This document shows, in pieces, positions 1 through 64,000 of a stretch of 64,000 nt of DNA. Positions within the stretch are counted from its first letter, which is position 1, and every line of letters begins with the position of its first letter. The DNA comes from Ferrovibrio sp. (GTDB taxonomy: Bacteria; Pseudomonadota; Alphaproteobacteria; Ferrovibrionales; Ferrovibrionaceae). The notes under the pieces were generated by a model, which did no database searches, was not told the origin of the DNA, and was given only the letters and a program-made list of their open reading frames with translations. Both the position numbers and the translations under genes were made by a program. The DNA lies in assembly GCF_002796975.1 (NCBI RefSeq), contig NZ_PEKV01000004.1, positions 311,561-375,560 of the forward strand, given 5' to 3'.

Positions 1-1779
1 CTGATCTTTTCCAGCACGCGGCCGAAGGCTGCGGCATAGGCGGCCTCAAATGCAACCTTGATCTGGGCTCGTGTCAGCTTCGCCGGCTTACTGAAATCGC
101 CCTCCAGCGGCACGGCGACGGTATGGGTCTGGCCGAGATAGGACATGTCGAGTTCGACCGAGATCGTGCGGCCCTCGAAGCTGATGCCGGCCTGATCCAG
201 CAGGCGCATGCCCTCGCCGGCCGCCTCGGAAATGGCGCCGTCGAGCACAGCCGGATCGGTATCGTCCAGCGTCTTGTTCACCGTGCGGACGAAATCATGC
301 CGCATATCGGCAATCACGCAGCCGAGCGCCGAAGTGACGCCGGGGAAGCGCGGCACCAGCGCCGAAGCCAGACCGACCTCCTTGATCAGCGCGCCGACAT
401 GCAGCGCACCGCCGCCGCCGAACGGCATGGCGGCGAAGTCGCGCGGATTGTGGCCGCGTTCGATCGACACCAGACGGATCGCGCCGGCCATGCGCGAATT
501 GGCCACCTTGATGATCGCTTCGGCCGCCGCCATGACATCGAGGCCGAGCGGTTCGGCGATGTGTTTGGCGATGGCGGCCCTGGCAGCCTCGACATCGAGC
601 CGCTTGAGTTTGCCGCCGATCGGGCGTTCGGCATCGATACGCCCCATCACCACATTGGCATCGGTCACGGTCGGCCGGTCATTGCCCACGCCATAGGCGA
701 CCGGGCCGGGATCGGAGCCGGCGCTTTCCGGGCCGATCTGCAGAATGCCGCCACGGTCGATCCAGGCAATCGAGCCGCCGCCGGCACCAATGGTGGTGAT
801 CTCGACCATCGGCGCGCGCACCACCATGCCGAAATCGATGGCGGTCTGCGCGCTCATGGCCGGCGCGCCATCGGCGATCAGCGAGACGTCGAAACTGGTG
901 CCGCCCATGTCGCAGGTCACGACATTGGGGAAACCGGCCGCGGTGGCGATATGCTGGCAGGCGATCACACCGGCGGCAGGACCGGAGAGCGCCGTGCGCA
1001 CCGGGCGGCTGGCGGCACTGTCCACGCTCATCACGCCGCCGTTGGACTGCACGATGAGAAGCTGGCCCGCGAAGCCATCGCCCTGCAGCCGGCTTTCCAG
1101 CTTGCGCAGGTAGCTTCCCACCGGAGGCTGCAGATAGGCATTCAGCGCCGCAGTCGAGGTACGCTCGAATTCACGGATTTCAGGCAGGATGTCGCTGGAG
1201 GCCGTGACATGGGCATTCGGCCAGACATCCTTCACGGCCGCCAGCGCGACCCGCTCGTTGTCGGGATTGGCATAGGCGTTGATGAACACGACAGCGACAG
1301 ATTCGGCACCGCGTGCCAGCAGTTCACGGGCGGCCTGCCTGACTTCCTCGGCATCGACCGCCTCACGGATGCTGCCATCGGCCAGCACGCGCTCGCCGAC
1401 CTCCAGCCGCAGGTCGCGTGGCACCACCGGGGTGAACTGACCCCAGAGGCCCCAGGTGGTCGGACGGTCGCGGCGGCGCATTTCCAGCACATCGCGGAAG
1501 CCGCGCGTGGTGATGATGCCGGTCCGCGCGCCCTTGCGCTCCAGCAGCGCGTTGGTGCCCACGGTGGTGCCATGCACAACGGTCGCGATCTGTCCGACCT
1601 CGGCCTTCGAGCGCAGGCCTTCGATGAAGCCTGTCGCCTGATCGCCACGGGTCGATGGCACCTTGGCGATGTCGATGCGCCCACTGGCTTCGTCGAGGAA
1701 AAAGACGTCCGTGAATGTGCCGCCGACATCGACGCCAACAGCCAGACGGCCTGCCTCAATCTGTCGTGATATTGGCATC
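1..1779 (-). CDS. hyuA: Hydantoinase/oxoprolinase family protein, subunit A (HyuA-like), truncated by left edge
   Basis: Manual minus-strand translation MPISRQIEAGRLAVGVDVGGTFTDVFFLDEASGRIDIAKVPST...VVHGTTVGTNALLERKGARTGIITTRGFRDVLEMRRR...; open to the window edge, so not in the ORF track. Confidence 0.9.
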
Positions 1780-2718
1780 TTTAATGACTCTCTCCCATTT
1801 CACGGTCTCATCGGCGATGAATTTTCCCAGCACGCCCGGAGCGCCGCCAACCACTTCGAAACTCATCTCTTCCAGCCGGTGGCGGATGTTGGGATCGGCC
1901 AGCGCGTCACTCGCGGCCTTGTTCAGCTTTGCAATAATGTCCGACGACGTTTTGGCGGGCGCCAGGATGCTGAACCAGGTATAGACTTCAACACCATTCA
2001 CACCGGCTTCGGCAAAAGTCGGCACATCCGGCAGCGTCTTCAGCCGTTGACCCGAGGTGACGGCCAGCGGACGCACACGACCATCACGGATATTCCCGAG
2101 CGATGCAGCCGGAGCCTCGAACAGCGCCTGCACATGGCCGGCCACCAGATCTTGCGAAGCCGGCGCATTGCCACGATAGGGTACGTGGGTGATATCGATA
2201 CCAGCGCGTACTTTGAACAGTTCACCCGAAAGATGACTGGTATTGCCCTTGCCCGCGGACGCGAAATTCAGCTTACCCGGCTGCTGTTTGGCCAGTGCCC
2301 CAAATTCGGCCAGCGTCTTGGCCGGCACGCCGGGATTGACGACGAACACATTCGGGCCACGCACCAGTAGCGAGATCGGTGCAAAATCGCGCGCCGGATT
2401 ATAAGCGATCTGTTTGGTGAGGAACTGTGCCGTCACCTGGTCCGGCGGAGTCCCGAGCAGCAGGGTGTATCCGTCTGGTTCTGCCTTGGTCACAAAGCCT
2501 GCACCGATAGTGCCACCGGCACCGGCCCGGTTTTCGATTACGATGGACTGACCGATCAACTCGCCGATCTTCGGCGCCACCAGACGCGCAACGATGTCGG
2601 TGGTACCACCGGGTGGATACGGCACGACCAGTGTGACTGGGCGGGTCGGATAGGACTGGGCCAAGGAAGCCACAGGCAACAATGTCAGCCCCAGCAAGAC
2701 AGTGATCAGCTTTCGCAT
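1756..2718 (-). CDS. Tripartite tricarboxylate transporter (TctC/Bug family) substrate-binding protein
   Basis: Signal peptide then YPTRPVTLVVPYPPGGTTDIVARLVAPKIGELIGQSIVIENRAGAGGTIG, a typical Bug-family start. Confidence 0.93.
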   Translation of the reverse strand: MRKLITVLLGLTLLPVASLAQSYPTRPVTLVVPYPPGGTTDIVARLVAPKIGELIGQSIVIENRAGAGGTIGAGFVTKAEPDGYTLLLGTPPDQVTAQFLTKQIAYNPARDFAPISLLVRGPNVFVVNPGVPAKTLAEFGALAKQQPGKLNFASAGKGNTSHLSGELFKVRAGIDITHVPYRGNAPASQDLVAGHVQALFEAPAASLGNIRDGRVRPLAVTSGQRLKTLPDVPTFAEAGVNGVEVYTWFSILAPAKTSSDIIAKLNKAASDALADPNIRHRLEEMSFEVVGGAPGVLGKFIADETVKWERVIKDANITTD

Positions 2719-2745
2719 AGCGTTTCCTCTCTCGTATTACGATAC

Positions 2746-4425
2746 CTACTTCGTGGCGGCAGGCTTTTTATAGTTGCGGGCAACCCCCTCTTCGGTGACG
2801 TAACCCAGACGCAGGTCTTCTGCGATGGCGTCGGCTTTGCGTTCGGCCGGCGGGCCGTAACCGCCACCGCCCGGCGTCTCCAGCCGGATCCGCTCACCCT
2901 TCTTCAGCTTGGCGTCATGCAGCTTCGACACCATGCCAGGTTCGGCTGGCTGGCCGTCCTTGGGATAGGTGAAGCGGTTGCGCTGCGCTGCCTGACCACC
3001 CAGCACGCCAGCGGGAGCATATTTGCCGCGTTCGCCAAACAGGAAGAGATCGGCCGCTTCCTCCAACAACTCGATTTCATAGACCGCGCCCAGCCCGCCG
3101 CGATGTTTACCAGCGCCGCCGCTGTCAGCACGCAGGCTCCATTCGGTGAAGGCCACTGGATAGGCCGCTTCGAGAATCTCCAGCGGCGGGATGGTCGCCA
3201 TCGAGATCGGCGCATTGCCGTGATTGAGGCCGTCGCCGTTCGGATGGCCGCCATGGCCGCCGCCGAAGAAGCTGAACATCACCCAGCGCCGGCCGTCCTT
3301 GCGATGACCCGCCAGCGACAGTGCATTGATCGTGCCGTAGGCGCAGCCATTGACACGATCAGGCGCGATCTGTGCAAAGGCAGAAAAGATCACGTCGATC
3401 ACGCGCAGGATGGTCTCGGTATAGCCGCCGACCGGCTTGGGCGCCCTGACGCTGATCAGGCTGGTCTCGGGGATGACAAACGTCACCGGCTCCAGCACGC
3501 CGGAATTGGCCGGCACATCGGGGAAGATATGCTTGATCGCCACATAGCAGGCAGCAATCGCCGTCGAGCGCGCGATATTCACCGGACCGGCACAGGCATT
3601 CGAGGTGCGTGAGAAATCCAGCGTCAGGCTCTCATCTTTGATTACCACCTCGAGGCCGATGCGCAAAGCCTCGTCGCGGATGCCGTCATTGTCGAGGAAG
3701 TCTTCCGCCGCATAACGGCCGTCCGGCAGGTCGCGGATCAAGCTGCGGAACTGCAGGGCGGCGCGCTTCTTCAGCTCGGCGAGGGCCTCTTCTACGATGG
3801 CGTCGGTATACTCGTCCAGCAGCGCATTGAGGCGCCGGTTGCCAAGATCCAAGGCATTGACCTGGCCGTTCATGTCGCCATAGAGGCTGTCCGGCAGACG
3901 GGTGTTGGCACGCAGGATGTCAACCACGTCCTGGCGCAGCTGGCCCGCGGCATAGAGCTTTACCGGCGGGATCACCATACCTTCCTGGAAGCATTCGGTG
4001 GCGACCGGGTTGTAGTTGCCCGGCACATTGCCGCCGACATCGTGCCAGTGACCCACAGACGCCAGATAGCAGAAGACCTTGCCGTCGCGGAAGAATGGTC
4101 GCACCAGCTTGAAGTCGCTCAGGTGCGTGCCGCCATCATAGGGGTCGTTGAAGATATAGACGTCGCCGTCCTGCAGGTTGCCGTCGCGGACAGCCTTGTC
4201 GATCACAGCCTTCACGGCGAAAGCCATGGCGCCAACGAAGATCGGCAGGCCGGACTTGCCCTGCACCAGTGTTTCGCCGGTGACGGCATGATAGAGACCA
4301 TGGCTGGCGTCATGTGCCTCGGCGATGATCGGGTTGAAGGCCGAGCGGAATAGCGTCGCGTCCATCTCGTCAGCAACCTGCTCAAGCCGGCCTTTCAGAA
4401 CGGCAAGTGTGATCGGATCGATCAT
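2746..4425 (-). CDS. hyuB: Hydantoinase B/oxoprolinase family protein (HyuB-like)
   Basis: MIDPITLAVLKGRLEQVADEMDATLFRSAFNPIIAEAHDASHGLYH...; GGGYGPPAERK near C-terminus. Confidence 0.92.
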   Translation of the reverse strand: MIDPITLAVLKGRLEQVADEMDATLFRSAFNPIIAEAHDASHGLYHAVTGETLVQGKSGLPIFVGAMAFAVKAVIDKAVRDGNLQDGDVYIFNDPYDGGTHLSDFKLVRPFFRDGKVFCYLASVGHWHDVGGNVPGNYNPVATECFQEGMVIPPVKLYAAGQLRQDVVDILRANTRLPDSLYGDMNGQVNALDLGNRRLNALLDEYTDAIVEEALAELKKRAALQFRSLIRDLPDGRYAAEDFLDNDGIRDEALRIGLEVVIKDESLTLDFSRTSNACAGPVNIARSTAIAACYVAIKHIFPDVPANSGVLEPVTFVIPETSLISVRAPKPVGGYTETILRVIDVIFSAFAQIAPDRVNGCAYGTINALSLAGHRKDGRRWVMFSFFGGGHGGHPNGDGLNHGNAPISMATIPPLEILEAAYPVAFTEWSLRADSGGAGKHRGGLGAVYEIELLEEAADLFLFGERGKYAPAGVLGGQAAQRNRFTYPKDGQPAEPGMVSKLHDAKLKKGERIRLETPGGGGYGPPAERKADAIAEDLRLGYVTEEGVARNYKKPAATK

Positions 4426-5303
4426 GACCGACCCTCATGGCTGGCCGGGTCGTATTTGCGGCCCTCTTGCAGCAGTTCGGGTGTGCCGATCAGGGCATTG
4501 AGAGCCGAGAAATCCAGCATGCGGTCGCGGAATGGTGCAGTCGTACCATGTTGTTGCAGCGATGCGAAATAAGTTTGCATGCAATGCGCCAACGCCCGCG
4601 TCAGCCCACCGGGGAAGATCGCCAGCCGATAACCGATCTGCGCCAGCTCGGCAGACGACAGCAGCGGCGTCTTGCCGCCTTCCACCATATTGGCCATCAG
4701 CGGCACGCGATTGCCGAAGCGGCTGATGATGCTGCGCATCTCGTCCACGCTCCGTGGCGCCTCAATAAACAGCAGGTCGCAGCCGGCCTCGACATAGCGG
4801 TCGGCGCGTTCCATGGCGGCCGCAATGCCTTCGACGGCGATAGCGTCAGTGCGCGCCACGATCAGGGTGTCAGCGCTGACGCGCGCGTCTAAAGCTGCCT
4901 TGATCTTGCCAACCATCTCAGCCGCAGAGACCAATGTCTTGCCATCCAGATGTCCGCAGCGTTTGGGCGTCGACTGATCCTCCAGCTGAATGCCGGCGGC
5001 ACCATTGCGCTCAAACAGTTTCACCGTGCGCTGCACGTTGAGCGCATTGCCAAAACCGGTATCGGCATCGACGATGATCGGCGTTTCGACCCGCTCGCAG
5101 ATCGTGCCGAGCGTATCAGCCACTTCTGTCATCGAGACCAGACCAATGTCGGAGCGGCCGAAACGGGTATAGGCGATGCTGGCGCCCGAGAGATACAGCG
5201 TCTCGAAACCGGCCTGGGTCGCGACCAGCGCACTCAGGCCATCGTAGACGCCAGGGGCCACGACGATGTCGCCGCGGTCCAGACGTGCGCGCAGCTCAGT
5301 CAT
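4422..5303 (-). CDS. Isocitrate lyase/PEP mutase superfamily C-C lyase (2,3-dimethylmalate/methylisocitrate lyase-like)
   Basis: VVAPGVYDGLSALVATQAGFETLYLSG, VDADTGFGN, QLEDQSTPKRCGHLDGK (KRCGH lyase loop). Confidence 0.88.
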   Translation of the reverse strand: MTELRARLDRGDIVVAPGVYDGLSALVATQAGFETLYLSGASIAYTRFGRSDIGLVSMTEVADTLGTICERVETPIIVDADTGFGNALNVQRTVKLFERNGAAGIQLEDQSTPKRCGHLDGKTLVSAAEMVGKIKAALDARVSADTLIVARTDAIAVEGIAAAMERADRYVEAGCDLLFIEAPRSVDEMRSIISRFGNRVPLMANMVEGGKTPLLSSAELAQIGYRLAIFPGGLTRALAHCMQTYFASLQQHGTTAPFRDRMLDFSALNALIGTPELLQEGRKYDPASHEGRS

Positions 5304-5818
5304 GCCTGCGCCTCCTTTGAGCGTTGAACTTTGAGTTTCTTTTGCAGATTGGGCAACAGGCCGCCATCAGCAATCATCTGCAGCAGATGTGCCGGCAGCG
5401 GTTCGCAGGCATAGCGCTTGCCGGTATCGAGATCGCACAATTCGGCATTGGCTGCATCGACCGACAGCACGGCGTCGGCACGGATCTGGCCAGCCTCGGA
5501 ACAGACCAGTGCCAGTAGGCCAAGATTAAGGGCGTTACGGTAAAAGATGCCCGCAAAAGACGGCGCCACCACGGCGCCCACGCCCAATTCGCGCAAAACC
5601 ATCACCGCCTGTTCGCGCGACGAGCCCATGCCGAAATTGCGTCCACCGACCACGATATCGCTGGGCTTCACCTCTTTGGCAAACCGCGGCTCGACGGCCT
5701 CCAGACAATGCTTTGCGAGTTCGGTCAACGGCCCCTTCATATAGAGACCCGGCGCCAGCACATCGGTGTCGATATTGTCACCGAATTTCCAGACCCGGCC
5801 GGTCGATGCAGCGCTCAT
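5300..5818 (-). CDS. Aconitase-family dehydratase small subunit (LeuD-like)
   Basis: GDNIDTDVLAPG...GGRNFGMGSSREQAVMVLRELGVGAVVAPSFAGIFYRNALNLGL. Confidence 0.92.
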   Translation of the reverse strand: MSAASTGRVWKFGDNIDTDVLAPGLYMKGPLTELAKHCLEAVEPRFAKEVKPSDIVVGGRNFGMGSSREQAVMVLRELGVGAVVAPSFAGIFYRNALNLGLLALVCSEAGQIRADAVLSVDAANAELCDLDTGKRYACEPLPAHLLQMIADGGLLPNLQKKLKVQRSKEAQA

Positions 5819-7098
5819 GACAGCATCTCCCGGGGATCGACGATATGGCCGGCCACTGCCGCCGCAGCTACGGTATAGGGTGAACCGAGATAGACTTTCG
5901 ACGAGCCCGCGCCCATGCGGCCCTTGAAATTGCGCGCCGTCGAAGCGATGCAGGTCTCGTTCTCGGCCAGCACGCCCGCGCCATAGCCGGCACAGGCGCC
6001 GCAGCCCGACGAGAGCAGGATGGCACCGGCTTCGGTAAGCGTCGCCAGAGTGCCGTCGGCGGCGGCTTCCGCAGTGGTGCGCGCCGATGCCGGTGCGATC
6101 AGCAGTCGCGTGCCGCTCGCCACCTTACGGCCCTTCAGCACACTTGCGGCCATGCGCAGGTCATTGATCTTGGCGCCGGTGCAGGCGCCGATGTAGGCCT
6201 GATCGACACTCACGCCCTTATGTTCGGCGACCGCGGCACTGTTGGCGGGGCTGTGCGGCGCAGCCACCATAGGCGACAGTGCTGCAGCATCGAAATCATG
6301 GCGTTCGGTCACCTTCGCATCAGCATCGCTCTGCCAGGTGGCGATATCGATCTCACCGGCCGGGACACCAACCGAGAGCAGATAGTCGCGCGTGACAGCG
6401 TCCGGCGCGATCAGGCCGGTCTGGGCACCAAGTTCGGCTGCCATATTCGACAGCGTCATGCGTTCCTGCATGGCTAAGCCAGCCAGCGTGTCGCCGGCAT
6501 ACTGGATCGCCTGGTAACGGCCGCCATCCATGCCCAGTCTCGCACACATGGCAAGGATCATATCTTTCGCCGCGACGCCGGGACCAAGTTTGCCGGCCCA
6601 GTGCAACAGGATGGTTTCGGGCACGCGCAGCCAGATCTCACCAGTCACCAGAACTCCGCACATCTCGGTGGCGCCGACACCGAACATGTAGGTACCAAAA
6701 GCACCGCCGGTGGGCGAATGACTGTCGCCACCGACTACGAACAGACCCGGACGCAGATGGCCACGCTCGGGCAGCACGACATGGCAGATGCCCTGCATGT
6801 CGTGGAATTTGGTCACACCGGCGGCCTTCACCCATTTGCGAGTGAGGTCGAGGATGCCTGCGCTTTCAGCATCCACCGCCGGCACGTAGTGGTCCGAGAT
6901 CACGACAACCTTGTCGGGATCCCAGAGTCTGGCTTGCAGGCGTTCCAGCATCGGGGCCACGCGACGGGGCCCGCCAGAATCGTGCATCATGGCGAGATCC
7001 ACTTTCGCCGTGACCACTTCGCCCGGTCGCACGACCTCCAGCCCCGCGGCACGCGCCACCAGCTTCTCGGCCAAGGTCATCGGGGGTTTCTGCGCCAT
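5815..7098 (-). CDS. Aconitase-family dehydratase large subunit (LeuC-like)
   Basis: TLAEKLVARAAG..., GDSHSPTGGAFG, cluster ligands in IGACTGAKINDLR and SSGCGACAGYGAG. Confidence 0.92.
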   Translation of the reverse strand: MAQKPPMTLAEKLVARAAGLEVVRPGEVVTAKVDLAMMHDSGGPRRVAPMLERLQARLWDPDKVVVISDHYVPAVDAESAGILDLTRKWVKAAGVTKFHDMQGICHVVLPERGHLRPGLFVVGGDSHSPTGGAFGTYMFGVGATEMCGVLVTGEIWLRVPETILLHWAGKLGPGVAAKDMILAMCARLGMDGGRYQAIQYAGDTLAGLAMQERMTLSNMAAELGAQTGLIAPDAVTRDYLLSVGVPAGEIDIATWQSDADAKVTERHDFDAAALSPMVAAPHSPANSAAVAEHKGVSVDQAYIGACTGAKINDLRMAASVLKGRKVASGTRLLIAPASARTTAEAAADGTLATLTEAGAILLSSGCGACAGYGAGVLAENETCIASTARNFKGRMGAGSSKVYLGSPYTVAAAAVAGHIVDPREMLS

Positions 7099-7099
7099 G

Positions 7100-7801
7100 T
7101 CACACCCCCAGATACGAGGCCTTCAGGCCCGGATCGTTCAGCAAATCGCTCGCTACACCGGATAGCGCAATCCTGCCGTGTTCCAGCACGAAAGCACGAT
7201 GCGCGATGGCCAGAGACTGCACCACGTTCTGCTCAACCAGCAGGATCGAAAGTCCACCGCGGTTCAGCGCCTGGATCAGGCCAAACATTTCTTCGACCAG
7301 CAGCGGCGACAGGCCGAGCGAGGGCTCGTCGAGCACCAGAAGTTCAGGCTGCGCCATCAGGCCGCGGCCGATCGCCAGCATCTGCTGTTCTCCACCAGAC
7401 AGCGTGCCGGCCAGCTGCGCGATGCGCTCCTTCAAACGCGGAAAGATCGTATAGACTCTTTCGAGGTTCAGACTGCGCTGCTCACGACCGCGCCGGTAGC
7501 TGCCAAGCTCCAGATTCTCCTGCACTGTCAGGTTCGGGAAAACCCGGCGTCCTTCCGGAACCTGGATCAGGCCGGCATCGACGATAGCGTCGCTCCGCAT
7601 GCCGGCGATATTGCGGCCCATAAACTGAATCCGCCCGGCAAATGGCCGGTAGATGCCAGAGAGTGTGTTGTTCAGCGTCGATTTGCCGACGCCATTGGCG
7701 CCCAGCAGTGCGACAATCTCGCCCTTCGCGACATTGAGATCGATGCCGCGCAGCACTTCCACTTCGTTATAGCCAGCATGCAGCCCGCGTATTTCAAGCA
7801 T
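7100..7801 (-). CDS. livF: Branched-chain amino acid-type ABC transporter ATP-binding protein (LivF)
   Basis: LLGANGVGKSTLNNTLSG, LSGGEQQMLAIGRGLMAQPELLVLDEPSLGL. Confidence 0.93.
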   Translation of the reverse strand: MLEIRGLHAGYNEVEVLRGIDLNVAKGEIVALLGANGVGKSTLNNTLSGIYRPFAGRIQFMGRNIAGMRSDAIVDAGLIQVPEGRRVFPNLTVQENLELGSYRRGREQRSLNLERVYTIFPRLKERIAQLAGTLSGGEQQMLAIGRGLMAQPELLVLDEPSLGLSPLLVEEMFGLIQALNRGGLSILLVEQNVVQSLAIAHRAFVLEHGRIALSGVASDLLNDPGLKASYLGV

Positions 7802-8546
7802 GCTGTGCCTCTATGCGGGCCTGCTGCATGCGTTCGGCCGCGCCATGGCCAAGATAGGCCTCGATCACCTGCGGATCGGCGGCAATCTGCGCTGGCGTTC
7901 CGCTGGCGATCAGGCTGCCGTTGTTCAGCACCCAGGCATGATCCGACAGGTTCATCACCGCGCGCATCACATGCTCGATCAGGAGAATGGTGACGCCGGA
8001 CTGGCGGATGCCGCGGATGATCGGGATGATCTCATCAATCTCGGCCGGATTGAGACCGGCCATCACCTCGTCCAGCAACAGCAGCTTGGGATCGGTCGCC
8101 AATGCTTTGGCGAGTTCCAGCCGCTTGCGGCCGGCTACCGTGAGCGCCGCCGCCGGTTTATCGAGCTGCGGACCGAGGCCGACGCGCTGCGCCACGGCTT
8201 CGGCGTGACCGAGTGCCGCCTTACGACCGGCACGATGCAGATGGGCGCCGACGGCGATATTCTCGCGAACCGTCAGCCCGGCGAAGGGCTGCACGATCTG
8301 GAAGGTGCGTGCGACACCCAGCATACAGATCCGCTCCGGGGTCAGGCCAAGCAGCGAAGCGCCTTCGAAACGAATGTCGCCCTCATCCGGTCGGTGGAAG
8401 CCGGAGATCTGCGCGAAGATGGTGGTCTTACCGGCGCCGTTCGGCCCGATCAGCGCCGAGATGCTGCCAGGCTGTACAGTGAAGCTGACCTTGTTGCTCG
8501 CAACCAGCCCACCGAAGCGTTTGGAGAGGTTGGCGACCTCAAGCAT
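7794..8546 (-). CDS. livG: Branched-chain amino acid-type ABC transporter ATP-binding protein (LivG)
   Basis: LIGPNGAGKTTIFAQISG; LLLLDEVMAGLNPAEIDEI; LivG-type C-terminus. Confidence 0.92.
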   Translation of the reverse strand: MLEVANLSKRFGGLVASNKVSFTVQPGSISALIGPNGAGKTTIFAQISGFHRPDEGDIRFEGASLLGLTPERICMLGVARTFQIVQPFAGLTVRENIAVGAHLHRAGRKAALGHAEAVAQRVGLGPQLDKPAAALTVAGRKRLELAKALATDPKLLLLDEVMAGLNPAEIDEIIPIIRGIRQSGVTILLIEHVMRAVMNLSDHAWVLNNGSLIASGTPAQIAADPQVIEAYLGHGAAERMQQARIEAQHA

Positions 8547-9528
8547 TGGCCCCTCCCCGCTTGAAATAGCGGCGCAGGCCGAAGCCGAAACGCCCCAACC
8601 CGAACAGGCCGTTGGGCAGGAACAGCACCATCAGCACCAGCAATACGCCATAGAGCACCAGATTGAGGCCGGGTGCCTCGCCAAAGACCAGACGCCCGAT
8701 CTCAGCAATTGTATGCAGCGCGAATGCCCCCAGTACCGGACCGAAGACGGTGCCCAGCCCGCCAATGATCGGCACCAGCAGCGCCTCGATCGACATGGAC
8801 GGACCGTAAGCGATGCCCGGGTCGATATAGAGGAAGAGCTGCACATAAACAGCACCGGCCGAGCCCGCAATGGCGCCCGATGCGATGATGGCCAGCAACT
8901 TGGTATTGAACGGATCGACACCGAGTGCGCGGGCAGCATCTTCATTCTCGCGCACGGCCATCAGGCGGGCACCGAAGCGGGCATTCTGCAGCCACCAGGT
9001 CAACAGCAGACAGGCAATGACCAAAACCAGCAGCAACCAGAAGAAGCCGGCCTTGGTCTCAAACTGCATCTGCCAAGCGCCGGGCATCAGCGGCACCAGC
9101 AAGCCCACGCCGGCGCCGGTGAAGGCGAAGCTGTTGGCGAGAATGCGGAAAACTTCGGCGAAGGCGAGCGTGACCAGCGCAAAATATGAGCCACGCAGGC
9201 CGTAGCGGAAGACTAGCCAGCCGGTGGCAGCACCGACGATTCCGGCGGCCACTGCCGCCACCACGAAGCCGGCCCAGGCATTGACGCCGACGTGGATCTG
9301 CAGCACCGCCGTGCAATAAGCGCCGGTGCCGAAGAACAGCGCATGGCCGAAGGAAAACTGCCCGCCATAGCCGCCCAGCAGATTCCAGGCCTGACCGAGA
9401 TAGGCATAGAACAGCGCCAGCGTGGCCCAGGTGAGCCAGAATTCCGACCGCACCAGTAGCGGCAGGGGCAGCAGCACCAGCGCGAAAATCAAAATTGCCC
9501 AGAATGTGCGAAGAGTGGGCGTGCGCAT
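8539..9528 (-). CDS. livM: Branched-chain amino acid-type ABC permease (LivM)
   Basis: Multi-TM, GQFSFGHALFFGTGAY, RENEDAARALGVDPFNTKLLA. Confidence 0.92.
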   Translation of the reverse strand: MRTPTLRTFWAILIFALVLLPLPLLVRSEFWLTWATLALFYAYLGQAWNLLGGYGGQFSFGHALFFGTGAYCTAVLQIHVGVNAWAGFVVAAVAAGIVGAATGWLVFRYGLRGSYFALVTLAFAEVFRILANSFAFTGAGVGLLVPLMPGAWQMQFETKAGFFWLLLVLVIACLLLTWWLQNARFGARLMAVRENEDAARALGVDPFNTKLLAIIASGAIAGSAGAVYVQLFLYIDPGIAYGPSMSIEALLVPIIGGLGTVFGPVLGAFALHTIAEIGRLVFGEAPGLNLVLYGVLLVLMVLFLPNGLFGLGRFGFGLRRYFKRGGANA

Positions 9529-9529
9529 G

Positions 9530-10402
9530 TCAGGCCTTCTGGCCCAGCAGTCCGGTCGGCCGGAACAGCAGGACGATGATAAAGATCAGGAAGATGCCGA
9601 GCTGGCCCAAGCTTTCGCCAAAGAACAGGCCACCGAGGCTTTCGGTGACGCCAATGATCAGGCCACCGAGCAGCGCGCCGACAAAGCTACCCATACCGCC
9701 GAGCACCACGACGGTGAAAGCCACGAGCACAAAGGCATGGCCGACCTGCGGACTGACGTAAAAACTGGGCAGCAGCAGACAGGCAGCAACCCCGAGGCAG
9801 GCGCAGCCGATGCCGAATGACATGGCGAAGATATGCTCGACATTGATGCCAACTAATTTGGCGCCCTGGCGCTCTTTGGCCAGCGCGCGAATGGCGCGGC
9901 CAAGATCGGTGCGGGTCATCAGCAACCAGAGCAGCGCAGCCACCAGCAGTGCACCGGCGAAAGCCACGGCCTTCGGCACAGCAATGAAGGCAATCCCGAA
10001 ATCGAGGGTTTCAAAGGAGTACGGCGTTTCGATGGTGCGAGTGTCGGCGCGCCAGAGGTAGAGCGCGAGATTTTCGATGATCACCGATAAGCCGAGCGTG
10101 ACCAGCAGGATGTTTTCATCCCTGCCGTGGCCGGCATGGCCAATGACGAAACGCTGCAATCCGTAGCCGATGCCGAACAGAGCAATACCGACCACCGGCA
10201 GTGCCAGATAGGGATCGATACCGAACAGGCTGTGCAGGAAGAATACTCCATAGAGCGCCAGCATGAGCAGGCTGCCATGGGCGAAGTTGATGATATGCAG
10301 AACGCCGTAGATCAGCGTGAGGCCCAACGCGATCAGGGCGTAAATCGCGCCGATGGTCAGGCCGTTCAGGATCGCCGGCAACAGGATGGAGAATTCAAGC
10401 AT
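9530..10402 (-). CDS. livH: Branched-chain amino acid-type ABC permease (LivH)
   Basis: LNGLTIGAIYALIALGLTLIYGVLHIINFAHGSLLML. Confidence 0.93.
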   Translation of the reverse strand: MLEFSILLPAILNGLTIGAIYALIALGLTLIYGVLHIINFAHGSLLMLALYGVFFLHSLFGIDPYLALPVVGIALFGIGYGLQRFVIGHAGHGRDENILLVTLGLSVIIENLALYLWRADTRTIETPYSFETLDFGIAFIAVPKAVAFAGALLVAALLWLLMTRTDLGRAIRALAKERQGAKLVGINVEHIFAMSFGIGCACLGVAACLLLPSFYVSPQVGHAFVLVAFTVVVLGGMGSFVGALLGGLIIGVTESLGGLFFGESLGQLGIFLIFIIVLLFRPTGLLGQKA

Positions 10403-10424
10403 ACCGTCACGCTGAATAATGAAT

Positions 10425-10450
10425 GGCGGAGCCGGTCGCCCGGCTCCGCC
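10425..10450 (-). repeat. Perfect 11-bp inverted repeat with GCGA (GNRA) tetraloop on the transcribed strand, between binding-protein and livH genes
   Basis: ggcggagccgg-tcgc-ccggctccgcc read directly. Confidence 0.9.
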
Positions 10451-10462
10451 GCGATACAGGCC

Positions 10463-11683
10463 TCAGGCCTTCGGTGCCGGGAAGACCGGCTTGGCATTGG
10501 CGAAGTCCTTCGGGAAGATCACCTTGATGTCTTTCTGCAGGATCTGGGTGTTCACCGGCGCCGCCCCCTGATTCTGGCCGTTGACAAACTTGGTCGGGCC
10601 ATAGGGCATGAAGTGGTTGCTCCAGCCCGACGAAGCCAGCGCATGAGTGACGGCGGCACGGTCCGTCGACTTAGCACGCTCCAACGCATCGGCCAGCAGG
10701 CGCACGCATTCATAGTTGAGGAACACTTCGTAGGAGAAGAAAGCCTTCTCGGCTTCCACCTTTTTCTTCAGTTCCAGCGCCACCGGATTGCGCGGATCGA
10801 ACCAGTGATTGCAGTCCATGATGAATTCCGCCGCATCGGGGAATTCCTTCACGAAACGATACTGCGACGCCGCGCCGCCCAGAATGGCATAAACCGCTTT
10901 CGGACGAATCTTCTGCTGACGCAATGTGCGAGCCAGCAGCACGAATTCGTTATAGTAGTTCGACGGGATCAGCAGGTCCGGATTGCGGCCCTTCACCTTC
11001 AGCGCGATGTTGTTGAAATCGCGCGTCGGATTGGCGTGCGGGATGGTCTCCAGTACCTCGAAGCCCAGCGCCGGCAACTTTTCGTTCAGCGTCTTGGCCA
11101 TGCCGGCGCCGAAAGCGGACTCTTCGTGGACGATCATCACGGTCTTGACCGGCTTGCCGGCCTGATTGTTGAGCGCGACGAGGTTTTCCATCGCCGAGTC
11201 GACGATCTTGCTCAGGCCGGGACCAAAGCGGAAGGTATTGGTCAGGCCGCGGGTCACCACCTGGTCCACCACGCCGACATCGACGATATGCGGGATATTG
11301 TGCTTGGCTGCCGCCTGCGTGGTGGCAAGCGCGATGCCCGAGGCAAAGGGCCCGATGATGGCAGAGACGCCGGCTTCGTTCAGCTTCTCGACCTCGGCCG
11401 CACCGACATCAGGCTTGGACTGTGCGTCGGCATAGATCGGCTCAAGCTTGGCGCCGCCCATCGAGGCAATACCGCCATTGGCATTGATCGTGTCGATGGC
11501 GAGCTTGGCGCCGAGGCGACACTGCTGGCCCGAGGGGGCGATCGGACCGGTCACCGGATGCAGCACGCCGACCTTGATGGTGCGCGGCTGCGCCTTGAGG
11601 ATGCCCGGGAAGCCGGCGACGCCAGCAGCGGCGGCCGTTCCGGCGAGAAAATGTCTGCGGGATACGCGCGGTGTCTTGATCAT
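10463..11683 (-). CDS. Branched-chain amino acid-type ABC transporter substrate-binding protein (Tat-type leader)
   Basis: Start trimmed from ORF 11758 to MIKTPRVSRRHFLAGTAAAAGVAG; IKVGVLHPVTGPIAPSGQQCRLGAKLAIDTINANGGI. Confidence 0.9.
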   Translation of the reverse strand: MIKTPRVSRRHFLAGTAAAAGVAGFPGILKAQPRTIKVGVLHPVTGPIAPSGQQCRLGAKLAIDTINANGGIASMGGAKLEPIYADAQSKPDVGAAEVEKLNEAGVSAIIGPFASGIALATTQAAAKHNIPHIVDVGVVDQVVTRGLTNTFRFGPGLSKIVDSAMENLVALNNQAGKPVKTVMIVHEESAFGAGMAKTLNEKLPALGFEVLETIPHANPTRDFNNIALKVKGRNPDLLIPSNYYNEFVLLARTLRQQKIRPKAVYAILGGAASQYRFVKEFPDAAEFIMDCNHWFDPRNPVALELKKKVEAEKAFFSYEVFLNYECVRLLADALERAKSTDRAAVTHALASSGWSNHFMPYGPTKFVNGQNQGAAPVNTQILQKDIKVIFPKDFANAKPVFPAPKA

Positions 11684-12513
11684 CACTTCTTCTCCCTGTT
11701 TTTGGATCGTGGCGCAGCGCTGGACTCCCCGGTCGCCGGCGCCACGCTGGCCGACCAAGTATTGCGATCCTCGCCGCGCACGCGGTCGAGGCTCATACGG
11801 AACTGGTAGCGATCCGGGCGGTACAGCCCGACAATGTATTCCACCGGCCGGCCGCTGCGATCCTGCACGATGCGGCTGATGCGCAAAAGCGGCGCTCCGA
11901 TGGCCGTTTTCAGTGCCGGCGCCACGCGGGTATCGGCCAGGGTGGCGGACAGTGTCTGGTCGGCGCTGTCGATCACCACCCCGGATTTCTCCAGCAGGCC
12001 GAGCAAAGGCTCGCGCCCCAATTCCTTGCGGCCGAATTTGCGACCGATATCGGCGGGCACACAGGTGATAAGATAGGAAAACGGCCCATCGGCCAGCGAA
12101 CGCACGCGCACCGAGCGCTGCACTTCCTCACCCGGTGCAATCCGCAGTGCGGCAGCCACGTCCGGGGCAGCGGGTTCATAGCTGAAATCGAGCAGTTCGA
12201 CGTGGGTCTTCAGACCCATTGCCATCAGATTCTCGATCAGGCCTTCCACGCCGCCATGCACCGGTGGCGGTTCGTGATCGTGGGCCGCGACATGCGTGCC
12301 CTTGCCGCGCCCGCGCGTGACCAGGCCTTCAGCGGCGAGTTCCGCCAGCGCACGCCGGGCCGTGATGCGCGAGACATTGAACTGACGGGCGAGTTCCTCC
12401 TCACCGGGCACCTGGACGCCGGGCTTCAGGCGACCTTCGACGATCTGGCCGCGCAGGATCAGGAAAATCTGGTGATACAGGGGCGTCGGAATACGCGCGT
12501 CGACTACTTTCAC
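11683..12513 (-). CDS. GntR family regulator with UTRA effector domain (HutC-type)
   Basis: PLYHQIFLILRGQIVEGRLKPGVQVPGEEELARQFNVSRITARRALAELAAEGLVTRGRGKGT. Confidence 0.93.
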   Translation of the reverse strand: MKVVDARIPTPLYHQIFLILRGQIVEGRLKPGVQVPGEEELARQFNVSRITARRALAELAAEGLVTRGRGKGTHVAAHDHEPPPVHGGVEGLIENLMAMGLKTHVELLDFSYEPAAPDVAAALRIAPGEEVQRSVRVRSLADGPFSYLITCVPADIGRKFGRKELGREPLLGLLEKSGVVIDSADQTLSATLADTRVAPALKTAIGAPLLRISRIVQDRSGRPVEYIVGLYRPDRYQFRMSLDRVRGEDRNTWSASVAPATGESSAAPRSKNREKK

Positions 12514-12541
12514 CGTTCCCCTCCGTTAGCACCTCACCTAT

Positions 12542-12559
12542 TGTTATACTGATAGAACA
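12542..12559. promoter_or_regulatory. Candidate GntR operator (imperfect 18-bp palindrome)
   Basis: TGTTcTATCAGTAtAACA (minus strand), 7 of 9 base pairs symmetric, about 30 bp upstream of the GntR start. Confidence 0.4.
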
Positions 12560-12632
12560 TTTACCTGGGAGTCAATGCCGGAATTCGGAAACCGGCTCGG
12601 CTCAATGGTTCAGCTGAAGGTTCGAAACGGCG

Positions 12633-13385
12633 TCACCGGATCGGCTGCAATCCGCCGCCGAGGAAAAGCTGTGCAATACGCGGATCGGCGCGGATGTTTG
12701 CCGCAGTATCTTCGATTCGCGTCTGCCCCAGTTCCAGTACCAAGCCGTAATCCGACATCTGCAGCGCCTGTTTGGCATTCTGCTCGATGAGCAGGATCGT
12801 GACGCCTTTGCCGCGCAATGCTTTCAGAATGCCGAACACCTCCTGCACCATCAGCGGCGACAGGCCGATGGACGGTTCGTCGATCAGGATCAGCTTCGGA
12901 TCGAGCAGCAGGCCGCGTGCCACTTCCAGCAGCTTCTGCTGCCCGCCCGACAAGGTAGAAGCCTGACTGTCCGCCTTCTCGGCCAGGATGGGAAAGCCCT
13001 TCAGCATCGCGGCGACACGATCGGGCAGACCTGATTGGTCCTTCAGCGCGACGGCGCCGAGCTCAAGATTGTGCCGCACCGACAGCTCGGGGAAGATATT
13101 GCGACCCTGCGGCACATAGCAAACGCCAGCATCCAGCATCATGCGCGGCGTATGGCCGGTGACATCCCTGCCCTCGAACAGGATGCGGCCAGACCGCAAT
13201 GGTAGCAGGCCGAAGATTGCCTTGAACATGGTCGACTTGCCGGCGCCATTCGGTCCGATCACCGTGGTGATCCTGCCGCGGCGGATACTGGTCGTGGTGC
13301 CATTCAGGATGGTCATCTTGCCGTAGCCGCCCACCACGGCATCAAGTTGCAGGATGCTATCACTCATCGTTGGCCTGGTGTCCAA
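12633..13385 (-). CDS. livF: LivF-type ABC ATP-binding protein (second operon)
   Basis: VIGPNGAGKSTMFKAIFG, LSGGQQKLLEVARGLLLDPKLILIDEPSIGLSP. Confidence 0.93.
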   Translation of the reverse strand: MDTRPTMSDSILQLDAVVGGYGKMTILNGTTTSIRRGRITTVIGPNGAGKSTMFKAIFGLLPLRSGRILFEGRDVTGHTPRMMLDAGVCYVPQGRNIFPELSVRHNLELGAVALKDQSGLPDRVAAMLKGFPILAEKADSQASTLSGGQQKLLEVARGLLLDPKLILIDEPSIGLSPLMVQEVFGILKALRGKGVTILLIEQNAKQALQMSDYGLVLELGQTRIEDTAANIRADPRIAQLFLGGGLQPIR

Positions 13386-14118
13386 GATAAGCCTCGATCA
13401 CATCCGGGTTGCTGCGGATTTCGGCCGGCTTGCCGGCCGCGATCAGGCGGCCTTCAGCCAACACAAGAATCCGCGTGCACAGCGACATGACAAATTCCAT
13501 ATTATGCTCGATCACCACGAAGGTGGCGCGGGTTTCGGCGTTGATCGCCTGCAACCGCTCCTTCAGGTTGGCCAGCATGGTCAGATTGACGCCGCCGGCC
13601 GGTTCATCCAGCAGCACCAGCCGCGGCCCAGCCATGAAAGCCATGGCGGCATCGAGCAGCTTCTGCTGGCCATAGGACAAACTACCGGCTTTTTCCTCAG
13701 CCAGATGACCAAGCCGAAAGAATTCGATCATGCGGTTAGCGTCTGGCGTCAGCCCGGCATCGCGCGGCCCGAACAGGCGCTTCAACCGCGAGCCACGATG
13801 CTCCTGTGCGGCCAGGATCAGATTTTCACGCACGCTGAGCTCCGGAAAGACCTGCAGCAATTGAAAAGTCCGGCTGACACCACGGCGATTGAGTTCGGAC
13901 GGGCGCAGACCAGTCACCACGTCGCCGTCGACCCGTACCTCGCCCTCATCCGGCACCAGTTGACCGAGGATGCAATTGAACAGCGTCGACTTCCCCGATC
14001 CGTTGGGTCCGATGATGCCGAGGATTTCGCCTTCCTGCACATCGAAACTGACATTGCGTACAGCCTGCAGACCACCGAAAGACCGAGACAGTCTTTTCAC
14101 ATCCAGAACGCTGGTCAT
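13360..14118 (-). CDS. livG: LivG-type ABC ATP-binding protein (second operon)
   Basis: IIGPNGSGKSTLFNCILG, LSYGQQKLLDAAMAFMAGPRLVLLDEPAGGVN. Confidence 0.93.
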   Translation of the reverse strand: MTSVLDVKRLSRSFGGLQAVRNVSFDVQEGEILGIIGPNGSGKSTLFNCILGQLVPDEGEVRVDGDVVTGLRPSELNRRGVSRTFQLLQVFPELSVRENLILAAQEHRGSRLKRLFGPRDAGLTPDANRMIEFFRLGHLAEEKAGSLSYGQQKLLDAAMAFMAGPRLVLLDEPAGGVNLTMLANLKERLQAINAETRATFVVIEHNMEFVMSLCTRILVLAEGRLIAAGKPAEIRSNPDVIEAYLGHQANDE

Positions 14119-15107
14119 GGCCGCACCTTAGCGGCCTGCGGCAGTAGCACGGCCTTGATACGCAGCACGAGCACCACGACGCCACCCGGGCAGAAGGCCA
14201 TCAGCACCATGACCAGGAAGGCATAGATCAGCAGATACCAGGTTTCCGTGAAGCGTAGCCATTCCGGCAGCAGCACGGCAATAGCTGCGCCGACAAACGG
14301 CCCCAGGAAAGAACCGGCGCCACCGACGATCACCATCAGCAGGTAGAGGAAGGACTGACTGAGCGCAAACGGGCTGGGATCGATGAACTCCACCAGCGGC
14401 GCATAGAGCGCGCCGGCGAAACCGCCATAGGCCGAGCCAATGGCGAAGGTCAGCAGCTTGTAAAGTCGGACGTCGACGCCGAGGCTTTCGGCGCGCACCG
14501 GATTTTCGCGCAACGCCGTAAAGGCACGGCCCCATGGCGAGCGCAGCATCCACCACATGCAAAAGGCCATGACCGCCATCACCGCCAGTACGAACCAGTA
14601 GAAATTCAGGAAAGGTCGCGTGTTGATGCCGAACACAACAGGACGCTTGATGCCCGACAGTCCCATCACGCCGCCGGTCAACCACTGTTCGTTACGGAAA
14701 ACCAGCCAGGCCATCACTGCGAAGGCCAGTGTAACGAAAGCGAGATAGTGCTTCTGCACGCGCAGCGCCGGTATGCCCAGCAGAATGCCGACGACGAAGG
14801 CGAGCAGCCCTGAGGCAGCAAAAGCCAGACCGAAGGGAATGCCGGCCTTGGTCAGCAGCGCCGCGGTATAGGCACCGATGCCGAGAAAAGCCGCTTGCGC
14901 CAGCGTTTCCTGTCCCGAATAGCCGACGATCAGATTGACACCCATCGCGGCGATGGCCGTCACCAACCAGAGCGTCATGATATAGGTGCCGTAACGCTTC
15001 AGCCCCGGGTATGGCAGACCGTAGTCGGTCAGGTTGACCGGCGCGAATACCAAAACCAGCCCGAACAGGATAAGGCCGAGCGACCAGCACAGCGAAGAAC
15101 GGCTCAT
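14115..15107 (-). CDS. livM: LivM-type ABC permease (second operon)
   Basis: Multi-TM; NLIVGYSGQETLAQAAFLGIGAYTAALL. Confidence 0.92.
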   Translation of the reverse strand: MSRSSLCWSLGLILFGLVLVFAPVNLTDYGLPYPGLKRYGTYIMTLWLVTAIAAMGVNLIVGYSGQETLAQAAFLGIGAYTAALLTKAGIPFGLAFAASGLLAFVVGILLGIPALRVQKHYLAFVTLAFAVMAWLVFRNEQWLTGGVMGLSGIKRPVVFGINTRPFLNFYWFVLAVMAVMAFCMWWMLRSPWGRAFTALRENPVRAESLGVDVRLYKLLTFAIGSAYGGFAGALYAPLVEFIDPSPFALSQSFLYLLMVIVGGAGSFLGPFVGAAIAVLLPEWLRFTETWYLLIYAFLVMVLMAFCPGGVVVLVLRIKAVLLPQAAKVRP

Positions 15108-15982
15108 ACCGCGCGCTCCTCACGCCGGCCGAGCAGGCCCTGCGGCCGGAACAGGATGAACAGCACCAGCAGTATCAGCGGTACCGACTGGCGATAGCCG
15201 GTCGAGACATAGGCCGCCGCCAGATTGTCGATCACGCCGACCAGTAATCCACCGGCAATGGCGCCGCGCACCTGGTTGAAACCACCGACGATGGCGGCAA
15301 CGAAAGCGGCCAGGCCGAGATGTTCGCCGTTGGAGAATTTCGCCAGATAGATCGGCGAGATCAGCAGCGAGGCCATGGCCGCCAGTGCCGCATTGATGAT
15401 GAAAGTGTACATGATCATGCGCTCGACCGGCACGCCGAGGATGCGCGCCACGGTCGGATTCTGCGCGGTGGCCTGCATCTGCCGGCCGGTGCGGGTGCGC
15501 GATAGGAACAGCTGCAAAGCGGCAATCACCGCCAGCGCGATCAGCAATACGCCGATCTGCGACAGCGACAGTTGCACGCCAAGCACGCTGATCTGACGAT
15601 CCGGGAAAATATAGGGGAAAGGCTGCGCCTCGGCGCTGTAGAAATCCTTGGCGCCTTCACGCAACAGCAGGCCGAGCGCGATGGTGGAGATCACCAGCGG
15701 TAGCACGCCCTGCTTCAGCATCGGATCGACCACGATCAGCTTGAAGACCATGCCGAGCAACAGGATCGAGACGAGGATAGCGACAAGGCAGGACAGCCAG
15801 AACGGCCCGCCGAGCCAGTTCATCGCCACCAGCGCAAAGAAGGCCGGCAGCATGACAAATTCACCTTGGGCGAAATTGATCGTCTGCGATGTCTGCCAGA
15901 GCAGGGTGAAGCCGATTGCCGCAAGCGCATAGATCGCGCCGGTCGCCAGACCCGCAATCACCAGCTGGAGTATTTCGGCCAT
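15104..15982 (-). CDS. livH: LivH-type ABC permease (second operon)
   Basis: VIAGLATGAIYALAAIGFTLLWQTSQTINFAQGEFVML. Confidence 0.92.
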   Translation of the reverse strand: MAEILQLVIAGLATGAIYALAAIGFTLLWQTSQTINFAQGEFVMLPAFFALVAMNWLGGPFWLSCLVAILVSILLLGMVFKLIVVDPMLKQGVLPLVISTIALGLLLREGAKDFYSAEAQPFPYIFPDRQISVLGVQLSLSQIGVLLIALAVIAALQLFLSRTRTGRQMQATAQNPTVARILGVPVERMIMYTFIINAALAAMASLLISPIYLAKFSNGEHLGLAAFVAAIVGGFNQVRGAIAGGLLVGVIDNLAAAYVSTGYRQSVPLILLVLFILFRPQGLLGRREERAV

Positions 15983-16019
15983 ATGCCTGTCATTCCTCGC
16001 GGCAGGCCGCGGTAAGAAA

Positions 16020-16050
16020 CGCTCCGGTCACCTGATCGACGACCGGAGCG
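16020..16050 (-). repeat. Perfect 10-bp inverted repeat, 11-nt loop, between binding-protein and livH genes
   Basis: cgctccggtc-acctgatcgac-gaccggagcg read directly. Confidence 0.88.
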
Positions 16051-16057
16051 CCAGACT

Positions 16058-17200
16058 TCAGTTCTTCAGCTTCGGCAGGGTCTGGGTGATTACCTGCTTG
16101 CCGTTCTTCACTTCCGCCAGGAAGCTGATGCGGTCGATCTCGCCGGTACTGTCCCAGCTGGCTTCCATCAGGATGCCCGGCACCTTGTTCGGCGTGATGG
16201 TCAGGCCATGCAGGGCGGCGGCAATAGCCTTCGGATCCAGCTTGCCGGCCTTCTCGGCGGCCGCCTTCACCATATAGACCGAAATATAGCCCTTCAGGCC
16301 GTTGTGGTCGGGCTTGTAGTTGAACTTGGCCTGGAATTTCTTGCCGAATTCCTGCACGGCCGGGATCGGTGCATCGACGGTGAGGCCGACATGACCTTTC
16401 ACGCCGTTTGCAGCATCGCCTGCCAAGTCGATCACCTTCTGGCCCAGCAGCGTGGTCTCGCCGATCATCGGCTTGTTGAGACCCTGCTTCTTGGCCTCGC
16501 GCAGGAAGCGCGCGCTCTCTTCCTCGTTGAGGTAAATGAATACGGCATCGGCATTGGCACTCTTCAGCTTGATCACGTCGGCGGCAAAGTCGGCTTGGCC
16601 AGCTTCAGTCGAAAGGTCGGCTACCACCTTGATGTTACGGCTGTTCAGTTCCTTGATGATGGCGTCGCGACCGCCCTTGCCGAAGTCGTTGTTCACAAAC
16701 ACCACCGCCACCGACTGGGCCTTTTCGCCATCGCGGAGATAGTTGGCCAGCTTCGGCATCGAGATATTCTGGCCGAACGAAGTGCGGAAGATGTATTTCG
16801 AGCCCTGCGCGGTCAGGTCGCCAGCCTCGCCACCCATGATCTGCGGCACTTCGGCATCGGCGGTCAGTTGCATGCTGGCCTTGACCGAACCGGAATAGAT
16901 CGGGCCGAGAATCGCCACCGGCTTGTCGTCCAGCGCGCGCTGGATCGCGGCACGGGCCACGCCCGGATTGGTCTGGGTATCGACGGCCGGAATCTCGACC
17001 TTCTTGCCAAGGATGCCACCAGCAGCGTTCACTTCGGCTGCGGCAAGCTCAACGCCATTTTTCCAGTTGTTGCCGACCGTGGCGCCACCGCCCGAGAGTT
17101 CGATGATCACAGGCAGAAGCACGCTGTTCTGCGCGAAGGCGGGGCTGCCCAGTACCATGGCGGCTGCGGCCGCTGCGACAGCCAGTTTCGTAAATTGCAT
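16058..17200 (-). CDS. Branched-chain amino acid-type ABC substrate-binding protein (second operon)
   Basis: Start trimmed to MQFTKLAVAAAAAAMVLGSPAFAQ signal peptide; VIIELSGGGATVGNNWKNGVELAAAEVNAAGGILGKKVEI. Confidence 0.9.
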   Translation of the reverse strand: MQFTKLAVAAAAAAMVLGSPAFAQNSVLLPVIIELSGGGATVGNNWKNGVELAAAEVNAAGGILGKKVEIPAVDTQTNPGVARAAIQRALDDKPVAILGPIYSGSVKASMQLTADAEVPQIMGGEAGDLTAQGSKYIFRTSFGQNISMPKLANYLRDGEKAQSVAVVFVNNDFGKGGRDAIIKELNSRNIKVVADLSTEAGQADFAADVIKLKSANADAVFIYLNEEESARFLREAKKQGLNKPMIGETTLLGQKVIDLAGDAANGVKGHVGLTVDAPIPAVQEFGKKFQAKFNYKPDHNGLKGYISVYMVKAAAEKAGKLDPKAIAAALHGLTITPNKVPGILMEASWDSTGEIDRISFLAEVKNGKQVITQTLPKLKN

Positions 17201-17339
17201 TATGTCCTCCGCTAATTTTTTTGTTCGCCGTGCCACATCTGCTGGCCACGGCGGCGGGGATTGTGAAGCTGCTGCAATTTAACGTCAATTATCCGGCTGC
17301 CGTCTTCTCGCGATCCAGCGATTGTGCAGCGCAGCAACA

Positions 17340-17492
17340 TTAACTGGCCGGCTTGTCCTCGTCGTAGAGGATGCGTTCAGCCGCACCGTCGAGATCCTGG
17401 TACTGGCCATTGCGCAGCGACCACAGGAACAGGCCCAAGCCGGCGATGCCCAGCACCAGCGACAGCGGTACGAGATAGAAGAACTCATCCAT
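17340..17492 (-). CDS. ccoS: cbb3-type cytochrome oxidase assembly protein CcoS (50 aa)
   Basis: Manual translation MDEFFYLVPLSLVLGIAGLGLFLWSLRNGQYQDLDGAAERILYDEDKPAS*; ATGA overlap with ccoI stop; missed by ORF track. Confidence 0.95.
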   Translation of the reverse strand: MDEFFYLVPLSLVLGIAGLGLFLWSLRNGQYQDLDGAAERILYDEDKPAS

Positions 17493-19753
17493 CACTCCGC
17501 CCCTTCCGGCAGCGCGTCCGGCAGATTGCCCTGGGGCGCGGGAAGCGCCCGACGCAGTGGGTTCAGCCGCAGCGCATTGCCGACCACGATAATGGACGAC
17601 GAGGACATCACCAGGGCGGCGATCAAAGGCGTGATATAACCGGCAACGGCAAATGGCAGTGCGATGGCATTATAGCCGAGCGACAACACGAAATTCTGCC
17701 GGATCAGCTTTCCGGCTTGGCGCGCCACATCCATAGCCAGCGGCACCGCCGCCAGGCTGTCGCGCAGAAAGACGAAATCGGCGGCGTTACGCCCGATATC
17801 AGCAGCAGAGGCCGGCGCCATCGACGCGTGAGCAGCCGCAAGCGCCGGCGCATCATTCAGTCCGTCGCCGACCATCAGTACCTTGCGGCCCTCGGCAGCC
17901 AATGCGGCCAGACGCGCCGCCTTGCCACCCGGCAGCATGGCAGCCTGATATTCGGCAACACCGAGTTGTTGCGCGATGGCCGCCACAGTCTCCAGCCGGT
18001 CGCCCGAGAGAATCTCGACGCGCAGGCCGCGCTGGTGCAGTTGGGTCACGACATCCCTGGCGTCGGGACGCAGGCGATCGTCAAAGCATAGGGTCGCCAA
18101 CTGCACGCCATCTTTCACCAGTACGGTGCCGGCGGCCTCGTTCCCTTGACCAAGCGCCCAGCCGGCGCGACCCAGCCGATAGACGCAGCCAAGCGCTTCG
18201 GCTTCCAGACCAAGGCCGGGATGTTCCTCGATACGGGAAAATGGCAATGCGGCCCCTACCGTCGCAGCAGATATGGCGCGCGACTGCGGATGCCGCGAAT
18301 GCATGGCCATGGCAGCGGCAATAGCCAGATGCTGCGGATCTATCTCGGTGCGATTGGTAAGAGTAAGTTGCCCCAGTGTGAGCGTGCCGGTCTTGTCGAA
18401 CACCACGGTATCGATCTGATCGAGCCGTTCCAGTGCAGCGCCGTCCTTGACCATGATGCCGGCCTCGAACAACCGACGCGCCGCGACTACCTGCACCATT
18501 GGCACGGCAAGTGCCAACGCACAGGGGCAAGTAATAATCAAGACGGCAATTGCAATGGTGAGGGCGCGATGCACATCGCCCATCGCCAGCATCCAGCCGA
18601 CGAAGCTGACGAAAGCAGCGGTATGCACGACGGGGGCATAAAGCTGCGCGGCGCGATCGGCAATACGTCGATATCCGGCGCGGCCGGACTCGGCAGCTTC
18701 CATCAGACGCAGCATTTCGGCCAGAAAGGAATTCTGTGCCGTCGTCGTGGCCTGCAGTGTCAGCGGCGCGGTCAGGTTTAATGTACCGGCCTGCAGTTCG
18801 GTGCCGATACCGGCAGCCTGCGGCTGGCTTTCACCGTTGACCAGCGCGCAGTCGATATCGGAGGTACCGGCGATCACCCGACCATCGACCGGCACGCGCT
18901 CGCCAGCGGCCAGAATGATCTGCATCCCGGGCTGCAGTTCGTTGACCGGAAGATAATCGTGACTGCCATCAGCCCGGCGCACCACGGCGCCGCGTGCCGC
19001 CATACGCTCCAGGCCTTTCACTGCCTGCCGTGCACGCTCGCGCATCATGTGGTCGAGCACGCGGCCAATCAGCAGGAAGAACAGCAAAGAGATGGCTGCA
19101 TCGAAATAAGCGTATTCGCCATGAGTAACGGTGTCGTATATGCTCATGCCGAAGGCGAGCAGCACGCCGATCGAGATCGGCACGTCCATGTTGGCCTGGC
19201 CACGGCGCAGCACCTGCCAGGCCGAGCGGAAAAAGATCTGGCCCGAATACGCCGCCGACGGGATCGACACCAGCGCCGACAGCCAGTGGAACAGGTCGCG
19301 CGAGGCCGCATCGGCCCCGGCCCAGATCGACATCGAGAACAGCATCACGTTGCCGGCGGCGAAGCCCGAGATGGCCAGTGCGCGCAGCAGCTGAGTCAGC
19401 ACCGGGTCTTTGTCGTTGTCACCAGGATCGTACAGATGTGCAGGATAGCCAAGGCGATCCAGCGTGGCGAACAGCGGTGGCGGCGAGGCCTGCCGCCACT
19501 GCACCGTGACCCTTTTAGTCGACAGATTGACGCGTGCCCGGGCAATGCCGGGCAGGCTGCTCAAGCCCTGCTCAATGGTGTGGATACAGCCGCCGCAATG
19601 GATCGTCGGAACCGAGACTTCAGTCTGCTGCAGGCCATCACCAATCGAATGACTTGCCAGCAGGATTTCCTGCTGCGAAGGGCCCACCAGCCATTCCTGG
19701 CCGGTCTCCTGCGGCCGTCTTTCTGGCACATTCCCTGGCAGGCAGCAGCTCAT
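17492..19753 (-). CDS. ccoI: Heavy-metal (copper) translocating P-type ATPase, CcoI/FixI type
   Basis: HMA motif IHCGGCIHTIEQGL, CPCALALAVP, DKTGTLTLG, GDGLNDAPALAAA; start trimmed to MSCCLPGNVPERR. Confidence 0.93.
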   Translation of the reverse strand: MSCCLPGNVPERRPQETGQEWLVGPSQQEILLASHSIGDGLQQTEVSVPTIHCGGCIHTIEQGLSSLPGIARARVNLSTKRVTVQWRQASPPPLFATLDRLGYPAHLYDPGDNDKDPVLTQLLRALAISGFAAGNVMLFSMSIWAGADAASRDLFHWLSALVSIPSAAYSGQIFFRSAWQVLRRGQANMDVPISIGVLLAFGMSIYDTVTHGEYAYFDAAISLLFFLLIGRVLDHMMRERARQAVKGLERMAARGAVVRRADGSHDYLPVNELQPGMQIILAAGERVPVDGRVIAGTSDIDCALVNGESQPQAAGIGTELQAGTLNLTAPLTLQATTTAQNSFLAEMLRLMEAAESGRAGYRRIADRAAQLYAPVVHTAAFVSFVGWMLAMGDVHRALTIAIAVLIITCPCALALAVPMVQVVAARRLFEAGIMVKDGAALERLDQIDTVVFDKTGTLTLGQLTLTNRTEIDPQHLAIAAAMAMHSRHPQSRAISAATVGAALPFSRIEEHPGLGLEAEALGCVYRLGRAGWALGQGNEAAGTVLVKDGVQLATLCFDDRLRPDARDVVTQLHQRGLRVEILSGDRLETVAAIAQQLGVAEYQAAMLPGGKAARLAALAAEGRKVLMVGDGLNDAPALAAAHASMAPASAADIGRNAADFVFLRDSLAAVPLAMDVARQAGKLIRQNFVLSLGYNAIALPFAVAGYITPLIAALVMSSSSIIVVGNALRLNPLRRALPAPQGNLPDALPEGAE

Positions 19754-19754
19754 T

Positions 19755-20555
19755 CTAGACTTCTTTGACCGGTTGCCGGATTGCCTTGTAGGCATGCCAG
19801 GTGGCATGGCCGACCAGCGGGAAGACCAGCACCAGGCCGAGCGTGCCGGTGATCAGGCTGAGCAGAAACAGCAGCAGCACGATAGCGCCCCAGGCCAGCA
19901 TGACAGCGAGATTGTTCCAGACCAAGACCATGCTGGTGCCCATCGCGGTGAAGGCGTCGACATCCTCGTTCAGCAGCATCGGGATCGAGAAGACGCTGAT
20001 GGCAAACGAAAACGCCGCGAACAACCCACCAACCGCACCGCCCACGATCAGCATAGCCCAGCCGAGCGGCGTGGTGAACAGCATCGGCGCGATATGCTCC
20101 AGTCCCGGGAACGGGGTGAGACCGAAGAACAACGCATAGATGATCACGGCGGCACGCATCCAGGTCAGCATTAGCAGGCAGAGAATGGCGCCTATGAATA
20201 GAATTTGCGCTCCGGCCTTCGCCTGTACGAACAGGATCTCGCCGAACATCACCGGCTCGCCGGCGGTGAGCCGGCGGCTTTTCTCATACAGGCCGACGGC
20301 CAGGGCCGGACCGATCACCATGAATCCAGCCAGCGCCGGGAACAGGATGTAATCGAGTTCGAGCCGGAACAGACCGACGACGATGATCAACGAAGCGAAG
20401 AAAACGCCGAAGCCGTAAAAAAGGCTGATGCTGGGTTTGACCCGGAGATCGCGCCAGCCGGCACTCAGCCAAGCGAACGCTACGCCCGGCGCAAGGTTGC
20501 GGCTGTATGCTTTTTCGCGCGGTAGCGGCGGAACAACGGCCGGAATCGTCGTCAT
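19755..20555 (-). CDS. DUF2189-like polytopic membrane protein
   Basis: Multi-TM; GWRDLRVKPSISLFYGFGVFFASLII...PALAGFMVIGPALAVGLYEKSRRL. Confidence 0.8.
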   Translation of the reverse strand: MTTIPAVVPPLPREKAYSRNLAPGVAFAWLSAGWRDLRVKPSISLFYGFGVFFASLIIVVGLFRLELDYILFPALAGFMVIGPALAVGLYEKSRRLTAGEPVMFGEILFVQAKAGAQILFIGAILCLLMLTWMRAAVIIYALFFGLTPFPGLEHIAPMLFTTPLGWAMLIVGGAVGGLFAAFSFAISVFSIPMLLNEDVDAFTAMGTSMVLVWNNLAVMLAWGAIVLLLFLLSLITGTLGLVLVFPLVGHATWHAYKAIRQPVKEV

Positions 20556-20568
20556 GGCAATCTCTCCG

Positions 20569-20751
20569 TCAGCAGGACGAGCGCGCAGCCCGGAAGTTTC
20601 CGGTCGCTTCGCCGGAAGACTTCAAATGGGCCACGCAGCCGGGCTGCGATGTGGTGGCGACATAGACCAGGTGCGCATTGGCCAGCACCAGCAGCAATAC
20701 TGCAGCGGCGATGCCGAGATATATGGCCAGCTTTTTGCGCGTCACGGTCAT
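20569..20751 (-). CDS. Small membrane-anchored protein in cbb3 operon, unknown function
   Basis: 60 aa; one TM helix then two Cys: MTVTRKKLAIYLGIAAAVLLLVLANAHLVYVATTSQPGCVAHLKSSGEATGNFRAARSSC; tightly packed between ccoP and the DUF2189 gene. Confidence 0.75.
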   Translation of the reverse strand: MTVTRKKLAIYLGIAAAVLLLVLANAHLVYVATTSQPGCVAHLKSSGEATGNFRAARSSC

Positions 20752-20754
20752 GCT

Positions 20755-21627
20755 TCAGTTCCTGGTCTGGCGCAGGTCGAGCAGGTAGAGCGTCAGGATC
20801 TTGCGCTCCAGCGACGACAGGCGATTTTCCCAGCCCGGCATCTGGCCCTGACGCCCCCTATAAATTGTCTCGTAGATGCCCTGCAGATCGCTGCCATAAA
20901 TCCAGAAATTGTCGGTCAGGTCAGGTGCGCCGACGTCGCGCTTGCCCTTGGCATCGTCGCCGTGACAGGCAACGCAATTGGCCTCGAACACAGCCTTGCC
21001 GTCCTTCAGCGTGGCGGCAGGTGCGTCGGACTTGTGCGACAGCGAATGTACATAGGCTGCGACTTTGAGCAGCTCCGGACGCTCCAGGATATTGTCGCGA
21101 CCAAAAGCCATCATCTGAGACACGCGGGTATCGGGATGCGCGGCATTGATGCCAACGCGAATGGTTTCGGCCACTGTTTCCGGCTCACCGCCCCACAGCC
21201 AGGGAGCCTTGGCAATCGCCGGATAGCCCTTGCCGCCCTGGCCTTGCTGGCCATGGCAGACGGCGCAGTTGTCGCCGAACAGCGTGCGACCGGTCTGGCG
21301 CACGGTGCGCATGAGCGCGACATCGGCCTGCACGGCAGCATAGTCGCCGTCGATGACCTTCTGCGCCCAGACGGCGCGATCCCGCGTCGCAGCCGCCACG
21401 CTTTCCGCGACGGTCATACGCTGATCGATGCCGAGCAGGCCTCTGGTATAAGCGACGCCTGTCGGCCAGGCCGGCATCAGAATCCAGTAGCCAAGCGCGA
21501 AGATGAAGGTCGCAGCCAGGAAGAACAGCACCGCCTTCGGCACCGGGGCGTTCAGCTCCTTGATGCCGTTCCATTCATGCCCGGTCGTCATATGACCGGT
21601 GTAGGGATCGCGCTCGCCTACCGACAT
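20755..21627 (-). CDS. ccoP: cbb3-type cytochrome c oxidase subunit III (diheme CcoP)
   Basis: Two heme c motifs CAVCH and CVACH; N-terminal TM; EWNGIKELNAPVPKAVLFFLAATFIFALGYWILMPAWP. Confidence 0.95.
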   Translation of the reverse strand: MSVGERDPYTGHMTTGHEWNGIKELNAPVPKAVLFFLAATFIFALGYWILMPAWPTGVAYTRGLLGIDQRMTVAESVAAATRDRAVWAQKVIDGDYAAVQADVALMRTVRQTGRTLFGDNCAVCHGQQGQGGKGYPAIAKAPWLWGGEPETVAETIRVGINAAHPDTRVSQMMAFGRDNILERPELLKVAAYVHSLSHKSDAPAATLKDGKAVFEANCVACHGDDAKGKRDVGAPDLTDNFWIYGSDLQGIYETIYRGRQGQMPGWENRLSSLERKILTLYLLDLRQTRN

Positions 21628-21791
21628 GGCTTGTCCTCATCATGGATGATGTTGCGGGCCGCGTCCTCGAAGCGCTGCTTGTTGGAGGGCCAGTAGACGT
21701 AGATCAGCACACCGATCGAGAGGGCGATCAGGTAGAACAGCCCGAAGGATTTCGAGAAGGCGACGATGCTGCCGTGGTCAAAGTCGAACAT
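21618..21791 (-). CDS. ccoQ: cbb3-type cytochrome oxidase subunit CcoQ/FixQ (57 aa)
   Basis: Manual translation MFDFDHGSIVAFSKSFGLFYLIALSIGVLIYVYWPSNKQRFEDAARNIIHDEDKPCR*; overlaps ccoP start by 10 nt; missed by ORF track. Confidence 0.93.
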   Translation of the reverse strand: MFDFDHGSIVAFSKSFGLFYLIALSIGVLIYVYWPSNKQRFEDAARNIIHDEDKPCR

Positions 21792-21795
21792 GGTG

Positions 21796-22530
21796 TTACT
21801 CCGCCTTCATCGGCGTCTTGTGGGCCGCATCGGTCAGGCGGCCGAGTATCTGCAGATACGCCACCACTGCATCCATCTCGGTCACCGTGCCGGGCAAGCC
21901 GTCAAAGGCGCGCACGTTGGTCGCCTCGCCATAACGTTCGGATACGCCAGTCGCTTCATCGCTGTCGGGCGAAGCCTGCCCGATAGCATCCTTCACCGCA
22001 TTGGCGATCTGCGCATCGCTGTAGGGCACGCCGACTTTGCGCATTGCCTTCAGATGCAGACCGAGGTCGTTCAGCTCAAGCTTGTTGCGCATCAGCCAGC
22101 CATAGGGAGGCATCTTGGACTCGACCACCACGTCGCGCGGATTGATCAGGTGCGCCACATGCCATTGATCGGAATACTTGCTGCCGACGCGAGCCAGATC
22201 AGGCCCAGTGCGCTTGGAGCCCCAGAGCATCGGGTGGTCGTATTTCGACTCCACCGCAAGCGAATATGGTCCATAGCGTTCCACTTCGTCTCGCAGTGTG
22301 CGAATCATCTGCGAATGACAGGCATAGCAGCCTTCGCGGATGTAGATGTTGCGCCCGGCCAGTTCCAGCGGGGTGTAAACACGCATATCGGGTGCCGGCT
22401 CCACCGTCTCGTCGATAGTGAACAGCGGTGCGATCTCGACCAGACCGCCGATGCTGGCGGCCACGATGACGGCCAACGTGAAACCGATGGCGCTGCGTTC
22501 CAGTTTGTAATGCAGACCGAAGATCGACAT
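21796..22530 (-). CDS. ccoO: cbb3-type cytochrome c oxidase subunit II (CcoO)
   Basis: Heme c motif CYACHSQ in [29 protein letters not shown]. Confidence 0.96.
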
Positions 22531-22535
22531 CTGAC

Positions 22536-24173
22536 CTACTCCCCGGCCGCGGCGGGATTGCCGATCACGGCTTCATCGCCGGTTTCGACATTGGCCGCCA
22601 TGCGGATGGTCATCAACACATTGTAGAATCCGATGATGGCGCCGAGCAGGAACAGCAGGCCGCCGAAAGCGCGCGCAAAATAGTACGGATGCATCGCCAC
22701 CAGCGAGTCGATGAACGAGTATGACAGCGTGCCGCTTTCGTTGTACGTGCGCCACATCAAGCCCTGGATCACGCCCGAGTTCCACATCGCGAAGACATAG
22801 ATCAGCGTGCCGGCCATCGCGAGCCAGAAGTGCCATTCGATCAGCTTGGGCGAGTACATGCGCGGCTGCTTCCACAGCCAGGGCACGACGGCGTAGATCG
22901 AGCCGAAGGTGATCAGCGCCACCCAGCCCAGCGCGCCGGCATGCACGTGGCCGACCGTCCAGTCGGTGTAATGCGACAGCGAATTCACCGCGCGGATCGC
23001 CATGAACGAACCTTCGAAGGTGGAGAGGCCATAAAAGATCGCCGCCATCATCATGAAGCGCAAAGTGGCGTCATCGCGCACCTTGTGCCAGGCACCGTTC
23101 AGCGTCAGCAGCGCATTGGTGGCCGAGGCCCAGCTGGGCACCAGCAGCATCACCGAGAAAGTCATGCCCAGCGTCTGCACCCAGTGCGGCAGCGCCGTGT
23201 AATGCAGATGGTGCGAGCCCGCCCACATATACATGAAGGTGATGCCCCAGAAGCTAATGATCGACAGGCGATACGAGAAGATCGGACGGCCGGCTCGCTT
23301 GGGCATGTAGTAGTACATCATACCGAGGAAGCCCGCGGTCAGGAAGAAGGCGACGGCGTTATGACCGTACCACCATTGCGTCATCGCATCCTGCACACCG
23401 GAAAAGGCTGAATAGCTTTTGGCCTGATTCCAGGCGATCGGCATGGCCAGGTTGTTGACGATATGCAGGATCGCCACCACCAGGATGAAGGCCATGTAAT
23501 ACCAGTTTGCCACATAAATATGCGGCTCGCGACGGCGCGCCAGCGTGCGCAGGTAGATCAGGAAATAGGTAACCCACACGATCACCAGCCAGATATCGGC
23601 ATACCATTCCGGTTCGGCATATTCCTTCGACTGGGTGATGCCCATGAAGTAGCCGCTGATAGCGATCAGGCAGAACAGGTTGTAGCCGAGCAGCACGAAC
23701 CATGGGCTCAACTGGTCAGGCAGGCGTGCCCGCGTTGTACGCTGCAGAACGTGGAATGACGTTGCGATCAGCGCATTGCCGCCAAAGCCGAAGATCACGC
23801 CGGTGGTGTGGGCGGGACGGATACGACCGAAGCTGGACCAGGCCGCGTCGAAGGTGAGATCGGGATAGACCAGCTGCCAGGCAACCCAGTCGCCGATGAA
23901 CATACCAAAGATCGCCCAGAGCATCGCCACCACGATGCCGACCTTGCTGGGATCGTCGTAGTAATGCTCAAGCCGCGCTTCGCTCGGCTCGGGTGCGAAG
24001 TAGCCGTTGGCCAGCACGAAAATCATCACGATAGAGCAGACGACAACCAGCCAGCCATGCATGCCGATCGGGTCATGCTGTCCGGCCGCCGCCATCACGA
24101 GGCCAAGGCATCCCAGCGCGATCAGAATGATCAGGCCCAGGAAGCGTTCATTCTGGGTAAGCTGCGTAACCAT
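22536..24173 (-). CDS. ccoN: cbb3-type cytochrome c oxidase subunit I (CcoN)
   Basis: Multi-TM heme-copper oxidase with [26 protein letters not shown] and [37 protein letters not shown]; start trimmed to [13 protein letters not shown]. Confidence 0.97.
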
Positions 24174-24604
24174 CGTCGTCTTCCCACCGATAATCCGTTT
24201 GCATGAAAGGTAATCCGATACCCGCAAGAGCGGTACTCGGAAATGATGGGATATATTGCCGCAGAATCAGTGAGCATTTTCGAGTCACTACGAAATTCGT
24301 ATGCGGCGCGGCATGTACGCGGCAACTACGTCACATCCATCATAGCCGAGAGAGAATCGTTAATTGTGCTGGTGTCTCAAATGCTTCCGATTAGCGTCCC
24401 CGCACAATACGACGCCACCGCATCATGCTTCACTATGCTAAGGGATAGGTGAGCCTGTCCGCAGGGATGGATGTGTTCGCCAGAACGACACCGCTAAATA
24501 TTCGGTAACCTGCCGGGTCGCAGGCACACTGCAGACATCATCGGTCGATGCGGGTACCGACGAGATCACGCGATCCTCGCAGTACGCGCCAGACACGAGC
24601 GAAA

Positions 24605-25081
24605 TCAGCCGACCGGCAGCGCCGTGGTATACTTCACCTGCTTGAGCGCAAAGCTGGATTTGATGCTCGCAACACCGGGAATCCTCGTCAGATGGTCGAG
24701 CAGGAAACGCTCGTAGTCATGCAGGCTGCCGACGACGACGCGCAGCAGATAGTCGAAATCGCCGGTCATCAGATAGCATTCCATCACTTCCGGTCGCTTG
24801 CGCACCGCTTTCTGGAAGGTTTCCAGCGCTGTCTCGATCTGCTTGTCGAGCGACACGCTGGTGAAGATGCTGATCGACAGGCCGAGCGCTTCCGGATCGA
24901 CCAGGGTGACGTATTTCGTGATCACCCCCGCCTCCTCCAGCGCCTTCACCCGGCGCCAGCAGGGCGAGGCCGAGATGCCGACCTGAGCGGATAGTTCCTG
25001 GCTGGAAAGGCGCGCATTATCCTGCAGCGCCTTGACGATTCTTTTGTCGATCTGATCCAGCACGACAACTTCTTTGCTCAT
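24605..25081 (-). CDS. Lrp/AsnC family transcriptional regulator
   Basis: Start trimmed to MSKEVVVLDQIDKRIVKALQDNARLSSQELSAQVGISASPCWRRVKALEEAGVI; GDFDYLLRVVV RAM-type domain. Confidence 0.94.
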   Translation of the reverse strand: MSKEVVVLDQIDKRIVKALQDNARLSSQELSAQVGISASPCWRRVKALEEAGVITKYVTLVDPEALGLSISIFTSVSLDKQIETALETFQKAVRKRPEVMECYLMTGDFDYLLRVVVGSLHDYERFLLDHLTRIPGVASIKSSFALKQVKYTTALPVG

Positions 25082-25094
25082 AACCCACCTCACA

Positions 25095-25141
25095 CGCAAA
25101 GATTTTGCGAAAACTATAGATATGGCGGGATGGTTTGCAAA
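25095..25141. promoter_or_regulatory. Candidate Lrp-family operators: CGCAAA-GAT-TTTGCG (25095-25109) and TTTGCAAA (25134-25141)
   Basis: Perfect dyads read directly in the divergent intergenic region. Confidence 0.4.
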
Positions 25142-25195
25142 GCTATGTCCGCTGGAACCGATTAGGGTCCGGGATATTTGGCTAGGGTGAAAACC

Positions 25196-27598
25196 ATGAC
25201 GACCATCAGTCTCGACGACCTGAAGATCCTCCGCGACCTGGAACAGAAGGTTCTCTGGCTGTCGACCTGGATGATCCACAACGCCAACCATCTGCGCGAA
25301 AAGACCGACGGTCTGAAGGTCGGCGGCCACCAGGCCTCAAGCGCCTCGCTGGCCACGATCATGACTGCGCTCTATTTCCATTCGCTGCGACCGTATGACC
25401 GCGTCGCCGTGAAACCGCATGCCAGCCCGATCTTCCATGCCATCCATTATTTGATGGACCGGCAGAGCCAGGAGAAGATGGAGAATTTCCGCGGCTATAA
25501 GGGTGTTCAGTCTTATCCCTCGCGCACAAAGGACACAGCGGATGTCGACTTCTCGACCGGCTCGGTCGGCCTTGGCGCATCGCAGACCATCTTTGCCAGC
25601 CTGGTACAGGACTATGTGAAAGCGCATAGCTGGGCCGCCAACATCGAGACCGGCCGCATGATTTCGCTGATCGGCGATGCCGAGATGGATGAAGGCAATA
25701 TCTTCGAGGCGCTGCTGGAAGGCTGGAAGCACGGCCTGCGCAACACATGGTGGATCATCGACTATAACCGCCAGAGCCTGGACGCCGTGGTGCGCGAGGG
25801 CCTGTATGACCGGCTGGAGGCGCTGTTCCGTGCTTTCGGCTGGGACATCGTGACGCTGAAATACGGCCAGTTGCTGGAGGCCGCCTTCACGGAGCCTGGC
25901 GGCGAACGCTTACGCGACTGGATCGACTGCTGCCCCAACCAATTGTATTCCGCCCTGACCTTCCAGGGCGGTACGGCCTGGCGCAAGCGTCTGCTGGATG
26001 ATCTTGGCGATCAGGGTGACGTCACGCAGCTGATCGAAAGCCGCAGCGACCGCGAACTGGCCGAACTGATGACCAACTTGGCAGGCCATGACCTCGCCTC
26101 GCTCATCGCAGCCTTCGACGGCATCGACCACGACCGGCCGGTGGTATTCTTGGCCTATACCGTAAAGGGCTTCGGCCTACCGCTCGCCGGCCACAAGGAC
26201 AACCATGCCGGCATGCTGACGCCGGTACAACTGGAGGCCTTCCAGACCGAACTCGGCATCCGGCCCGGCCACGAATGGGACAAGTTTGAGGCCATGCAGC
26301 ATTCCGAAGCCGAGCTGACAGGCTTCATCCGAGCCACACCCTATAATGGGCTGAAGCAGCGTCGACTGACCTCGACGCGCGTGGAGGTGCCAGCCACGCT
26401 GCCGGCGCCGAATCAGGAGGAAATGTCGACCCAGCATGGCTTCGGCCTGATCATGCACGAGTTGGCGCGCCTGCCGGGGCCACTGGCCGACCGCATCGTC
26501 ACCACCGCGCCGGACGTGACGGTGTCCACGAACCTCGGCGCCTGGGTGAACCGGCGCGGCCTGTTCGCGCAGGAGGCCGTGGCCGACCTGTTCAAGAAGG
26601 AGCGAATTCCCTCCACCTTCAACTGGGAGTTCTCGCGCAACGGCCAGCATCTCGAACTCGGCATCGCCGAGATGAATCTGTTCACCCTGCTCTCGGCGCT
26701 TGGCCTGTCGCATTCGCTGTTCGGCGAGCGACTGTTGCCGATCGGCACATTATATGACCCCTTCATCTGCCGCGGCCTCGATGCGTTGAACTACGCCTGC
26801 TACCAGGATGCGCGGTTCATGGTGGTAGCGACGCCGTCCGGTGTGACGCTGGCGCCCGAAGGCGGCGCGCATCAGTCGATCTCCACGCCCCTGATCGGCA
26901 TGGCGCAGGACGGACTGGCCTCGTTCGAACCGGCCTATGTCGACGAACTGTCCGTGATCATGCGTTTCGCCTTCGATTACCTGCAGCGCGATGGCGAAGG
27001 GCAGCCGGATGAGCGCACCTGGCTGCGCGACGAGACCGGCGGCTCAGTCTATCTGCGCCTCTCCACCCGCCCGCTGGAGCAGCCGAAGCGCGAGATGACT
27101 ACGGACCTGCAGCAGGACGTCGTCGATGGTGCCTACTGGCTGCGCACGCCGACGCCGAATACCGAGATCGCCATCGCCTATACCGGCGTATTGGCGCCGG
27201 AGGCGATCCAGGCTGCCGGGATGCTGTCGGAAGACCGTCGCGATGTGGCAGTGCTGGCGATTACCTCGGCCGACCGCCTGAATGCCGGCTGGTCCGCTGC
27301 GCAGCGCGCACGCCGGCGCGGCATGATGCAGGCGCGCAGCCATATCGAGCGGCTATTTGCGACTATTCCATCTCATTGCGGTATCGTGACGGTCATTGAC
27401 GGTCATCCGGCCACGCTGGCATGGCTTGGCTCGGTGCAGGGCCATCCCGTATCTGCGCTGGGCGTGGAGCATTTCGGCCAGACCGGCACCGTTGACGATA
27501 TGTATCGTCACCACGGCATAGATGCCGACGCGATTGCCTCTGCCGCCGAAGCTCTGGTCCCCGGCCGGCCCGTGCGGCATCTTCGCGCGGTCAACTGA
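25196..27598 (+). CDS. Homodimeric pyruvate/2-oxoacid dehydrogenase E1-like transketolase (AceE/MdeB-like)
   Basis: HQASSASLATIMTALYFHSLRPYDRVAVKPHASPIFHAIHYLM; DVDFSTGSVGLGAS; LIGDAEMDEGNIFEALLEGWKHGLRNTWWIIDYNRQSLD (ThDP region). Confidence 0.85.
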   Translation: MTTISLDDLKILRDLEQKVLWLSTWMIHNANHLREKTDGLKVGGHQASSASLATIMTALYFHSLRPYDRVAVKPHASPIFHAIHYLMDRQSQEKMENFRGYKGVQSYPSRTKDTADVDFSTGSVGLGASQTIFASLVQDYVKAHSWAANIETGRMISLIGDAEMDEGNIFEALLEGWKHGLRNTWWIIDYNRQSLDAVVREGLYDRLEALFRAFGWDIVTLKYGQLLEAAFTEPGGERLRDWIDCCPNQLYSALTFQGGTAWRKRLLDDLGDQGDVTQLIESRSDRELAELMTNLAGHDLASLIAAFDGIDHDRPVVFLAYTVKGFGLPLAGHKDNHAGMLTPVQLEAFQTELGIRPGHEWDKFEAMQHSEAELTGFIRATPYNGLKQRRLTSTRVEVPATLPAPNQEEMSTQHGFGLIMHELARLPGPLADRIVTTAPDVTVSTNLGAWVNRRGLFAQEAVADLFKKERIPSTFNWEFSRNGQHLELGIAEMNLFTLLSALGLSHSLFGERLLPIGTLYDPFICRGLDALNYACYQDARFMVVATPSGVTLAPEGGAHQSISTPLIGMAQDGLASFEPAYVDELSVIMRFAFDYLQRDGEGQPDERTWLRDETGGSVYLRLSTRPLEQPKREMTTDLQQDVVDGAYWLRTPTPNTEIAIAYTGVLAPEAIQAAGMLSEDRRDVAVLAITSADRLNAGWSAAQRARRRGMMQARSHIERLFATIPSHCGIVTVIDGHPATLAWLGSVQGHPVSALGVEHFGQTGTVDDMYRHHGIDADAIASAAEALVPGRPVRHLRAVN

Positions 27599-27908
27599 TC
27601 TGCTGTTGAGCCGTTCCTAAAAGCTTGGACCGGCAGGGCCGATTCCCTGCCCGACCAATGTCGAAAGGTGATCATTCGCTCGAAATCTGCAGGCACAGCC
27701 GAGAGGTAGGGCCGTTGCGAGCGACAGGAATAGCTAAGCCTTTGTAAAAGTTGGTATACACGTCAGCCAGCGGGCCAGCAAAACCTCAATCATCCGGCAC
27801 CATCCATCTCGGATCGGTGCCGCGATAGGCCTGCCCGGCCGGCGACAACACTGCTCTGAATTGCGGCTCATTTCGGACGGTGCGCAAAGTAAACCATAGA
27901 ATTAGCGA

Positions 27909-29000
27909 TCAATGCGTCAGGTAAAGCGCGCGCTGTGGTGTCAGTTCCAGCTCGACTGCATCCCCGATAGACTGCGGCATTGCAGTCACCGTAATCAGCA
28001 CATCGACCTGCAGGTCGCCGGCAGCCGTCCCCACGGTATACCGCATGGTATTGCCGAGGAATTCCCGGTCGCGCACCTGACCGCTCAGCCGGATGCCGCC
28101 TGCCGCCGGCTCGGAATTTCCGGTGACCAGCAGGATATCCTGCGACCGTAACACCAGTTTCGATCCGGGCTGCGTGCCGGCAGGCACCGGCATGACGGTC
28201 CCGCCGGCTAGCCGATAGACGACGCCATCGACCTGTCCCGCCAGGATATTCGCCGTGCCCAGGAAATTCGCCACGAACAGGTTGGCGGGCCGGGAAAACA
28301 GTTCCATTGGCGTCGCCACCTGCTGCACCACGCCGCTGTTCATCACCGCGATACGGTCGCAGACCGTGTTAGCCTCTTCCTGGTCGTGCGTCACGAAGAT
28401 CGCAGTGATCCCGAGGCTGCGCTGCAGGTCGCGCAGCTCGCGGCGTACCTGCACCCGCATTTTGGCATCCAGATTAGACAGCGGTTCATCCAGCAGCAGG
28501 ACGCGTGGACGCACCGCCAGGGTGCGCGCCAGGGCAACGCGCTGTTGCTGACCGCCCGAAAGCTGCGAGGGCCGGCGGTCCGCGAGAGCAGAAAGCCCGA
28601 CAAGATCGAGCATATCGCCGACCCGCTTTCTGACCTCGGCCGACGGCAGCCGCCGCTCCTCCAGACCGAAGGCGACATTCTGCGCCACGGTCATATGCGG
28701 CCAGAGCGCATAGTTCTGGAAGACCAGGCCGACGTCGCGCTGCCACGGCCGCAGATCCGTCACATCGCGCTCACCAATCAGGATGCGACCGTCCTGGGCA
28801 TGGGCAAAGCCGGCGATCAGGCGCAGCAGCGTGGTCTTGCCGCAACCCGAAGGGCCGAGGAAGGCGAAGAACTCGCCCGGCTGCACCTGCAGGCTGACAT
28901 CCTTCAATACGGCATGATTGCCATAGCTGAGCGAAACCCGGTCGACGGTGACGGAGACCGGCTGGATGGCTTTGGCGAGCGAACTGTCCGCAAGCGACAT
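27909..29000 (-). CDS. ABC transporter ATP-binding protein, iron/polyamine type (FbpC/PotA-like)
   Basis: FLGPSGCGKTTLLRLIAGF, LSGGQQQRVALARTLAVRPRVLLLDEPLSNLDAKMR; TOBE-like C-terminus. Confidence 0.93.
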   Translation of the reverse strand: MSLADSSLAKAIQPVSVTVDRVSLSYGNHAVLKDVSLQVQPGEFFAFLGPSGCGKTTLLRLIAGFAHAQDGRILIGERDVTDLRPWQRDVGLVFQNYALWPHMTVAQNVAFGLEERRLPSAEVRKRVGDMLDLVGLSALADRRPSQLSGGQQQRVALARTLAVRPRVLLLDEPLSNLDAKMRVQVRRELRDLQRSLGITAIFVTHDQEEANTVCDRIAVMNSGVVQQVATPMELFSRPANLFVANFLGTANILAGQVDGVVYRLAGGTVMPVPAGTQPGSKLVLRSQDILLVTGNSEPAAGGIRLSGQVRDREFLGNTMRYTVGTAAGDLQVDVLITVTAMPQSIGDAVELELTPQRALYLTH

Positions 29001-29009
29001 GAAACGATC

Positions 29010-30725
29010 CTATCGGGTGGCGCCGGAGCGGCGGCGATGCCGCTCGATCAGCAGATGCGAGACCAATGTGCAGCCGGCGACCAGGATCACGGCAATGATG
29101 CCAAGCGCTGCACCAGGGCCGCGGCCGGCTGGCGACTGCATGAAAACATAGAGACCGTAAGTCAGCGGTGCGTCGGCATTTGATTGCACCAGCATGAGCG
29201 TGGCAGACAGCTCAACCGCGGCCGTGGCAAAGCTGGTGACGAAGCCGGCCAGGATGCCGCCGGTCATCAGCGGCACCACGATGCGCCGGATCACCCGCAA
29301 TTTCGTGGCACCGAGATTCTCGCCGGCTTCCTCCAGCGCGACGCTGACCTGCTGCAGCGCCGCCGTACAGGCGCGCAACGCATAGGGCAGCCGACGCACC
29401 GCGAGCGCCAGAACGATGACGATCCAGAGCGTGGCGAGCGGCACGCCGCCCGGCAGGGTGATATCGTAGAAGCTGCGCAGGTAGCCAATGCCCAGCACGA
29501 CGCCGGGCACCGCCAGTGCCGCCATGGCGCCATAATCCAGCCATTGCCGGCCGATCATCTTGGTACGCAGCACCAGATAGGCAATGGCGATGCCCAGCAC
29601 GATGTCGATGCCAGCTGCGAGACCGGCATACAGCACGGTATTCTTCATGTAACCCGCACTCTCGGCAAAGACCCTGCCATAATGCGCGAGCGTGAAGGAA
29701 TCCGGCAACGGGCTGAACGACCACACCGTAGCAAACGACAGCAGCGTCAGCGCGATATGCGGCGACAGCACCAGCAGCAGGATGAAGACCACGATGCCAT
29801 AAGCCAGCACGGCCTGCACTGGCGACAGCCGGCGGCGATCCAGTCCACCACCACCGCGCTGGGTGGTGGCGTAATCGCGGCCACGCAGCGCCAGCGACGA
29901 TACCGACATGGACAGCAGCGAGAAGACGATCAACACCACCGAAATCACATAGCCCATCGGATCGGCGATGCCGATCGAGGTGACGCGAAGGTAGGCCTGT
30001 GGCGCCAGCATGTCCTTCACGTTCAGCAGCAGCGGCGTGGCCAGGTCGTCGAACACCTTGATGAAGACCAGCGCTGCACCGGCGATATAGCCCGGCATGG
30101 CGAGCGGAAACACGATGCGGCGGAACAGTCGTAATCCGCTGCTGCCGAGGCTCTGGGCCGCCTCCTCCATGCTGCGGTCGATATTGGCCAGCGCCGTGGA
30201 GAGGTTGATCAGGATGAAGGGGAAATAGTGAATGGCCTGCACCAGCACGACGCCGTTCAGACCTTCCATGAAAGGAATGGTGATATCGAAATAATCCTGC
30301 AGCAGCAGGTTGATCGTGCCGTTGCGGCCGAACAGCAGCTGCATCGACACGGCGCCCACGAAGGGCGGCATGATCAGCGGTATCACGCCCAGCGTCTGGA
30401 TGAGCAGCGCACCGCGGAATTCAAAGCGTGCGGTGATATAAGCCAGCGGCAGGCTGATGACAGACGCAACCAGCACCGCCATGCCGGAGACATAGAGCGA
30501 ATTCCAGAACGACCGCATGAACAAGTCGGTGTTGAAGAAATCGACGAAGTTGACCAGGGTGAAGCCGCCGCCGCCCCTGGGCTGGAAGGCGGCGATCATC
30601 ACCTGCGCCACCGGCAGGACAAGAAACAGCAGCAGGAAAGCGGCGATCGCCAGGGCGGCCACAATCTGGCCGGCCGTGGCGCTGCCGGCCGCCCGCCGCA
30701 GGCGGGGAAGCACGGAAGCCTGCAT
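29010..30725 (-). CDS. Fused double ABC permease, iron-type (FbpB-like)
   Basis: Two BPD_transp_1-like halves with EEAAQSLGSSGLRLFRRIVFPLAMPG and EEAGENLGATKLRVIRRIVVPLMTGG. Confidence 0.92.
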   Translation of the reverse strand: MQASVLPRLRRAAGSATAGQIVAALAIAAFLLLFLVLPVAQVMIAAFQPRGGGGFTLVNFVDFFNTDLFMRSFWNSLYVSGMAVLVASVISLPLAYITARFEFRGALLIQTLGVIPLIMPPFVGAVSMQLLFGRNGTINLLLQDYFDITIPFMEGLNGVVLVQAIHYFPFILINLSTALANIDRSMEEAAQSLGSSGLRLFRRIVFPLAMPGYIAGAALVFIKVFDDLATPLLLNVKDMLAPQAYLRVTSIGIADPMGYVISVVLIVFSLLSMSVSSLALRGRDYATTQRGGGGLDRRRLSPVQAVLAYGIVVFILLLVLSPHIALTLLSFATVWSFSPLPDSFTLAHYGRVFAESAGYMKNTVLYAGLAAGIDIVLGIAIAYLVLRTKMIGRQWLDYGAMAALAVPGVVLGIGYLRSFYDITLPGGVPLATLWIVIVLALAVRRLPYALRACTAALQQVSVALEEAGENLGATKLRVIRRIVVPLMTGGILAGFVTSFATAAVELSATLMLVQSNADAPLTYGLYVFMQSPAGRGPGAALGIIAVILVAGCTLVSHLLIERHRRRSGATR

Positions 30726-30743
30726 GTCGCTATGAAAGACTGG

Positions 30744-32087
30744 TCAGCGCGCCAGCTTGCCGGCCTCTTCCGCCTTATCCTTGGCCTTGGCGTAGTTCGT
30801 CTTGGCGAAAGCGGCCCACTGCTGCTCCAACTCGGCCTGCCGTGCACCGGGCTGCTTGCTGCCGGTGAAGGCTTTCGCGATGGCATCGCTGGCCACTTCG
30901 GCTTCGGTCACCGGCATGGCGGCGATCAGATCGCGTGCTTCCTTCACCAGCGCGCGGCCCCGGGCGTTATCTTTCTTGGCCAGCTTAGCCTCGGCGTCAT
31001 GCACGGCCTTGGTCGCCGCCTTCAGCGCTTCATGCTGGAAGGTGATGGTCTGGTCGTAGAGCGAGTCCACCGCAGCCGTGCGCTTTTCCGATACATCGAC
31101 GTCGAATTTCACGCGCGCACCCAGTGTCTTGTCCTTGAACGGATTGGGCAGGCCTTTCGCCGCCGGCTTGTCATAGACCGCCGGATTGACCGGCAGACGA
31201 CGGATACCCGGTTCGAGCAGCACTTCCTGGCCGGTCGGCGAAAGCAGGAATTCGACGAAAGCCTGCGCGCCGGCAGTGTTGGGCGCATTGGCGACGATGG
31301 CGACATTGGCCGGCACCAGCGTGGTCACGGTCGGATAGGCGAACTTCACCGGGAAGCCGGAGGCTTCCGACGAGAAGCCGAAGAAATCGATCACAATGCC
31401 GAGGCCAAACTGACCGCTGTTGACGCCCTCCGGCACGCCGAAGCTGCGTTCGGTGATCTGACGGAAATTACCGGCCATCAGGCGCAGCGTGCGCCAGCCC
31501 TTTTCCCACCCTTCGCCCTGCAGAATCGTCTCGACGGTCAGATGCGTGGTGCCGGAGCGTGACGGCGCTGCGATGGCAGTGTGGTCGAAATAGACGGGCT
31601 TCAGCAGGTCGTCCCACTCTTTCGGCTCAGGCAGCTTCTTGGCCTGCATGTAGCGAGTGTTCCACATGATGCCATAGCCCGAAGCCGCGAAACCGATGTA
31701 ATAGCCCTGCGGATCGTTGATCGGATAGGAACCGACCTTCTCCGGAATGCCGGTCGCCTTCGGCTTGTAGGCCTGCAGCAGCTGGCTGGATTTCAGCACC
31801 TCGAAGGCATCGGGCGCCGAGGCCCAGAACAGGTCGACCTGGTTGTTCGACTTGGTTTCCTGCAGGTATTTCACGCCGGCATTGGTATTGCGGTTCTGCA
31901 CATCCAGCGTGGCGCCGGGATTGGCTTTCTCAAAAGCAGTTTTGATCGGCGTCGTGACGTCCTTGGAGAAGGAGGTCACCACCGTGACCTTGCCGGTCTG
32001 CGCATGGGCAATGGCGGAAACGGACATAGCGCCCAGCATCGACAAAACGAATTGGGCGCCCAGAAGCAGACGACGACGGCGGATCAT
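30744..32087 (-). CDS. Extracellular solute-binding protein (iron-type family 1) with long C-terminal helical extension
   Basis: Signal peptide ...SAIAHAQTGKVTVVTSFSKDVTTPIKTAFEKANPGA; QVDLFWASAPDAFEVLK. Confidence 0.88.
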   Translation of the reverse strand: MIRRRRLLLGAQFVLSMLGAMSVSAIAHAQTGKVTVVTSFSKDVTTPIKTAFEKANPGATLDVQNRNTNAGVKYLQETKSNNQVDLFWASAPDAFEVLKSSQLLQAYKPKATGIPEKVGSYPINDPQGYYIGFAASGYGIMWNTRYMQAKKLPEPKEWDDLLKPVYFDHTAIAAPSRSGTTHLTVETILQGEGWEKGWRTLRLMAGNFRQITERSFGVPEGVNSGQFGLGIVIDFFGFSSEASGFPVKFAYPTVTTLVPANVAIVANAPNTAGAQAFVEFLLSPTGQEVLLEPGIRRLPVNPAVYDKPAAKGLPNPFKDKTLGARVKFDVDVSEKRTAAVDSLYDQTITFQHEALKAATKAVHDAEAKLAKKDNARGRALVKEARDLIAAMPVTEAEVASDAIAKAFTGSKQPGARQAELEQQWAAFAKTNYAKAKDKAEEAGKLAR

Positions 32088-32204
32088 GATGTTCCTCCCA
32101 GAACCGGCCATTTGGCCCGACGTGATCCGGCATCGTCACAAAATTGAAAAGAAACTGCAATCTTTCCGCAGACGCCCTAATCTGTCTTCCTTAAAGGGGA
32201 GCCG

Positions 32205-34427
32205 ATGACGATTCCTACGATGATAGAGGGGCCGGACAGACGGTCGGCCGGACAGGGCGTCTGGGGCTGGATTGCCCTGGGTCTTGCCGGCCTGGCGGTG
32301 GTTCCCTGGTATGCGCTGGGCGGCGCCGGTATTTTCTCAGCCGGCTGGTTCGGCAGCTTCCCGTCTCCCGCCTCGGCGCCGGCAATCTGGCAGATCTGGA
32401 ACGGAAAGCCATGGCTGCTGCTGCCGGCGCTGCCGCTGCTGGGCGCCTTCGCCGCCCTCTTCGTGCCGCGGGAACAGCCGCTGCATGGCCGCCTGCTGGC
32501 CTGCAGCGGAATGCTCGGTCTTGCCTTGCTGCTGGCGCAGGGCTTCGCCATCGATCATCGCGGCCCGACACTGGATGCACTGCAGCATATCCTCTCCGTA
32601 TCCAGTACAAAGCAGAGCGGGCTCGGCGCCGGCGCGGCGCTGCTCGGCTTCGCGCATCTGATGCTGTTCGCCCGCGGCCTGTCGCGGCGCGGTTTCTGCC
32701 GCGGCGATGCCTTCACGGTCGGCGCCATCACGCTGATCGTCACCCTGATCGCGCTTTTCGTCTTCTTCCCGGTTCTGGTCGTCCTGCTGCAGGCTTTTAC
32801 CGGACCGATGACGGAGATGATCGCCAAGACCTTCGATGCCTCGATCTGGAGTCTGGCCTGCATTCTTGGCCCGCTGCGCTGCGGCGTGGCGTGGAACACA
32901 TTGTTTCTCGCCATCGTGGTCGGCGCCGGCACCACGCTGCTCGGCCTCGCCTTCGCCCTGATCGCGGTCCGCACCGGCTTCCGGTTCAAACCCGTCCTGC
33001 GCATCCTCACCGTGCTGCCGATCATCACGCCGCCCTTCGTGATCGGCCTGGCGCTGATCCTGCTGTTCGGCCGGTCCGGTGCCGTCACCGCGCTGATGAT
33101 GGACTGGTTCGATATCCCGCGCTCGCGCTGGATCTACGGCTTCACCGGCATCGCCATCGCACAGCTGCTCGCCTTCACGCCGATTGCCTTCCTGGTGCTG
33201 ATCGGCGTGGTGCAAGGCGTTGCACCCTCCCTGGAGGAAGCCGCCCAGACACTCCGCGCCAATCGCTGGGCCGTCTTTCGCACCGTGACATGGCCGCTGC
33301 TGCGCCCTGGCATCGCCAATGCCTTCCTGCTCGGTTTCGTCGAGAGCCTGGCGGATTTCGGCAATCCGCTGGTTCTGGGCGGGTCTTACGACGTGCTGGC
33401 GACCAAGATCTTCTTCGCCATCGTCGGCGCCTCGCATGACGAAAGCCGCGCCGCGATTCTTGCGATGATCCTGCTCGTCTTCACCCTGCTGGCCTTCTGG
33501 GCACAGCAGCACTGGCTCGGCAACAAGTCCTATACCACGGTGACCGGCAAGGGCGATTCCGGCCTGCCCGCGCCACTGCCGCGCAATGTCAGCCTCCTCA
33601 GCTACGCATTGGCCCTGCCCTGGGCGCTGTTCACCGTTGTCATCTACGTCACCATCTTCTTCGGCGGTTTCGTCAAGGCGGTCGGTCGCGACCACAGCTT
33701 CACGCTGTCGCATTACCTCGCCGGTTTCGCCATCGAGTGGGGTGCGAGCGGCCTGCTGTTCAGCGGCTCGGCCTGGGGTTCCTTCGGTATCACGCTGTGG
33801 ATTTCCGCCATCGCCGCGCCACTGACTGCCGGTATCGGCGTGCTGACCGCCTATCTGCTGACGCGCCAGCAGTTCACCGGCCGCCGCGCCTTTGAATTCG
33901 GCACCATGCTCAGTTTCGCCATCCCAGGCACGGTGATTGGCATTTCCTATGTGCTGGCTTTCAACGTCCCGCCGCTGGAACTCACCGGCACCGGCATCAT
34001 TCTGGTGATCTGCTTCGTGTTCCGGAACATGCCGGTCGGGGTGCGGGCCGGCATCGCATCCCTGAGCCAGATCGACAAAAGCCTGGATGAAGCCTCACTG
34101 ACGCTGGGCGCCGGTGCCGCCGGCACCTTTCGCCGCATCACCATGCCGCTGCTGCGACCGGCCATTACGGCGGCGCTGATCTACAGCTTTGTGCGCGCCA
34201 TGACGGCGGTTAGCGCCATCATCTTCCTGGTCACCGCCCAGTATAATATGGCCACCGCCTATATCGTCGGCCGCGTCGAGGCCGGTGAACTCGGTCTGGC
34301 GATTGCCTATTCTTCGGTGCTGATCCTGGTGATGGTGCTTGCCATCGGCGTGATCCAGCTGGCGGTCGGCGAGCGCCGCATCGGCCGGCGCAGCATTGCC
34401 ACAACTCCCATCCCGACCACCGCCTGA
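32205..34427 (+). CDS. Fused double ABC permease, iron-type (FbpB-like)
   Basis: 740 aa; two EAA loops EEAAQTLRANRWAVFRTVTWPLLRPG and DEASLTLGAGAAGTFRRITMPLLRPA. Confidence 0.92.
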   Translation: MTIPTMIEGPDRRSAGQGVWGWIALGLAGLAVVPWYALGGAGIFSAGWFGSFPSPASAPAIWQIWNGKPWLLLPALPLLGAFAALFVPREQPLHGRLLACSGMLGLALLLAQGFAIDHRGPTLDALQHILSVSSTKQSGLGAGAALLGFAHLMLFARGLSRRGFCRGDAFTVGAITLIVTLIALFVFFPVLVVLLQAFTGPMTEMIAKTFDASIWSLACILGPLRCGVAWNTLFLAIVVGAGTTLLGLAFALIAVRTGFRFKPVLRILTVLPIITPPFVIGLALILLFGRSGAVTALMMDWFDIPRSRWIYGFTGIAIAQLLAFTPIAFLVLIGVVQGVAPSLEEAAQTLRANRWAVFRTVTWPLLRPGIANAFLLGFVESLADFGNPLVLGGSYDVLATKIFFAIVGASHDESRAAILAMILLVFTLLAFWAQQHWLGNKSYTTVTGKGDSGLPAPLPRNVSLLSYALALPWALFTVVIYVTIFFGGFVKAVGRDHSFTLSHYLAGFAIEWGASGLLFSGSAWGSFGITLWISAIAAPLTAGIGVLTAYLLTRQQFTGRRAFEFGTMLSFAIPGTVIGISYVLAFNVPPLELTGTGIILVICFVFRNMPVGVRAGIASLSQIDKSLDEASLTLGAGAAGTFRRITMPLLRPAITAALIYSFVRAMTAVSAIIFLVTAQYNMATAYIVGRVEAGELGLAIAYSSVLILVMVLAIGVIQLAVGERRIGRRSIATTPIPTTA

Positions 34428-34448
34428 CATCCCCAGCAGGAGCGCTTC

Positions 34449-35483
34449 ATGAAACTGATCCAGACCAGCCTGATCGCCGTCCTTGCGGTTCTGGCAGTCT
34501 CCGCCGCCAAACCCGCTGCCGCCCAGCAAGGCGACGTGACTGTGTATTGCAGCCTGCTGGCGGAATGGTGCGAGATCATGCGCGCCGAATTCGAGCGCAG
34601 CACCGGGATCAAGGCCGCCGTCAGCACCAAGAGCACAGGCGAAACCTTTGCGCAGATCCGTGCCGAAGCCGGCAATCCCCGGGCGGATGTCTGGTGGGGC
34701 GGCCCGAGCGACTCCCATCTGCAGGCCGCTGAACTCGGCCTGCTGGAGGAATACCGCTCGCCCACTCTGTCCAAGCTGCATCCCTGGGCACAGCGTGCCG
34801 CCGAGATTTCGAAATACCGCAGTGTCGGTATCTATGCCGGCACGCTGGGTATCGTGTGGAACACCGAAGCGCTGGCCAAACGCAAACTGCCCGCCCCGCG
34901 CTGCTGGTCGGATATGGTGAAGCCGGCCTATCGCGAGGAAGTGCAGATGTCGAACCCGACGACCTCGGGTACATCCTACGTGATGCTGGCGACGCTGATC
35001 CAGATCATGGGCGAGGAGCCCGCCTTCGCCTATCTCAAGGCGCTGCATGCCAACATCAACCAGTATCCGCGCTCGGGGGCGGCGCCGATGGCCAATGTGG
35101 CGCGCGGCGAATCCGTTACCGCGATCACCTGGATGTTCGCTGCCGTGGCCGAAGCCCAACTCGGCGCGCCGGTCACCTCCGTAGCGCCCTGCGAGGGTAC
35201 CGGCTATGAGATCGGATCGATGTCGATCATCAAGGGCAGCCGCAACCTGAAAAATGCGAAGACGTGGTATGAATTCGCGCTGACGCCTGCTGCGCAGGCG
35301 ACCGGCGTGAAGGCCAAGAGCTTCCAGATTCCCAGCAATGTCGATGCGCCAATCCCACCCAACACGCCGAAGCTGGAAGAGGTGAAGCTGATCAACTATG
35401 ACTTCGCCAGATACGGCCAGGCATCCGAGCGCAAGCGCATTCTGGATCGCTGGGAGAAAGAAATCTCCAGCCTGCCCAAGTAA
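34449..35483 (+). CDS. ABC transporter substrate-binding protein, iron-type (tandem copy 1)
   Basis: Signal peptide; DVTVYCSLLAEWCEIMRAEFERSTGIKAAVSTKSTGETFAQIRAEAGNPRADVWWGG. Confidence 0.92.
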   Translation: MKLIQTSLIAVLAVLAVSAAKPAAAQQGDVTVYCSLLAEWCEIMRAEFERSTGIKAAVSTKSTGETFAQIRAEAGNPRADVWWGGPSDSHLQAAELGLLEEYRSPTLSKLHPWAQRAAEISKYRSVGIYAGTLGIVWNTEALAKRKLPAPRCWSDMVKPAYREEVQMSNPTTSGTSYVMLATLIQIMGEEPAFAYLKALHANINQYPRSGAAPMANVARGESVTAITWMFAAVAEAQLGAPVTSVAPCEGTGYEIGSMSIIKGSRNLKNAKTWYEFALTPAAQATGVKAKSFQIPSNVDAPIPPNTPKLEEVKLINYDFARYGQASERKRILDRWEKEISSLPK

Positions 35484-35513
35484 CCCGCCAAGATTTCATA
35501 ACAGGAGGAAACC

Positions 35514-36551
35514 ATGTCTGTCCGTCTTCTGCCCGCGCTAGCTGTCGCGGGCCTCGCCGCCTTTGCCGCTCCGCAAGCCAAGGCACAGTCCGCCGGTGAA
35601 CTGACCGTCTATTGCAGCGCGCTGATCGACTGGTGCCAGCTGATGAGCAACGAGTTCCAGAAGAAAACCGGCGTCAAGGTGACCATGACGCAGAAAGGCT
35701 CAGGCGAAACCTTCGCGCAGATCCGCGCCGAGGCCAGCAACCCGAAGGGCGACATCTGGTGGGGCGGCACCGGCGACCCGCATCTGCAGATGGCCGAGCT
35801 GAACCTGAGCGAAGAATACCGCTCGCCGACGCTGGCCAAGCTGCATCCCTGGGCACGCCAGCAGGCCGAACAGTCGAAATACCGCACGGTCGGCATTTAT
35901 GCCGGCCTGCTTGGCTTTGCCTACAACACCGAGCTGTTAGCCAAGAAGAAAGGCGCCGCCGCACCGCAATGCTGGAAAGACCTGCTGAAACCGGAGTTCA
36001 AGGACGAAATCCAGATCTCGAATCCGTCTTCCTCGGGCACGGCTTACACCGCGATCGCCACGCTGGTGCAGCTGATGGGCGAAGATCAGGCCTTCGCCTA
36101 TCTGAAGCAGCTGCATGGCAGCGTGAACCAGTATACCCGCTCGGGCCCGGCGCCGGCGCGCAACACCGCGCGCGGCGAAACCATGATCGGCGTAATGTTC
36201 CTGCATGACGCCGTCGCCGAAGCCGTCGAAGGCTTCCCGGTTGCCGTACAGGCGCCTTGCGAAGGTACCGGCTATGAGATCGGTTCGATGTCGATCATCA
36301 AAGGCGCGCGTAACCCGGAGAATGCCAGGAAGTGGTATGAATATGCGCTGTCGGCCGAAGGCCAGGCACTGGCGGTGCGCGGCAAGTCCTATCAGGTGCC
36401 GTCCAACGTCGATACGCCGCTGCCGCCCAAGGCGCCGCGTCTCGAAGCGACCAAGCTGATCAATTACGATTTCGCCAAATATGGCACGGCGGCCGAACGC
36501 AAGCGCCTGATCGAGCGCTGGGAGAAGGATGTCGGCAGCCAGGCGAAGTAA
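35514..36551 (+). CDS. ABC transporter substrate-binding protein, iron-type (tandem copy 2)
   Basis: ELTVYCSALIDWCQLMSNEFQKKTGVKVTMTQKGSGETFAQIRAEASNPKGDIWWGG; collinear with preceding protein over its full length. Confidence 0.92.
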   Translation: MSVRLLPALAVAGLAAFAAPQAKAQSAGELTVYCSALIDWCQLMSNEFQKKTGVKVTMTQKGSGETFAQIRAEASNPKGDIWWGGTGDPHLQMAELNLSEEYRSPTLAKLHPWARQQAEQSKYRTVGIYAGLLGFAYNTELLAKKKGAAAPQCWKDLLKPEFKDEIQISNPSSSGTAYTAIATLVQLMGEDQAFAYLKQLHGSVNQYTRSGPAPARNTARGETMIGVMFLHDAVAEAVEGFPVAVQAPCEGTGYEIGSMSIIKGARNPENARKWYEYALSAEGQALAVRGKSYQVPSNVDTPLPPKAPRLEATKLINYDFAKYGTAAERKRLIERWEKDVGSQAK

Positions 36552-36564
36552 GGGATACAGGTCA

Positions 36565-37659
36565 ATGTCGCAGTCCGGTCCGGCCTCGGTCGAGTTCCGC
36601 CAGGTATCGAAGCGCTATGGCGAGGTCACAGCGGTGAATGCCGTGTCCTTCACCATCGCGCCCGGCACGCTGGTGACCCTGCTGGGGCCGTCGGGCTGCG
36701 GCAAGACCACTACCCTGCGCCTCATTGCCGGCCTGGAGATGGCGAGCGAAGGCCATATCCTGATCGGCGGCGAGGATGTCACGCGGCTGTCGGCTGCCGA
36801 ACGCGGCGTCAGCATGGTGTTTCAGTCCTATGCGCTGTTCCCGCATATGAGCGTGCTGGAAAATGCCTCCTATGGCCCGACCGTCAGCGGCCTGCCGCGC
36901 AAGCAGGCTGAGGCGATGGCAGCCGAGAAGCTCGCCCTGATGGGATTGAGCGGCTTCGAGAAGCGCCTGCCGTCCGAGCTTTCCGGCGGCCAGCAGCAGC
37001 GCGTGGCCGTCGCGCGCGCCCTGGTGCTGGAGCCACGTGTCCTGCTGTTCGACGAACCGCTCAGCAACCTCGACGCCAAGCTGCGGCGCCGCGTGCGCGA
37101 GGATATCCGCGAGCTGCAGCAGCGCCTGAACCTGACCGTCGCCTATGTGACGCACGATCAGGAAGAGGCGCTTGCCGTCTCCGACCGCGTCATCGTGATG
37201 GCGAATGCCATCATCGCGCAGGACGGCAGTCCCCGCGAATTATACGAGCAGCCGAGCAGCCTGTTCGTGGCCGATTTCATCGGCGATTCCAATATCGTCG
37301 ATGCCGGGATCACCGCCGTCCGCGACGGAATGGCCGATATCCGCATTGGAAACCTGTCATTGCGACTGCCGCATCGCGGTCTCGGCACAGGCCCGGCCAA
37401 ACTTGCGATACGACCGGAGGCCATATCGATGGCAACGGACGGTCAGGACAGTCTCGACGGCGAAGTCATCAAGGCCGCGTATCTTGGCAGCCATATGGAA
37501 TACAGCATCCGCACACCTGCCGGCGTGTTCTTCGTGGTGAATGCCGATGTGGCGCAGCCGCGGAGCATTGGCTCGACAGTGAAGATCACTGTTCACCCGG
37601 CAGGCGCCACCCTTCTGCCCGAGGCAGATCGTGGGCAGGTGACTGTCAGACCAGCTTGA
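36565..37659 (+). CDS. ABC transporter ATP-binding protein, iron/polyamine type
   Basis: LLGPSGCGKTTTLRLIAGLE, LSGGQQQRVAVARALVLEPRVLLFDEPLSNLDAKLRR; start trimmed to MSQSGPASVEFRQVSKRYG. Confidence 0.93.
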   Translation: MSQSGPASVEFRQVSKRYGEVTAVNAVSFTIAPGTLVTLLGPSGCGKTTTLRLIAGLEMASEGHILIGGEDVTRLSAAERGVSMVFQSYALFPHMSVLENASYGPTVSGLPRKQAEAMAAEKLALMGLSGFEKRLPSELSGGQQQRVAVARALVLEPRVLLFDEPLSNLDAKLRRRVREDIRELQQRLNLTVAYVTHDQEEALAVSDRVIVMANAIIAQDGSPRELYEQPSSLFVADFIGDSNIVDAGITAVRDGMADIRIGNLSLRLPHRGLGTGPAKLAIRPEAISMATDGQDSLDGEVIKAAYLGSHMEYSIRTPAGVFFVVNADVAQPRSIGSTVKITVHPAGATLLPEADRGQVTVRPA

Positions 37660-38095
37660 GCAGCAGTCGCATCAGCTGCTGCTGCTCTTCTCCATTCAGC
37701 TTCGCAAAAACATGCTCGCCCGCCAGATCAGCATCTGCACCCAGTTCCTCGACCATCCGGTGGCCATCCGCAGTCAGCTGCAGGTATTTGCATCTGTGAT
37801 CCGTGGCCGCCGGAGTCTGGCGCACCCATGAACGCGCCAGCAGTCTGTACATAATCTTCGAGACTGTCGGCAGGCCGACACCCATGGCCTCAGCGATATC
37901 GCTGGGGCGACAGGCCGGTGCCTTGCGCAGAATACGCAGCATGGCCAGCTCGGCCGCCGATACGCCAGTGCCATGAAGACGGCTGCGAATGGCAGATGAC
38001 ACGCGCATCTCCACCATCCGGATCAGACGGCTCATCGAGGCGCTGTTTCCTGCGAATGCGCAGAGATCGCCCGTCTTTCTGACAGAGAGACGCAT
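37646..38095 (-). CDS. MarR family transcriptional regulator
   Basis: SAAELAMLRILRKAPACRPSDIAEAMGVGLPTVSKIMYRLLARSWVRQTPAATDHRCKYLQLTADG. Confidence 0.9.
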   Translation of the reverse strand: MRLSVRKTGDLCAFAGNSASMSRLIRMVEMRVSSAIRSRLHGTGVSAAELAMLRILRKAPACRPSDIAEAMGVGLPTVSKIMYRLLARSWVRQTPAATDHRCKYLQLTADGHRMVEELGADADLAGEHVFAKLNGEEQQQLMRLLLKLV

Positions 38096-38110
38096 GCCGC
38101 TCAGACGCCG

Positions 38111-39169
38111 TCAGACGGCCAGCGTTTCAATCTGCCAGGACGTCGCCATCTCGCTGGCAAAGACCGCGATGCGATCATCCCCCACGGCCAGGTCAGGCAA
38201 CGTTTCCGAAGATTTTGGCTGCAACCGCAGCCGAAGCCTGTCCGCATTGGCCGGCAGACCGTAGAAACGCGGGCCGTTCAGGGAGGCGAAGGCCTCCAGC
38301 CTGTCCAGCGCTCCCTCTTCATGGAAAACCTGCGCGTAGCTCTGCATCGCCGTCGGCGCATTGAAGATACCGGCGCAGCCGCAGGCCGCTTCCTTGGTAT
38401 GCGCCAGATGAGGTGCGGTATCAGTCCCCAGGAAAAAGCGGGGCGCGCCCGACGTGGCCGCCAGGCGCAACGCCAGACGATGATGCTCGCGCTTGGCAAC
38501 CGGCAGGCAATAGAGATGCGGCCGCACACCGCCCTCGAAGATCGATGAGCGGTTGATCATCAGATGATGCGGCGTGATGGTGGCCGCCAGGCGCCCGGAG
38601 GCCTGGCTGACAAAATCCACCGCCTGGGCCGTGGTGATATGTTCCAACACGACCTTGAGCTCCGGGAAATCGCGCAGCAGGCGCGACAGGATCAGGTCGA
38701 TGAACACCTGCTCGCGATCGAAGATGTCCACCTCGCGGTCAGTAACCTCGCCATGCACCAGCAGCGGCATGCCGATGCGCTGCATGGTTTCCAGCACGGG
38801 ATAGATGCGTGAGATATCCGTCACGCCGAAATGGGAATTGGTTGTCGCGCCGGCCGGGTAGAGCTTGGCCGCCACCCAAACCTGCTCCGAGAAACCACGC
38901 GCAATCTCGGCCGGATCGGTTGCATCCGTCAGGTAGCAGGTCATCAGCGGCTCGAAGCGGAGACCCGCCGGTATCGCGGCCTGAATACGGCTGCGGTAAC
39001 TGGCAGCCTGCGCGATGGTGGTGACGGGCGGCTTCAGATTCGGCATCACGACGGCACGGCCGAACTGCGCGGCCGTGTAAGGCAGCACCGCCTTCAGGAT
39101 ATCGCCATCGCGCAGATGCACATGCCAGTCATCCGGCCGGCGGATCGTGATGTCGACGGCTGCGCTCAT
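38111..39169 (-). CDS. pyrC: Dihydroorotase, class II homodimeric type
   Basis: [39 protein letters not shown]; metal-ligand [33 protein letters not shown]. Confidence 0.96.
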
Positions 39170-40431
39170 TGCGCGGCCTGCGCCAGGGCCGCATGCAGCA
39201 GCGACGCGCCAGCAAAGAAATCTTCCATATCCATGGCTTCATGCGGATTGTGCGAGCCGTTCTGATTGCGCACGAAGATCATGGCGCTGGGTACGCCCAT
39301 ATTGGCGAACACGGCGGCATCATGGCCGGCACCGCTGGCCATGGTTCGTGCCGGAATCTTCATGTCTGCTGCGATACGCTCCAGCGAGTCCACCCAGTCC
39401 CGGCTCAGTTCCGCCGGACTGGATTTCAGCAGGGCGTCGAATTCGAAGCGCACGCCACGCTGTGCGGCAATCGCTTTGCATTCTTCCTGCAGCCGGTCAT
39501 GCACCCGCTGCAGGGTGGCCTGATGCTGGCTGCGGGCCTCGAAACTGAAGCCGACCTGGCCGGGGATGCGGGAAATGGCGTGCTCCTCCGGCAGCGTGCC
39601 GATGACGCCGGCGGTGAGCACCAGATCCTCGCCCCGGTCGAGCATCTCTTTCCAACAGGCATCCATGCGGGTGATCAGTTCGGCGGTGGCGAACAGCGCA
39701 TCGTGGCGCAGGTTGCGCGGTACGGCGCCGGAATGACCCGCCTCGCCGATACAGGCGATGTTGCGATGCCGGATATTGCCGCGGATACCGGTGACGATGG
39801 CGACCGGCAGCTCTTCTGCCACCAGGATCGGCCCCTGCTCGATATGCAGTTCCAGCCAGCCGGACATCTGGTTGGCGGTCACGACGGGTTCGCCGGCCGC
39901 GAGCTGCTCGATATCGGCACCACAGGCGGCCATCGCTTCGCCCAGGGTGCGGCCGCTGAAAGCGTTCTGCGCCTGCAGATCAGCGGGCAGCAGACGGCCG
40001 AACAGGGCGCGCGAGCCGGTATAGGCCTTGCCGAACCAAGCGCTTTCCTCGCCGCGCAGTGCCAGAAGTTTCACCGGCCGCGCAGGCGTCAGGCCATCGC
40101 GACGAAAGCGAATCAGCGCCATCAGGCCGGCGATGATGCCGGCGGCGCCGTCGTAATTGCCGCCCTGCGGTACGGAATCGAGATGCGACCCGCAGGCCAG
40201 GAACGGCAGTCCGGCATCCCTGCCCGGCAGCGTCACCGTCAGATTGGCGGCCGCGTCGTAGCTCACTTCGAGACCGTGGCGACGTGCGCAATCCGCGATG
40301 ATCCTGGCCGCAGCCGTCTCGCCCGGTCCATAGCTTTCGCGCGTGATGCCGACCGTATCGACGCTGGCCGCCTGCAGATCGGCAAACAGCTGTTCGGCCA
40401 ATGCGCGGTCGTGGGCATCGAAGGCGGTCAT
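39166..40431 (-). CDS. M20-family Zn-dependent hydantoinase/carbamoylase (N-carbamoyl-amino acid/allantoate amidohydrolase type)
   Basis: [109 protein letters not shown]. Confidence 0.94.
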
Positions 40432-41375
40432 GACACCGGCTCCACCCAGGCGAGGTCCGGTACGTCGGCTTCCTCATTCAGAACCGCGCCGATCAGACCG
40501 CGGACCGACGGCAAGCTGCGGCTCTCGCAGAAACGGTCGATGCCATCGATGATCCGCAGCATCGCACCGGGCTGCACAAAGGTCGCCGTCCCGACCTGCA
40601 CAGCGGAAGCGCCCGCCAGCAGATACTCCACGGCATCCTCCGCCGTGGCGATGCCGCCGCAGCCGACGATCGGAATGCCGACCGCCTGGGCACATTGATA
40701 AACTTGACGTAGCACGATGGGCTTGATCGCCGGACCCGACAGGCCGCCCATGACATTGCCCAGCCGCGGCCGGAAAGTATGGATATCGATCGACATGGCC
40801 AGGATGGTATTCGCCACCACCAGCGCATCGGCGCCCATGCTCTCGGCAGCGCGCGCCACGCCAGCGACGTCGCCGGTATTCGGAGTCAGCTTGACCCAGA
40901 GCGGCAGCCGGGTGGCCGCACGCAGCTTCTGCACGACGTTGGCCGTCGAGGACGCCGTCATGGCGAAAGCCTTGCCATCTTCTTCCAGATTCGGGCAGGA
41001 GATATTCGCCTCAATCGCGGCAACGCCAGGCAGGGTCAGTTGCTCGGCGAGGCTGGCGAACCCTTCGGCGGTGGGCGCCGAGATACTGACCACCAGCGGC
41101 GGGCGATAATCGGCATAACGCGACATCGTCTCCTTGATGAAACTCGCCACGCCTTTCGACGGGATGCCGATGGAGTTCAGCATGCCGCTGCGGGTTTCCG
41201 CCACACGCGGCAGCGGATTGCCGGCACGGATTTCGCGGGTGATCGTCTTGGTGACAAAAGCGCCGAGCCGATTGAGGTCGATCACCTTTTCCATTTCTTC
41301 GGAAAAGGTGCCGGACGCCGGCATGACCGGGTTGGCAAGCCGCACTCCGCCAATCTCGACGGAAAGGTCGGTCAC
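40428..41375 (-). CDS. pyrD: Dihydroorotate dehydrogenase, class 1B-type catalytic subunit (PyrD), GTG start
   Basis: Start trimmed to GTG: MTDLSVEIGGVRLANPVMPASGTF; EANISCPNLEEDGKAFAMTA; LVVANTILAMSIDIHTFRPRLGNVMGGLSGPAIKPI. Confidence 0.93.
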   Translation of the reverse strand: MTDLSVEIGGVRLANPVMPASGTFSEEMEKVIDLNRLGAFVTKTITREIRAGNPLPRVAETRSGMLNSIGIPSKGVASFIKETMSRYADYRPPLVVSISAPTAEGFASLAEQLTLPGVAAIEANISCPNLEEDGKAFAMTASSTANVVQKLRAATRLPLWVKLTPNTGDVAGVARAAESMGADALVVANTILAMSIDIHTFRPRLGNVMGGLSGPAIKPIVLRQVYQCAQAVGIPIVGCGGIATAEDAVEYLLAGASAVQVGTATFVQPGAMLRIIDGIDRFCESRSLPSVRGLIGAVLNEEADVPDLAWVEPVS

Positions 41376-42175
41376 GGCAAAGCCTCCATCAAGTCGAAGA
41401 CGGGACCGTCGCAGCAGACCCGCTTGTGCACGATCTCGCCGTTCCTGTTGAAATCCAGCACGCAGCAGAAGCACATGCCGAGACCGCAGGCCATCTGCTG
41501 CTCCATCGCCACCTGACCTGGCAGATCGAATTCCCGGGCCAGACGCTGCTGCACCCGCATCAGGCGGCTGGACCCGCAGGTCAGAAAGGCATCGCAGCCT
41601 CCGGCAGCGATCAGGCCGCGCAGCAGGCGCTCGACATGGGCCGGGCCGCTGGTGCCTTCGGAATCGGTCACAGTCAGAACTTCGGCGCCGAAGCCGCGGA
41701 AGACATCGACCGAGACCAGCAGTTCCGGTCGCCGGGCGCTCAGCACGGCCGTGACCTTGATGCCCGCCGCCTGCGCGGCACGCGCGAGCGGCGCCAGAGT
41801 GGCCAGCCCGGCACCGCGGCCGACCACGACGATGCTCTTCCATGCGGGATCGAGCGTGAAGCCAACACCCAGCGGCCCGAAGATATCGAGACGATCGCCG
41901 GTCCCGAGCCCAGCCAGGCCGCGGGTGCCGGCACCCGCCACCTTGTACAGGAAGCTGACGGTCCCGGCAGCCGGATCGGCGTCGTAGACGCTCATCGGGC
42001 GCCGCAGATACGGCTCTTCACCGGGTGGCTGCGGGCAGAGCAACTGGAAGAACTGCCCTGGGTGAGCCGACGATGCAGGACCGGAGCAGCGCACGACCAG
42101 ATGCTTGTACTCGGCGTTCAGCCAGTCGTTGCGGACAACATCCGCCAGCCGTTCCGCCGTGCAGATCGCGTTCAT
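41372..42175 (-). CDS. pyrK: Dihydroorotate dehydrogenase electron transfer subunit (PyrK-type, FAD and 2Fe-2S)
   Basis: Start trimmed to MNAICTAERLADVVRNDWLNAEY; 2Fe-2S ligands in MACGLGMCFCCVLDFNRNGEIVHKRVCCDGPVF. Confidence 0.93.
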   Translation of the reverse strand: MNAICTAERLADVVRNDWLNAEYKHLVVRCSGPASSAHPGQFFQLLCPQPPGEEPYLRRPMSVYDADPAAGTVSFLYKVAGAGTRGLAGLGTGDRLDIFGPLGVGFTLDPAWKSIVVVGRGAGLATLAPLARAAQAAGIKVTAVLSARRPELLVSVDVFRGFGAEVLTVTDSEGTSGPAHVERLLRGLIAAGGCDAFLTCGSSRLMRVQQRLAREFDLPGQVAMEQQMACGLGMCFCCVLDFNRNGEIVHKRVCCDGPVFDLMEALP

Positions 42176-43395
42176 TCCAGCTCTGCTCCGCGACGTTCGG
42201 GGATCAGCAGCCACAGCGCCACGATATCGATGACATAGAGAACGGCCAGCAGCGCGATAGCAATCTCGAAGCCATAGGCCAGCGCCACCGCACCCACGGT
42301 AAGCGGACCGAAGCCGCCCACCGCGCGGCCGATATTGAACAGCACATTCTGCGCCGTGGCGCGCGCGGCGGTGGGATAAAGCTCGCTCATCAGCGCGCCA
42401 TAGCCGCCAAGCATGCCGTTGACGAAGAAGCCCATCACCGGACCAGCCACCAAAAGCGCGCTGGCGTCGGTCAGCCTGGAATAGACCACGACCATGACGG
42501 CGGCGCCGACCATATACATCAGGAAAGTGGGGCGACGGCCGAGGCGATCCGCGATCTGACCGAAAGCCCAGATGCCGACGGCCATGCCGACAATGGTGGT
42601 CGCCGTCCACAGCGCCGACTGGGTCAGGCCATAGCCGAACCGCGAAGACAGATAGTTCGGCAACCAGATCATTACGCCGTAGTAGCCGAAATTCTGCACC
42701 GAGCAGAGCACGACCAGACCGATACTGGATTTTGTGGTCTCCCAATCCTTCACCAGCAGGCGCAGCGGCGAAGCGCCACCCGACTTCCTGACGTTGGCGA
42801 CAAAGACATCGGGTTCATGCAGCGCACGGCGGATGATGTAGGCAGCCACGGCCGGGAAGACGCCGACCAGGAACATGCCGCGCCAGCCGATTTCCGGCAG
42901 CAGTACCGGAGTTGCCAGCGCCGCCGCCAGCACGCCGACCTGCCAGCCGATACCGACATAGGACGACGCACGCGCGCGCTTCGACGCCGGCCAGGCTTCC
43001 GCCACCAGCGCCATGCCGATGCCGAATTCACCGCCCAGCCCGAGGCCGGCGATGGTGCGGTAAATCAGCAAATCCCAGTAGCCTTGGGCGAAGGCGCACA
43101 GACCGGTGAAGACGGCAAACAGTATGATCGTCCAGGTCAGCACGCGCACACGACCCAGGCGATCGGACAGCATGCCGAACAGCAGACCGCCAACGACCGC
43201 GCCGCCCAGCGTCGCCGTCACCAGCGATGCCGCCTGCGCCGTATTGAGCTGCAGGTCGGCCGAGATCGCCTTCAGCATGAAGCCGAGGATCAGCAGGTCG
43301 AAGCCGTCCATGGCATAGCCCAGCGCAGAACCCCAAAGCGCTTTCCTGGCCGCGGGCCCAACACTGTCGGAAACAGAATAATCAGCCGTCGTCAT
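42172..43395 (-). CDS. MFS transporter (aromatic acid/sialate-like AAHS type); candidate orotate/dihydroorotate permease
   Basis: GSALGYAMDGFDLLILGFMLKAISADLQLNTAQAASLVTATLGGAVVGGLLFGMLSDRLGRVR. Confidence 0.92.
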   Translation of the reverse strand: MTTADYSVSDSVGPAARKALWGSALGYAMDGFDLLILGFMLKAISADLQLNTAQAASLVTATLGGAVVGGLLFGMLSDRLGRVRVLTWTIILFAVFTGLCAFAQGYWDLLIYRTIAGLGLGGEFGIGMALVAEAWPASKRARASSYVGIGWQVGVLAAALATPVLLPEIGWRGMFLVGVFPAVAAYIIRRALHEPDVFVANVRKSGGASPLRLLVKDWETTKSSIGLVVLCSVQNFGYYGVMIWLPNYLSSRFGYGLTQSALWTATTIVGMAVGIWAFGQIADRLGRRPTFLMYMVGAAVMVVVYSRLTDASALLVAGPVMGFFVNGMLGGYGALMSELYPTAARATAQNVLFNIGRAVGGFGPLTVGAVALAYGFEIAIALLAVLYVIDIVALWLLIPERRGAELE

Positions 43396-43434
43396 CTCGC
43401 ACGCTCCCCTTGCGATTGGATTTCTGGTTGTTGC

Positions 43435-43459
43435 CGAACCGGCGTTCGACAAAAACGAA
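43435..43459. promoter_or_regulatory. Candidate LysR operator region: CGAAC-N4-GTTCG overlapping TTCG-N7-CGAA (contains T-N11-A)
   Basis: cgaaccggcgttcgacaaaaacgaa read directly between divergent MFS and LysR genes. Confidence 0.4.
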
Positions 43460-43548
43460 GTAAGGATTATTTGCTTGCCTTGTTATTCGCGATAGCAGAA
43501 GTATTCGAGCGTCGCGTTGCCGTTTCGGCATCAGGCGATCGGAGCAGC

Positions 43549-44511
43549 ATGATGAGCACCCGGTTTCGCATTCACGATTCAGCCATTCTCTATTTTGATG
43601 CCGTGCGCAGCGCCGCATCGATCCGCGGTGCTGCGCGCCGGCTGAATGTTGCCTCATCGGCCGTGAACCGGCAGATCCTGAATCTGGAAACCGAGTTGGG
43701 CACGCGCCTGTTTGATCGTCTGCCGGGCGGCCTGCGCCTGACTGCCGCCGGTGAGATCCTGGCCGAGCATGTCACGACGGTACTGCAGGATGCTGAGCGG
43801 ACGCGCTCCGCGCTGGATGCACTGGCAGGATTGCGCACCGGCCATATCGAGATCGCAACCCTTGAAGGCCTGTGCCAGGACATCGTCCCGTCCGCCATCA
43901 AGATACTGGGACTGCAAGGGTCCCGCATTACAGTCGGTGTCGATGTGATGCCGACCGCGGATATCCCCGATGCCGTCGCCGCCGGCAACGCACACCTCGG
44001 TCTGGCCTTTGAGGTGCGGCCACGCGCCGATTTGCAGAAACTGGCCTCCGTACGTCTGCAACTGGGTGTCGTCGTGCTGGCGAAGTCACCGATGGCCAGG
44101 CAGGCTGCATTGACGCTACGCGACTGCAGCGATCACCAGCTGATCTTGCCGCGCGCCAACTTCGCCAATCGCGAACAGCTGATATCGACTCTGAGCGAGT
44201 CCGATGTCCGCGGCCGCATGCTGGTTGATGCCGGCTCCATCACCTTGATGAAGCAGCTCGTGCTAAACGGTGTCGGCATCTCCTTCATGACCCGCATCGG
44301 CATCGAGGATGAGCTGAAAACGGGACGGCTGGTCCACATCCCGTTGTTTGCCGGCCGCAAGCCGATTGTCAGCGAATTGGGATTGTATGCGCGCCGTGGT
44401 TCTGCCCGCCCGATTGCCGTCGAAGCTTTTGCGAATATCCTGACAGGGTTGATGGCCACATCGGAGAAGGCGGACCGTGCCCGGCGTAACACTGTTTCGA
44501 AGCGCGGGTAG
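43549..44511 (+). CDS. LysR family transcriptional regulator
   Basis: C-terminal part of ORF 42025..44511: MMSTRFRIHDSAILYFDAVRSAASIRGAARRLNVASSAVNRQILNLETELGTRLFDRLPGGLRLTAAG. Confidence 0.92.
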   Translation: MMSTRFRIHDSAILYFDAVRSAASIRGAARRLNVASSAVNRQILNLETELGTRLFDRLPGGLRLTAAGEILAEHVTTVLQDAERTRSALDALAGLRTGHIEIATLEGLCQDIVPSAIKILGLQGSRITVGVDVMPTADIPDAVAAGNAHLGLAFEVRPRADLQKLASVRLQLGVVVLAKSPMARQAALTLRDCSDHQLILPRANFANREQLISTLSESDVRGRMLVDAGSITLMKQLVLNGVGISFMTRIGIEDELKTGRLVHIPLFAGRKPIVSELGLYARRGSARPIAVEAFANILTGLMATSEKADRARRNTVSKRG

Positions 44512-44636
44512 ATTCTGGCCAACGTGTTTTCTATTGAGCCAGTCTCTTGGATCCTCTCTCCGATGCCGTTAATGCCAGCCGCGCATGGCACCCCGCCGGT
44601 CGCATGCGCCCTCTTGCTCGTGAACTCCCCTTGGAT

Positions 44637-44985
44637 GGAAGTGGCGATACCTGGTTCCTCGACCTGGTCGGCACCTATGAGGCGCTGCCATTCGGGTTGA
44701 AATCCACAATCGCGCGGCATCGCATCTTCCACGATACCGGCTATACCAGCGCCGGCACGGTGCGCACCAATACGACAGCCGGTGGCGCGCAGTGAACCCT
44801 TAAGCGGCAAGCCCGCGCTGTTCCTCGGCCGCACGCTCAATCGGCGGGTCGAAACCCTCGATACACCGGCCGGCCATGCCCTGCTGGACTCTGGGCGTAT
44901 GCGCGGCAGGAGCGTTTCGTGCTGCGGCATCACTGGCCGAAACCAGCTCGACAAAGCTACTGGCCTGAGGATGCTTCGCCGTGGA
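44637..44985 (+). pseudogene. Decayed TauD/TfdA-like alpha-ketoglutarate dioxygenase (C-terminal half, frameshifted)
   Basis: Reading frame shifts twice: GDTWFLDLVGTYEALPFGLKSTIARHRIFHDTGYT (frame A), PALFLGRTLNRRVETLDTPAGHALLDS (frame B), LWAYARQERFVLRHHW (frame A). Confidence 0.65.
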
Positions 44986-45077
44986 GGCTTTTTCGAAGAA
45001 TCTGCCAGCCAAGTATTTTCATGCAGGCGAATTATCCGGCTGTCAGAATTGAACCGCGTGTTCGAACGTTCGGCGGA

Positions 45078-45896
45078 TCAGTAGGCTGTACTCTTTCCGA
45101 CATTTTTCGTATCCGGCAAACAGAATTCGCCACAGGCAGAGCCAAAGGAAGAAACTATCGTCTTCGCGCCACTTTCCAGGACTCGAGCGTCCGAGCTTAC
45201 CGTTAATAAGGAAAACCCGCGTCGCGCCATGCGAGCTGCATAGATGGAAGACCCACAATGCAACCCACATGGCAATCCCGCGCTAATACAGTGGGCCAGG
45301 ATGTCATCGAGAACCTTGAGAATCTCCGGTTCCTCACGATCAAATCCAGGTGCAAAACCGTAGGACAATGAAAGATCGGCGGGGCCGACATAAATCCCGC
45401 CCAGTCCCGGCACCGCCAGGATAGATTCAATACTCTCCACTGCAGCACGAGTCTCGATCATCGCAATAGGTAACACCTCGGCATTTGCCGTATCAGCATA
45501 AGTGTCGCCGCGAGCCAAACGCGCACGAGTCGGACCGAAGCTGCGGGTACCTTGTGGCGGATACAAACAGGCTGATACCAGCCGGCGCGCATCTTCTGCA
45601 GACTCTATCATCGGTGCAATGATACCTAGCGCCCCGGCATCCAGCGCCCGCATGATGATGGCTTCATCCAGCCAGGGCACGCGCACCAGCGGCGCTGCGC
45701 CCGCCTTCTCGATGATCGGCAGAAGTGTCAGCAGGTCGGCATAATCAGCTGTACCGTGCTGCATATCGATCGTCAGGCTATCCCAGCCGGCTTGCGCCAT
45801 GGCTTCCGCTGCAAGCGGCGATGGCAATGCAATCCAGCCGTTCAGGACTTTTCCGCCGATGCCCCAGATTTGGCGAAGCGGATTCCGGAACGCCAC
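45078..45896 (-). CDS. HpcH/HpaI family class II aldolase
   Basis: LNGWIALPSPLAAEAMAQAGWDSLTIDMQHGTADY; APMIESAEDARRLVSACLYPPQGTRSFGPTRA; MIETRAAVESIESILAVPGLGGIYVGPADLSLS. Confidence 0.93.
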   Translation of the reverse strand: MAFRNPLRQIWGIGGKVLNGWIALPSPLAAEAMAQAGWDSLTIDMQHGTADYADLLTLLPIIEKAGAAPLVRVPWLDEAIIMRALDAGALGIIAPMIESAEDARRLVSACLYPPQGTRSFGPTRARLARGDTYADTANAEVLPIAMIETRAAVESIESILAVPGLGGIYVGPADLSLSYGFAPGFDREEPEILKVLDDILAHCISAGLPCGLHCGSSIYAARMARRGFSLLTVSSDARVLESGAKTIVSSFGSACGEFCLPDTKNVGKSTAY

Positions 45897-45899
45897 TGT

Positions 45900-47339
45900 T
45901 CAGGCCCAGGTCATGTTGGTGAGCTTGATATTCTGATAATCCTGAATCGCCTGACGCCCACCCTCGCGTCCCATGCCGGAATGGCCGATGCCGCCGAAGG
46001 GCGCTTCTGCATGTGCCACCAGGAAAGAGTTGATGCCGACCATACCGGCACGCAAGCCGGCCGATAGTTTCTCGGCCTTCGAGGAACTGCCGGTAAAGGC
46101 ATAAGCCGCCAGGCCATAGGGCGTGCTGTTGGCGCGCGCGATGGCGTCATCGAGACTATGGAAGGTCGCGACAGGGGCCACCGGACCGAAAGGCTCTTCG
46201 ATCATGATGCGGGCATCATCCGACACGTCGGAGAGCACCGTCGGCTCGAGGAAGAAGCCCTTGTTGCGTCCATCGGGCCGCCGGCCGCCAGCACGAATCT
46301 TCGCGCCCCGTTGCACGGCATCGGCGATCAGACCCTCGACCTTGTTGCGGCCCGAGGCCAGGGTGAGCGGTCCCATCGTGGTGGTGGGATCGCGGCTGTC
46401 GCCCAGCTTCAGGGCGCGTGCTTCGGCCACCATGCGATCGACGAACCGCTCTGCCACGCTTTCCTCGACATAGAAGCGGTTCGGCGCGATGCAGACCTGA
46501 CCCGCATTGCGGAACTTGAAGGTGGCGCATTGCACAGCCGCCGCATCGACATCCGCATCGGCGCAGATAACGACAGGCGAATGACCACCCAACTCCATCG
46601 AACAGCGCTTCACGGTTTCCGCAGCCTGCGCCAGCAGCATCTTACCGACCTGCGTGGAACCGGTCAGCGAGATTTTACGCACCTCTTCGGCCGCCATCAG
46701 GCTTGGCACGATGTCATTGGCCCGACCGGTCAGAACCTGTACCACGCCAGCCGGTACACCGGCGGCCACACAGGCCTGCGCGATCAATGTCGTCGTCATC
46801 GGCACCTGTTCCGACGGCCGCACGATCACCGGACAGCCAGCAGCCAATGCCGGCGCGATCTTGCGTACCGGCAGGTTGACCGGGAAATTCCAGGCCGAGA
46901 AAGCTGCGACGATACCGACGGGCTCCGGCGTGACGATCAGACGGCCGCCCTGACGCGAACGGATGGTTTCACCAAACAGGCGCTCGGCCTCGCCGGCAAA
47001 CCAGTCGAATTGCTCGATGGCGGCATTCACCTCACCTTCGGATTGCGAAATCGGGCGGCCGATCTCAAGCGACAGCGCCCTGGCAATGGCCGGACGACGC
47101 GCTTCCATCTCGCGTGCAATGCGCCGCAGTACCTTGCCGCGCTCCCAGCCGTGCACCGCCGACCAGGTCGCCAGTGCCTTGCTCGCATGGCCCAGTGCCT
47201 CGGCCGCCTCGGCAGGACCGCAGGCCGGCTGCAGCCAGAGAACCTCTTCCGTGCAGGGATCCACAACCGGCAGCGACGGACTCCGGGTTTCCTTGCGAAA
47301 TTCGCCGCCGATCAGCGCGAGGGGTTGGTCAACCGACAT
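45900..47339 (-). CDS. NAD(P)-dependent aldehyde dehydrogenase (succinate-semialdehyde dehydrogenase-like)
   Basis: FSAWNFPVNLPVRKIAPALAAGCPVIVRPSEQVPMT; SLTGSTQVGK; CSMELGGHSPVVICADADVD; FRNAGQVCIAPNRFYV. Confidence 0.93.
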   Translation of the reverse strand: MSVDQPLALIGGEFRKETRSPSLPVVDPCTEEVLWLQPACGPAEAAEALGHASKALATWSAVHGWERGKVLRRIAREMEARRPAIARALSLEIGRPISQSEGEVNAAIEQFDWFAGEAERLFGETIRSRQGGRLIVTPEPVGIVAAFSAWNFPVNLPVRKIAPALAAGCPVIVRPSEQVPMTTTLIAQACVAAGVPAGVVQVLTGRANDIVPSLMAAEEVRKISLTGSTQVGKMLLAQAAETVKRCSMELGGHSPVVICADADVDAAAVQCATFKFRNAGQVCIAPNRFYVEESVAERFVDRMVAEARALKLGDSRDPTTTMGPLTLASGRNKVEGLIADAVQRGAKIRAGGRRPDGRNKGFFLEPTVLSDVSDDARIMIEEPFGPVAPVATFHSLDDAIARANSTPYGLAAYAFTGSSSKAEKLSAGLRAGMVGINSFLVAHAEAPFGGIGHSGMGREGGRQAIQDYQNIKLTNMTWA

Positions 47340-47391
47340 GGCTGGTTTCCTTTGGACGTTGAGTTTGAGAAAAAGACGACGACCGGACCGG

Positions 47392-48213
47392 TCACTGCGA
47401 CGCAGTGACGCCGCCATCGATGTAGACGACCTGCCCGGTCATATAGCTGCCGGCCGCCGAGGCGAAGGTGATGATCTGGCCAACCACTTCGATGGGTTCG
47501 CCGATACGGCCCAGCGGATTGCGCTCAAGAATGAAATTCTTGAAGGCCGGCCGATCCAGATGCGGACGGATTCTGTCCGACTGAATGAAAGTAGGCGCCA
47601 CACCGTTGACGGTGATGTTGTGGGATGCGAGTTCCATGGCATGCTGCTTCACCAGCATGACCAGCGCGCCCTTGGTGGCGCAGTAGGCCGAATAGCCCCT
47701 GCCCCGCAAAGCGAGCTGCGAACGGACGGACAGCAGATGAATCTGACGACCGCCCCGACCGCGCCGGATCTGGTCCCGTGCGACCGCCTGACCCAGGAAC
47801 ATGGCGGAGCGCATATTGGTGGCGTAGACCTCGTCGAAGGCTTCCGGAGTCACTTCGAGGATGGTCTGCTCTCGCTGGATACCAACGCAGTTCACCAGTA
47901 CATCGACGCCGCCCATATACTGTATGGCTCGCTCCACCGCAGCGGAAATCGACTGTTCCTTGCGGGCATCGAGCGCCAGACCATGCGCCGCGCCACCAGT
48001 GTCCACAATGCGGCCAGCCAGACTTTCCGCCTTCGACAGGTTGGGGCCGGCGATACAGACCGTTGCCCCCAGCCGTGCCATGGCGACCGAAATGGCTTCG
48101 CCAATTGCACCATAGCCGCCGGGAATGAATACACGCAGATCCCGAATGCTGAACAGGCTGTCAATGCGCTCCAGCTCGATCTGCGGCGTAAGACTTTCGG
48201 GCTGGATGTTCAT
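47392..48213 (-). CDS. SDR family oxidoreductase
   Basis: GGYGAIGEAISVAMARLGATVCIAG; YSAYCATKGALVMLVKQHAMELASHNITVNGVAPTFIQSD; GSYMTGQVVYIDGGVT. Confidence 0.93.
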   Translation of the reverse strand: MNIQPESLTPQIELERIDSLFSIRDLRVFIPGGYGAIGEAISVAMARLGATVCIAGPNLSKAESLAGRIVDTGGAAHGLALDARKEQSISAAVERAIQYMGGVDVLVNCVGIQREQTILEVTPEAFDEVYATNMRSAMFLGQAVARDQIRRGRGGRQIHLLSVRSQLALRGRGYSAYCATKGALVMLVKQHAMELASHNITVNGVAPTFIQSDRIRPHLDRPAFKNFILERNPLGRIGEPIEVVGQIITFASAAGSYMTGQVVYIDGGVTASQ

Positions 48214-49217
48214 GGATGCACCTCCACTCCAGCGGCTCGGTAGACGCTCTCCATCAGTTCCAGTGTCTCCAGATTGTCGAGCCTGTCGGTTTCAAACGGG
48301 GTGCCATCGCGGATGCCGGCGATGAATGCGCGGATGGCAATATCGAAACATTCCTGGTAGCGGCCGAGCAGATCGACGGCCTCGACCGTTTCGGCTTCCT
48401 GGCCGACCAGAAATATACGGTTCAGTTCCATGACAATGGTGCCGCGCGTGCCAATCAGTTCAAGACGGTCGCCATGCAACTGCGGATAGCCGGGCGCGCA
48501 GAGGCTGCCATCGGCCGTGGCGATCAGCCCGTCTTCGCCTTCCATGAGAATGGCGGCGGTATCCTCGCCGGGCAGGCCCTGCGCCAGACGGCCCAGGCGG
48601 GCCGACACCACGCGTAGCGGCCCGACCAGGCAGCGCAACACATCGAGATGATGGATCATCGTCTCGAATACGAGATTGCGGGGAAACCACTTCAGGTACG
48701 GTTGCCGTTCGATCAGGAAAGGCACGGTACCGTCGCGCTCGCACAGCCCAGATCCGCGGCAGGAAATCGCGGCATGCCGGATCCTGCCGATGCGGCCTTC
48801 ATCCACCCAGCGCCGCACCGTCATATAATGCGGGCGAAAGCGGTAATTCTCATGCACCATGAAACGGACGCGCTCACCGATCTCGGCAACCAGCGACTTT
48901 GCTTCGGCGACCGTGGGACACATCGGCTTCTGCAGCATGACATGAACGCCGAAGCTGGCGGCCAGCCGCGTCATCGGCGCATGCGCGCCTACCGAAGCCG
49001 CGATATCGACGGCGTCAAAGCCGCCATGGGAAAACATGTCGGTGGCCTGGGTATAGATTCGCGAGACACCGAATTCCTTGGCCCGCGCCTCTGCCTTGGC
49101 GCGGTCGGTATCGCAGACCGCCACGATGTCCACCCCGGCTGCCATCCATGCACGGAGATGATACAGGCTGATGAGCCCACATCCGATCAGCGCAACGCGC
49201 AGCTTGCCCTCAGCCAT
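48210..49217 (-). CDS. Gfo/Idh/MocA family oxidoreductase
   Basis: Start trimmed to MAEGKLRVALIGCGLISLYHLRAWMAAGVDIVAVCDTDRAKAEA; HVMLQKPMCPTVAEAKSLV. Confidence 0.92.
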   Translation of the reverse strand: MAEGKLRVALIGCGLISLYHLRAWMAAGVDIVAVCDTDRAKAEARAKEFGVSRIYTQATDMFSHGGFDAVDIAASVGAHAPMTRLAASFGVHVMLQKPMCPTVAEAKSLVAEIGERVRFMVHENYRFRPHYMTVRRWVDEGRIGRIRHAAISCRGSGLCERDGTVPFLIERQPYLKWFPRNLVFETMIHHLDVLRCLVGPLRVVSARLGRLAQGLPGEDTAAILMEGEDGLIATADGSLCAPGYPQLHGDRLELIGTRGTIVMELNRIFLVGQEAETVEAVDLLGRYQECFDIAIRAFIAGIRDGTPFETDRLDNLETLELMESVYRAAGVEVHP

Positions 49218-49527
49218 GGCGCACCTCGAACCAGCCATAGCCGTAATGCCAGGTGCTGCCCGCATCCGGGCCGGTGCGCAGCGTGTGCCGCATACCGGCG
49301 GGAATGCGCACCAGATCGCCAGGACGGCACAAGGCGCGCGCGCCGCCGACCTCGATTTCCACCTGTCCTGCCGCCACGACGACGAACTCGTCATGGGCAT
49401 GTACGAAATCAGCCCAGACCTGCCCAGGCGGATCCCGATAGGTATCGAAGGTAAAGCCGGGAAAATCCGCTTTCACGGCGTCGGTCGAAACCGGCACGGC
49501 GTAGAGACTGGGCTGGAACAGGCTCAT
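49210..49527 (-). CDS. Small cupin-domain protein
   Basis: DFVHAHDEFVVVAAGQVEIEVGGARALCRPGDLVRIPAGMRHTLRTG. Confidence 0.9.
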   Translation of the reverse strand: MSLFQPSLYAVPVSTDAVKADFPGFTFDTYRDPPGQVWADFVHAHDEFVVVAAGQVEIEVGGARALCRPGDLVRIPAGMRHTLRTGPDAGSTWHYGYGWFEVRHG

Positions 49528-50147
49528 GCCGCGCGATCCGCCAGCAGGCCGCCGAGATAGCTGCGCGCCGGCTCGAATGCCATCAGGGCGTCGAAATCGG
49601 GGATCGACGTCACGACGCCCTTCTGCACAAAAATGAACTGCTCGCAGATTTCTTGCAGGATTTCGAGATGAAACTTCTCGTTCGGATGAACGCAGAGAAA
49701 CACCAACCGCCCTTCTGCGCGCAGGCGGCGGAAGAAATCGAGCATGAAGCCGATATAACCGTCCTGCGTGTTGAACTGCGGCTCGTCAAACAGATGCACC
49801 ATGGGGTAATCCGATCCGGCCGGCTGCATCATGGCATTCGGCATCCAGGAACGGAAATGCCGCACCTGGTAGGACTGGTGATAATGGATGGCGAGGCGGT
49901 CGCGCTGATCGGTGCGCACGCGATGGATATTGCGGCCCAGCACCTTCACCTCGCCCGAGGTCGGCGCATTCGAACCGGTGATCAGTTCGAACAGGGTGGT
50001 CTTGCCCGAGCCATTCGGCCCCATCATGCCGACCACGGCCGGTCGTTCGATCCCGAAATCGGCGGTCAGGCGGAAAGTCGGAGTCCGGTTCAGAACACCC
50101 TTGGTGTAGACCTTTTCCAGCGCAGTCACTTCAAGCATCGCCGCCAT
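49524..50147 (-). CDS. Divergent short ABC ATPase lacking LSGGQ signature and helical subdomain
   Basis: Walker A GMMGPNGSGKTTLFELITG; Walker B VHLFDEP; H-loop VHPNEK; only about 25 aa between YHQSYQVRHF and Walker B. Confidence 0.85.
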   Translation of the reverse strand: MAAMLEVTALEKVYTKGVLNRTPTFRLTADFGIERPAVVGMMGPNGSGKTTLFELITGSNAPTSGEVKVLGRNIHRVRTDQRDRLAIHYHQSYQVRHFRSWMPNAMMQPAGSDYPMVHLFDEPQFNTQDGYIGFMLDFFRRLRAEGRLVFLCVHPNEKFHLEILQEICEQFIFVQKGVVTSIPDFDALMAFEPARSYLGGLLADRAA

Positions 50148-50150
50148 CGC

Positions 50151-50846
50151 TCACACTCCGATCATCCGGCGACGCAGCACCGGATTCTCCAGCAGCTCCT
50201 GCGCACGACCCTCATATGCGATGCGACCGCGATCCATCACATAGGCGCGATCTGACACCTCTAGCGCCGCCAATGCATTCTGCTCAACCACGAGCACGGA
50301 AATCCCTTCATCCCGCAGGCGACGGATCGTGCGCATCACGCCCTGCACGATATTGGGCGCAAGCCCTTGGCTCGGCTCATCGAACAACACCAACCCGGGC
50401 GATCCCAGCAGTGCGCGCGAGATGGCCACCATCTGCAATTCGCCACCAGACATGTTCTCGCATTCCCGCCGCATCAGATGCTCAAGCGCCGAGAAGATCC
50501 CGAACATCTCGTCCTGGCACCAGGCGCGGAACCGGGTCCTGCGGGTGCCGAGGCGCAGGTTGCGGGCACCGGTCAGCGTCGGGAACACCCGGCGGTCGTC
50601 CGGCACCCAGGAAATCCCCAGCCGCGAGATACGATGCGTCGGCATCTGCGTGATGTCATGGTCGTCGAAACGGATATGGCCGCTGCGCGGCGGCGACAGG
50701 CCGAGAATGGAACGGATGGTAGTGGTCTTGCCCGCACCATTGGGGCCAAGCAGCGCGACAACCTCGCCCGGCGCCACATCGAGCGAGACACCGAACAGCG
50801 CTTGGGTCTCACCATAGAAGGTTTCGATGCCGGAGATACTGAGCAT
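50151..50846 (-). CDS. livF: LivF-type ABC ATP-binding protein (third operon)
   Basis: Start trimmed to MLSISGIETFYGETQALFGVSLDV; LLGPNGAGKTTTIRSILG; MSGGELQMVAISRALLGSPGLVLFDEPSQGLAP. Confidence 0.92.
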   Translation of the reverse strand: MLSISGIETFYGETQALFGVSLDVAPGEVVALLGPNGAGKTTTIRSILGLSPPRSGHIRFDDHDITQMPTHRISRLGISWVPDDRRVFPTLTGARNLRLGTRRTRFRAWCQDEMFGIFSALEHLMRRECENMSGGELQMVAISRALLGSPGLVLFDEPSQGLAPNIVQGVMRTIRRLRDEGISVLVVEQNALAALEVSDRAYVMDRGRIAYEGRAQELLENPVLRRRMIGV

Positions 50847-51589
50847 CAGGCCACCTCGCCCAGAGCCGACCGTGCGACCCATTTGTTGGCCTTGAGCCCC
50901 GCCGGTGTGCCCTCGACAATGACCTGGCCCCAATGCACCACCGATATGGTATCGGCGAGTTCGAAGAGGAACCGCATGTCATGTTCGATGACACAGATGG
51001 TGTAGTGCTGGCGCAGCTTCTGGATCAGTCGTATCAGATTCTGCGTCGCCTGGGCGCCAAGACCCGCCGTGGGTTCATCCAGAAACAGGATGCGGGGTTC
51101 GGCTGCCAGCGCGACGGCGATCTCGAGTGCGCGGCGGTCGCCGTAGCTCAGGTCTTTGGCCTTTTCCCAGGCCCGGCCAGCAAGGCCGACCTGATCGAGC
51201 ACTGTAAGGGCCAGATCGACCAGGTGCCGATCGCCGAAGGTTTCCCGCAACGGACTGCCGCTGACGGCGCGGAAAGCCGGCAAAGCGAGCATCACATTCT
51301 CGATCACTACTGCATCGTCGAACAGATTCATCATCTGGAACGATCTGGACACTCCCATCCGCGCAATCACATGCGGCTTCAGCCCGGTGATATCATTGCC
51401 ATCGAAGAGAATGCTGCCGGCGTCCGGTGGATGATGGCCGGTCAGCACATGAAAACAGGTGGTCTTGCCGGCACCATTCGGCCCCATGATGCCGTGGACC
51501 GTGCCGGCCTCGATGGCTAGCGAAATATTCTCCAGCACGACGCGGGCGCCGAACCGCTTCTGGATGCCCCTGGCCTCGAAGAGTGCCAT
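50846..51589 (-). CDS. livG: LivG-type ABC ATP-binding protein (third operon)
   Basis: Start trimmed to MALFEARGIQKRFGARVVLENISLAIEAG; GIMGPNGAGKTTCFHVLTGH; LSYGDRRALEIAVALAAEPRILFLDEPTAGL. Confidence 0.92.
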   Translation of the reverse strand: MALFEARGIQKRFGARVVLENISLAIEAGTVHGIMGPNGAGKTTCFHVLTGHHPPDAGSILFDGNDITGLKPHVIARMGVSRSFQMMNLFDDAVVIENVMLALPAFRAVSGSPLRETFGDRHLVDLALTVLDQVGLAGRAWEKAKDLSYGDRRALEIAVALAAEPRILFLDEPTAGLGAQATQNLIRLIQKLRQHYTICVIEHDMRFLFELADTISVVHWGQVIVEGTPAGLKANKWVARSALGEVA

Positions 51590-52605
51590 CACGCTTTTTC
51601 CGGCTTGACGGTGGAGACTTGCCCGGACGTGCGCCGAAGCAGTACGTGCAGCAGGCCGGCCATGCCTTCCGGCCGCACCATCACCATGATGACGAAGAGC
51701 AGGCCATACCAGAGCAGCCAGGCTTCGGTCAGGCCACCCAGCACATCGCGGGCAACGAAATAGAGGACAACCCCCAGTACCGGGCCCCAGAAACTCACCA
51801 GACCGCCACCGACCAGCACCATCATCACAATGATGCCGGACTGGTGCAGGCTCATCACATCCGGATAGGCACTCTGCTGCGCCATGGAGAATAGCCCGCC
51901 GGCAAGGCCGGCAAAGGCCGCCGAGATCGTGAAGGCCAGCCATTTCCAGCGCCAGACGTCGTAACCGACGAAACGCGCGCGCGTCTCATTCTGCCGGATC
52001 GCCTGCAGCACGCGGCCAACCGGAGCATTCACAACGCGCCACATCAGCAGCACGGCTGCTATCGTGATGGCGGCAACGAACCAATAAAAAACGGCATTGT
52101 CGTTCAGGTCGAAACGCCAGGGACCGATTACCAGGTCCGGACGGGGAATATTCAGCAGGCCGTCTTCACCGCCGGTCAGCCAGTGCAGTTTCATCGCTGA
52201 GAACCAGAAGACCTGGCCAAAGCCGATGGTCAGCAACGCGTAATAGATGCCGCGCCGGTGTGACAGGAAAGCACCGACGACGGCGCCGGCAACAGACGCC
52301 GCTGCAATGGCCGCGAACAGACCGCCCCAAAGACTGATAGCCGCATGATGCTGGAACAGACCGAAGGCATAAGCACCGATCCCGAGATAGGCACCATGGC
52401 CGAAGGAATGCAGGCCGGTATAGCCGAACAGCAGGTTGAATCCCATGGCGAACAGGACCCAGATGGCGATCTCGACGCCGAGATACTGATAGAGGCCAAC
52501 GCGCGCGAGCCAAAACGGCGCAGTTGCCATGACAACAACGAAGATGCCCATGGGCAGCGTGAGCGGCATTTGGCTGCGGGCCGGGATATCGGACAACGTG
52601 ATCAT
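51589..52605 (-). CDS. livM: LivM-type ABC permease (third operon)
   Basis: NLLFGYTGLHSFGHGAYLGIGAYAFGLF; RQNETRARFVGYDVWRWKWLAF. Confidence 0.92.
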   Translation of the reverse strand: MITLSDIPARSQMPLTLPMGIFVVVMATAPFWLARVGLYQYLGVEIAIWVLFAMGFNLLFGYTGLHSFGHGAYLGIGAYAFGLFQHHAAISLWGGLFAAIAAASVAGAVVGAFLSHRRGIYYALLTIGFGQVFWFSAMKLHWLTGGEDGLLNIPRPDLVIGPWRFDLNDNAVFYWFVAAITIAAVLLMWRVVNAPVGRVLQAIRQNETRARFVGYDVWRWKWLAFTISAAFAGLAGGLFSMAQQSAYPDVMSLHQSGIIVMMVLVGGGLVSFWGPVLGVVLYFVARDVLGGLTEAWLLWYGLLFVIMVMVRPEGMAGLLHVLLRRTSGQVSTVKPEKA

Positions 52606-52610
52606 GGCAT

Positions 52611-53531
52611 TCAGTTCTCCAGCGCGCTTCTGCGTCCCAGAAGGCCGCGTGCACGAAAACCGACGATCGCGATCAGCAGGATATACATCGACATCAGCGA
52701 CCAGGCGGGCGCATAGGCGCCGGTGATGCCGGTGGCCAGACCGACCAGGATGGCGGCCGCGACCGCACCCCAGAAACTTCCGACGCCGCCGATCACGATA
52801 ATCAGGAACGCCGGTATCACGACATCGATGCCGAGATGCGGACGCAGACCCCAGATCGGAGCCATGACCATGCCGGCGATGCCTGCCAGCGCGGAGCCGA
52901 AACCGAAGACCAGCAACCGCAGACGGCCGAGGTCGTAGCCGAGCGCACGCACCATTTCGCTGTCATGCGCACCGGCCTTGATGATCGCACCGTATGGTGT
53001 GCGTTCCAGGAACAGCCAGACCATCAGGATGGCAACGATGGCAAAGCCTGCGGCGTAGAATTTATAGGTCGAGAAGATCAACCCACCCATCAGGAAGGCC
53101 CCACTGATCATCTGCGGCACAGGCATACTTTGCTCGCCAGTGCCCCAGACAAGACGGATAGCCTCTTCCACCACGATGGCCGCACCGAAGGTGAGCAACA
53201 GGCCGTAGAGCGGCGCCTTGCCATAGGTGGGACGCAGACAGAGTTCGAGCAGCATGCCAACCGCACCGGCCAGTACGGGCCCCAGCGCAAGCCCGAGGAA
53301 ATAACGGACGTTCAGCGGGAATTCGAGCCACCAGATGCCGAACGGCGTCCCGGCAAACCAGCTGGCGCCGATGGTGGACATGGCCAGATAGGCACCCAGT
53401 GTAAACAGAGAGCCATGTGCCAGATTGATCACCTCCATCACTCCGACAATGAGAGTGAAGCCCAGGGCGATCAGGGCGAACAACAGACCAAGAGTCAGGC
53501 CATTGACGATATGAGGAACAAGACTGGTCAT
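52611..53531 (-). CDS. livH: LivH-type ABC permease (third operon)
   Basis: IVNGLTLGLLFALIALGFTLIVGVMEVINLAHGSLFTLGAYLA; start trimmed to MTSLVPHIVNG. Confidence 0.9.
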   Translation of the reverse strand: MTSLVPHIVNGLTLGLLFALIALGFTLIVGVMEVINLAHGSLFTLGAYLAMSTIGASWFAGTPFGIWWLEFPLNVRYFLGLALGPVLAGAVGMLLELCLRPTYGKAPLYGLLLTFGAAIVVEEAIRLVWGTGEQSMPVPQMISGAFLMGGLIFSTYKFYAAGFAIVAILMVWLFLERTPYGAIIKAGAHDSEMVRALGYDLGRLRLLVFGFGSALAGIAGMVMAPIWGLRPHLGIDVVIPAFLIIVIGGVGSFWGAVAAAILVGLATGITGAYAPAWSLMSMYILLIAIVGFRARGLLGRRSALEN

Positions 53532-53565
53532 GTGCAGCACGTTGTTAACGGCAAAAACAGGCATT

Positions 53566-53609
53566 CAGATGATGCGGGTAACGGTGCGGTAACGTCCCCG
53601 CATCATCTG
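53566..53609 (-). repeat. Perfect 13-bp inverted repeat, 18-nt loop, between binding-protein and livH genes
   Basis: cagatgatgcggg-taacggtgcggtaacgtc-cccgcatcatctg read directly. Confidence 0.92.
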
Positions 53610-53615
53610 GAGGCT

Positions 53616-54905
53616 TTATGCGTCGAAAGTCGACGTTGCCTCATAGGTTTCCAGCTTGCAGGCCGGCGCGGAGTCGACGTCCATCACATCCTTCGGTGCA
53701 CTGTTTCCGAGAATCTTGAACATGTCGTCCGGATCCTTTGTGCCGACATTCGCAGTCGCCAGATAGATCGTCTGCTGCATCTGATGTGTGTTGGGATCCA
53801 TCCAAGCGTCATGGTGCTGCATGCGGTCGCGTGCCGAGACCTTTAGATTCTCAAGCTGCTTGATCACCTTGATGTTGTTGGTTGAACCCGCGCGCTCGAT
53901 GGCGGCGAACAATTCGCGCGTCGCCCAGTAGCCGTTATAGAAGACGTTGCCCGGCACTTTCATATAGGTATCGGGATACATGGCCTGGTACCGCTTCACG
54001 AAATCAGAAACACCTGGCAGGTCGAGATTGTAATACCAGGTGGTACCGAACACGCCGAAGAGGTTGTCCAGCGGCAAGCCATACACATCGGCCCAGTCCT
54101 GCTGGTTGTTGATCCAGGCCGGCTTGTCGCCCATTTTCAACTGGGCGATCTGCTGGCGCATCGCTTTCAGGTCGTCCCCGCCAATCGCGGCCGACACCAC
54201 GCCTGGATTGATCTGCTGGATTTTCAGCAGTTGCGATGAGAAATCGCGTGTACCCTGCGGCACCAGGATTTCCTCCACCATCTGCCCGCCATAATTCCTG
54301 AGCAAGTTTTTGGTGGCCGCTGCGGTGGAATGCCCCCAGACATAATCGTTGGTCAACAGCACCCACTTTTTGCCAAATTTCTCGACCGCTGCTTTCACCG
54401 CCGCCTTGGAGAAATTGGAGCCGTTGGCGTCCCAGACGAATTTAACGCGGTGGCAGTTCTGGCCCGCTTCGGACGGCGCGCTTGAATTCGTGTTCAGGTA
54501 GATGACGCCATATTTCTGGGCCACCTGGCTGATGGCATTGGCGACACCGGAATGAATAGCGCCGATCAGGAAGCCGCAATTCTCGCGCGTGATCATGCGT
54601 TCGGCGACGCGGCTACCGGTCGCCGGCGTGGTCTCGGTATCAAGGTGGAAAGTTTCGATCTTGCGGCCGAGCACGCCACCTTTGGCGTTGGCTTCGGCGA
54701 TGGCCATCATCATGCCGCGTCGGTCCTCGGCGCCCGAATTGGCATACTGACCGCTGGCATCGGACGTGATGCCGATCTTGATCGGCTTAGCCGTTGCCTG
54801 GGCATAGACGCGGTTATGCGCCCACGGCCCCATGAAACCCACACCGCCTGCCGCGGCGGCGGCAGACGTCAGTAAACGACGGCGACTGATTTTCGATTGA
54901 GACAT
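53616..54905 (-). CDS. Branched-chain amino acid/amide-type ABC substrate-binding protein (third operon)
   Basis: Tat-like leader SKISRRRLLTSAAAAAGGVGFMG; KPIKIGITSDASGQYANSGAEDRRGMMMAIAEANAKGGVLGRKIE. Confidence 0.92.
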   Translation of the reverse strand: MSQSKISRRRLLTSAAAAAGGVGFMGPWAHNRVYAQATAKPIKIGITSDASGQYANSGAEDRRGMMMAIAEANAKGGVLGRKIETFHLDTETTPATGSRVAERMITRENCGFLIGAIHSGVANAISQVAQKYGVIYLNTNSSAPSEAGQNCHRVKFVWDANGSNFSKAAVKAAVEKFGKKWVLLTNDYVWGHSTAAATKNLLRNYGGQMVEEILVPQGTRDFSSQLLKIQQINPGVVSAAIGGDDLKAMRQQIAQLKMGDKPAWINNQQDWADVYGLPLDNLFGVFGTTWYYNLDLPGVSDFVKRYQAMYPDTYMKVPGNVFYNGYWATRELFAAIERAGSTNNIKVIKQLENLKVSARDRMQHHDAWMDPNTHQMQQTIYLATANVGTKDPDDMFKILGNSAPKDVMDVDSAPACKLETYEATSTFDA

Positions 54906-54973
54906 GGTCTTTCCTCCCAGGTGGCACTCTTGTCGGGCCTATCGGCATCCAATTGAATGCCGTTTCGGGAAGG

Positions 54974-55031
54974 TTGAATATAAATTCAATCACAGTCAAT
55001 GAATATTTATTCTATTTGAGAGAATATTCTT
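54974..55031. promoter_or_regulatory. Candidate RpiR operator array: three GAATA...TATTC-type palindromes
   Basis: TTGAATATAAATTCAA (54974-54989), GAATATTTATTC (55001-55012), AGAATATTCT (55021-55030). Confidence 0.5.
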
Positions 55032-55077
55032 TTTTCTATAATGACGTCGCCCGAGAAAAAGTTGTAAACACAAAGAC

Positions 55078-55947
55078 ATGAGCGATTCCGCGACCAACAA
55101 CAGTTCACCGGCTCCCGCCCGGATCATTGCCGATTCAGAGACCTTTGATGGTCTCCGACAGCGAATCCGGGATCGTTTTGCCCGCTTGAGCCCGCATCTG
55201 CAGCGTATTGCCCGTGCCTCGCTGGAAGAGCCCAACGGCTTCGCCCTGAACACCACGGCCAAAATTGCCGCCGACCTGGAAATCCAGCCCTCCACCCTAA
55301 TCCGCTTTGCCAAGGAATTCGGCTATTCCGGTTTTTCGGATTTGCAGCGGGTATTTCGGCAGCGCCTGATCGAGGGCGAACCGACAGTGCGGGAGCGGGT
55401 CTATTCGGAGGAAACAGCGCGACCGGCACCGCCGAATATTGGCGATCTGCTGAAGACCTGTGTCACCGCCCATGTCGCCGCGCTGAACGACTTGCTGAAA
55501 AATTGCGATACGGCGAATCTCGCCAGGGCCGTGGAAATGCTGCGGGATGCGCGGCATGTCTATATCGCCGGCCTGCGCCGCTCACGCCCGATCGCTGCCT
55601 ATCTCGCCTATGCGCTGACGCGTTCGGAACGCGCCAGCAGCCTGTTGGATTTTGCTGGTGGGATGGCGGGGCCACAGATTGCGACCATTGCCCCGGACGA
55701 TGTTCTGGTCGCGATCGCCTTCCCGCCCTATTCGCGGCCCGTCGTTGACATCGTGCTCGATGCTTATGTGAGCGGTCGCAGAGTTCTCGTCATCACGGAT
55801 GGCCCGGACAGTCCGCTCGCGAAGAACGCTCACCTGTCACTATACGTGGATGCCGGTGCCGCTTCTGCATTCCAACCCATTTCCGGTGCCATTGGCCTGA
55901 TGCAAACCCTTATTACCGCGCTGAACTGGGTCCCTAAATCTGGCTAA
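55078..55947 (+). CDS. MurR/RpiR family regulator (HTH_6 + SIS)
   Basis: LSPHLQRIARASLEEPNGFALNTTAKIAADLEIQPSTLIRFAKEFGYSGFSDLQRVFRQRL; SIS-like HVYIAGLRRSRPIAAYLAYALTR. Confidence 0.93.
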   Translation: MSDSATNNSSPAPARIIADSETFDGLRQRIRDRFARLSPHLQRIARASLEEPNGFALNTTAKIAADLEIQPSTLIRFAKEFGYSGFSDLQRVFRQRLIEGEPTVRERVYSEETARPAPPNIGDLLKTCVTAHVAALNDLLKNCDTANLARAVEMLRDARHVYIAGLRRSRPIAAYLAYALTRSERASSLLDFAGGMAGPQIATIAPDDVLVAIAFPPYSRPVVDIVLDAYVSGRRVLVITDGPDSPLAKNAHLSLYVDAGAASAFQPISGAIGLMQTLITALNWVPKSG

Positions 55948-56271
55948 ACTCTACTAACAATCAGGCCGAGGCCGTCGCCGTTTCGCCAGCCACTCGACAA
56001 AAAATCGCTGAGGCCTCGTTAGGCTTGGCCCAAATCGTCGCCTCGCCAAAGAAAAGCTCGCAAGAGCTATTTGCTTGGGAAGTATTCGCGGCAAGGAATT
56101 TCAGCCACGGGATACTGGGGCCATACCCAATGCAGCTTGTTCCTAAATCGGCAGGCCGCCCGATAATTTTTGCTGCCCCAAAGGAAGTACAACCACTGAG
56201 CCTGAACCCATCCGAACCCTGAGAAGAACCGCTACGCTCCCCATGCACCGCTCGCGATCGCGCAGGCAGAA

Positions 56272-56901
56272 TCACATCTGATTGATCAACTGCAGCACCG
56301 CCGCTAACGGCAAAACATCGCCGTATTTGGCATTGATGTCGAACAGATTGGCCTCATGCGGCGCCGGGTGCCTGTCGCCGACGCATTCGCGTGGCAAGAC
56401 CACGCGGAATCCATGCTGCATGGCATCCACCGCACTGGCGCGCACGCAGCCGCTGGTCGAGCAGCCGGTAATCACCACCGTATCGACGCCCTGCGCCGTC
56501 AGCGTCGCCGCCAGCGTGGTGCCAAAGAAAGCACTGGCATAGTTCTTCACCAGAACCAGTTCGTCCGGCTGCACCTGCAGGTCGGGATGCAGTTCACCCA
56601 TCGGCTGCCCCGCAATCAGCATCCGAAGCGCCGGCACCTTGCGCACGAAGATGCCACCGTCGATGCCAGAGGGGTGATATTCGACGCGGGTGAAAATGAT
56701 CGGCAGCTTCGCGCGACGCGCCGCCCTGAGCAGGCCGGTGGTTTCCCGCACAGCGTCGATGACGGCGGGCGCATAGAGCGGCGACCCCTGCGTGGTATAG
56801 GCGCGGACAAAATCGATGACCAGAATCGCCGGCCGCTTTCCGAAGCCGCTCGCGCCATCGAAGACATTCTTGTAGTTGCTTTCCAATGCGTCGGACGTCA
56901 T
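56272..56901 (-). CDS. Isochorismatase-family hydrolase (N-carbamoylsarcosine amidase/maleamate amidohydrolase-like)
   Basis: PAILVIDFVRAYTTQGSPLYAP; VVITGCSTSGCVRASAVDAMQHGFRVVLPRECVGDRHPAPHEANLFDINAKYGDV. Confidence 0.9.
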   Translation of the reverse strand: MTSDALESNYKNVFDGASGFGKRPAILVIDFVRAYTTQGSPLYAPAVIDAVRETTGLLRAARRAKLPIIFTRVEYHPSGIDGGIFVRKVPALRMLIAGQPMGELHPDLQVQPDELVLVKNYASAFFGTTLAATLTAQGVDTVVITGCSTSGCVRASAVDAMQHGFRVVLPRECVGDRHPAPHEANLFDINAKYGDVLPLAAVLQLINQM

Positions 56902-58187
56902 TTCGCCAGTACCCCCGGAAGCCAAAGCACGATTTTAGGCCAGATGGTGATGACCAGAATGAATGCCAATATCATGGTCAGGAACGGCAGACTGCCGATC
57001 ACGACATCACGGAACTCTCCGGATTTCCGTAGCGACTGCACGACGAACAGATTGACCCCGATGGGCGGCGTGATCATCGCAGCCTCGCTGAGAATCATGA
57101 ATACCACGCCGAACCAGACCGGGTCGAAGCCGACGGCGACCACCAGTGGAATCACAATGGGTGCCGTGGATACCATCATGGAGATCGGGTCCATGAAGCA
57201 GCCCAACACCAGATAAATTGCCACCAGAATCGCAAGCAGTTCGTATTTCCCAAGCTCCAGGCCCTTCACCAGGCCAAGCACCGAGTCTGTCACACCAAGG
57301 CTGCCAAGACAGAAATTTAGGAACATGGCGGTCAGGATGATCAGCATGATCATGCATGTGGTCCGCATCGTGCCTTCGAAGGCAGCGATCAGTCGGGTGA
57401 CCGTAAGGCCGCGACCGGCCAGCGAGATCACCAGGGCGGCAATCACGCCCATGGCCGCCGCCTCGCTGGGCGTGGCGATGCCCCCGTAGATGGTGCCGAC
57501 AACGATGAGGAACAGCAGCAGCGGCGGCAGCAGATGCCGCAGGCCCAGGATGCGCTCCTGCCAAGTGTAGCGCTGGACGCGTCCGCTCCAGGACGGCTTG
57601 ATCACGCAGGCCAGGAAAATCGCCAGCGAGAACATGCCAGCCAGCACCAAGCCCGGAATGAAGCTGGCCATATAGAGGTCGGTGACCGAGGTATTCGCCA
57701 GCATGCCGTACAGCACCATGTTGATGCTGGGCGGGATCAGGATGCCAAGCGTGCCGCCGGCCGCCAGGCTGCCGAGGAAAAGGCGCGGGTTATAGCCGTA
57801 GCGTTCGATATTCGACAGCGACACGGTACCGATGGTGGCGGCCGTGGCGACACTGGAGCCGGAGGTAGCGGCAAACATCGTGGCCGCCGCGATGTTGGTA
57901 TGCATGACGCCGCCGGGCAGGCGATTGAACCATGCATCCAGCGCCGTATACATGCGATCGGTCATACCCGACTTGGTCAGGACTTCGCCCATCAGAATGA
58001 ACATGGGGACGGCGAGCAGGGTGAATTCCGAACTAGCCGACCAGGAGACCTCGCCGACCGCCGCCGTCAGCGGGAAGAAAGCGAAGAATTCCGAAATTAC
58101 TAGCGCGACGACGCCCAGGATTGCGGCGACGGGAACACCGGCGATGACCAGCAGGAAGAGAACGAAGAGTGCAACGGAGATCAGCAT
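56898..58187 (-). CDS. dctM: TRAP transporter large permease (DctM)
   Basis: Multi-TM; PMFILMGEVLTKSGMTDRMYTALDAWFNRLPGGVMHTNIAAATMFAATSGSSVATAATIG. Confidence 0.93.
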   Translation of the reverse strand: MLISVALFVLFLLVIAGVPVAAILGVVALVISEFFAFFPLTAAVGEVSWSASSEFTLLAVPMFILMGEVLTKSGMTDRMYTALDAWFNRLPGGVMHTNIAAATMFAATSGSSVATAATIGTVSLSNIERYGYNPRLFLGSLAAGGTLGILIPPSINMVLYGMLANTSVTDLYMASFIPGLVLAGMFSLAIFLACVIKPSWSGRVQRYTWQERILGLRHLLPPLLLFLIVVGTIYGGIATPSEAAAMGVIAALVISLAGRGLTVTRLIAAFEGTMRTTCMIMLIILTAMFLNFCLGSLGVTDSVLGLVKGLELGKYELLAILVAIYLVLGCFMDPISMMVSTAPIVIPLVVAVGFDPVWFGVVFMILSEAAMITPPIGVNLFVVQSLRKSGEFRDVVIGSLPFLTMILAFILVITIWPKIVLWLPGVLAK

Positions 58188-58188
58188 G

Positions 58189-58773
58189 TCAGGTCTCGCT
58201 CTCCGTGCGCACTTCCAGCGGCGCGATCTGTTTACCGTTGGTGAGGGCTTCGGCCGCGTCGTAGCGCCGGCGCGCGGCGAGGATGATCACGCGGATGGTG
58301 ACGACCAGACATATGAGCGCAAACAGCGCGAGACCCGCGGCCCAGAGCGACTGCGGCAGGGCCAGTGGTGTTCCAAGCGTGCTGTTCGAGCGCGCGCCCA
58401 TTTTGAAGCTTTCATAGGCGGTGCGGAGAGCTTGCCAGGAAAACACGCAGACCACGCCGGTCAGCAGCAGCAGGCCGAGAATATCGAGCGCGGCTCGCGA
58501 ACCGCCCTTCAGACGAGCAAAGACCACGTCGATGCGGATATGCGCGCCGGCGAACAGCGCATAGCCGAAGCCGAGCGGCACGGCGATAGCAAAAATATAT
58601 GTGCTGATCTCGTAGCTCTCCAGAAAGGAGATGCTGAAGATTTTGCGGGTCACCACGTCAATGGTGATGGGAAAGGCCATCAGAAATATGAGAGCGCCGC
58701 CCAGGCGAGCCATCCAGATGCTGATTCGCATCAGCATCGTGGGCTTTGCAATCATATCTTCAGGGCCGTTCAT
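58189..58773 (-). CDS. dctQ: TRAP transporter small permease (DctQ)
   Basis: Four-TM pattern, MAFPITIDVVTRKIFSISFLESYEISTYIFAIAVPLGFGYALFAGAHIRIDVVF. Confidence 0.88.
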   Translation of the reverse strand: MNGPEDMIAKPTMLMRISIWMARLGGALIFLMAFPITIDVVTRKIFSISFLESYEISTYIFAIAVPLGFGYALFAGAHIRIDVVFARLKGGSRAALDILGLLLLTGVVCVFSWQALRTAYESFKMGARSNSTLGTPLALPQSLWAAGLALFALICLVVTIRVIILAARRRYDAAEALTNGKQIAPLEVRTESET

Positions 58774-59597
58774 GCCATCTCGCTTTCGCCAACGACGCAG
58801 TAGTCACAGTCTGCCGCCCCGGCCAGTGCCGCACCGGCCGCCGCCATGCCGGAGATCACGCCTCCGTGCTGCGGGTTGGCGGCGGCAAAATTCACGCTGC
58901 TCTGGCGCAGGCCGAGCGACACCAACAATTCCGCCTGCTTCACCGCCGTTGTCAGCGGGTTAACGACGGGCACATCCAGCGCGGCCTGGATCTTGTCGGC
59001 GATGGGCGACATGCAGGTGCAGCCCAGCAGGATCGCTGCCGCGCCCCGGTCGATCGTCGCGCGGCAGCTCTTCACGATGCGGCCCAGCAGGTCGGTATCG
59101 CCCTTCTGCATGCGGGCGACATAATCGCCCTCGCTGCCCAGGGCCGACTGCTCGCTGTCGGTTCCGACATGCAGGACATCGCGGCATTCCGCCGTCATTC
59201 CGGATTCGACGAGCAGCTTGCGGTAGAGAAATGCGGTGGTGGCCGGCCAGATGGTGACGATACTGAAAGGCCGCCCGAGGGAGGCAGCAACCCGCAAGCC
59301 GCAATCGCCGGCGCCGACCACGGCCTTGCGCGTCGCCGATTTCAGGGCGGCAACGCCGTAATCGCCAACAGAGTTGAGCACGACGGCGTCGCAGCCATCC
59401 TGCGCCGCGGCAATGCCGGCATCCAGATAGCCGATCTCCTGAATCGCCAGATCAAGCGGATTGTTCGGGAACATGCCGAGGCGCGGCGGATAGATGCGGA
59501 TGTCGGTGCCCGCTGCCAGCACGGATTTCAGTTCCGCCGGAATGGCGGTGGGGTTGTCGCGCCGGAATGCGGTGCCGACCAGTCCGATCCTCATCAT
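58770..59597 (-). CDS. Asp/Glu/hydantoin racemase superfamily protein
   Basis: MMRIGLVGTAFRRDNPTAIPAELKSVLAAGTDIRIYPPRLGMFPNNPLDLAIQEIGYLDAGIAAAQDGCDAVVLNSVGDYG; LLGCTCMSP. Confidence 0.85.
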   Translation of the reverse strand: MMRIGLVGTAFRRDNPTAIPAELKSVLAAGTDIRIYPPRLGMFPNNPLDLAIQEIGYLDAGIAAAQDGCDAVVLNSVGDYGVAALKSATRKAVVGAGDCGLRVAASLGRPFSIVTIWPATTAFLYRKLLVESGMTAECRDVLHVGTDSEQSALGSEGDYVARMQKGDTDLLGRIVKSCRATIDRGAAAILLGCTCMSPIADKIQAALDVPVVNPLTTAVKQAELLVSLGLRQSSVNFAAANPQHGGVISGMAAAGAALAGAADCDYCVVGESEMA

Positions 59598-59920
59598 GCT
59601 GCTCCCTTACCGATTGGACTGAATGCCGTGGGCTGCAGAATCTGATTCTGCATGCGCTCGATCAGCGGCAATATCTTCGGCGTGAAGGCGATCCAGTCTG
59701 CATTCGCATTCAGCGTGGCGCGCCGGGTTGCGCGATCCAGCATATCGGCATAGCCCCAGAGATGGACGACCTGATTCAGCTCACCGATATCCGTGGTGAA
59801 ATAGCCCAGCAGGTTGCCGAGGATCGGCCGGATGATAGGCAGGGCTTCCTGTTCGTAATGGCGCAGGAAAGCCGGCATGCCGCCGACCCTGATCGTGTAG
59901 GTACGCATCTCGACGATCAT
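59594..59920 (-). CDS. NIPSNAP family protein
   Basis: MIVEMRTYTIRVGGMPAFLRHYEQEALPIIRPILGNLLGYFTTDIGELNQVVHLWGYADMLDR. Confidence 0.9.
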   Translation of the reverse strand: MIVEMRTYTIRVGGMPAFLRHYEQEALPIIRPILGNLLGYFTTDIGELNQVVHLWGYADMLDRATRRATLNANADWIAFTPKILPLIERMQNQILQPTAFSPIGKGAA

Positions 59921-60843
59921 GCGGCGCCCCGCTCGCGCTCCTTGCGCGCCCGGTCTGAGCTGTACCAGGGCAGAACCCGACCGCCGACCTGACCGCCAAG
60001 CATCTCACGCGCCAGCGCCGCCGCATCGACCAGTCCCGCGAGCGAGAGCCCGGTCTCGTAACCGCTTTGCTCCAGCATCAACGCAAGATCTTCGGTCGCC
60101 AGATTGCCCGAGGCGCCCGGTGCGAAGGGGCAGCCACCCAGCCCGCCGATAGAAGCGTCGAATTTCCGGACACCGGATTTCAGCGCCACCCAGCTGAGCG
60201 CGAGGCCCATGGCGCGGGTGTCGTGAAAATGAGCGGCCAGCCGCGACGCGCCGAACTGCTCAACCGCGGCGCCGAACAGGCGCTCGACCTGGGCCGGGTT
60301 GCCGGCGCCGATCGTATCGGCCAACGCGATCTCGTCCGCACCGGCATCGACCATTTTCTGCGCCAGATGCAGCACGACGGCCTGATCGGTGCGCCCTTCA
60401 TAGGGGCAGGCGCAGGCGGCGGCGATATAGGCGCGGCAGAAGATGCCGTCCTGCTTCGCCGCGAGAATGACGGCAATGCATTCATCGGTCGCCGTCTGCA
60501 GCGACATGCCGATATTCTTCTGGTTCAGGGTTTCGGTGGCGGACAGCACCACGGCGACTCCCTTCATTTCCGCTTCACGAGCGCGGGCATAGCCGCGCCG
60601 GTTCGGCACCAGCGCCGTGATATGCACCGCCGGGTCGGCCGGAATGGCGGCCACCAGCTCCGCGGCATCCGCCATGGCAGGCACGGCCTTGGGGCTGACA
60701 AAGCTGGTCAGCTCGAAATCCGCGACGCCCGCCTTGCGCAGCGCCAGATAAAGCGTCTGCTTCTCCTTTACGGAGAGGCGCTTCGGATGGTTCTGCAGGC
60801 CATCGCGCAGACCAACTTCGTTGATGATTACCCGATTCTGCAT
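59917..60843 (-). CDS. Hydroxymethylglutaryl-CoA lyase family protein (HMGL or citramalyl-CoA lyase-like)
   Basis: VIINEVGLRDGLQNHPKRLSVKEK; SIGGLGGCPFAPGASGNLATEDLALML; start trimmed to MQNRV. Confidence 0.92.
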   Translation of the reverse strand: MQNRVIINEVGLRDGLQNHPKRLSVKEKQTLYLALRKAGVADFELTSFVSPKAVPAMADAAELVAAIPADPAVHITALVPNRRGYARAREAEMKGVAVVLSATETLNQKNIGMSLQTATDECIAVILAAKQDGIFCRAYIAAACACPYEGRTDQAVVLHLAQKMVDAGADEIALADTIGAGNPAQVERLFGAAVEQFGASRLAAHFHDTRAMGLALSWVALKSGVRKFDASIGGLGGCPFAPGASGNLATEDLALMLEQSGYETGLSLAGLVDAAALAREMLGGQVGGRVLPWYSSDRARKERERGAA

Positions 60844-60871
60844 GTCCGCTTCTCCATCGCCTCGCCGCGGG

Positions 60872-62071
60872 TCAGGCAATCACACCCTGCTGGCGCAGCG
60901 CGGCGATTTCGGCCGACGACATGCCGCCAAGCGTCTGCATCACGTCATCGGTATCCGCACCTAGCGTCGGCGGCGAGCTATAGGACTCTTCCGCATAGTC
61001 GCTCATCTTCACCGGGTTGCCGGGCATTTCGACAACCTTGCCCGAACCGAGCGCGACCGAAACCACCATGTTGCGGGCGCGCACCTGCTCGTCGTTGAGC
61101 GCATGCGACAGGTCGTTGACCGGCGCACAGGGGATGCGGCGCTGCTCCAGCAGGGTGAGCCAGTGTTCGCAGGGATGCCGCATGAAATGTTCCTGTAGCC
61201 GGCCGTTGATGAAATCCTTGTCGGCCAGGCGGGCGGGCTGGCCGGCAAATTTCGGATCGGCGAGATCCGGATCGCCCAACATGTCGACCAGCGCGGTCCA
61301 GAAATTGTCAGTGATCACAGCGATGATCAGGTCGCGGCTGGCCGTGCGATAGGTGTCGTAGGGCACATGGACGAAATGCCCGTTGCCAGCGCGGCCCGGG
61401 CTCTTGCCCGACAGGAGATACATGGTCGCCATGTAGTTCAGCATCGAAATCTGGGCATCGAGCATCGAGATATCGACATGCTGGCCGCGGCCGGTGGTCG
61501 CGCGGGCATGCACGGCCGACAGAATTCCGATGGCGCCCAGCAAGCCGCCGCCCAGATCGCCGATCGGTATGCCGGCGCGTAGCGGACGACCGTCGGCTTC
61601 GCCGGTCAGCGACATGCCGCCGCCCATACCCTGCGCGACCATGTCGAAAGCCGGTCGGTTCTTGCCGGGGCCGTCATTGCCGAAACCGCTGATCGAACAG
61701 GTGATGATGCGCGGATTGATGGCGGACACGGTTTCGTAGTCGATGCCGATACGCTTGGCGACGCCGGGGCTGAAATTCTCCACGATCACATCAGCATTGC
61801 GGACGAGGCGATAAAACACCGCCCGCCCCTCTTCCGACTTCATGTCGATGCAGACGCTGCGCTTGTTGCGCGCCAACGTCAGGAAATAGGCGCCCATGCC
61901 ATCGCGGGAATTCTCCGGGTCGCGGGCCAGCAGCTTGCGCGTGCCCTCACCGGTGCCCGGAGGCTCGATCTTGATGGTCTGCGCTCCCAGATCGGCCAGC
62001 AGCATGGTGCCGTAAGGCCCGGAGAGCATATGTGTGAAATCGAGAACGATCAGATCTGAAAGCGGCTTCAT
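60872..62071 (-). CDS. Class III CoA-transferase (CaiB/BaiF family)
   Basis: LSDLIVLDFTHMLSGPYGTMLLADLGAQTIKIEPPGTGEGTR; AYFLTLARNKRSVCIDMKSEEGRAVFYRLVRNADVIVENFSPGVAKRIGIDYE. Confidence 0.94.
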   Translation of the reverse strand: MKPLSDLIVLDFTHMLSGPYGTMLLADLGAQTIKIEPPGTGEGTRKLLARDPENSRDGMGAYFLTLARNKRSVCIDMKSEEGRAVFYRLVRNADVIVENFSPGVAKRIGIDYETVSAINPRIITCSISGFGNDGPGKNRPAFDMVAQGMGGGMSLTGEADGRPLRAGIPIGDLGGGLLGAIGILSAVHARATTGRGQHVDISMLDAQISMLNYMATMYLLSGKSPGRAGNGHFVHVPYDTYRTASRDLIIAVITDNFWTALVDMLGDPDLADPKFAGQPARLADKDFINGRLQEHFMRHPCEHWLTLLEQRRIPCAPVNDLSHALNDEQVRARNMVVSVALGSGKVVEMPGNPVKMSDYAEESYSSPPTLGADTDDVMQTLGGMSSAEIAALRQQGVIA

Positions 62072-62100
62072 TTGTCACTCAACGCACAGGTTGAAAATCA

Positions 62101-62805
62101 TCAGGCATTCGCTGCCAGCGGCGGCTGGTCTTCGCGCTTCCGCTGCGCGGCTACCAGGGCATGCTTGGCAGACAGCACATGCGCCTTCATCACCGCTTCG
62201 GCCCAGGCTGGATCGCGCGCCTCAAAAGCCGCGACCAGTTCGATATGGTGGCCCAGGCTGCGCCGCAGCTGATCTTCCGAATAGCAGTTGAAGGTCCGCA
62301 GCACGATCGGCAGTTCGACCAGTTGGCCCATCAGACGGCTGAGGCGCGGGCTGTCGGCCGCGGCGAGAATGGACTTGTGAAAATTGTCGTTCAGCTGGGC
62401 GATGCGCTCGAGGAATTGACTGCCGCCTTCGTTGAGCGTCACTTCCATGGTTCTAGCCAAGGTGCGTAGCGTCGCCACCGTGGCATCGCTGATCCGCTCG
62501 GCGGCAAGGGCTGCGACCGAACTTTCCAGCGTCGCGCGTAGATCAAACAACTGAACCAGATCGTCCACCGACCACTTCGCGACCACGGCCCCGATATTGG
62601 GAGTCAGCTCCACCATGCCTTCCTGGGCCAGACGGCGGACCGCTTCGCGCACCGGCGTGCGGCTGACCCCGACATCGACCGCCAGGTCTTCCTCGATCAG
62701 CCGGGCGCCCTGCGGCAGCACGCCACTGATGATCCGCGCGCGGATTTCCGAATAGGCCTTCTCGACTGCACTGCTAGCCATGCGCGGCGCGCCCTGTCGG
62801 AACAT
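62101..62805 (-). CDS. GntR family regulator with FCD domain
   Basis: AYSEIRARIISGVLPQGARLIEEDLAVDVGVSRTPVREAVRRLAQEGMVELTPNIGAVVAKWS. Confidence 0.93.
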   Translation of the reverse strand: MFRQGAPRMASSAVEKAYSEIRARIISGVLPQGARLIEEDLAVDVGVSRTPVREAVRRLAQEGMVELTPNIGAVVAKWSVDDLVQLFDLRATLESSVAALAAERISDATVATLRTLARTMEVTLNEGGSQFLERIAQLNDNFHKSILAAADSPRLSRLMGQLVELPIVLRTFNCYSEDQLRRSLGHHIELVAAFEARDPAWAEAVMKAHVLSAKHALVAAQRKREDQPPLAANA

Positions 62806-62828
62806 GCGTCATTCCTTCCGCTTCACCC

Positions 62829-63581
62829 CTAGTAGCGTGACAGCAGGCTGCCCCAGCCTTCGATCCGGTCTTCGATTCCACTGGCACGCAATGCATCCCA
62901 GTATATCGCAGTATTGATGGCGATAACCGGCTTCGACAGCCAGGTTTCCGCGATTCCCGCCAGCCGGGCCATCGCCAGGTTGGTACCGACCTGGATGATG
63001 GCATCCACGTCGGGCTGGTTGACCTCCAGAATCGCCTCTTTCAGCCGCGCCTCACTGACATGGGCGATCTTGACTGGGCTCTCGCATTTCAAGCCGACGA
63101 TGCGGGCCACCTTGTAGCCGTATTCCTCGAAGAAGCGCACGACATTGCGGTCGCCCACCGGCTGGTAGGGCGTAATCACCGCAATGGTCTTCGCATTGAA
63201 AAGGTCCAGCGCACGGCGGCAGGCATCCGATCCCATCGACACCGGCAGTTTCGTGTGCTGCTCCAGCTCGGCCTTCAGCCGCAGCGAGGCGGCATAGCCG
63301 TCCCAGAAGGTCTCCGCCGAAATGCCCAGCACGATCCGGTCCGGTTCGCAGGACATTACGGAATCGACGGCCTGGATCTGTGCCGCCGCGATCAGCTCGA
63401 TCAGGCGGTTGAAATCGTCGTCGTTGTTGAGGGCGATGTTCGGGATGGCGATGCGGCTGATATGGTTGGTGACGCCGGGAACCCGCATGCCGTCGAATTC
63501 CGGCTGCACGCTGGTGTTGGTCGATGGCACCAGAACGCCGAATTTCGCTCGCCAGCCAAGACTGTCGGTACTGTTGTTCAT
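62829..63581 (-). CDS. Maleate isomerase/arylmalonate decarboxylase-like protein (Asp/Glu racemase superfamily)
   Basis: FGVLVPSTNTSVQPEFDGMRVPGVTNHISRIAIPN; LGISAETFWDGYAASLRLKAELEQHTKLPVSMGSDACRRAL; VIAINTAIYWDALRASGIEDRI. Confidence 0.85.
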   Translation of the reverse strand: MNNSTDSLGWRAKFGVLVPSTNTSVQPEFDGMRVPGVTNHISRIAIPNIALNNDDDFNRLIELIAAAQIQAVDSVMSCEPDRIVLGISAETFWDGYAASLRLKAELEQHTKLPVSMGSDACRRALDLFNAKTIAVITPYQPVGDRNVVRFFEEYGYKVARIVGLKCESPVKIAHVSEARLKEAILEVNQPDVDAIIQVGTNLAMARLAGIAETWLSKPVIAINTAIYWDALRASGIEDRIEGWGSLLSRY

Positions 63582-63589
63582 GATCTGCC

Positions 63590-64000
63590 TCACGACCACA
63601 GGACGAGGTCGCGATTCGGCATCCGGCCGATGAAGGAACCGATGGATATCCGGTTCCGTCCCGGTCCGCCGACGCCGCCGGCAATCTCGTGGGGATTTCG
63701 CGTGTTGAAGATCACGACATCGCCCTTGTTGGGCGTGAAGGTGTATTTCGGCGCGCCTTCGACGATTGCGGCATCGAGCCCGTAGCTCTTGGGGATTTCG
63801 CCGGGCGCGCAGTCCGGGCTCCAGGGCGCGTTATGCACCGTCGTCTCACCGCCGCTGACCAGTTCCTGGGCGTAGAAATTCCAGCCCAGCTGCCCGTCGA
63901 TGCGCGAGATATCGTAGGTCGGCGAATTCAGCGGCGCCCAGTCGGCATGCAGGTCGACGCCTTCGCCGGCGACACGCGCGATGCCGGCATAGTAGCGGCC
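63590..64000 (-). CDS. 2-oxoglutarate/Fe(II)-type oxygenase-like protein, truncated by right edge
   Basis: Manual translation GRYYAGIARVAGEGVDLHADWAPLNSPTYDISRIDGQLGWNFYAQELVSGGETTVHNAPW...VVIFNTRNPHEIAGGVGGPGRNRISIGSFIG; HxD-like HAD and distal His. Confidence 0.65.
   Translation of the reverse strand, partial: GRYYAGIARVAGEGVDLHADWAPLNSPTYDISRIDGQLGWNFYAQELVSGGETTVHNAPWSPDCAPGEIPKSYGLDAAIVEGAPKYTFTPNKGDVVIFNTRNPHEIAGGVGGPGRNRISIGSFIGRMPNRDLVLWS

Follow-up and report, generated by a model that had tools for sequence, protein, structure and literature searches.

X207, a signature-less ABC-derived protein encoded directly after livF in a Liv-type importer operon of Ferrovibrio

The window analysed here is a stretch of 64,000 nucleotides from Ferrovibrio sp. 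(contig NZ_PEKV01000004.1, positions 311,561 to 375,560). We identified within it an operon in the order binding protein, LivH, LivM, LivG, LivF, X207, cupin, oxidoreductase, short-chain dehydrogenase, aldehyde dehydrogenase and aldolase-like protein, the genes of which overlap or almost abut. X207 is our working name for the product of the ORF at 49524-50147 on the minus strand. The features of the locus, with the evidence for each, are as follows.

55078..55947, plus strand: RpiR-family regulator with a SIS domain, divergent, in front of the importer genes (family search)
53616..54905, minus strand: periplasmic substrate-binding protein, Peripla_BP_6; urea-type models matched weakly, below their cut-offs (family search)
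52611..53534, minus strand: LivH-type permease (position and sequence; conserved in relatives)
51589..52605, minus strand: LivM-type permease (position and sequence; conserved in relatives)
50846..51592, minus strand: LivG-type NBD with Walker A, Q-loop Gln (SRSFQ), LSYGD signature, FLDEP and H-loop His (IEHD) (family search, motifs)
50151..50846, minus strand: LivF-type NBD with A-loop, Walker A, MSGGE signature, LFDEP, Asp at the Q-loop position (VPDD) and Gln at the H-loop position (VEQN) (family search, motifs)
49524..50147, minus strand: X207, signature-less ABC nucleotide-binding core of 207 aa, sixth importer component (sequence, Pfam, alignment, AlphaFold2)
49210..49527, minus strand: small cupin protein, its start overlapping the X207 stop (family search)
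48210..49208, minus strand: Gfo/Idh/MocA oxidoreductase, start inferred, as the listed ORF extends to 49400 (family search)
47392..48213, minus strand: short-chain dehydrogenase/reductase (family search)
45900..47345, minus strand: aldehyde dehydrogenase, start inferred (family search)
45078..45896, minus strand: HpcH/HpaI-type aldolase-like protein, named by sequence appearance and also found downstream in the closest relatives (sequence)

The operon holds the full HAAT/Liv importer set of binding protein, LivH, LivM, LivG and LivF. A preliminary description of this DNA, made from the sequence, had stated that LivF and LivG are complete and that X207 is a third nucleotide-binding protein. Both statements are borne out: since LivF and LivG are complete with intact motifs, X207 does not replace either. 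An importer expected to need two ATP-using subunits thus carries a cut-down third. The catabolic neighbours hint at a substrate that is oxidised: a polyol, a sugar acid or a hydroxy acid. Two more adjacent NBD pairs lie in the window at about 7589-8546 and 13158-14055 (minus strand), which probably belong to other ABC importers, and a search of the organism's own genome found no second copy of X207 near them. At 42025-44511 (plus strand) there is a long ORF with a C-terminal part that resembles a LysR-type regulator; in this GC-rich DNA the frame probably extends spuriously over its first part.

The X207 frame is intact from its ATG, which follows the TGA of LivF after 3 nt and has a GGAG close upstream, to a stop that overlaps the start of the cupin gene (49527). 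It encodes Walker A (GPNGSGKTT, residues 43-51), a Q-loop-like YHQSYQVRHF (89-98), Walker B with its Glu (VHLFDEP, 117-123) and an H-loop (VHPNEK, 153-158), all four as previously described, and keeps every residue of its own half-site: A-loop Tyr14, Walker A, Gln91, Asp121-Glu122, a D-loop-like Asp129 and His154. The shortened interval between Q-loop and Walker B that had been remarked on is also real, as Gln91 and Asp121 stand 30 residues apart, against 73 in LivF (D86 to D159) and 86 in LivG (Q86 to D172) of the same operon, and no LSGGQ-like motif occurs in this stretch of X207. The helical subdomain is missing both from the sequence and from an AlphaFold2 model. Pfam ABC_tran (PF00005), in the HMM search that the preliminary description proposed, matched X207 at E 1.6e-12 over profile positions 5-67 of 137 only, the first half. 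For the C-terminal 108 residues (100-207) Pfam gave no match at E up to 1, and the NCBIfam NBD models gave weak ones, E 0.005 or worse. Since the profile match ends at position 67 of 137 and the linker has no LSGGQ, X207 is, judging by its sequence, an ABC-derived protein and not a canonical ABC NBD.

In a tree of X207, LivF, LivG and the other NBDs of the genome, X207 sequences were monophyletic (support 1.0) on a long branch outside both the LivF and the LivG clades, their exact placement not being resolved. X207 is not an orthologue of LivF or LivG, as it is separate in the tree, has no full-length match and occurs beside both genes; a recent internal deletion of livG or livF is ruled out by the long separate clade. 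No specific model of the family was found in Pfam or NCBIfam, and a search for solved relatives gave canonical NBDs only, matched over the first 100 residues. The open-access literature, outside which most subscription papers lie, held nothing relevant on signature-less ABC ATPases or third NBDs. The best reading is that X207 is a signature-less accessory ABC-derived NBD of a Liv-type importer, of which we found no earlier description in the sources searched.

Scanning one genome per species turned up 192 places that encode relatives of X207, and the best 80 were fetched. These best 80 of 192 are 61-85% identical and come from Alphaproteobacteria, Burkholderiales, a few gamma- and delta-type Proteobacteria and one Binatia MAG; no plasmid-borne relatives were found at E 1e-25. 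Aligned members have 200-219 aa, all 85 aligned relatives have the signature deletion in common, and in every one the linker is about 18 residues long without LSGGQ. More than 60 columns are invariant in 54 aligned sequences, including every half-site residue and nearly all of the segment HLFDEPQFNTQDGYIGFML, and the half-site residues are invariant across 54 to 85 homologues. A profile of the C-terminal region scored members at E 1e-41 or better and other NBDs at E 1e-6 or worse, a gap by which the family appears well bounded. The family profile matched 5 of 399 sampled genomes of the phylum, the Ferrovibrio genome included, so that the family seems uncommon, yet taxonomically broad. We propose to recognise its members by an NBD core, a deleted signature subdomain, the motifs HQSYQ and HLFDEPQFN(T)QDGYIGFML, and a position directly after livF, all of which are found in X207 of the window.

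Pairwise omega values were 0.03-0.26 for X207, 0.02-0.14 for LivF and 0.01-0.15 for LivG of the same operons, which indicates that X207 is under purifying selection, with constraint like that on LivF and LivG. The preliminary description had argued against simple decay, and had looked to orthologues beside livF for the same deletion and for relaxed selection. The deletion was found in 79 of 79 such loci among the best 80 of 192 relatives, relaxed selection was absent, and the argument against decay stands on the intact frame, the common deletion and the purifying selection. Decay, a pseudogene or a sequencing artefact is ruled out by the deletion common to the family, the conservation and omega; its strict conservation across many bacteria marks X207 as a real component. 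It is very unlikely, in our estimate, that X207 is an assembly chaperone of LivF and LivG or an inert relic. Its place at the end of the transporter genes would suit either role, but conservation and omega exclude a relic, and it is hard to see why a passive chaperone should have a catalytic Glu and His that are invariant.

X207 lies immediately 3' of livF in every one of the 79 loci with enough flank (again among the best 80 of 192), while other parts of the neighbourhood vary. An RpiR-like gene is present in 64 of 74 related loci; in L070 the regulator is of LacI type and in L031 of GntR type, and X207 is kept in both. The downstream enzymes differ between clades while X207 stays, which rules out the catabolic enzymes as its main partner. 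In Burkholderiales the binding protein lies on the opposite strand in a separate divergent unit and X207 stays with livM-livG-livF. In a sample of 289 genomes of the class, six, the Ferrovibrio genome among them, have a LivF of at least 63% identity, and in all six X207 directly follows livF; the sole LivF homologue of this sample at 48% identity (L112) is without X207. Given constant linkage to livF while regulators and enzymes vary, X207 is most simply taken as a part of the transporter, and more narrowly as one that goes with its NBD genes.

This linkage also bears on two other explanations. X207 may be a nucleotide sensor or signalling subunit through which the transporter communicates with gene regulation or with the catabolic enzymes, in the manner of MalK with MalT, and the frequent RpiR-like gene and a mirror-tree partial correlation of 0.26 between X207 and RpiR are consistent with this. 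However, the regulator class and the enzymes switch while X207 stays, and we regard such a role as improbable. More improbable still is that X207 has been repurposed as a pathway enzyme, such as a P-loop kinase for the imported compound, and no longer works with the NBDs. In favour of this, no kinase is among the annotated conserved parts of the operon, RpiR regulators often sense phosphosugars, and the residues that follow Walker B, QFNTQDGYIGFML, do not resemble the NBD models searched. Against this, the NBD A-loop, Q-loop, Walker B Glu and H-loop are all invariant, the AlphaFold2 model has no extra lid domain, and X207 stays beside NBD genes, not enzymes.

Structure prediction, also proposed in the preliminary description, confirmed an NBD core without the helical subdomain: AlphaFold2 with 54 homologues gave a confident model of X207 (pLDDT 90.1, pTM 0.86). 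Foldseek against the PDB matched this model to canonical NBDs only, with long gaps and TMq of about 0.6-0.7. In a Desulfosarcina MAG (L047:7524-7988) livF and X207 are separated by a 465-nt spacer, against an overlap or a few nucleotides at other loci. The two genes are in frame there, and from them we modelled LivF, spacer and X207 as one chain, reading through the 155-codon spacer and using 29 paired read-through homologues. The pTM was 0.60, with about 160 of 593 residues in a disordered linker, against roughly 0.35 for two unplaced NBD-sized domains, a value that is a rough estimate and not a computed control. The best two-domain matches were ATP-bound tandem NBDs (8wdb, TMq 0.56; 7zk5, 0.55), followed by 0.49 for 8wd9, the apo state of the 8wdb transporter; EttA scored 0.28-0.32 in crystals with ADP and 0.49-0.50 when ribosome-bound, and single NBDs 0.38 at most. 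This suggests, with weak to moderate force, that LivF and X207 form a sandwich-like pair of the closed, ATP-bound type, an interface drawn from fold matches and not from PAE or coordinates, and from one pair modelled without a control by a method that may sandwich any two NBDs. The preliminary description had left the choice between an NBD partner or regulator and a repurposed ATPase; synteny, the invariant half-site and the tandem model appear to favour the former.

LivF of the X207 clade has invariant residues in the Q-loop (W83, D86, D87), just before the signature (E133) and in the D-loop (Q163), as well as an invariant Trp112. Its Q-loop position is Asp (VPDD), whereas other LivF proteins have Glu or Gln. 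Mirror-tree partial correlations with X207 were 0.30-0.37 for LivG, 0.10-0.24 for LivF and about 0.10 or less for the permeases, a signal that points weakly to LivG more than to LivF.

An ABC ATP site is formed jointly by two NBDs, one supplying its half-site and the other its signature. The LSGGQ that would serve its partner's ATP is gone from X207, and so is the helical subdomain, where the coupling helix is held. Its job is probably control of the pump, and we tentatively put forward, as a possible explanation held at less than even confidence, that it is an accessory NBD-derived importer subunit acting as an ATP-gated brake or reserve, with LivF as the partner for which it and LivG compete. 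X207 in its ATP state would dock on the LivF signature (LSGGE/MSGGE) in LivG's place. As X207 keeps its half-site but has no signature, the pair would have one complete, hydrolysable ATP site, made of the X207 half-site and the LivF signature, and the LivF half-site would be left uncapped. Without the subdomain that receives the coupling helix, X207 could not couple to LivH/LivM and the complex with LivF would be idle. One ATP site with no membrane coupling would suit a regulator: competition with LivG for LivF may tune the assembly or activity of the pump, and hydrolysis through the invariant Glu and His of X207 may release LivF. We infer the binding, the competition with LivG and the sign of the effect from the invariant half-site, the purifying selection, the constant livF linkage, the tandem model, the LivF invariants and the mirror-tree correlations.

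The main rival to a decoy or brake is that X207 is an obligatory positive subunit that enters the NBD dimer at some step of the cycle, for example by giving a consensus half-site while that of LivF is degenerate, so that the importer would be dead without it. The unbroken linkage to livF, constraint equal to that on LivF and LivG, and the Asp at the Q-loop position of LivF are all compatible with such a subunit. However, X207 without a helical subdomain cannot make the canonical coupling-helix contact, and LivG already supplies a complete half-site; we consider this role unlikely, though less so than that of a sensor. An activator, a chaperone or a permanent third subunit would leave identical sequence traces. 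Returning to the brake, its wider form is rather doubtful, namely a widespread class of ABC importer in which LivG, LivF and a signature-less half-site NBD share two places, and ATP-dependent exchange with LivG switches the pump off and on.

X207 resembles the HAAT NBDs LivF and LivG in its operon, A-loop, Walker A/B, Q-loop, H-loop and core fold, and differs from them in lacking the signature and helical subdomain, in a unique segment after Walker B and in its separate clade (support 1.0). Heterodimeric ABC transporters such as TAP and BmrCD have one degenerate ATP site, in which one signature is defective. They share with X207 the asymmetry of ATP sites, but their signature is mutated and not removed with the subdomain, and the protein concerned belongs to a pair of NBDs, where X207 is a third. 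Extra domains or subunits are known to tune the NBDs of regulated importers, as in MalK-EIIA, in the trans-inhibition of MetNI and ModBC and in MlaB acting on MlaF, but those regulators are not signature-less NBDs. PhnK and PhnL of C-P lyase form a dual ABC dimer (PMC9947105) and are likewise ABC subunits working outside canonical membrane coupling. PhnK, however, has the full size of an NBD, about 250 residues in the Foldseek matches, and C-P lyase is no transporter.

ABC proteins are generally regarded as unable to do without the LSGGQ motif and the helical subdomain. The strictly conserved X207 family has shed both, keeps a full catalytic half-site and always accompanies livF, and offers a clean natural test of what a single half-site can do. 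It makes the operon a six-component Liv-type system for which general family libraries hold no specific model, and it suggests a new way of importer regulation. If the brake is real, it would be a built-in NBD decoy, and none such was found described for any ABC transporter in the open-access literature searched.

Several loci were irregular. A 462-aa open frame in one genome (G013) was considered as a gene fusion, which was not demonstrated, and stop-free read-through of GC-rich neighbouring sequence is likely. L048, L049, L050, L054, L058 and other Burkholderiales have the split operon with RpiR between the units of the two strands; in some of these split loci a LivH fragment lies beside the binding protein at a contig edge, and L050 has a gene resembling 2-hydroxy-3-oxopropionate reductase nearby. 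At L044:7372-8606 X207 is intact beside a livF ORF that is 5'-truncated, with Walker A altered to GPNGASKTT; livG, livM and livH were not found at this locus, and the upstream genes resemble a LysR regulator and a TRAP-type transporter, so that it is either a remnant or a chimeric MAG contig. At L064:6550-7986 (Photobacterium sp. JCM 19050) both livG and livF are broken into two ORFs apiece, through either draft errors or decay, and X207 is intact.
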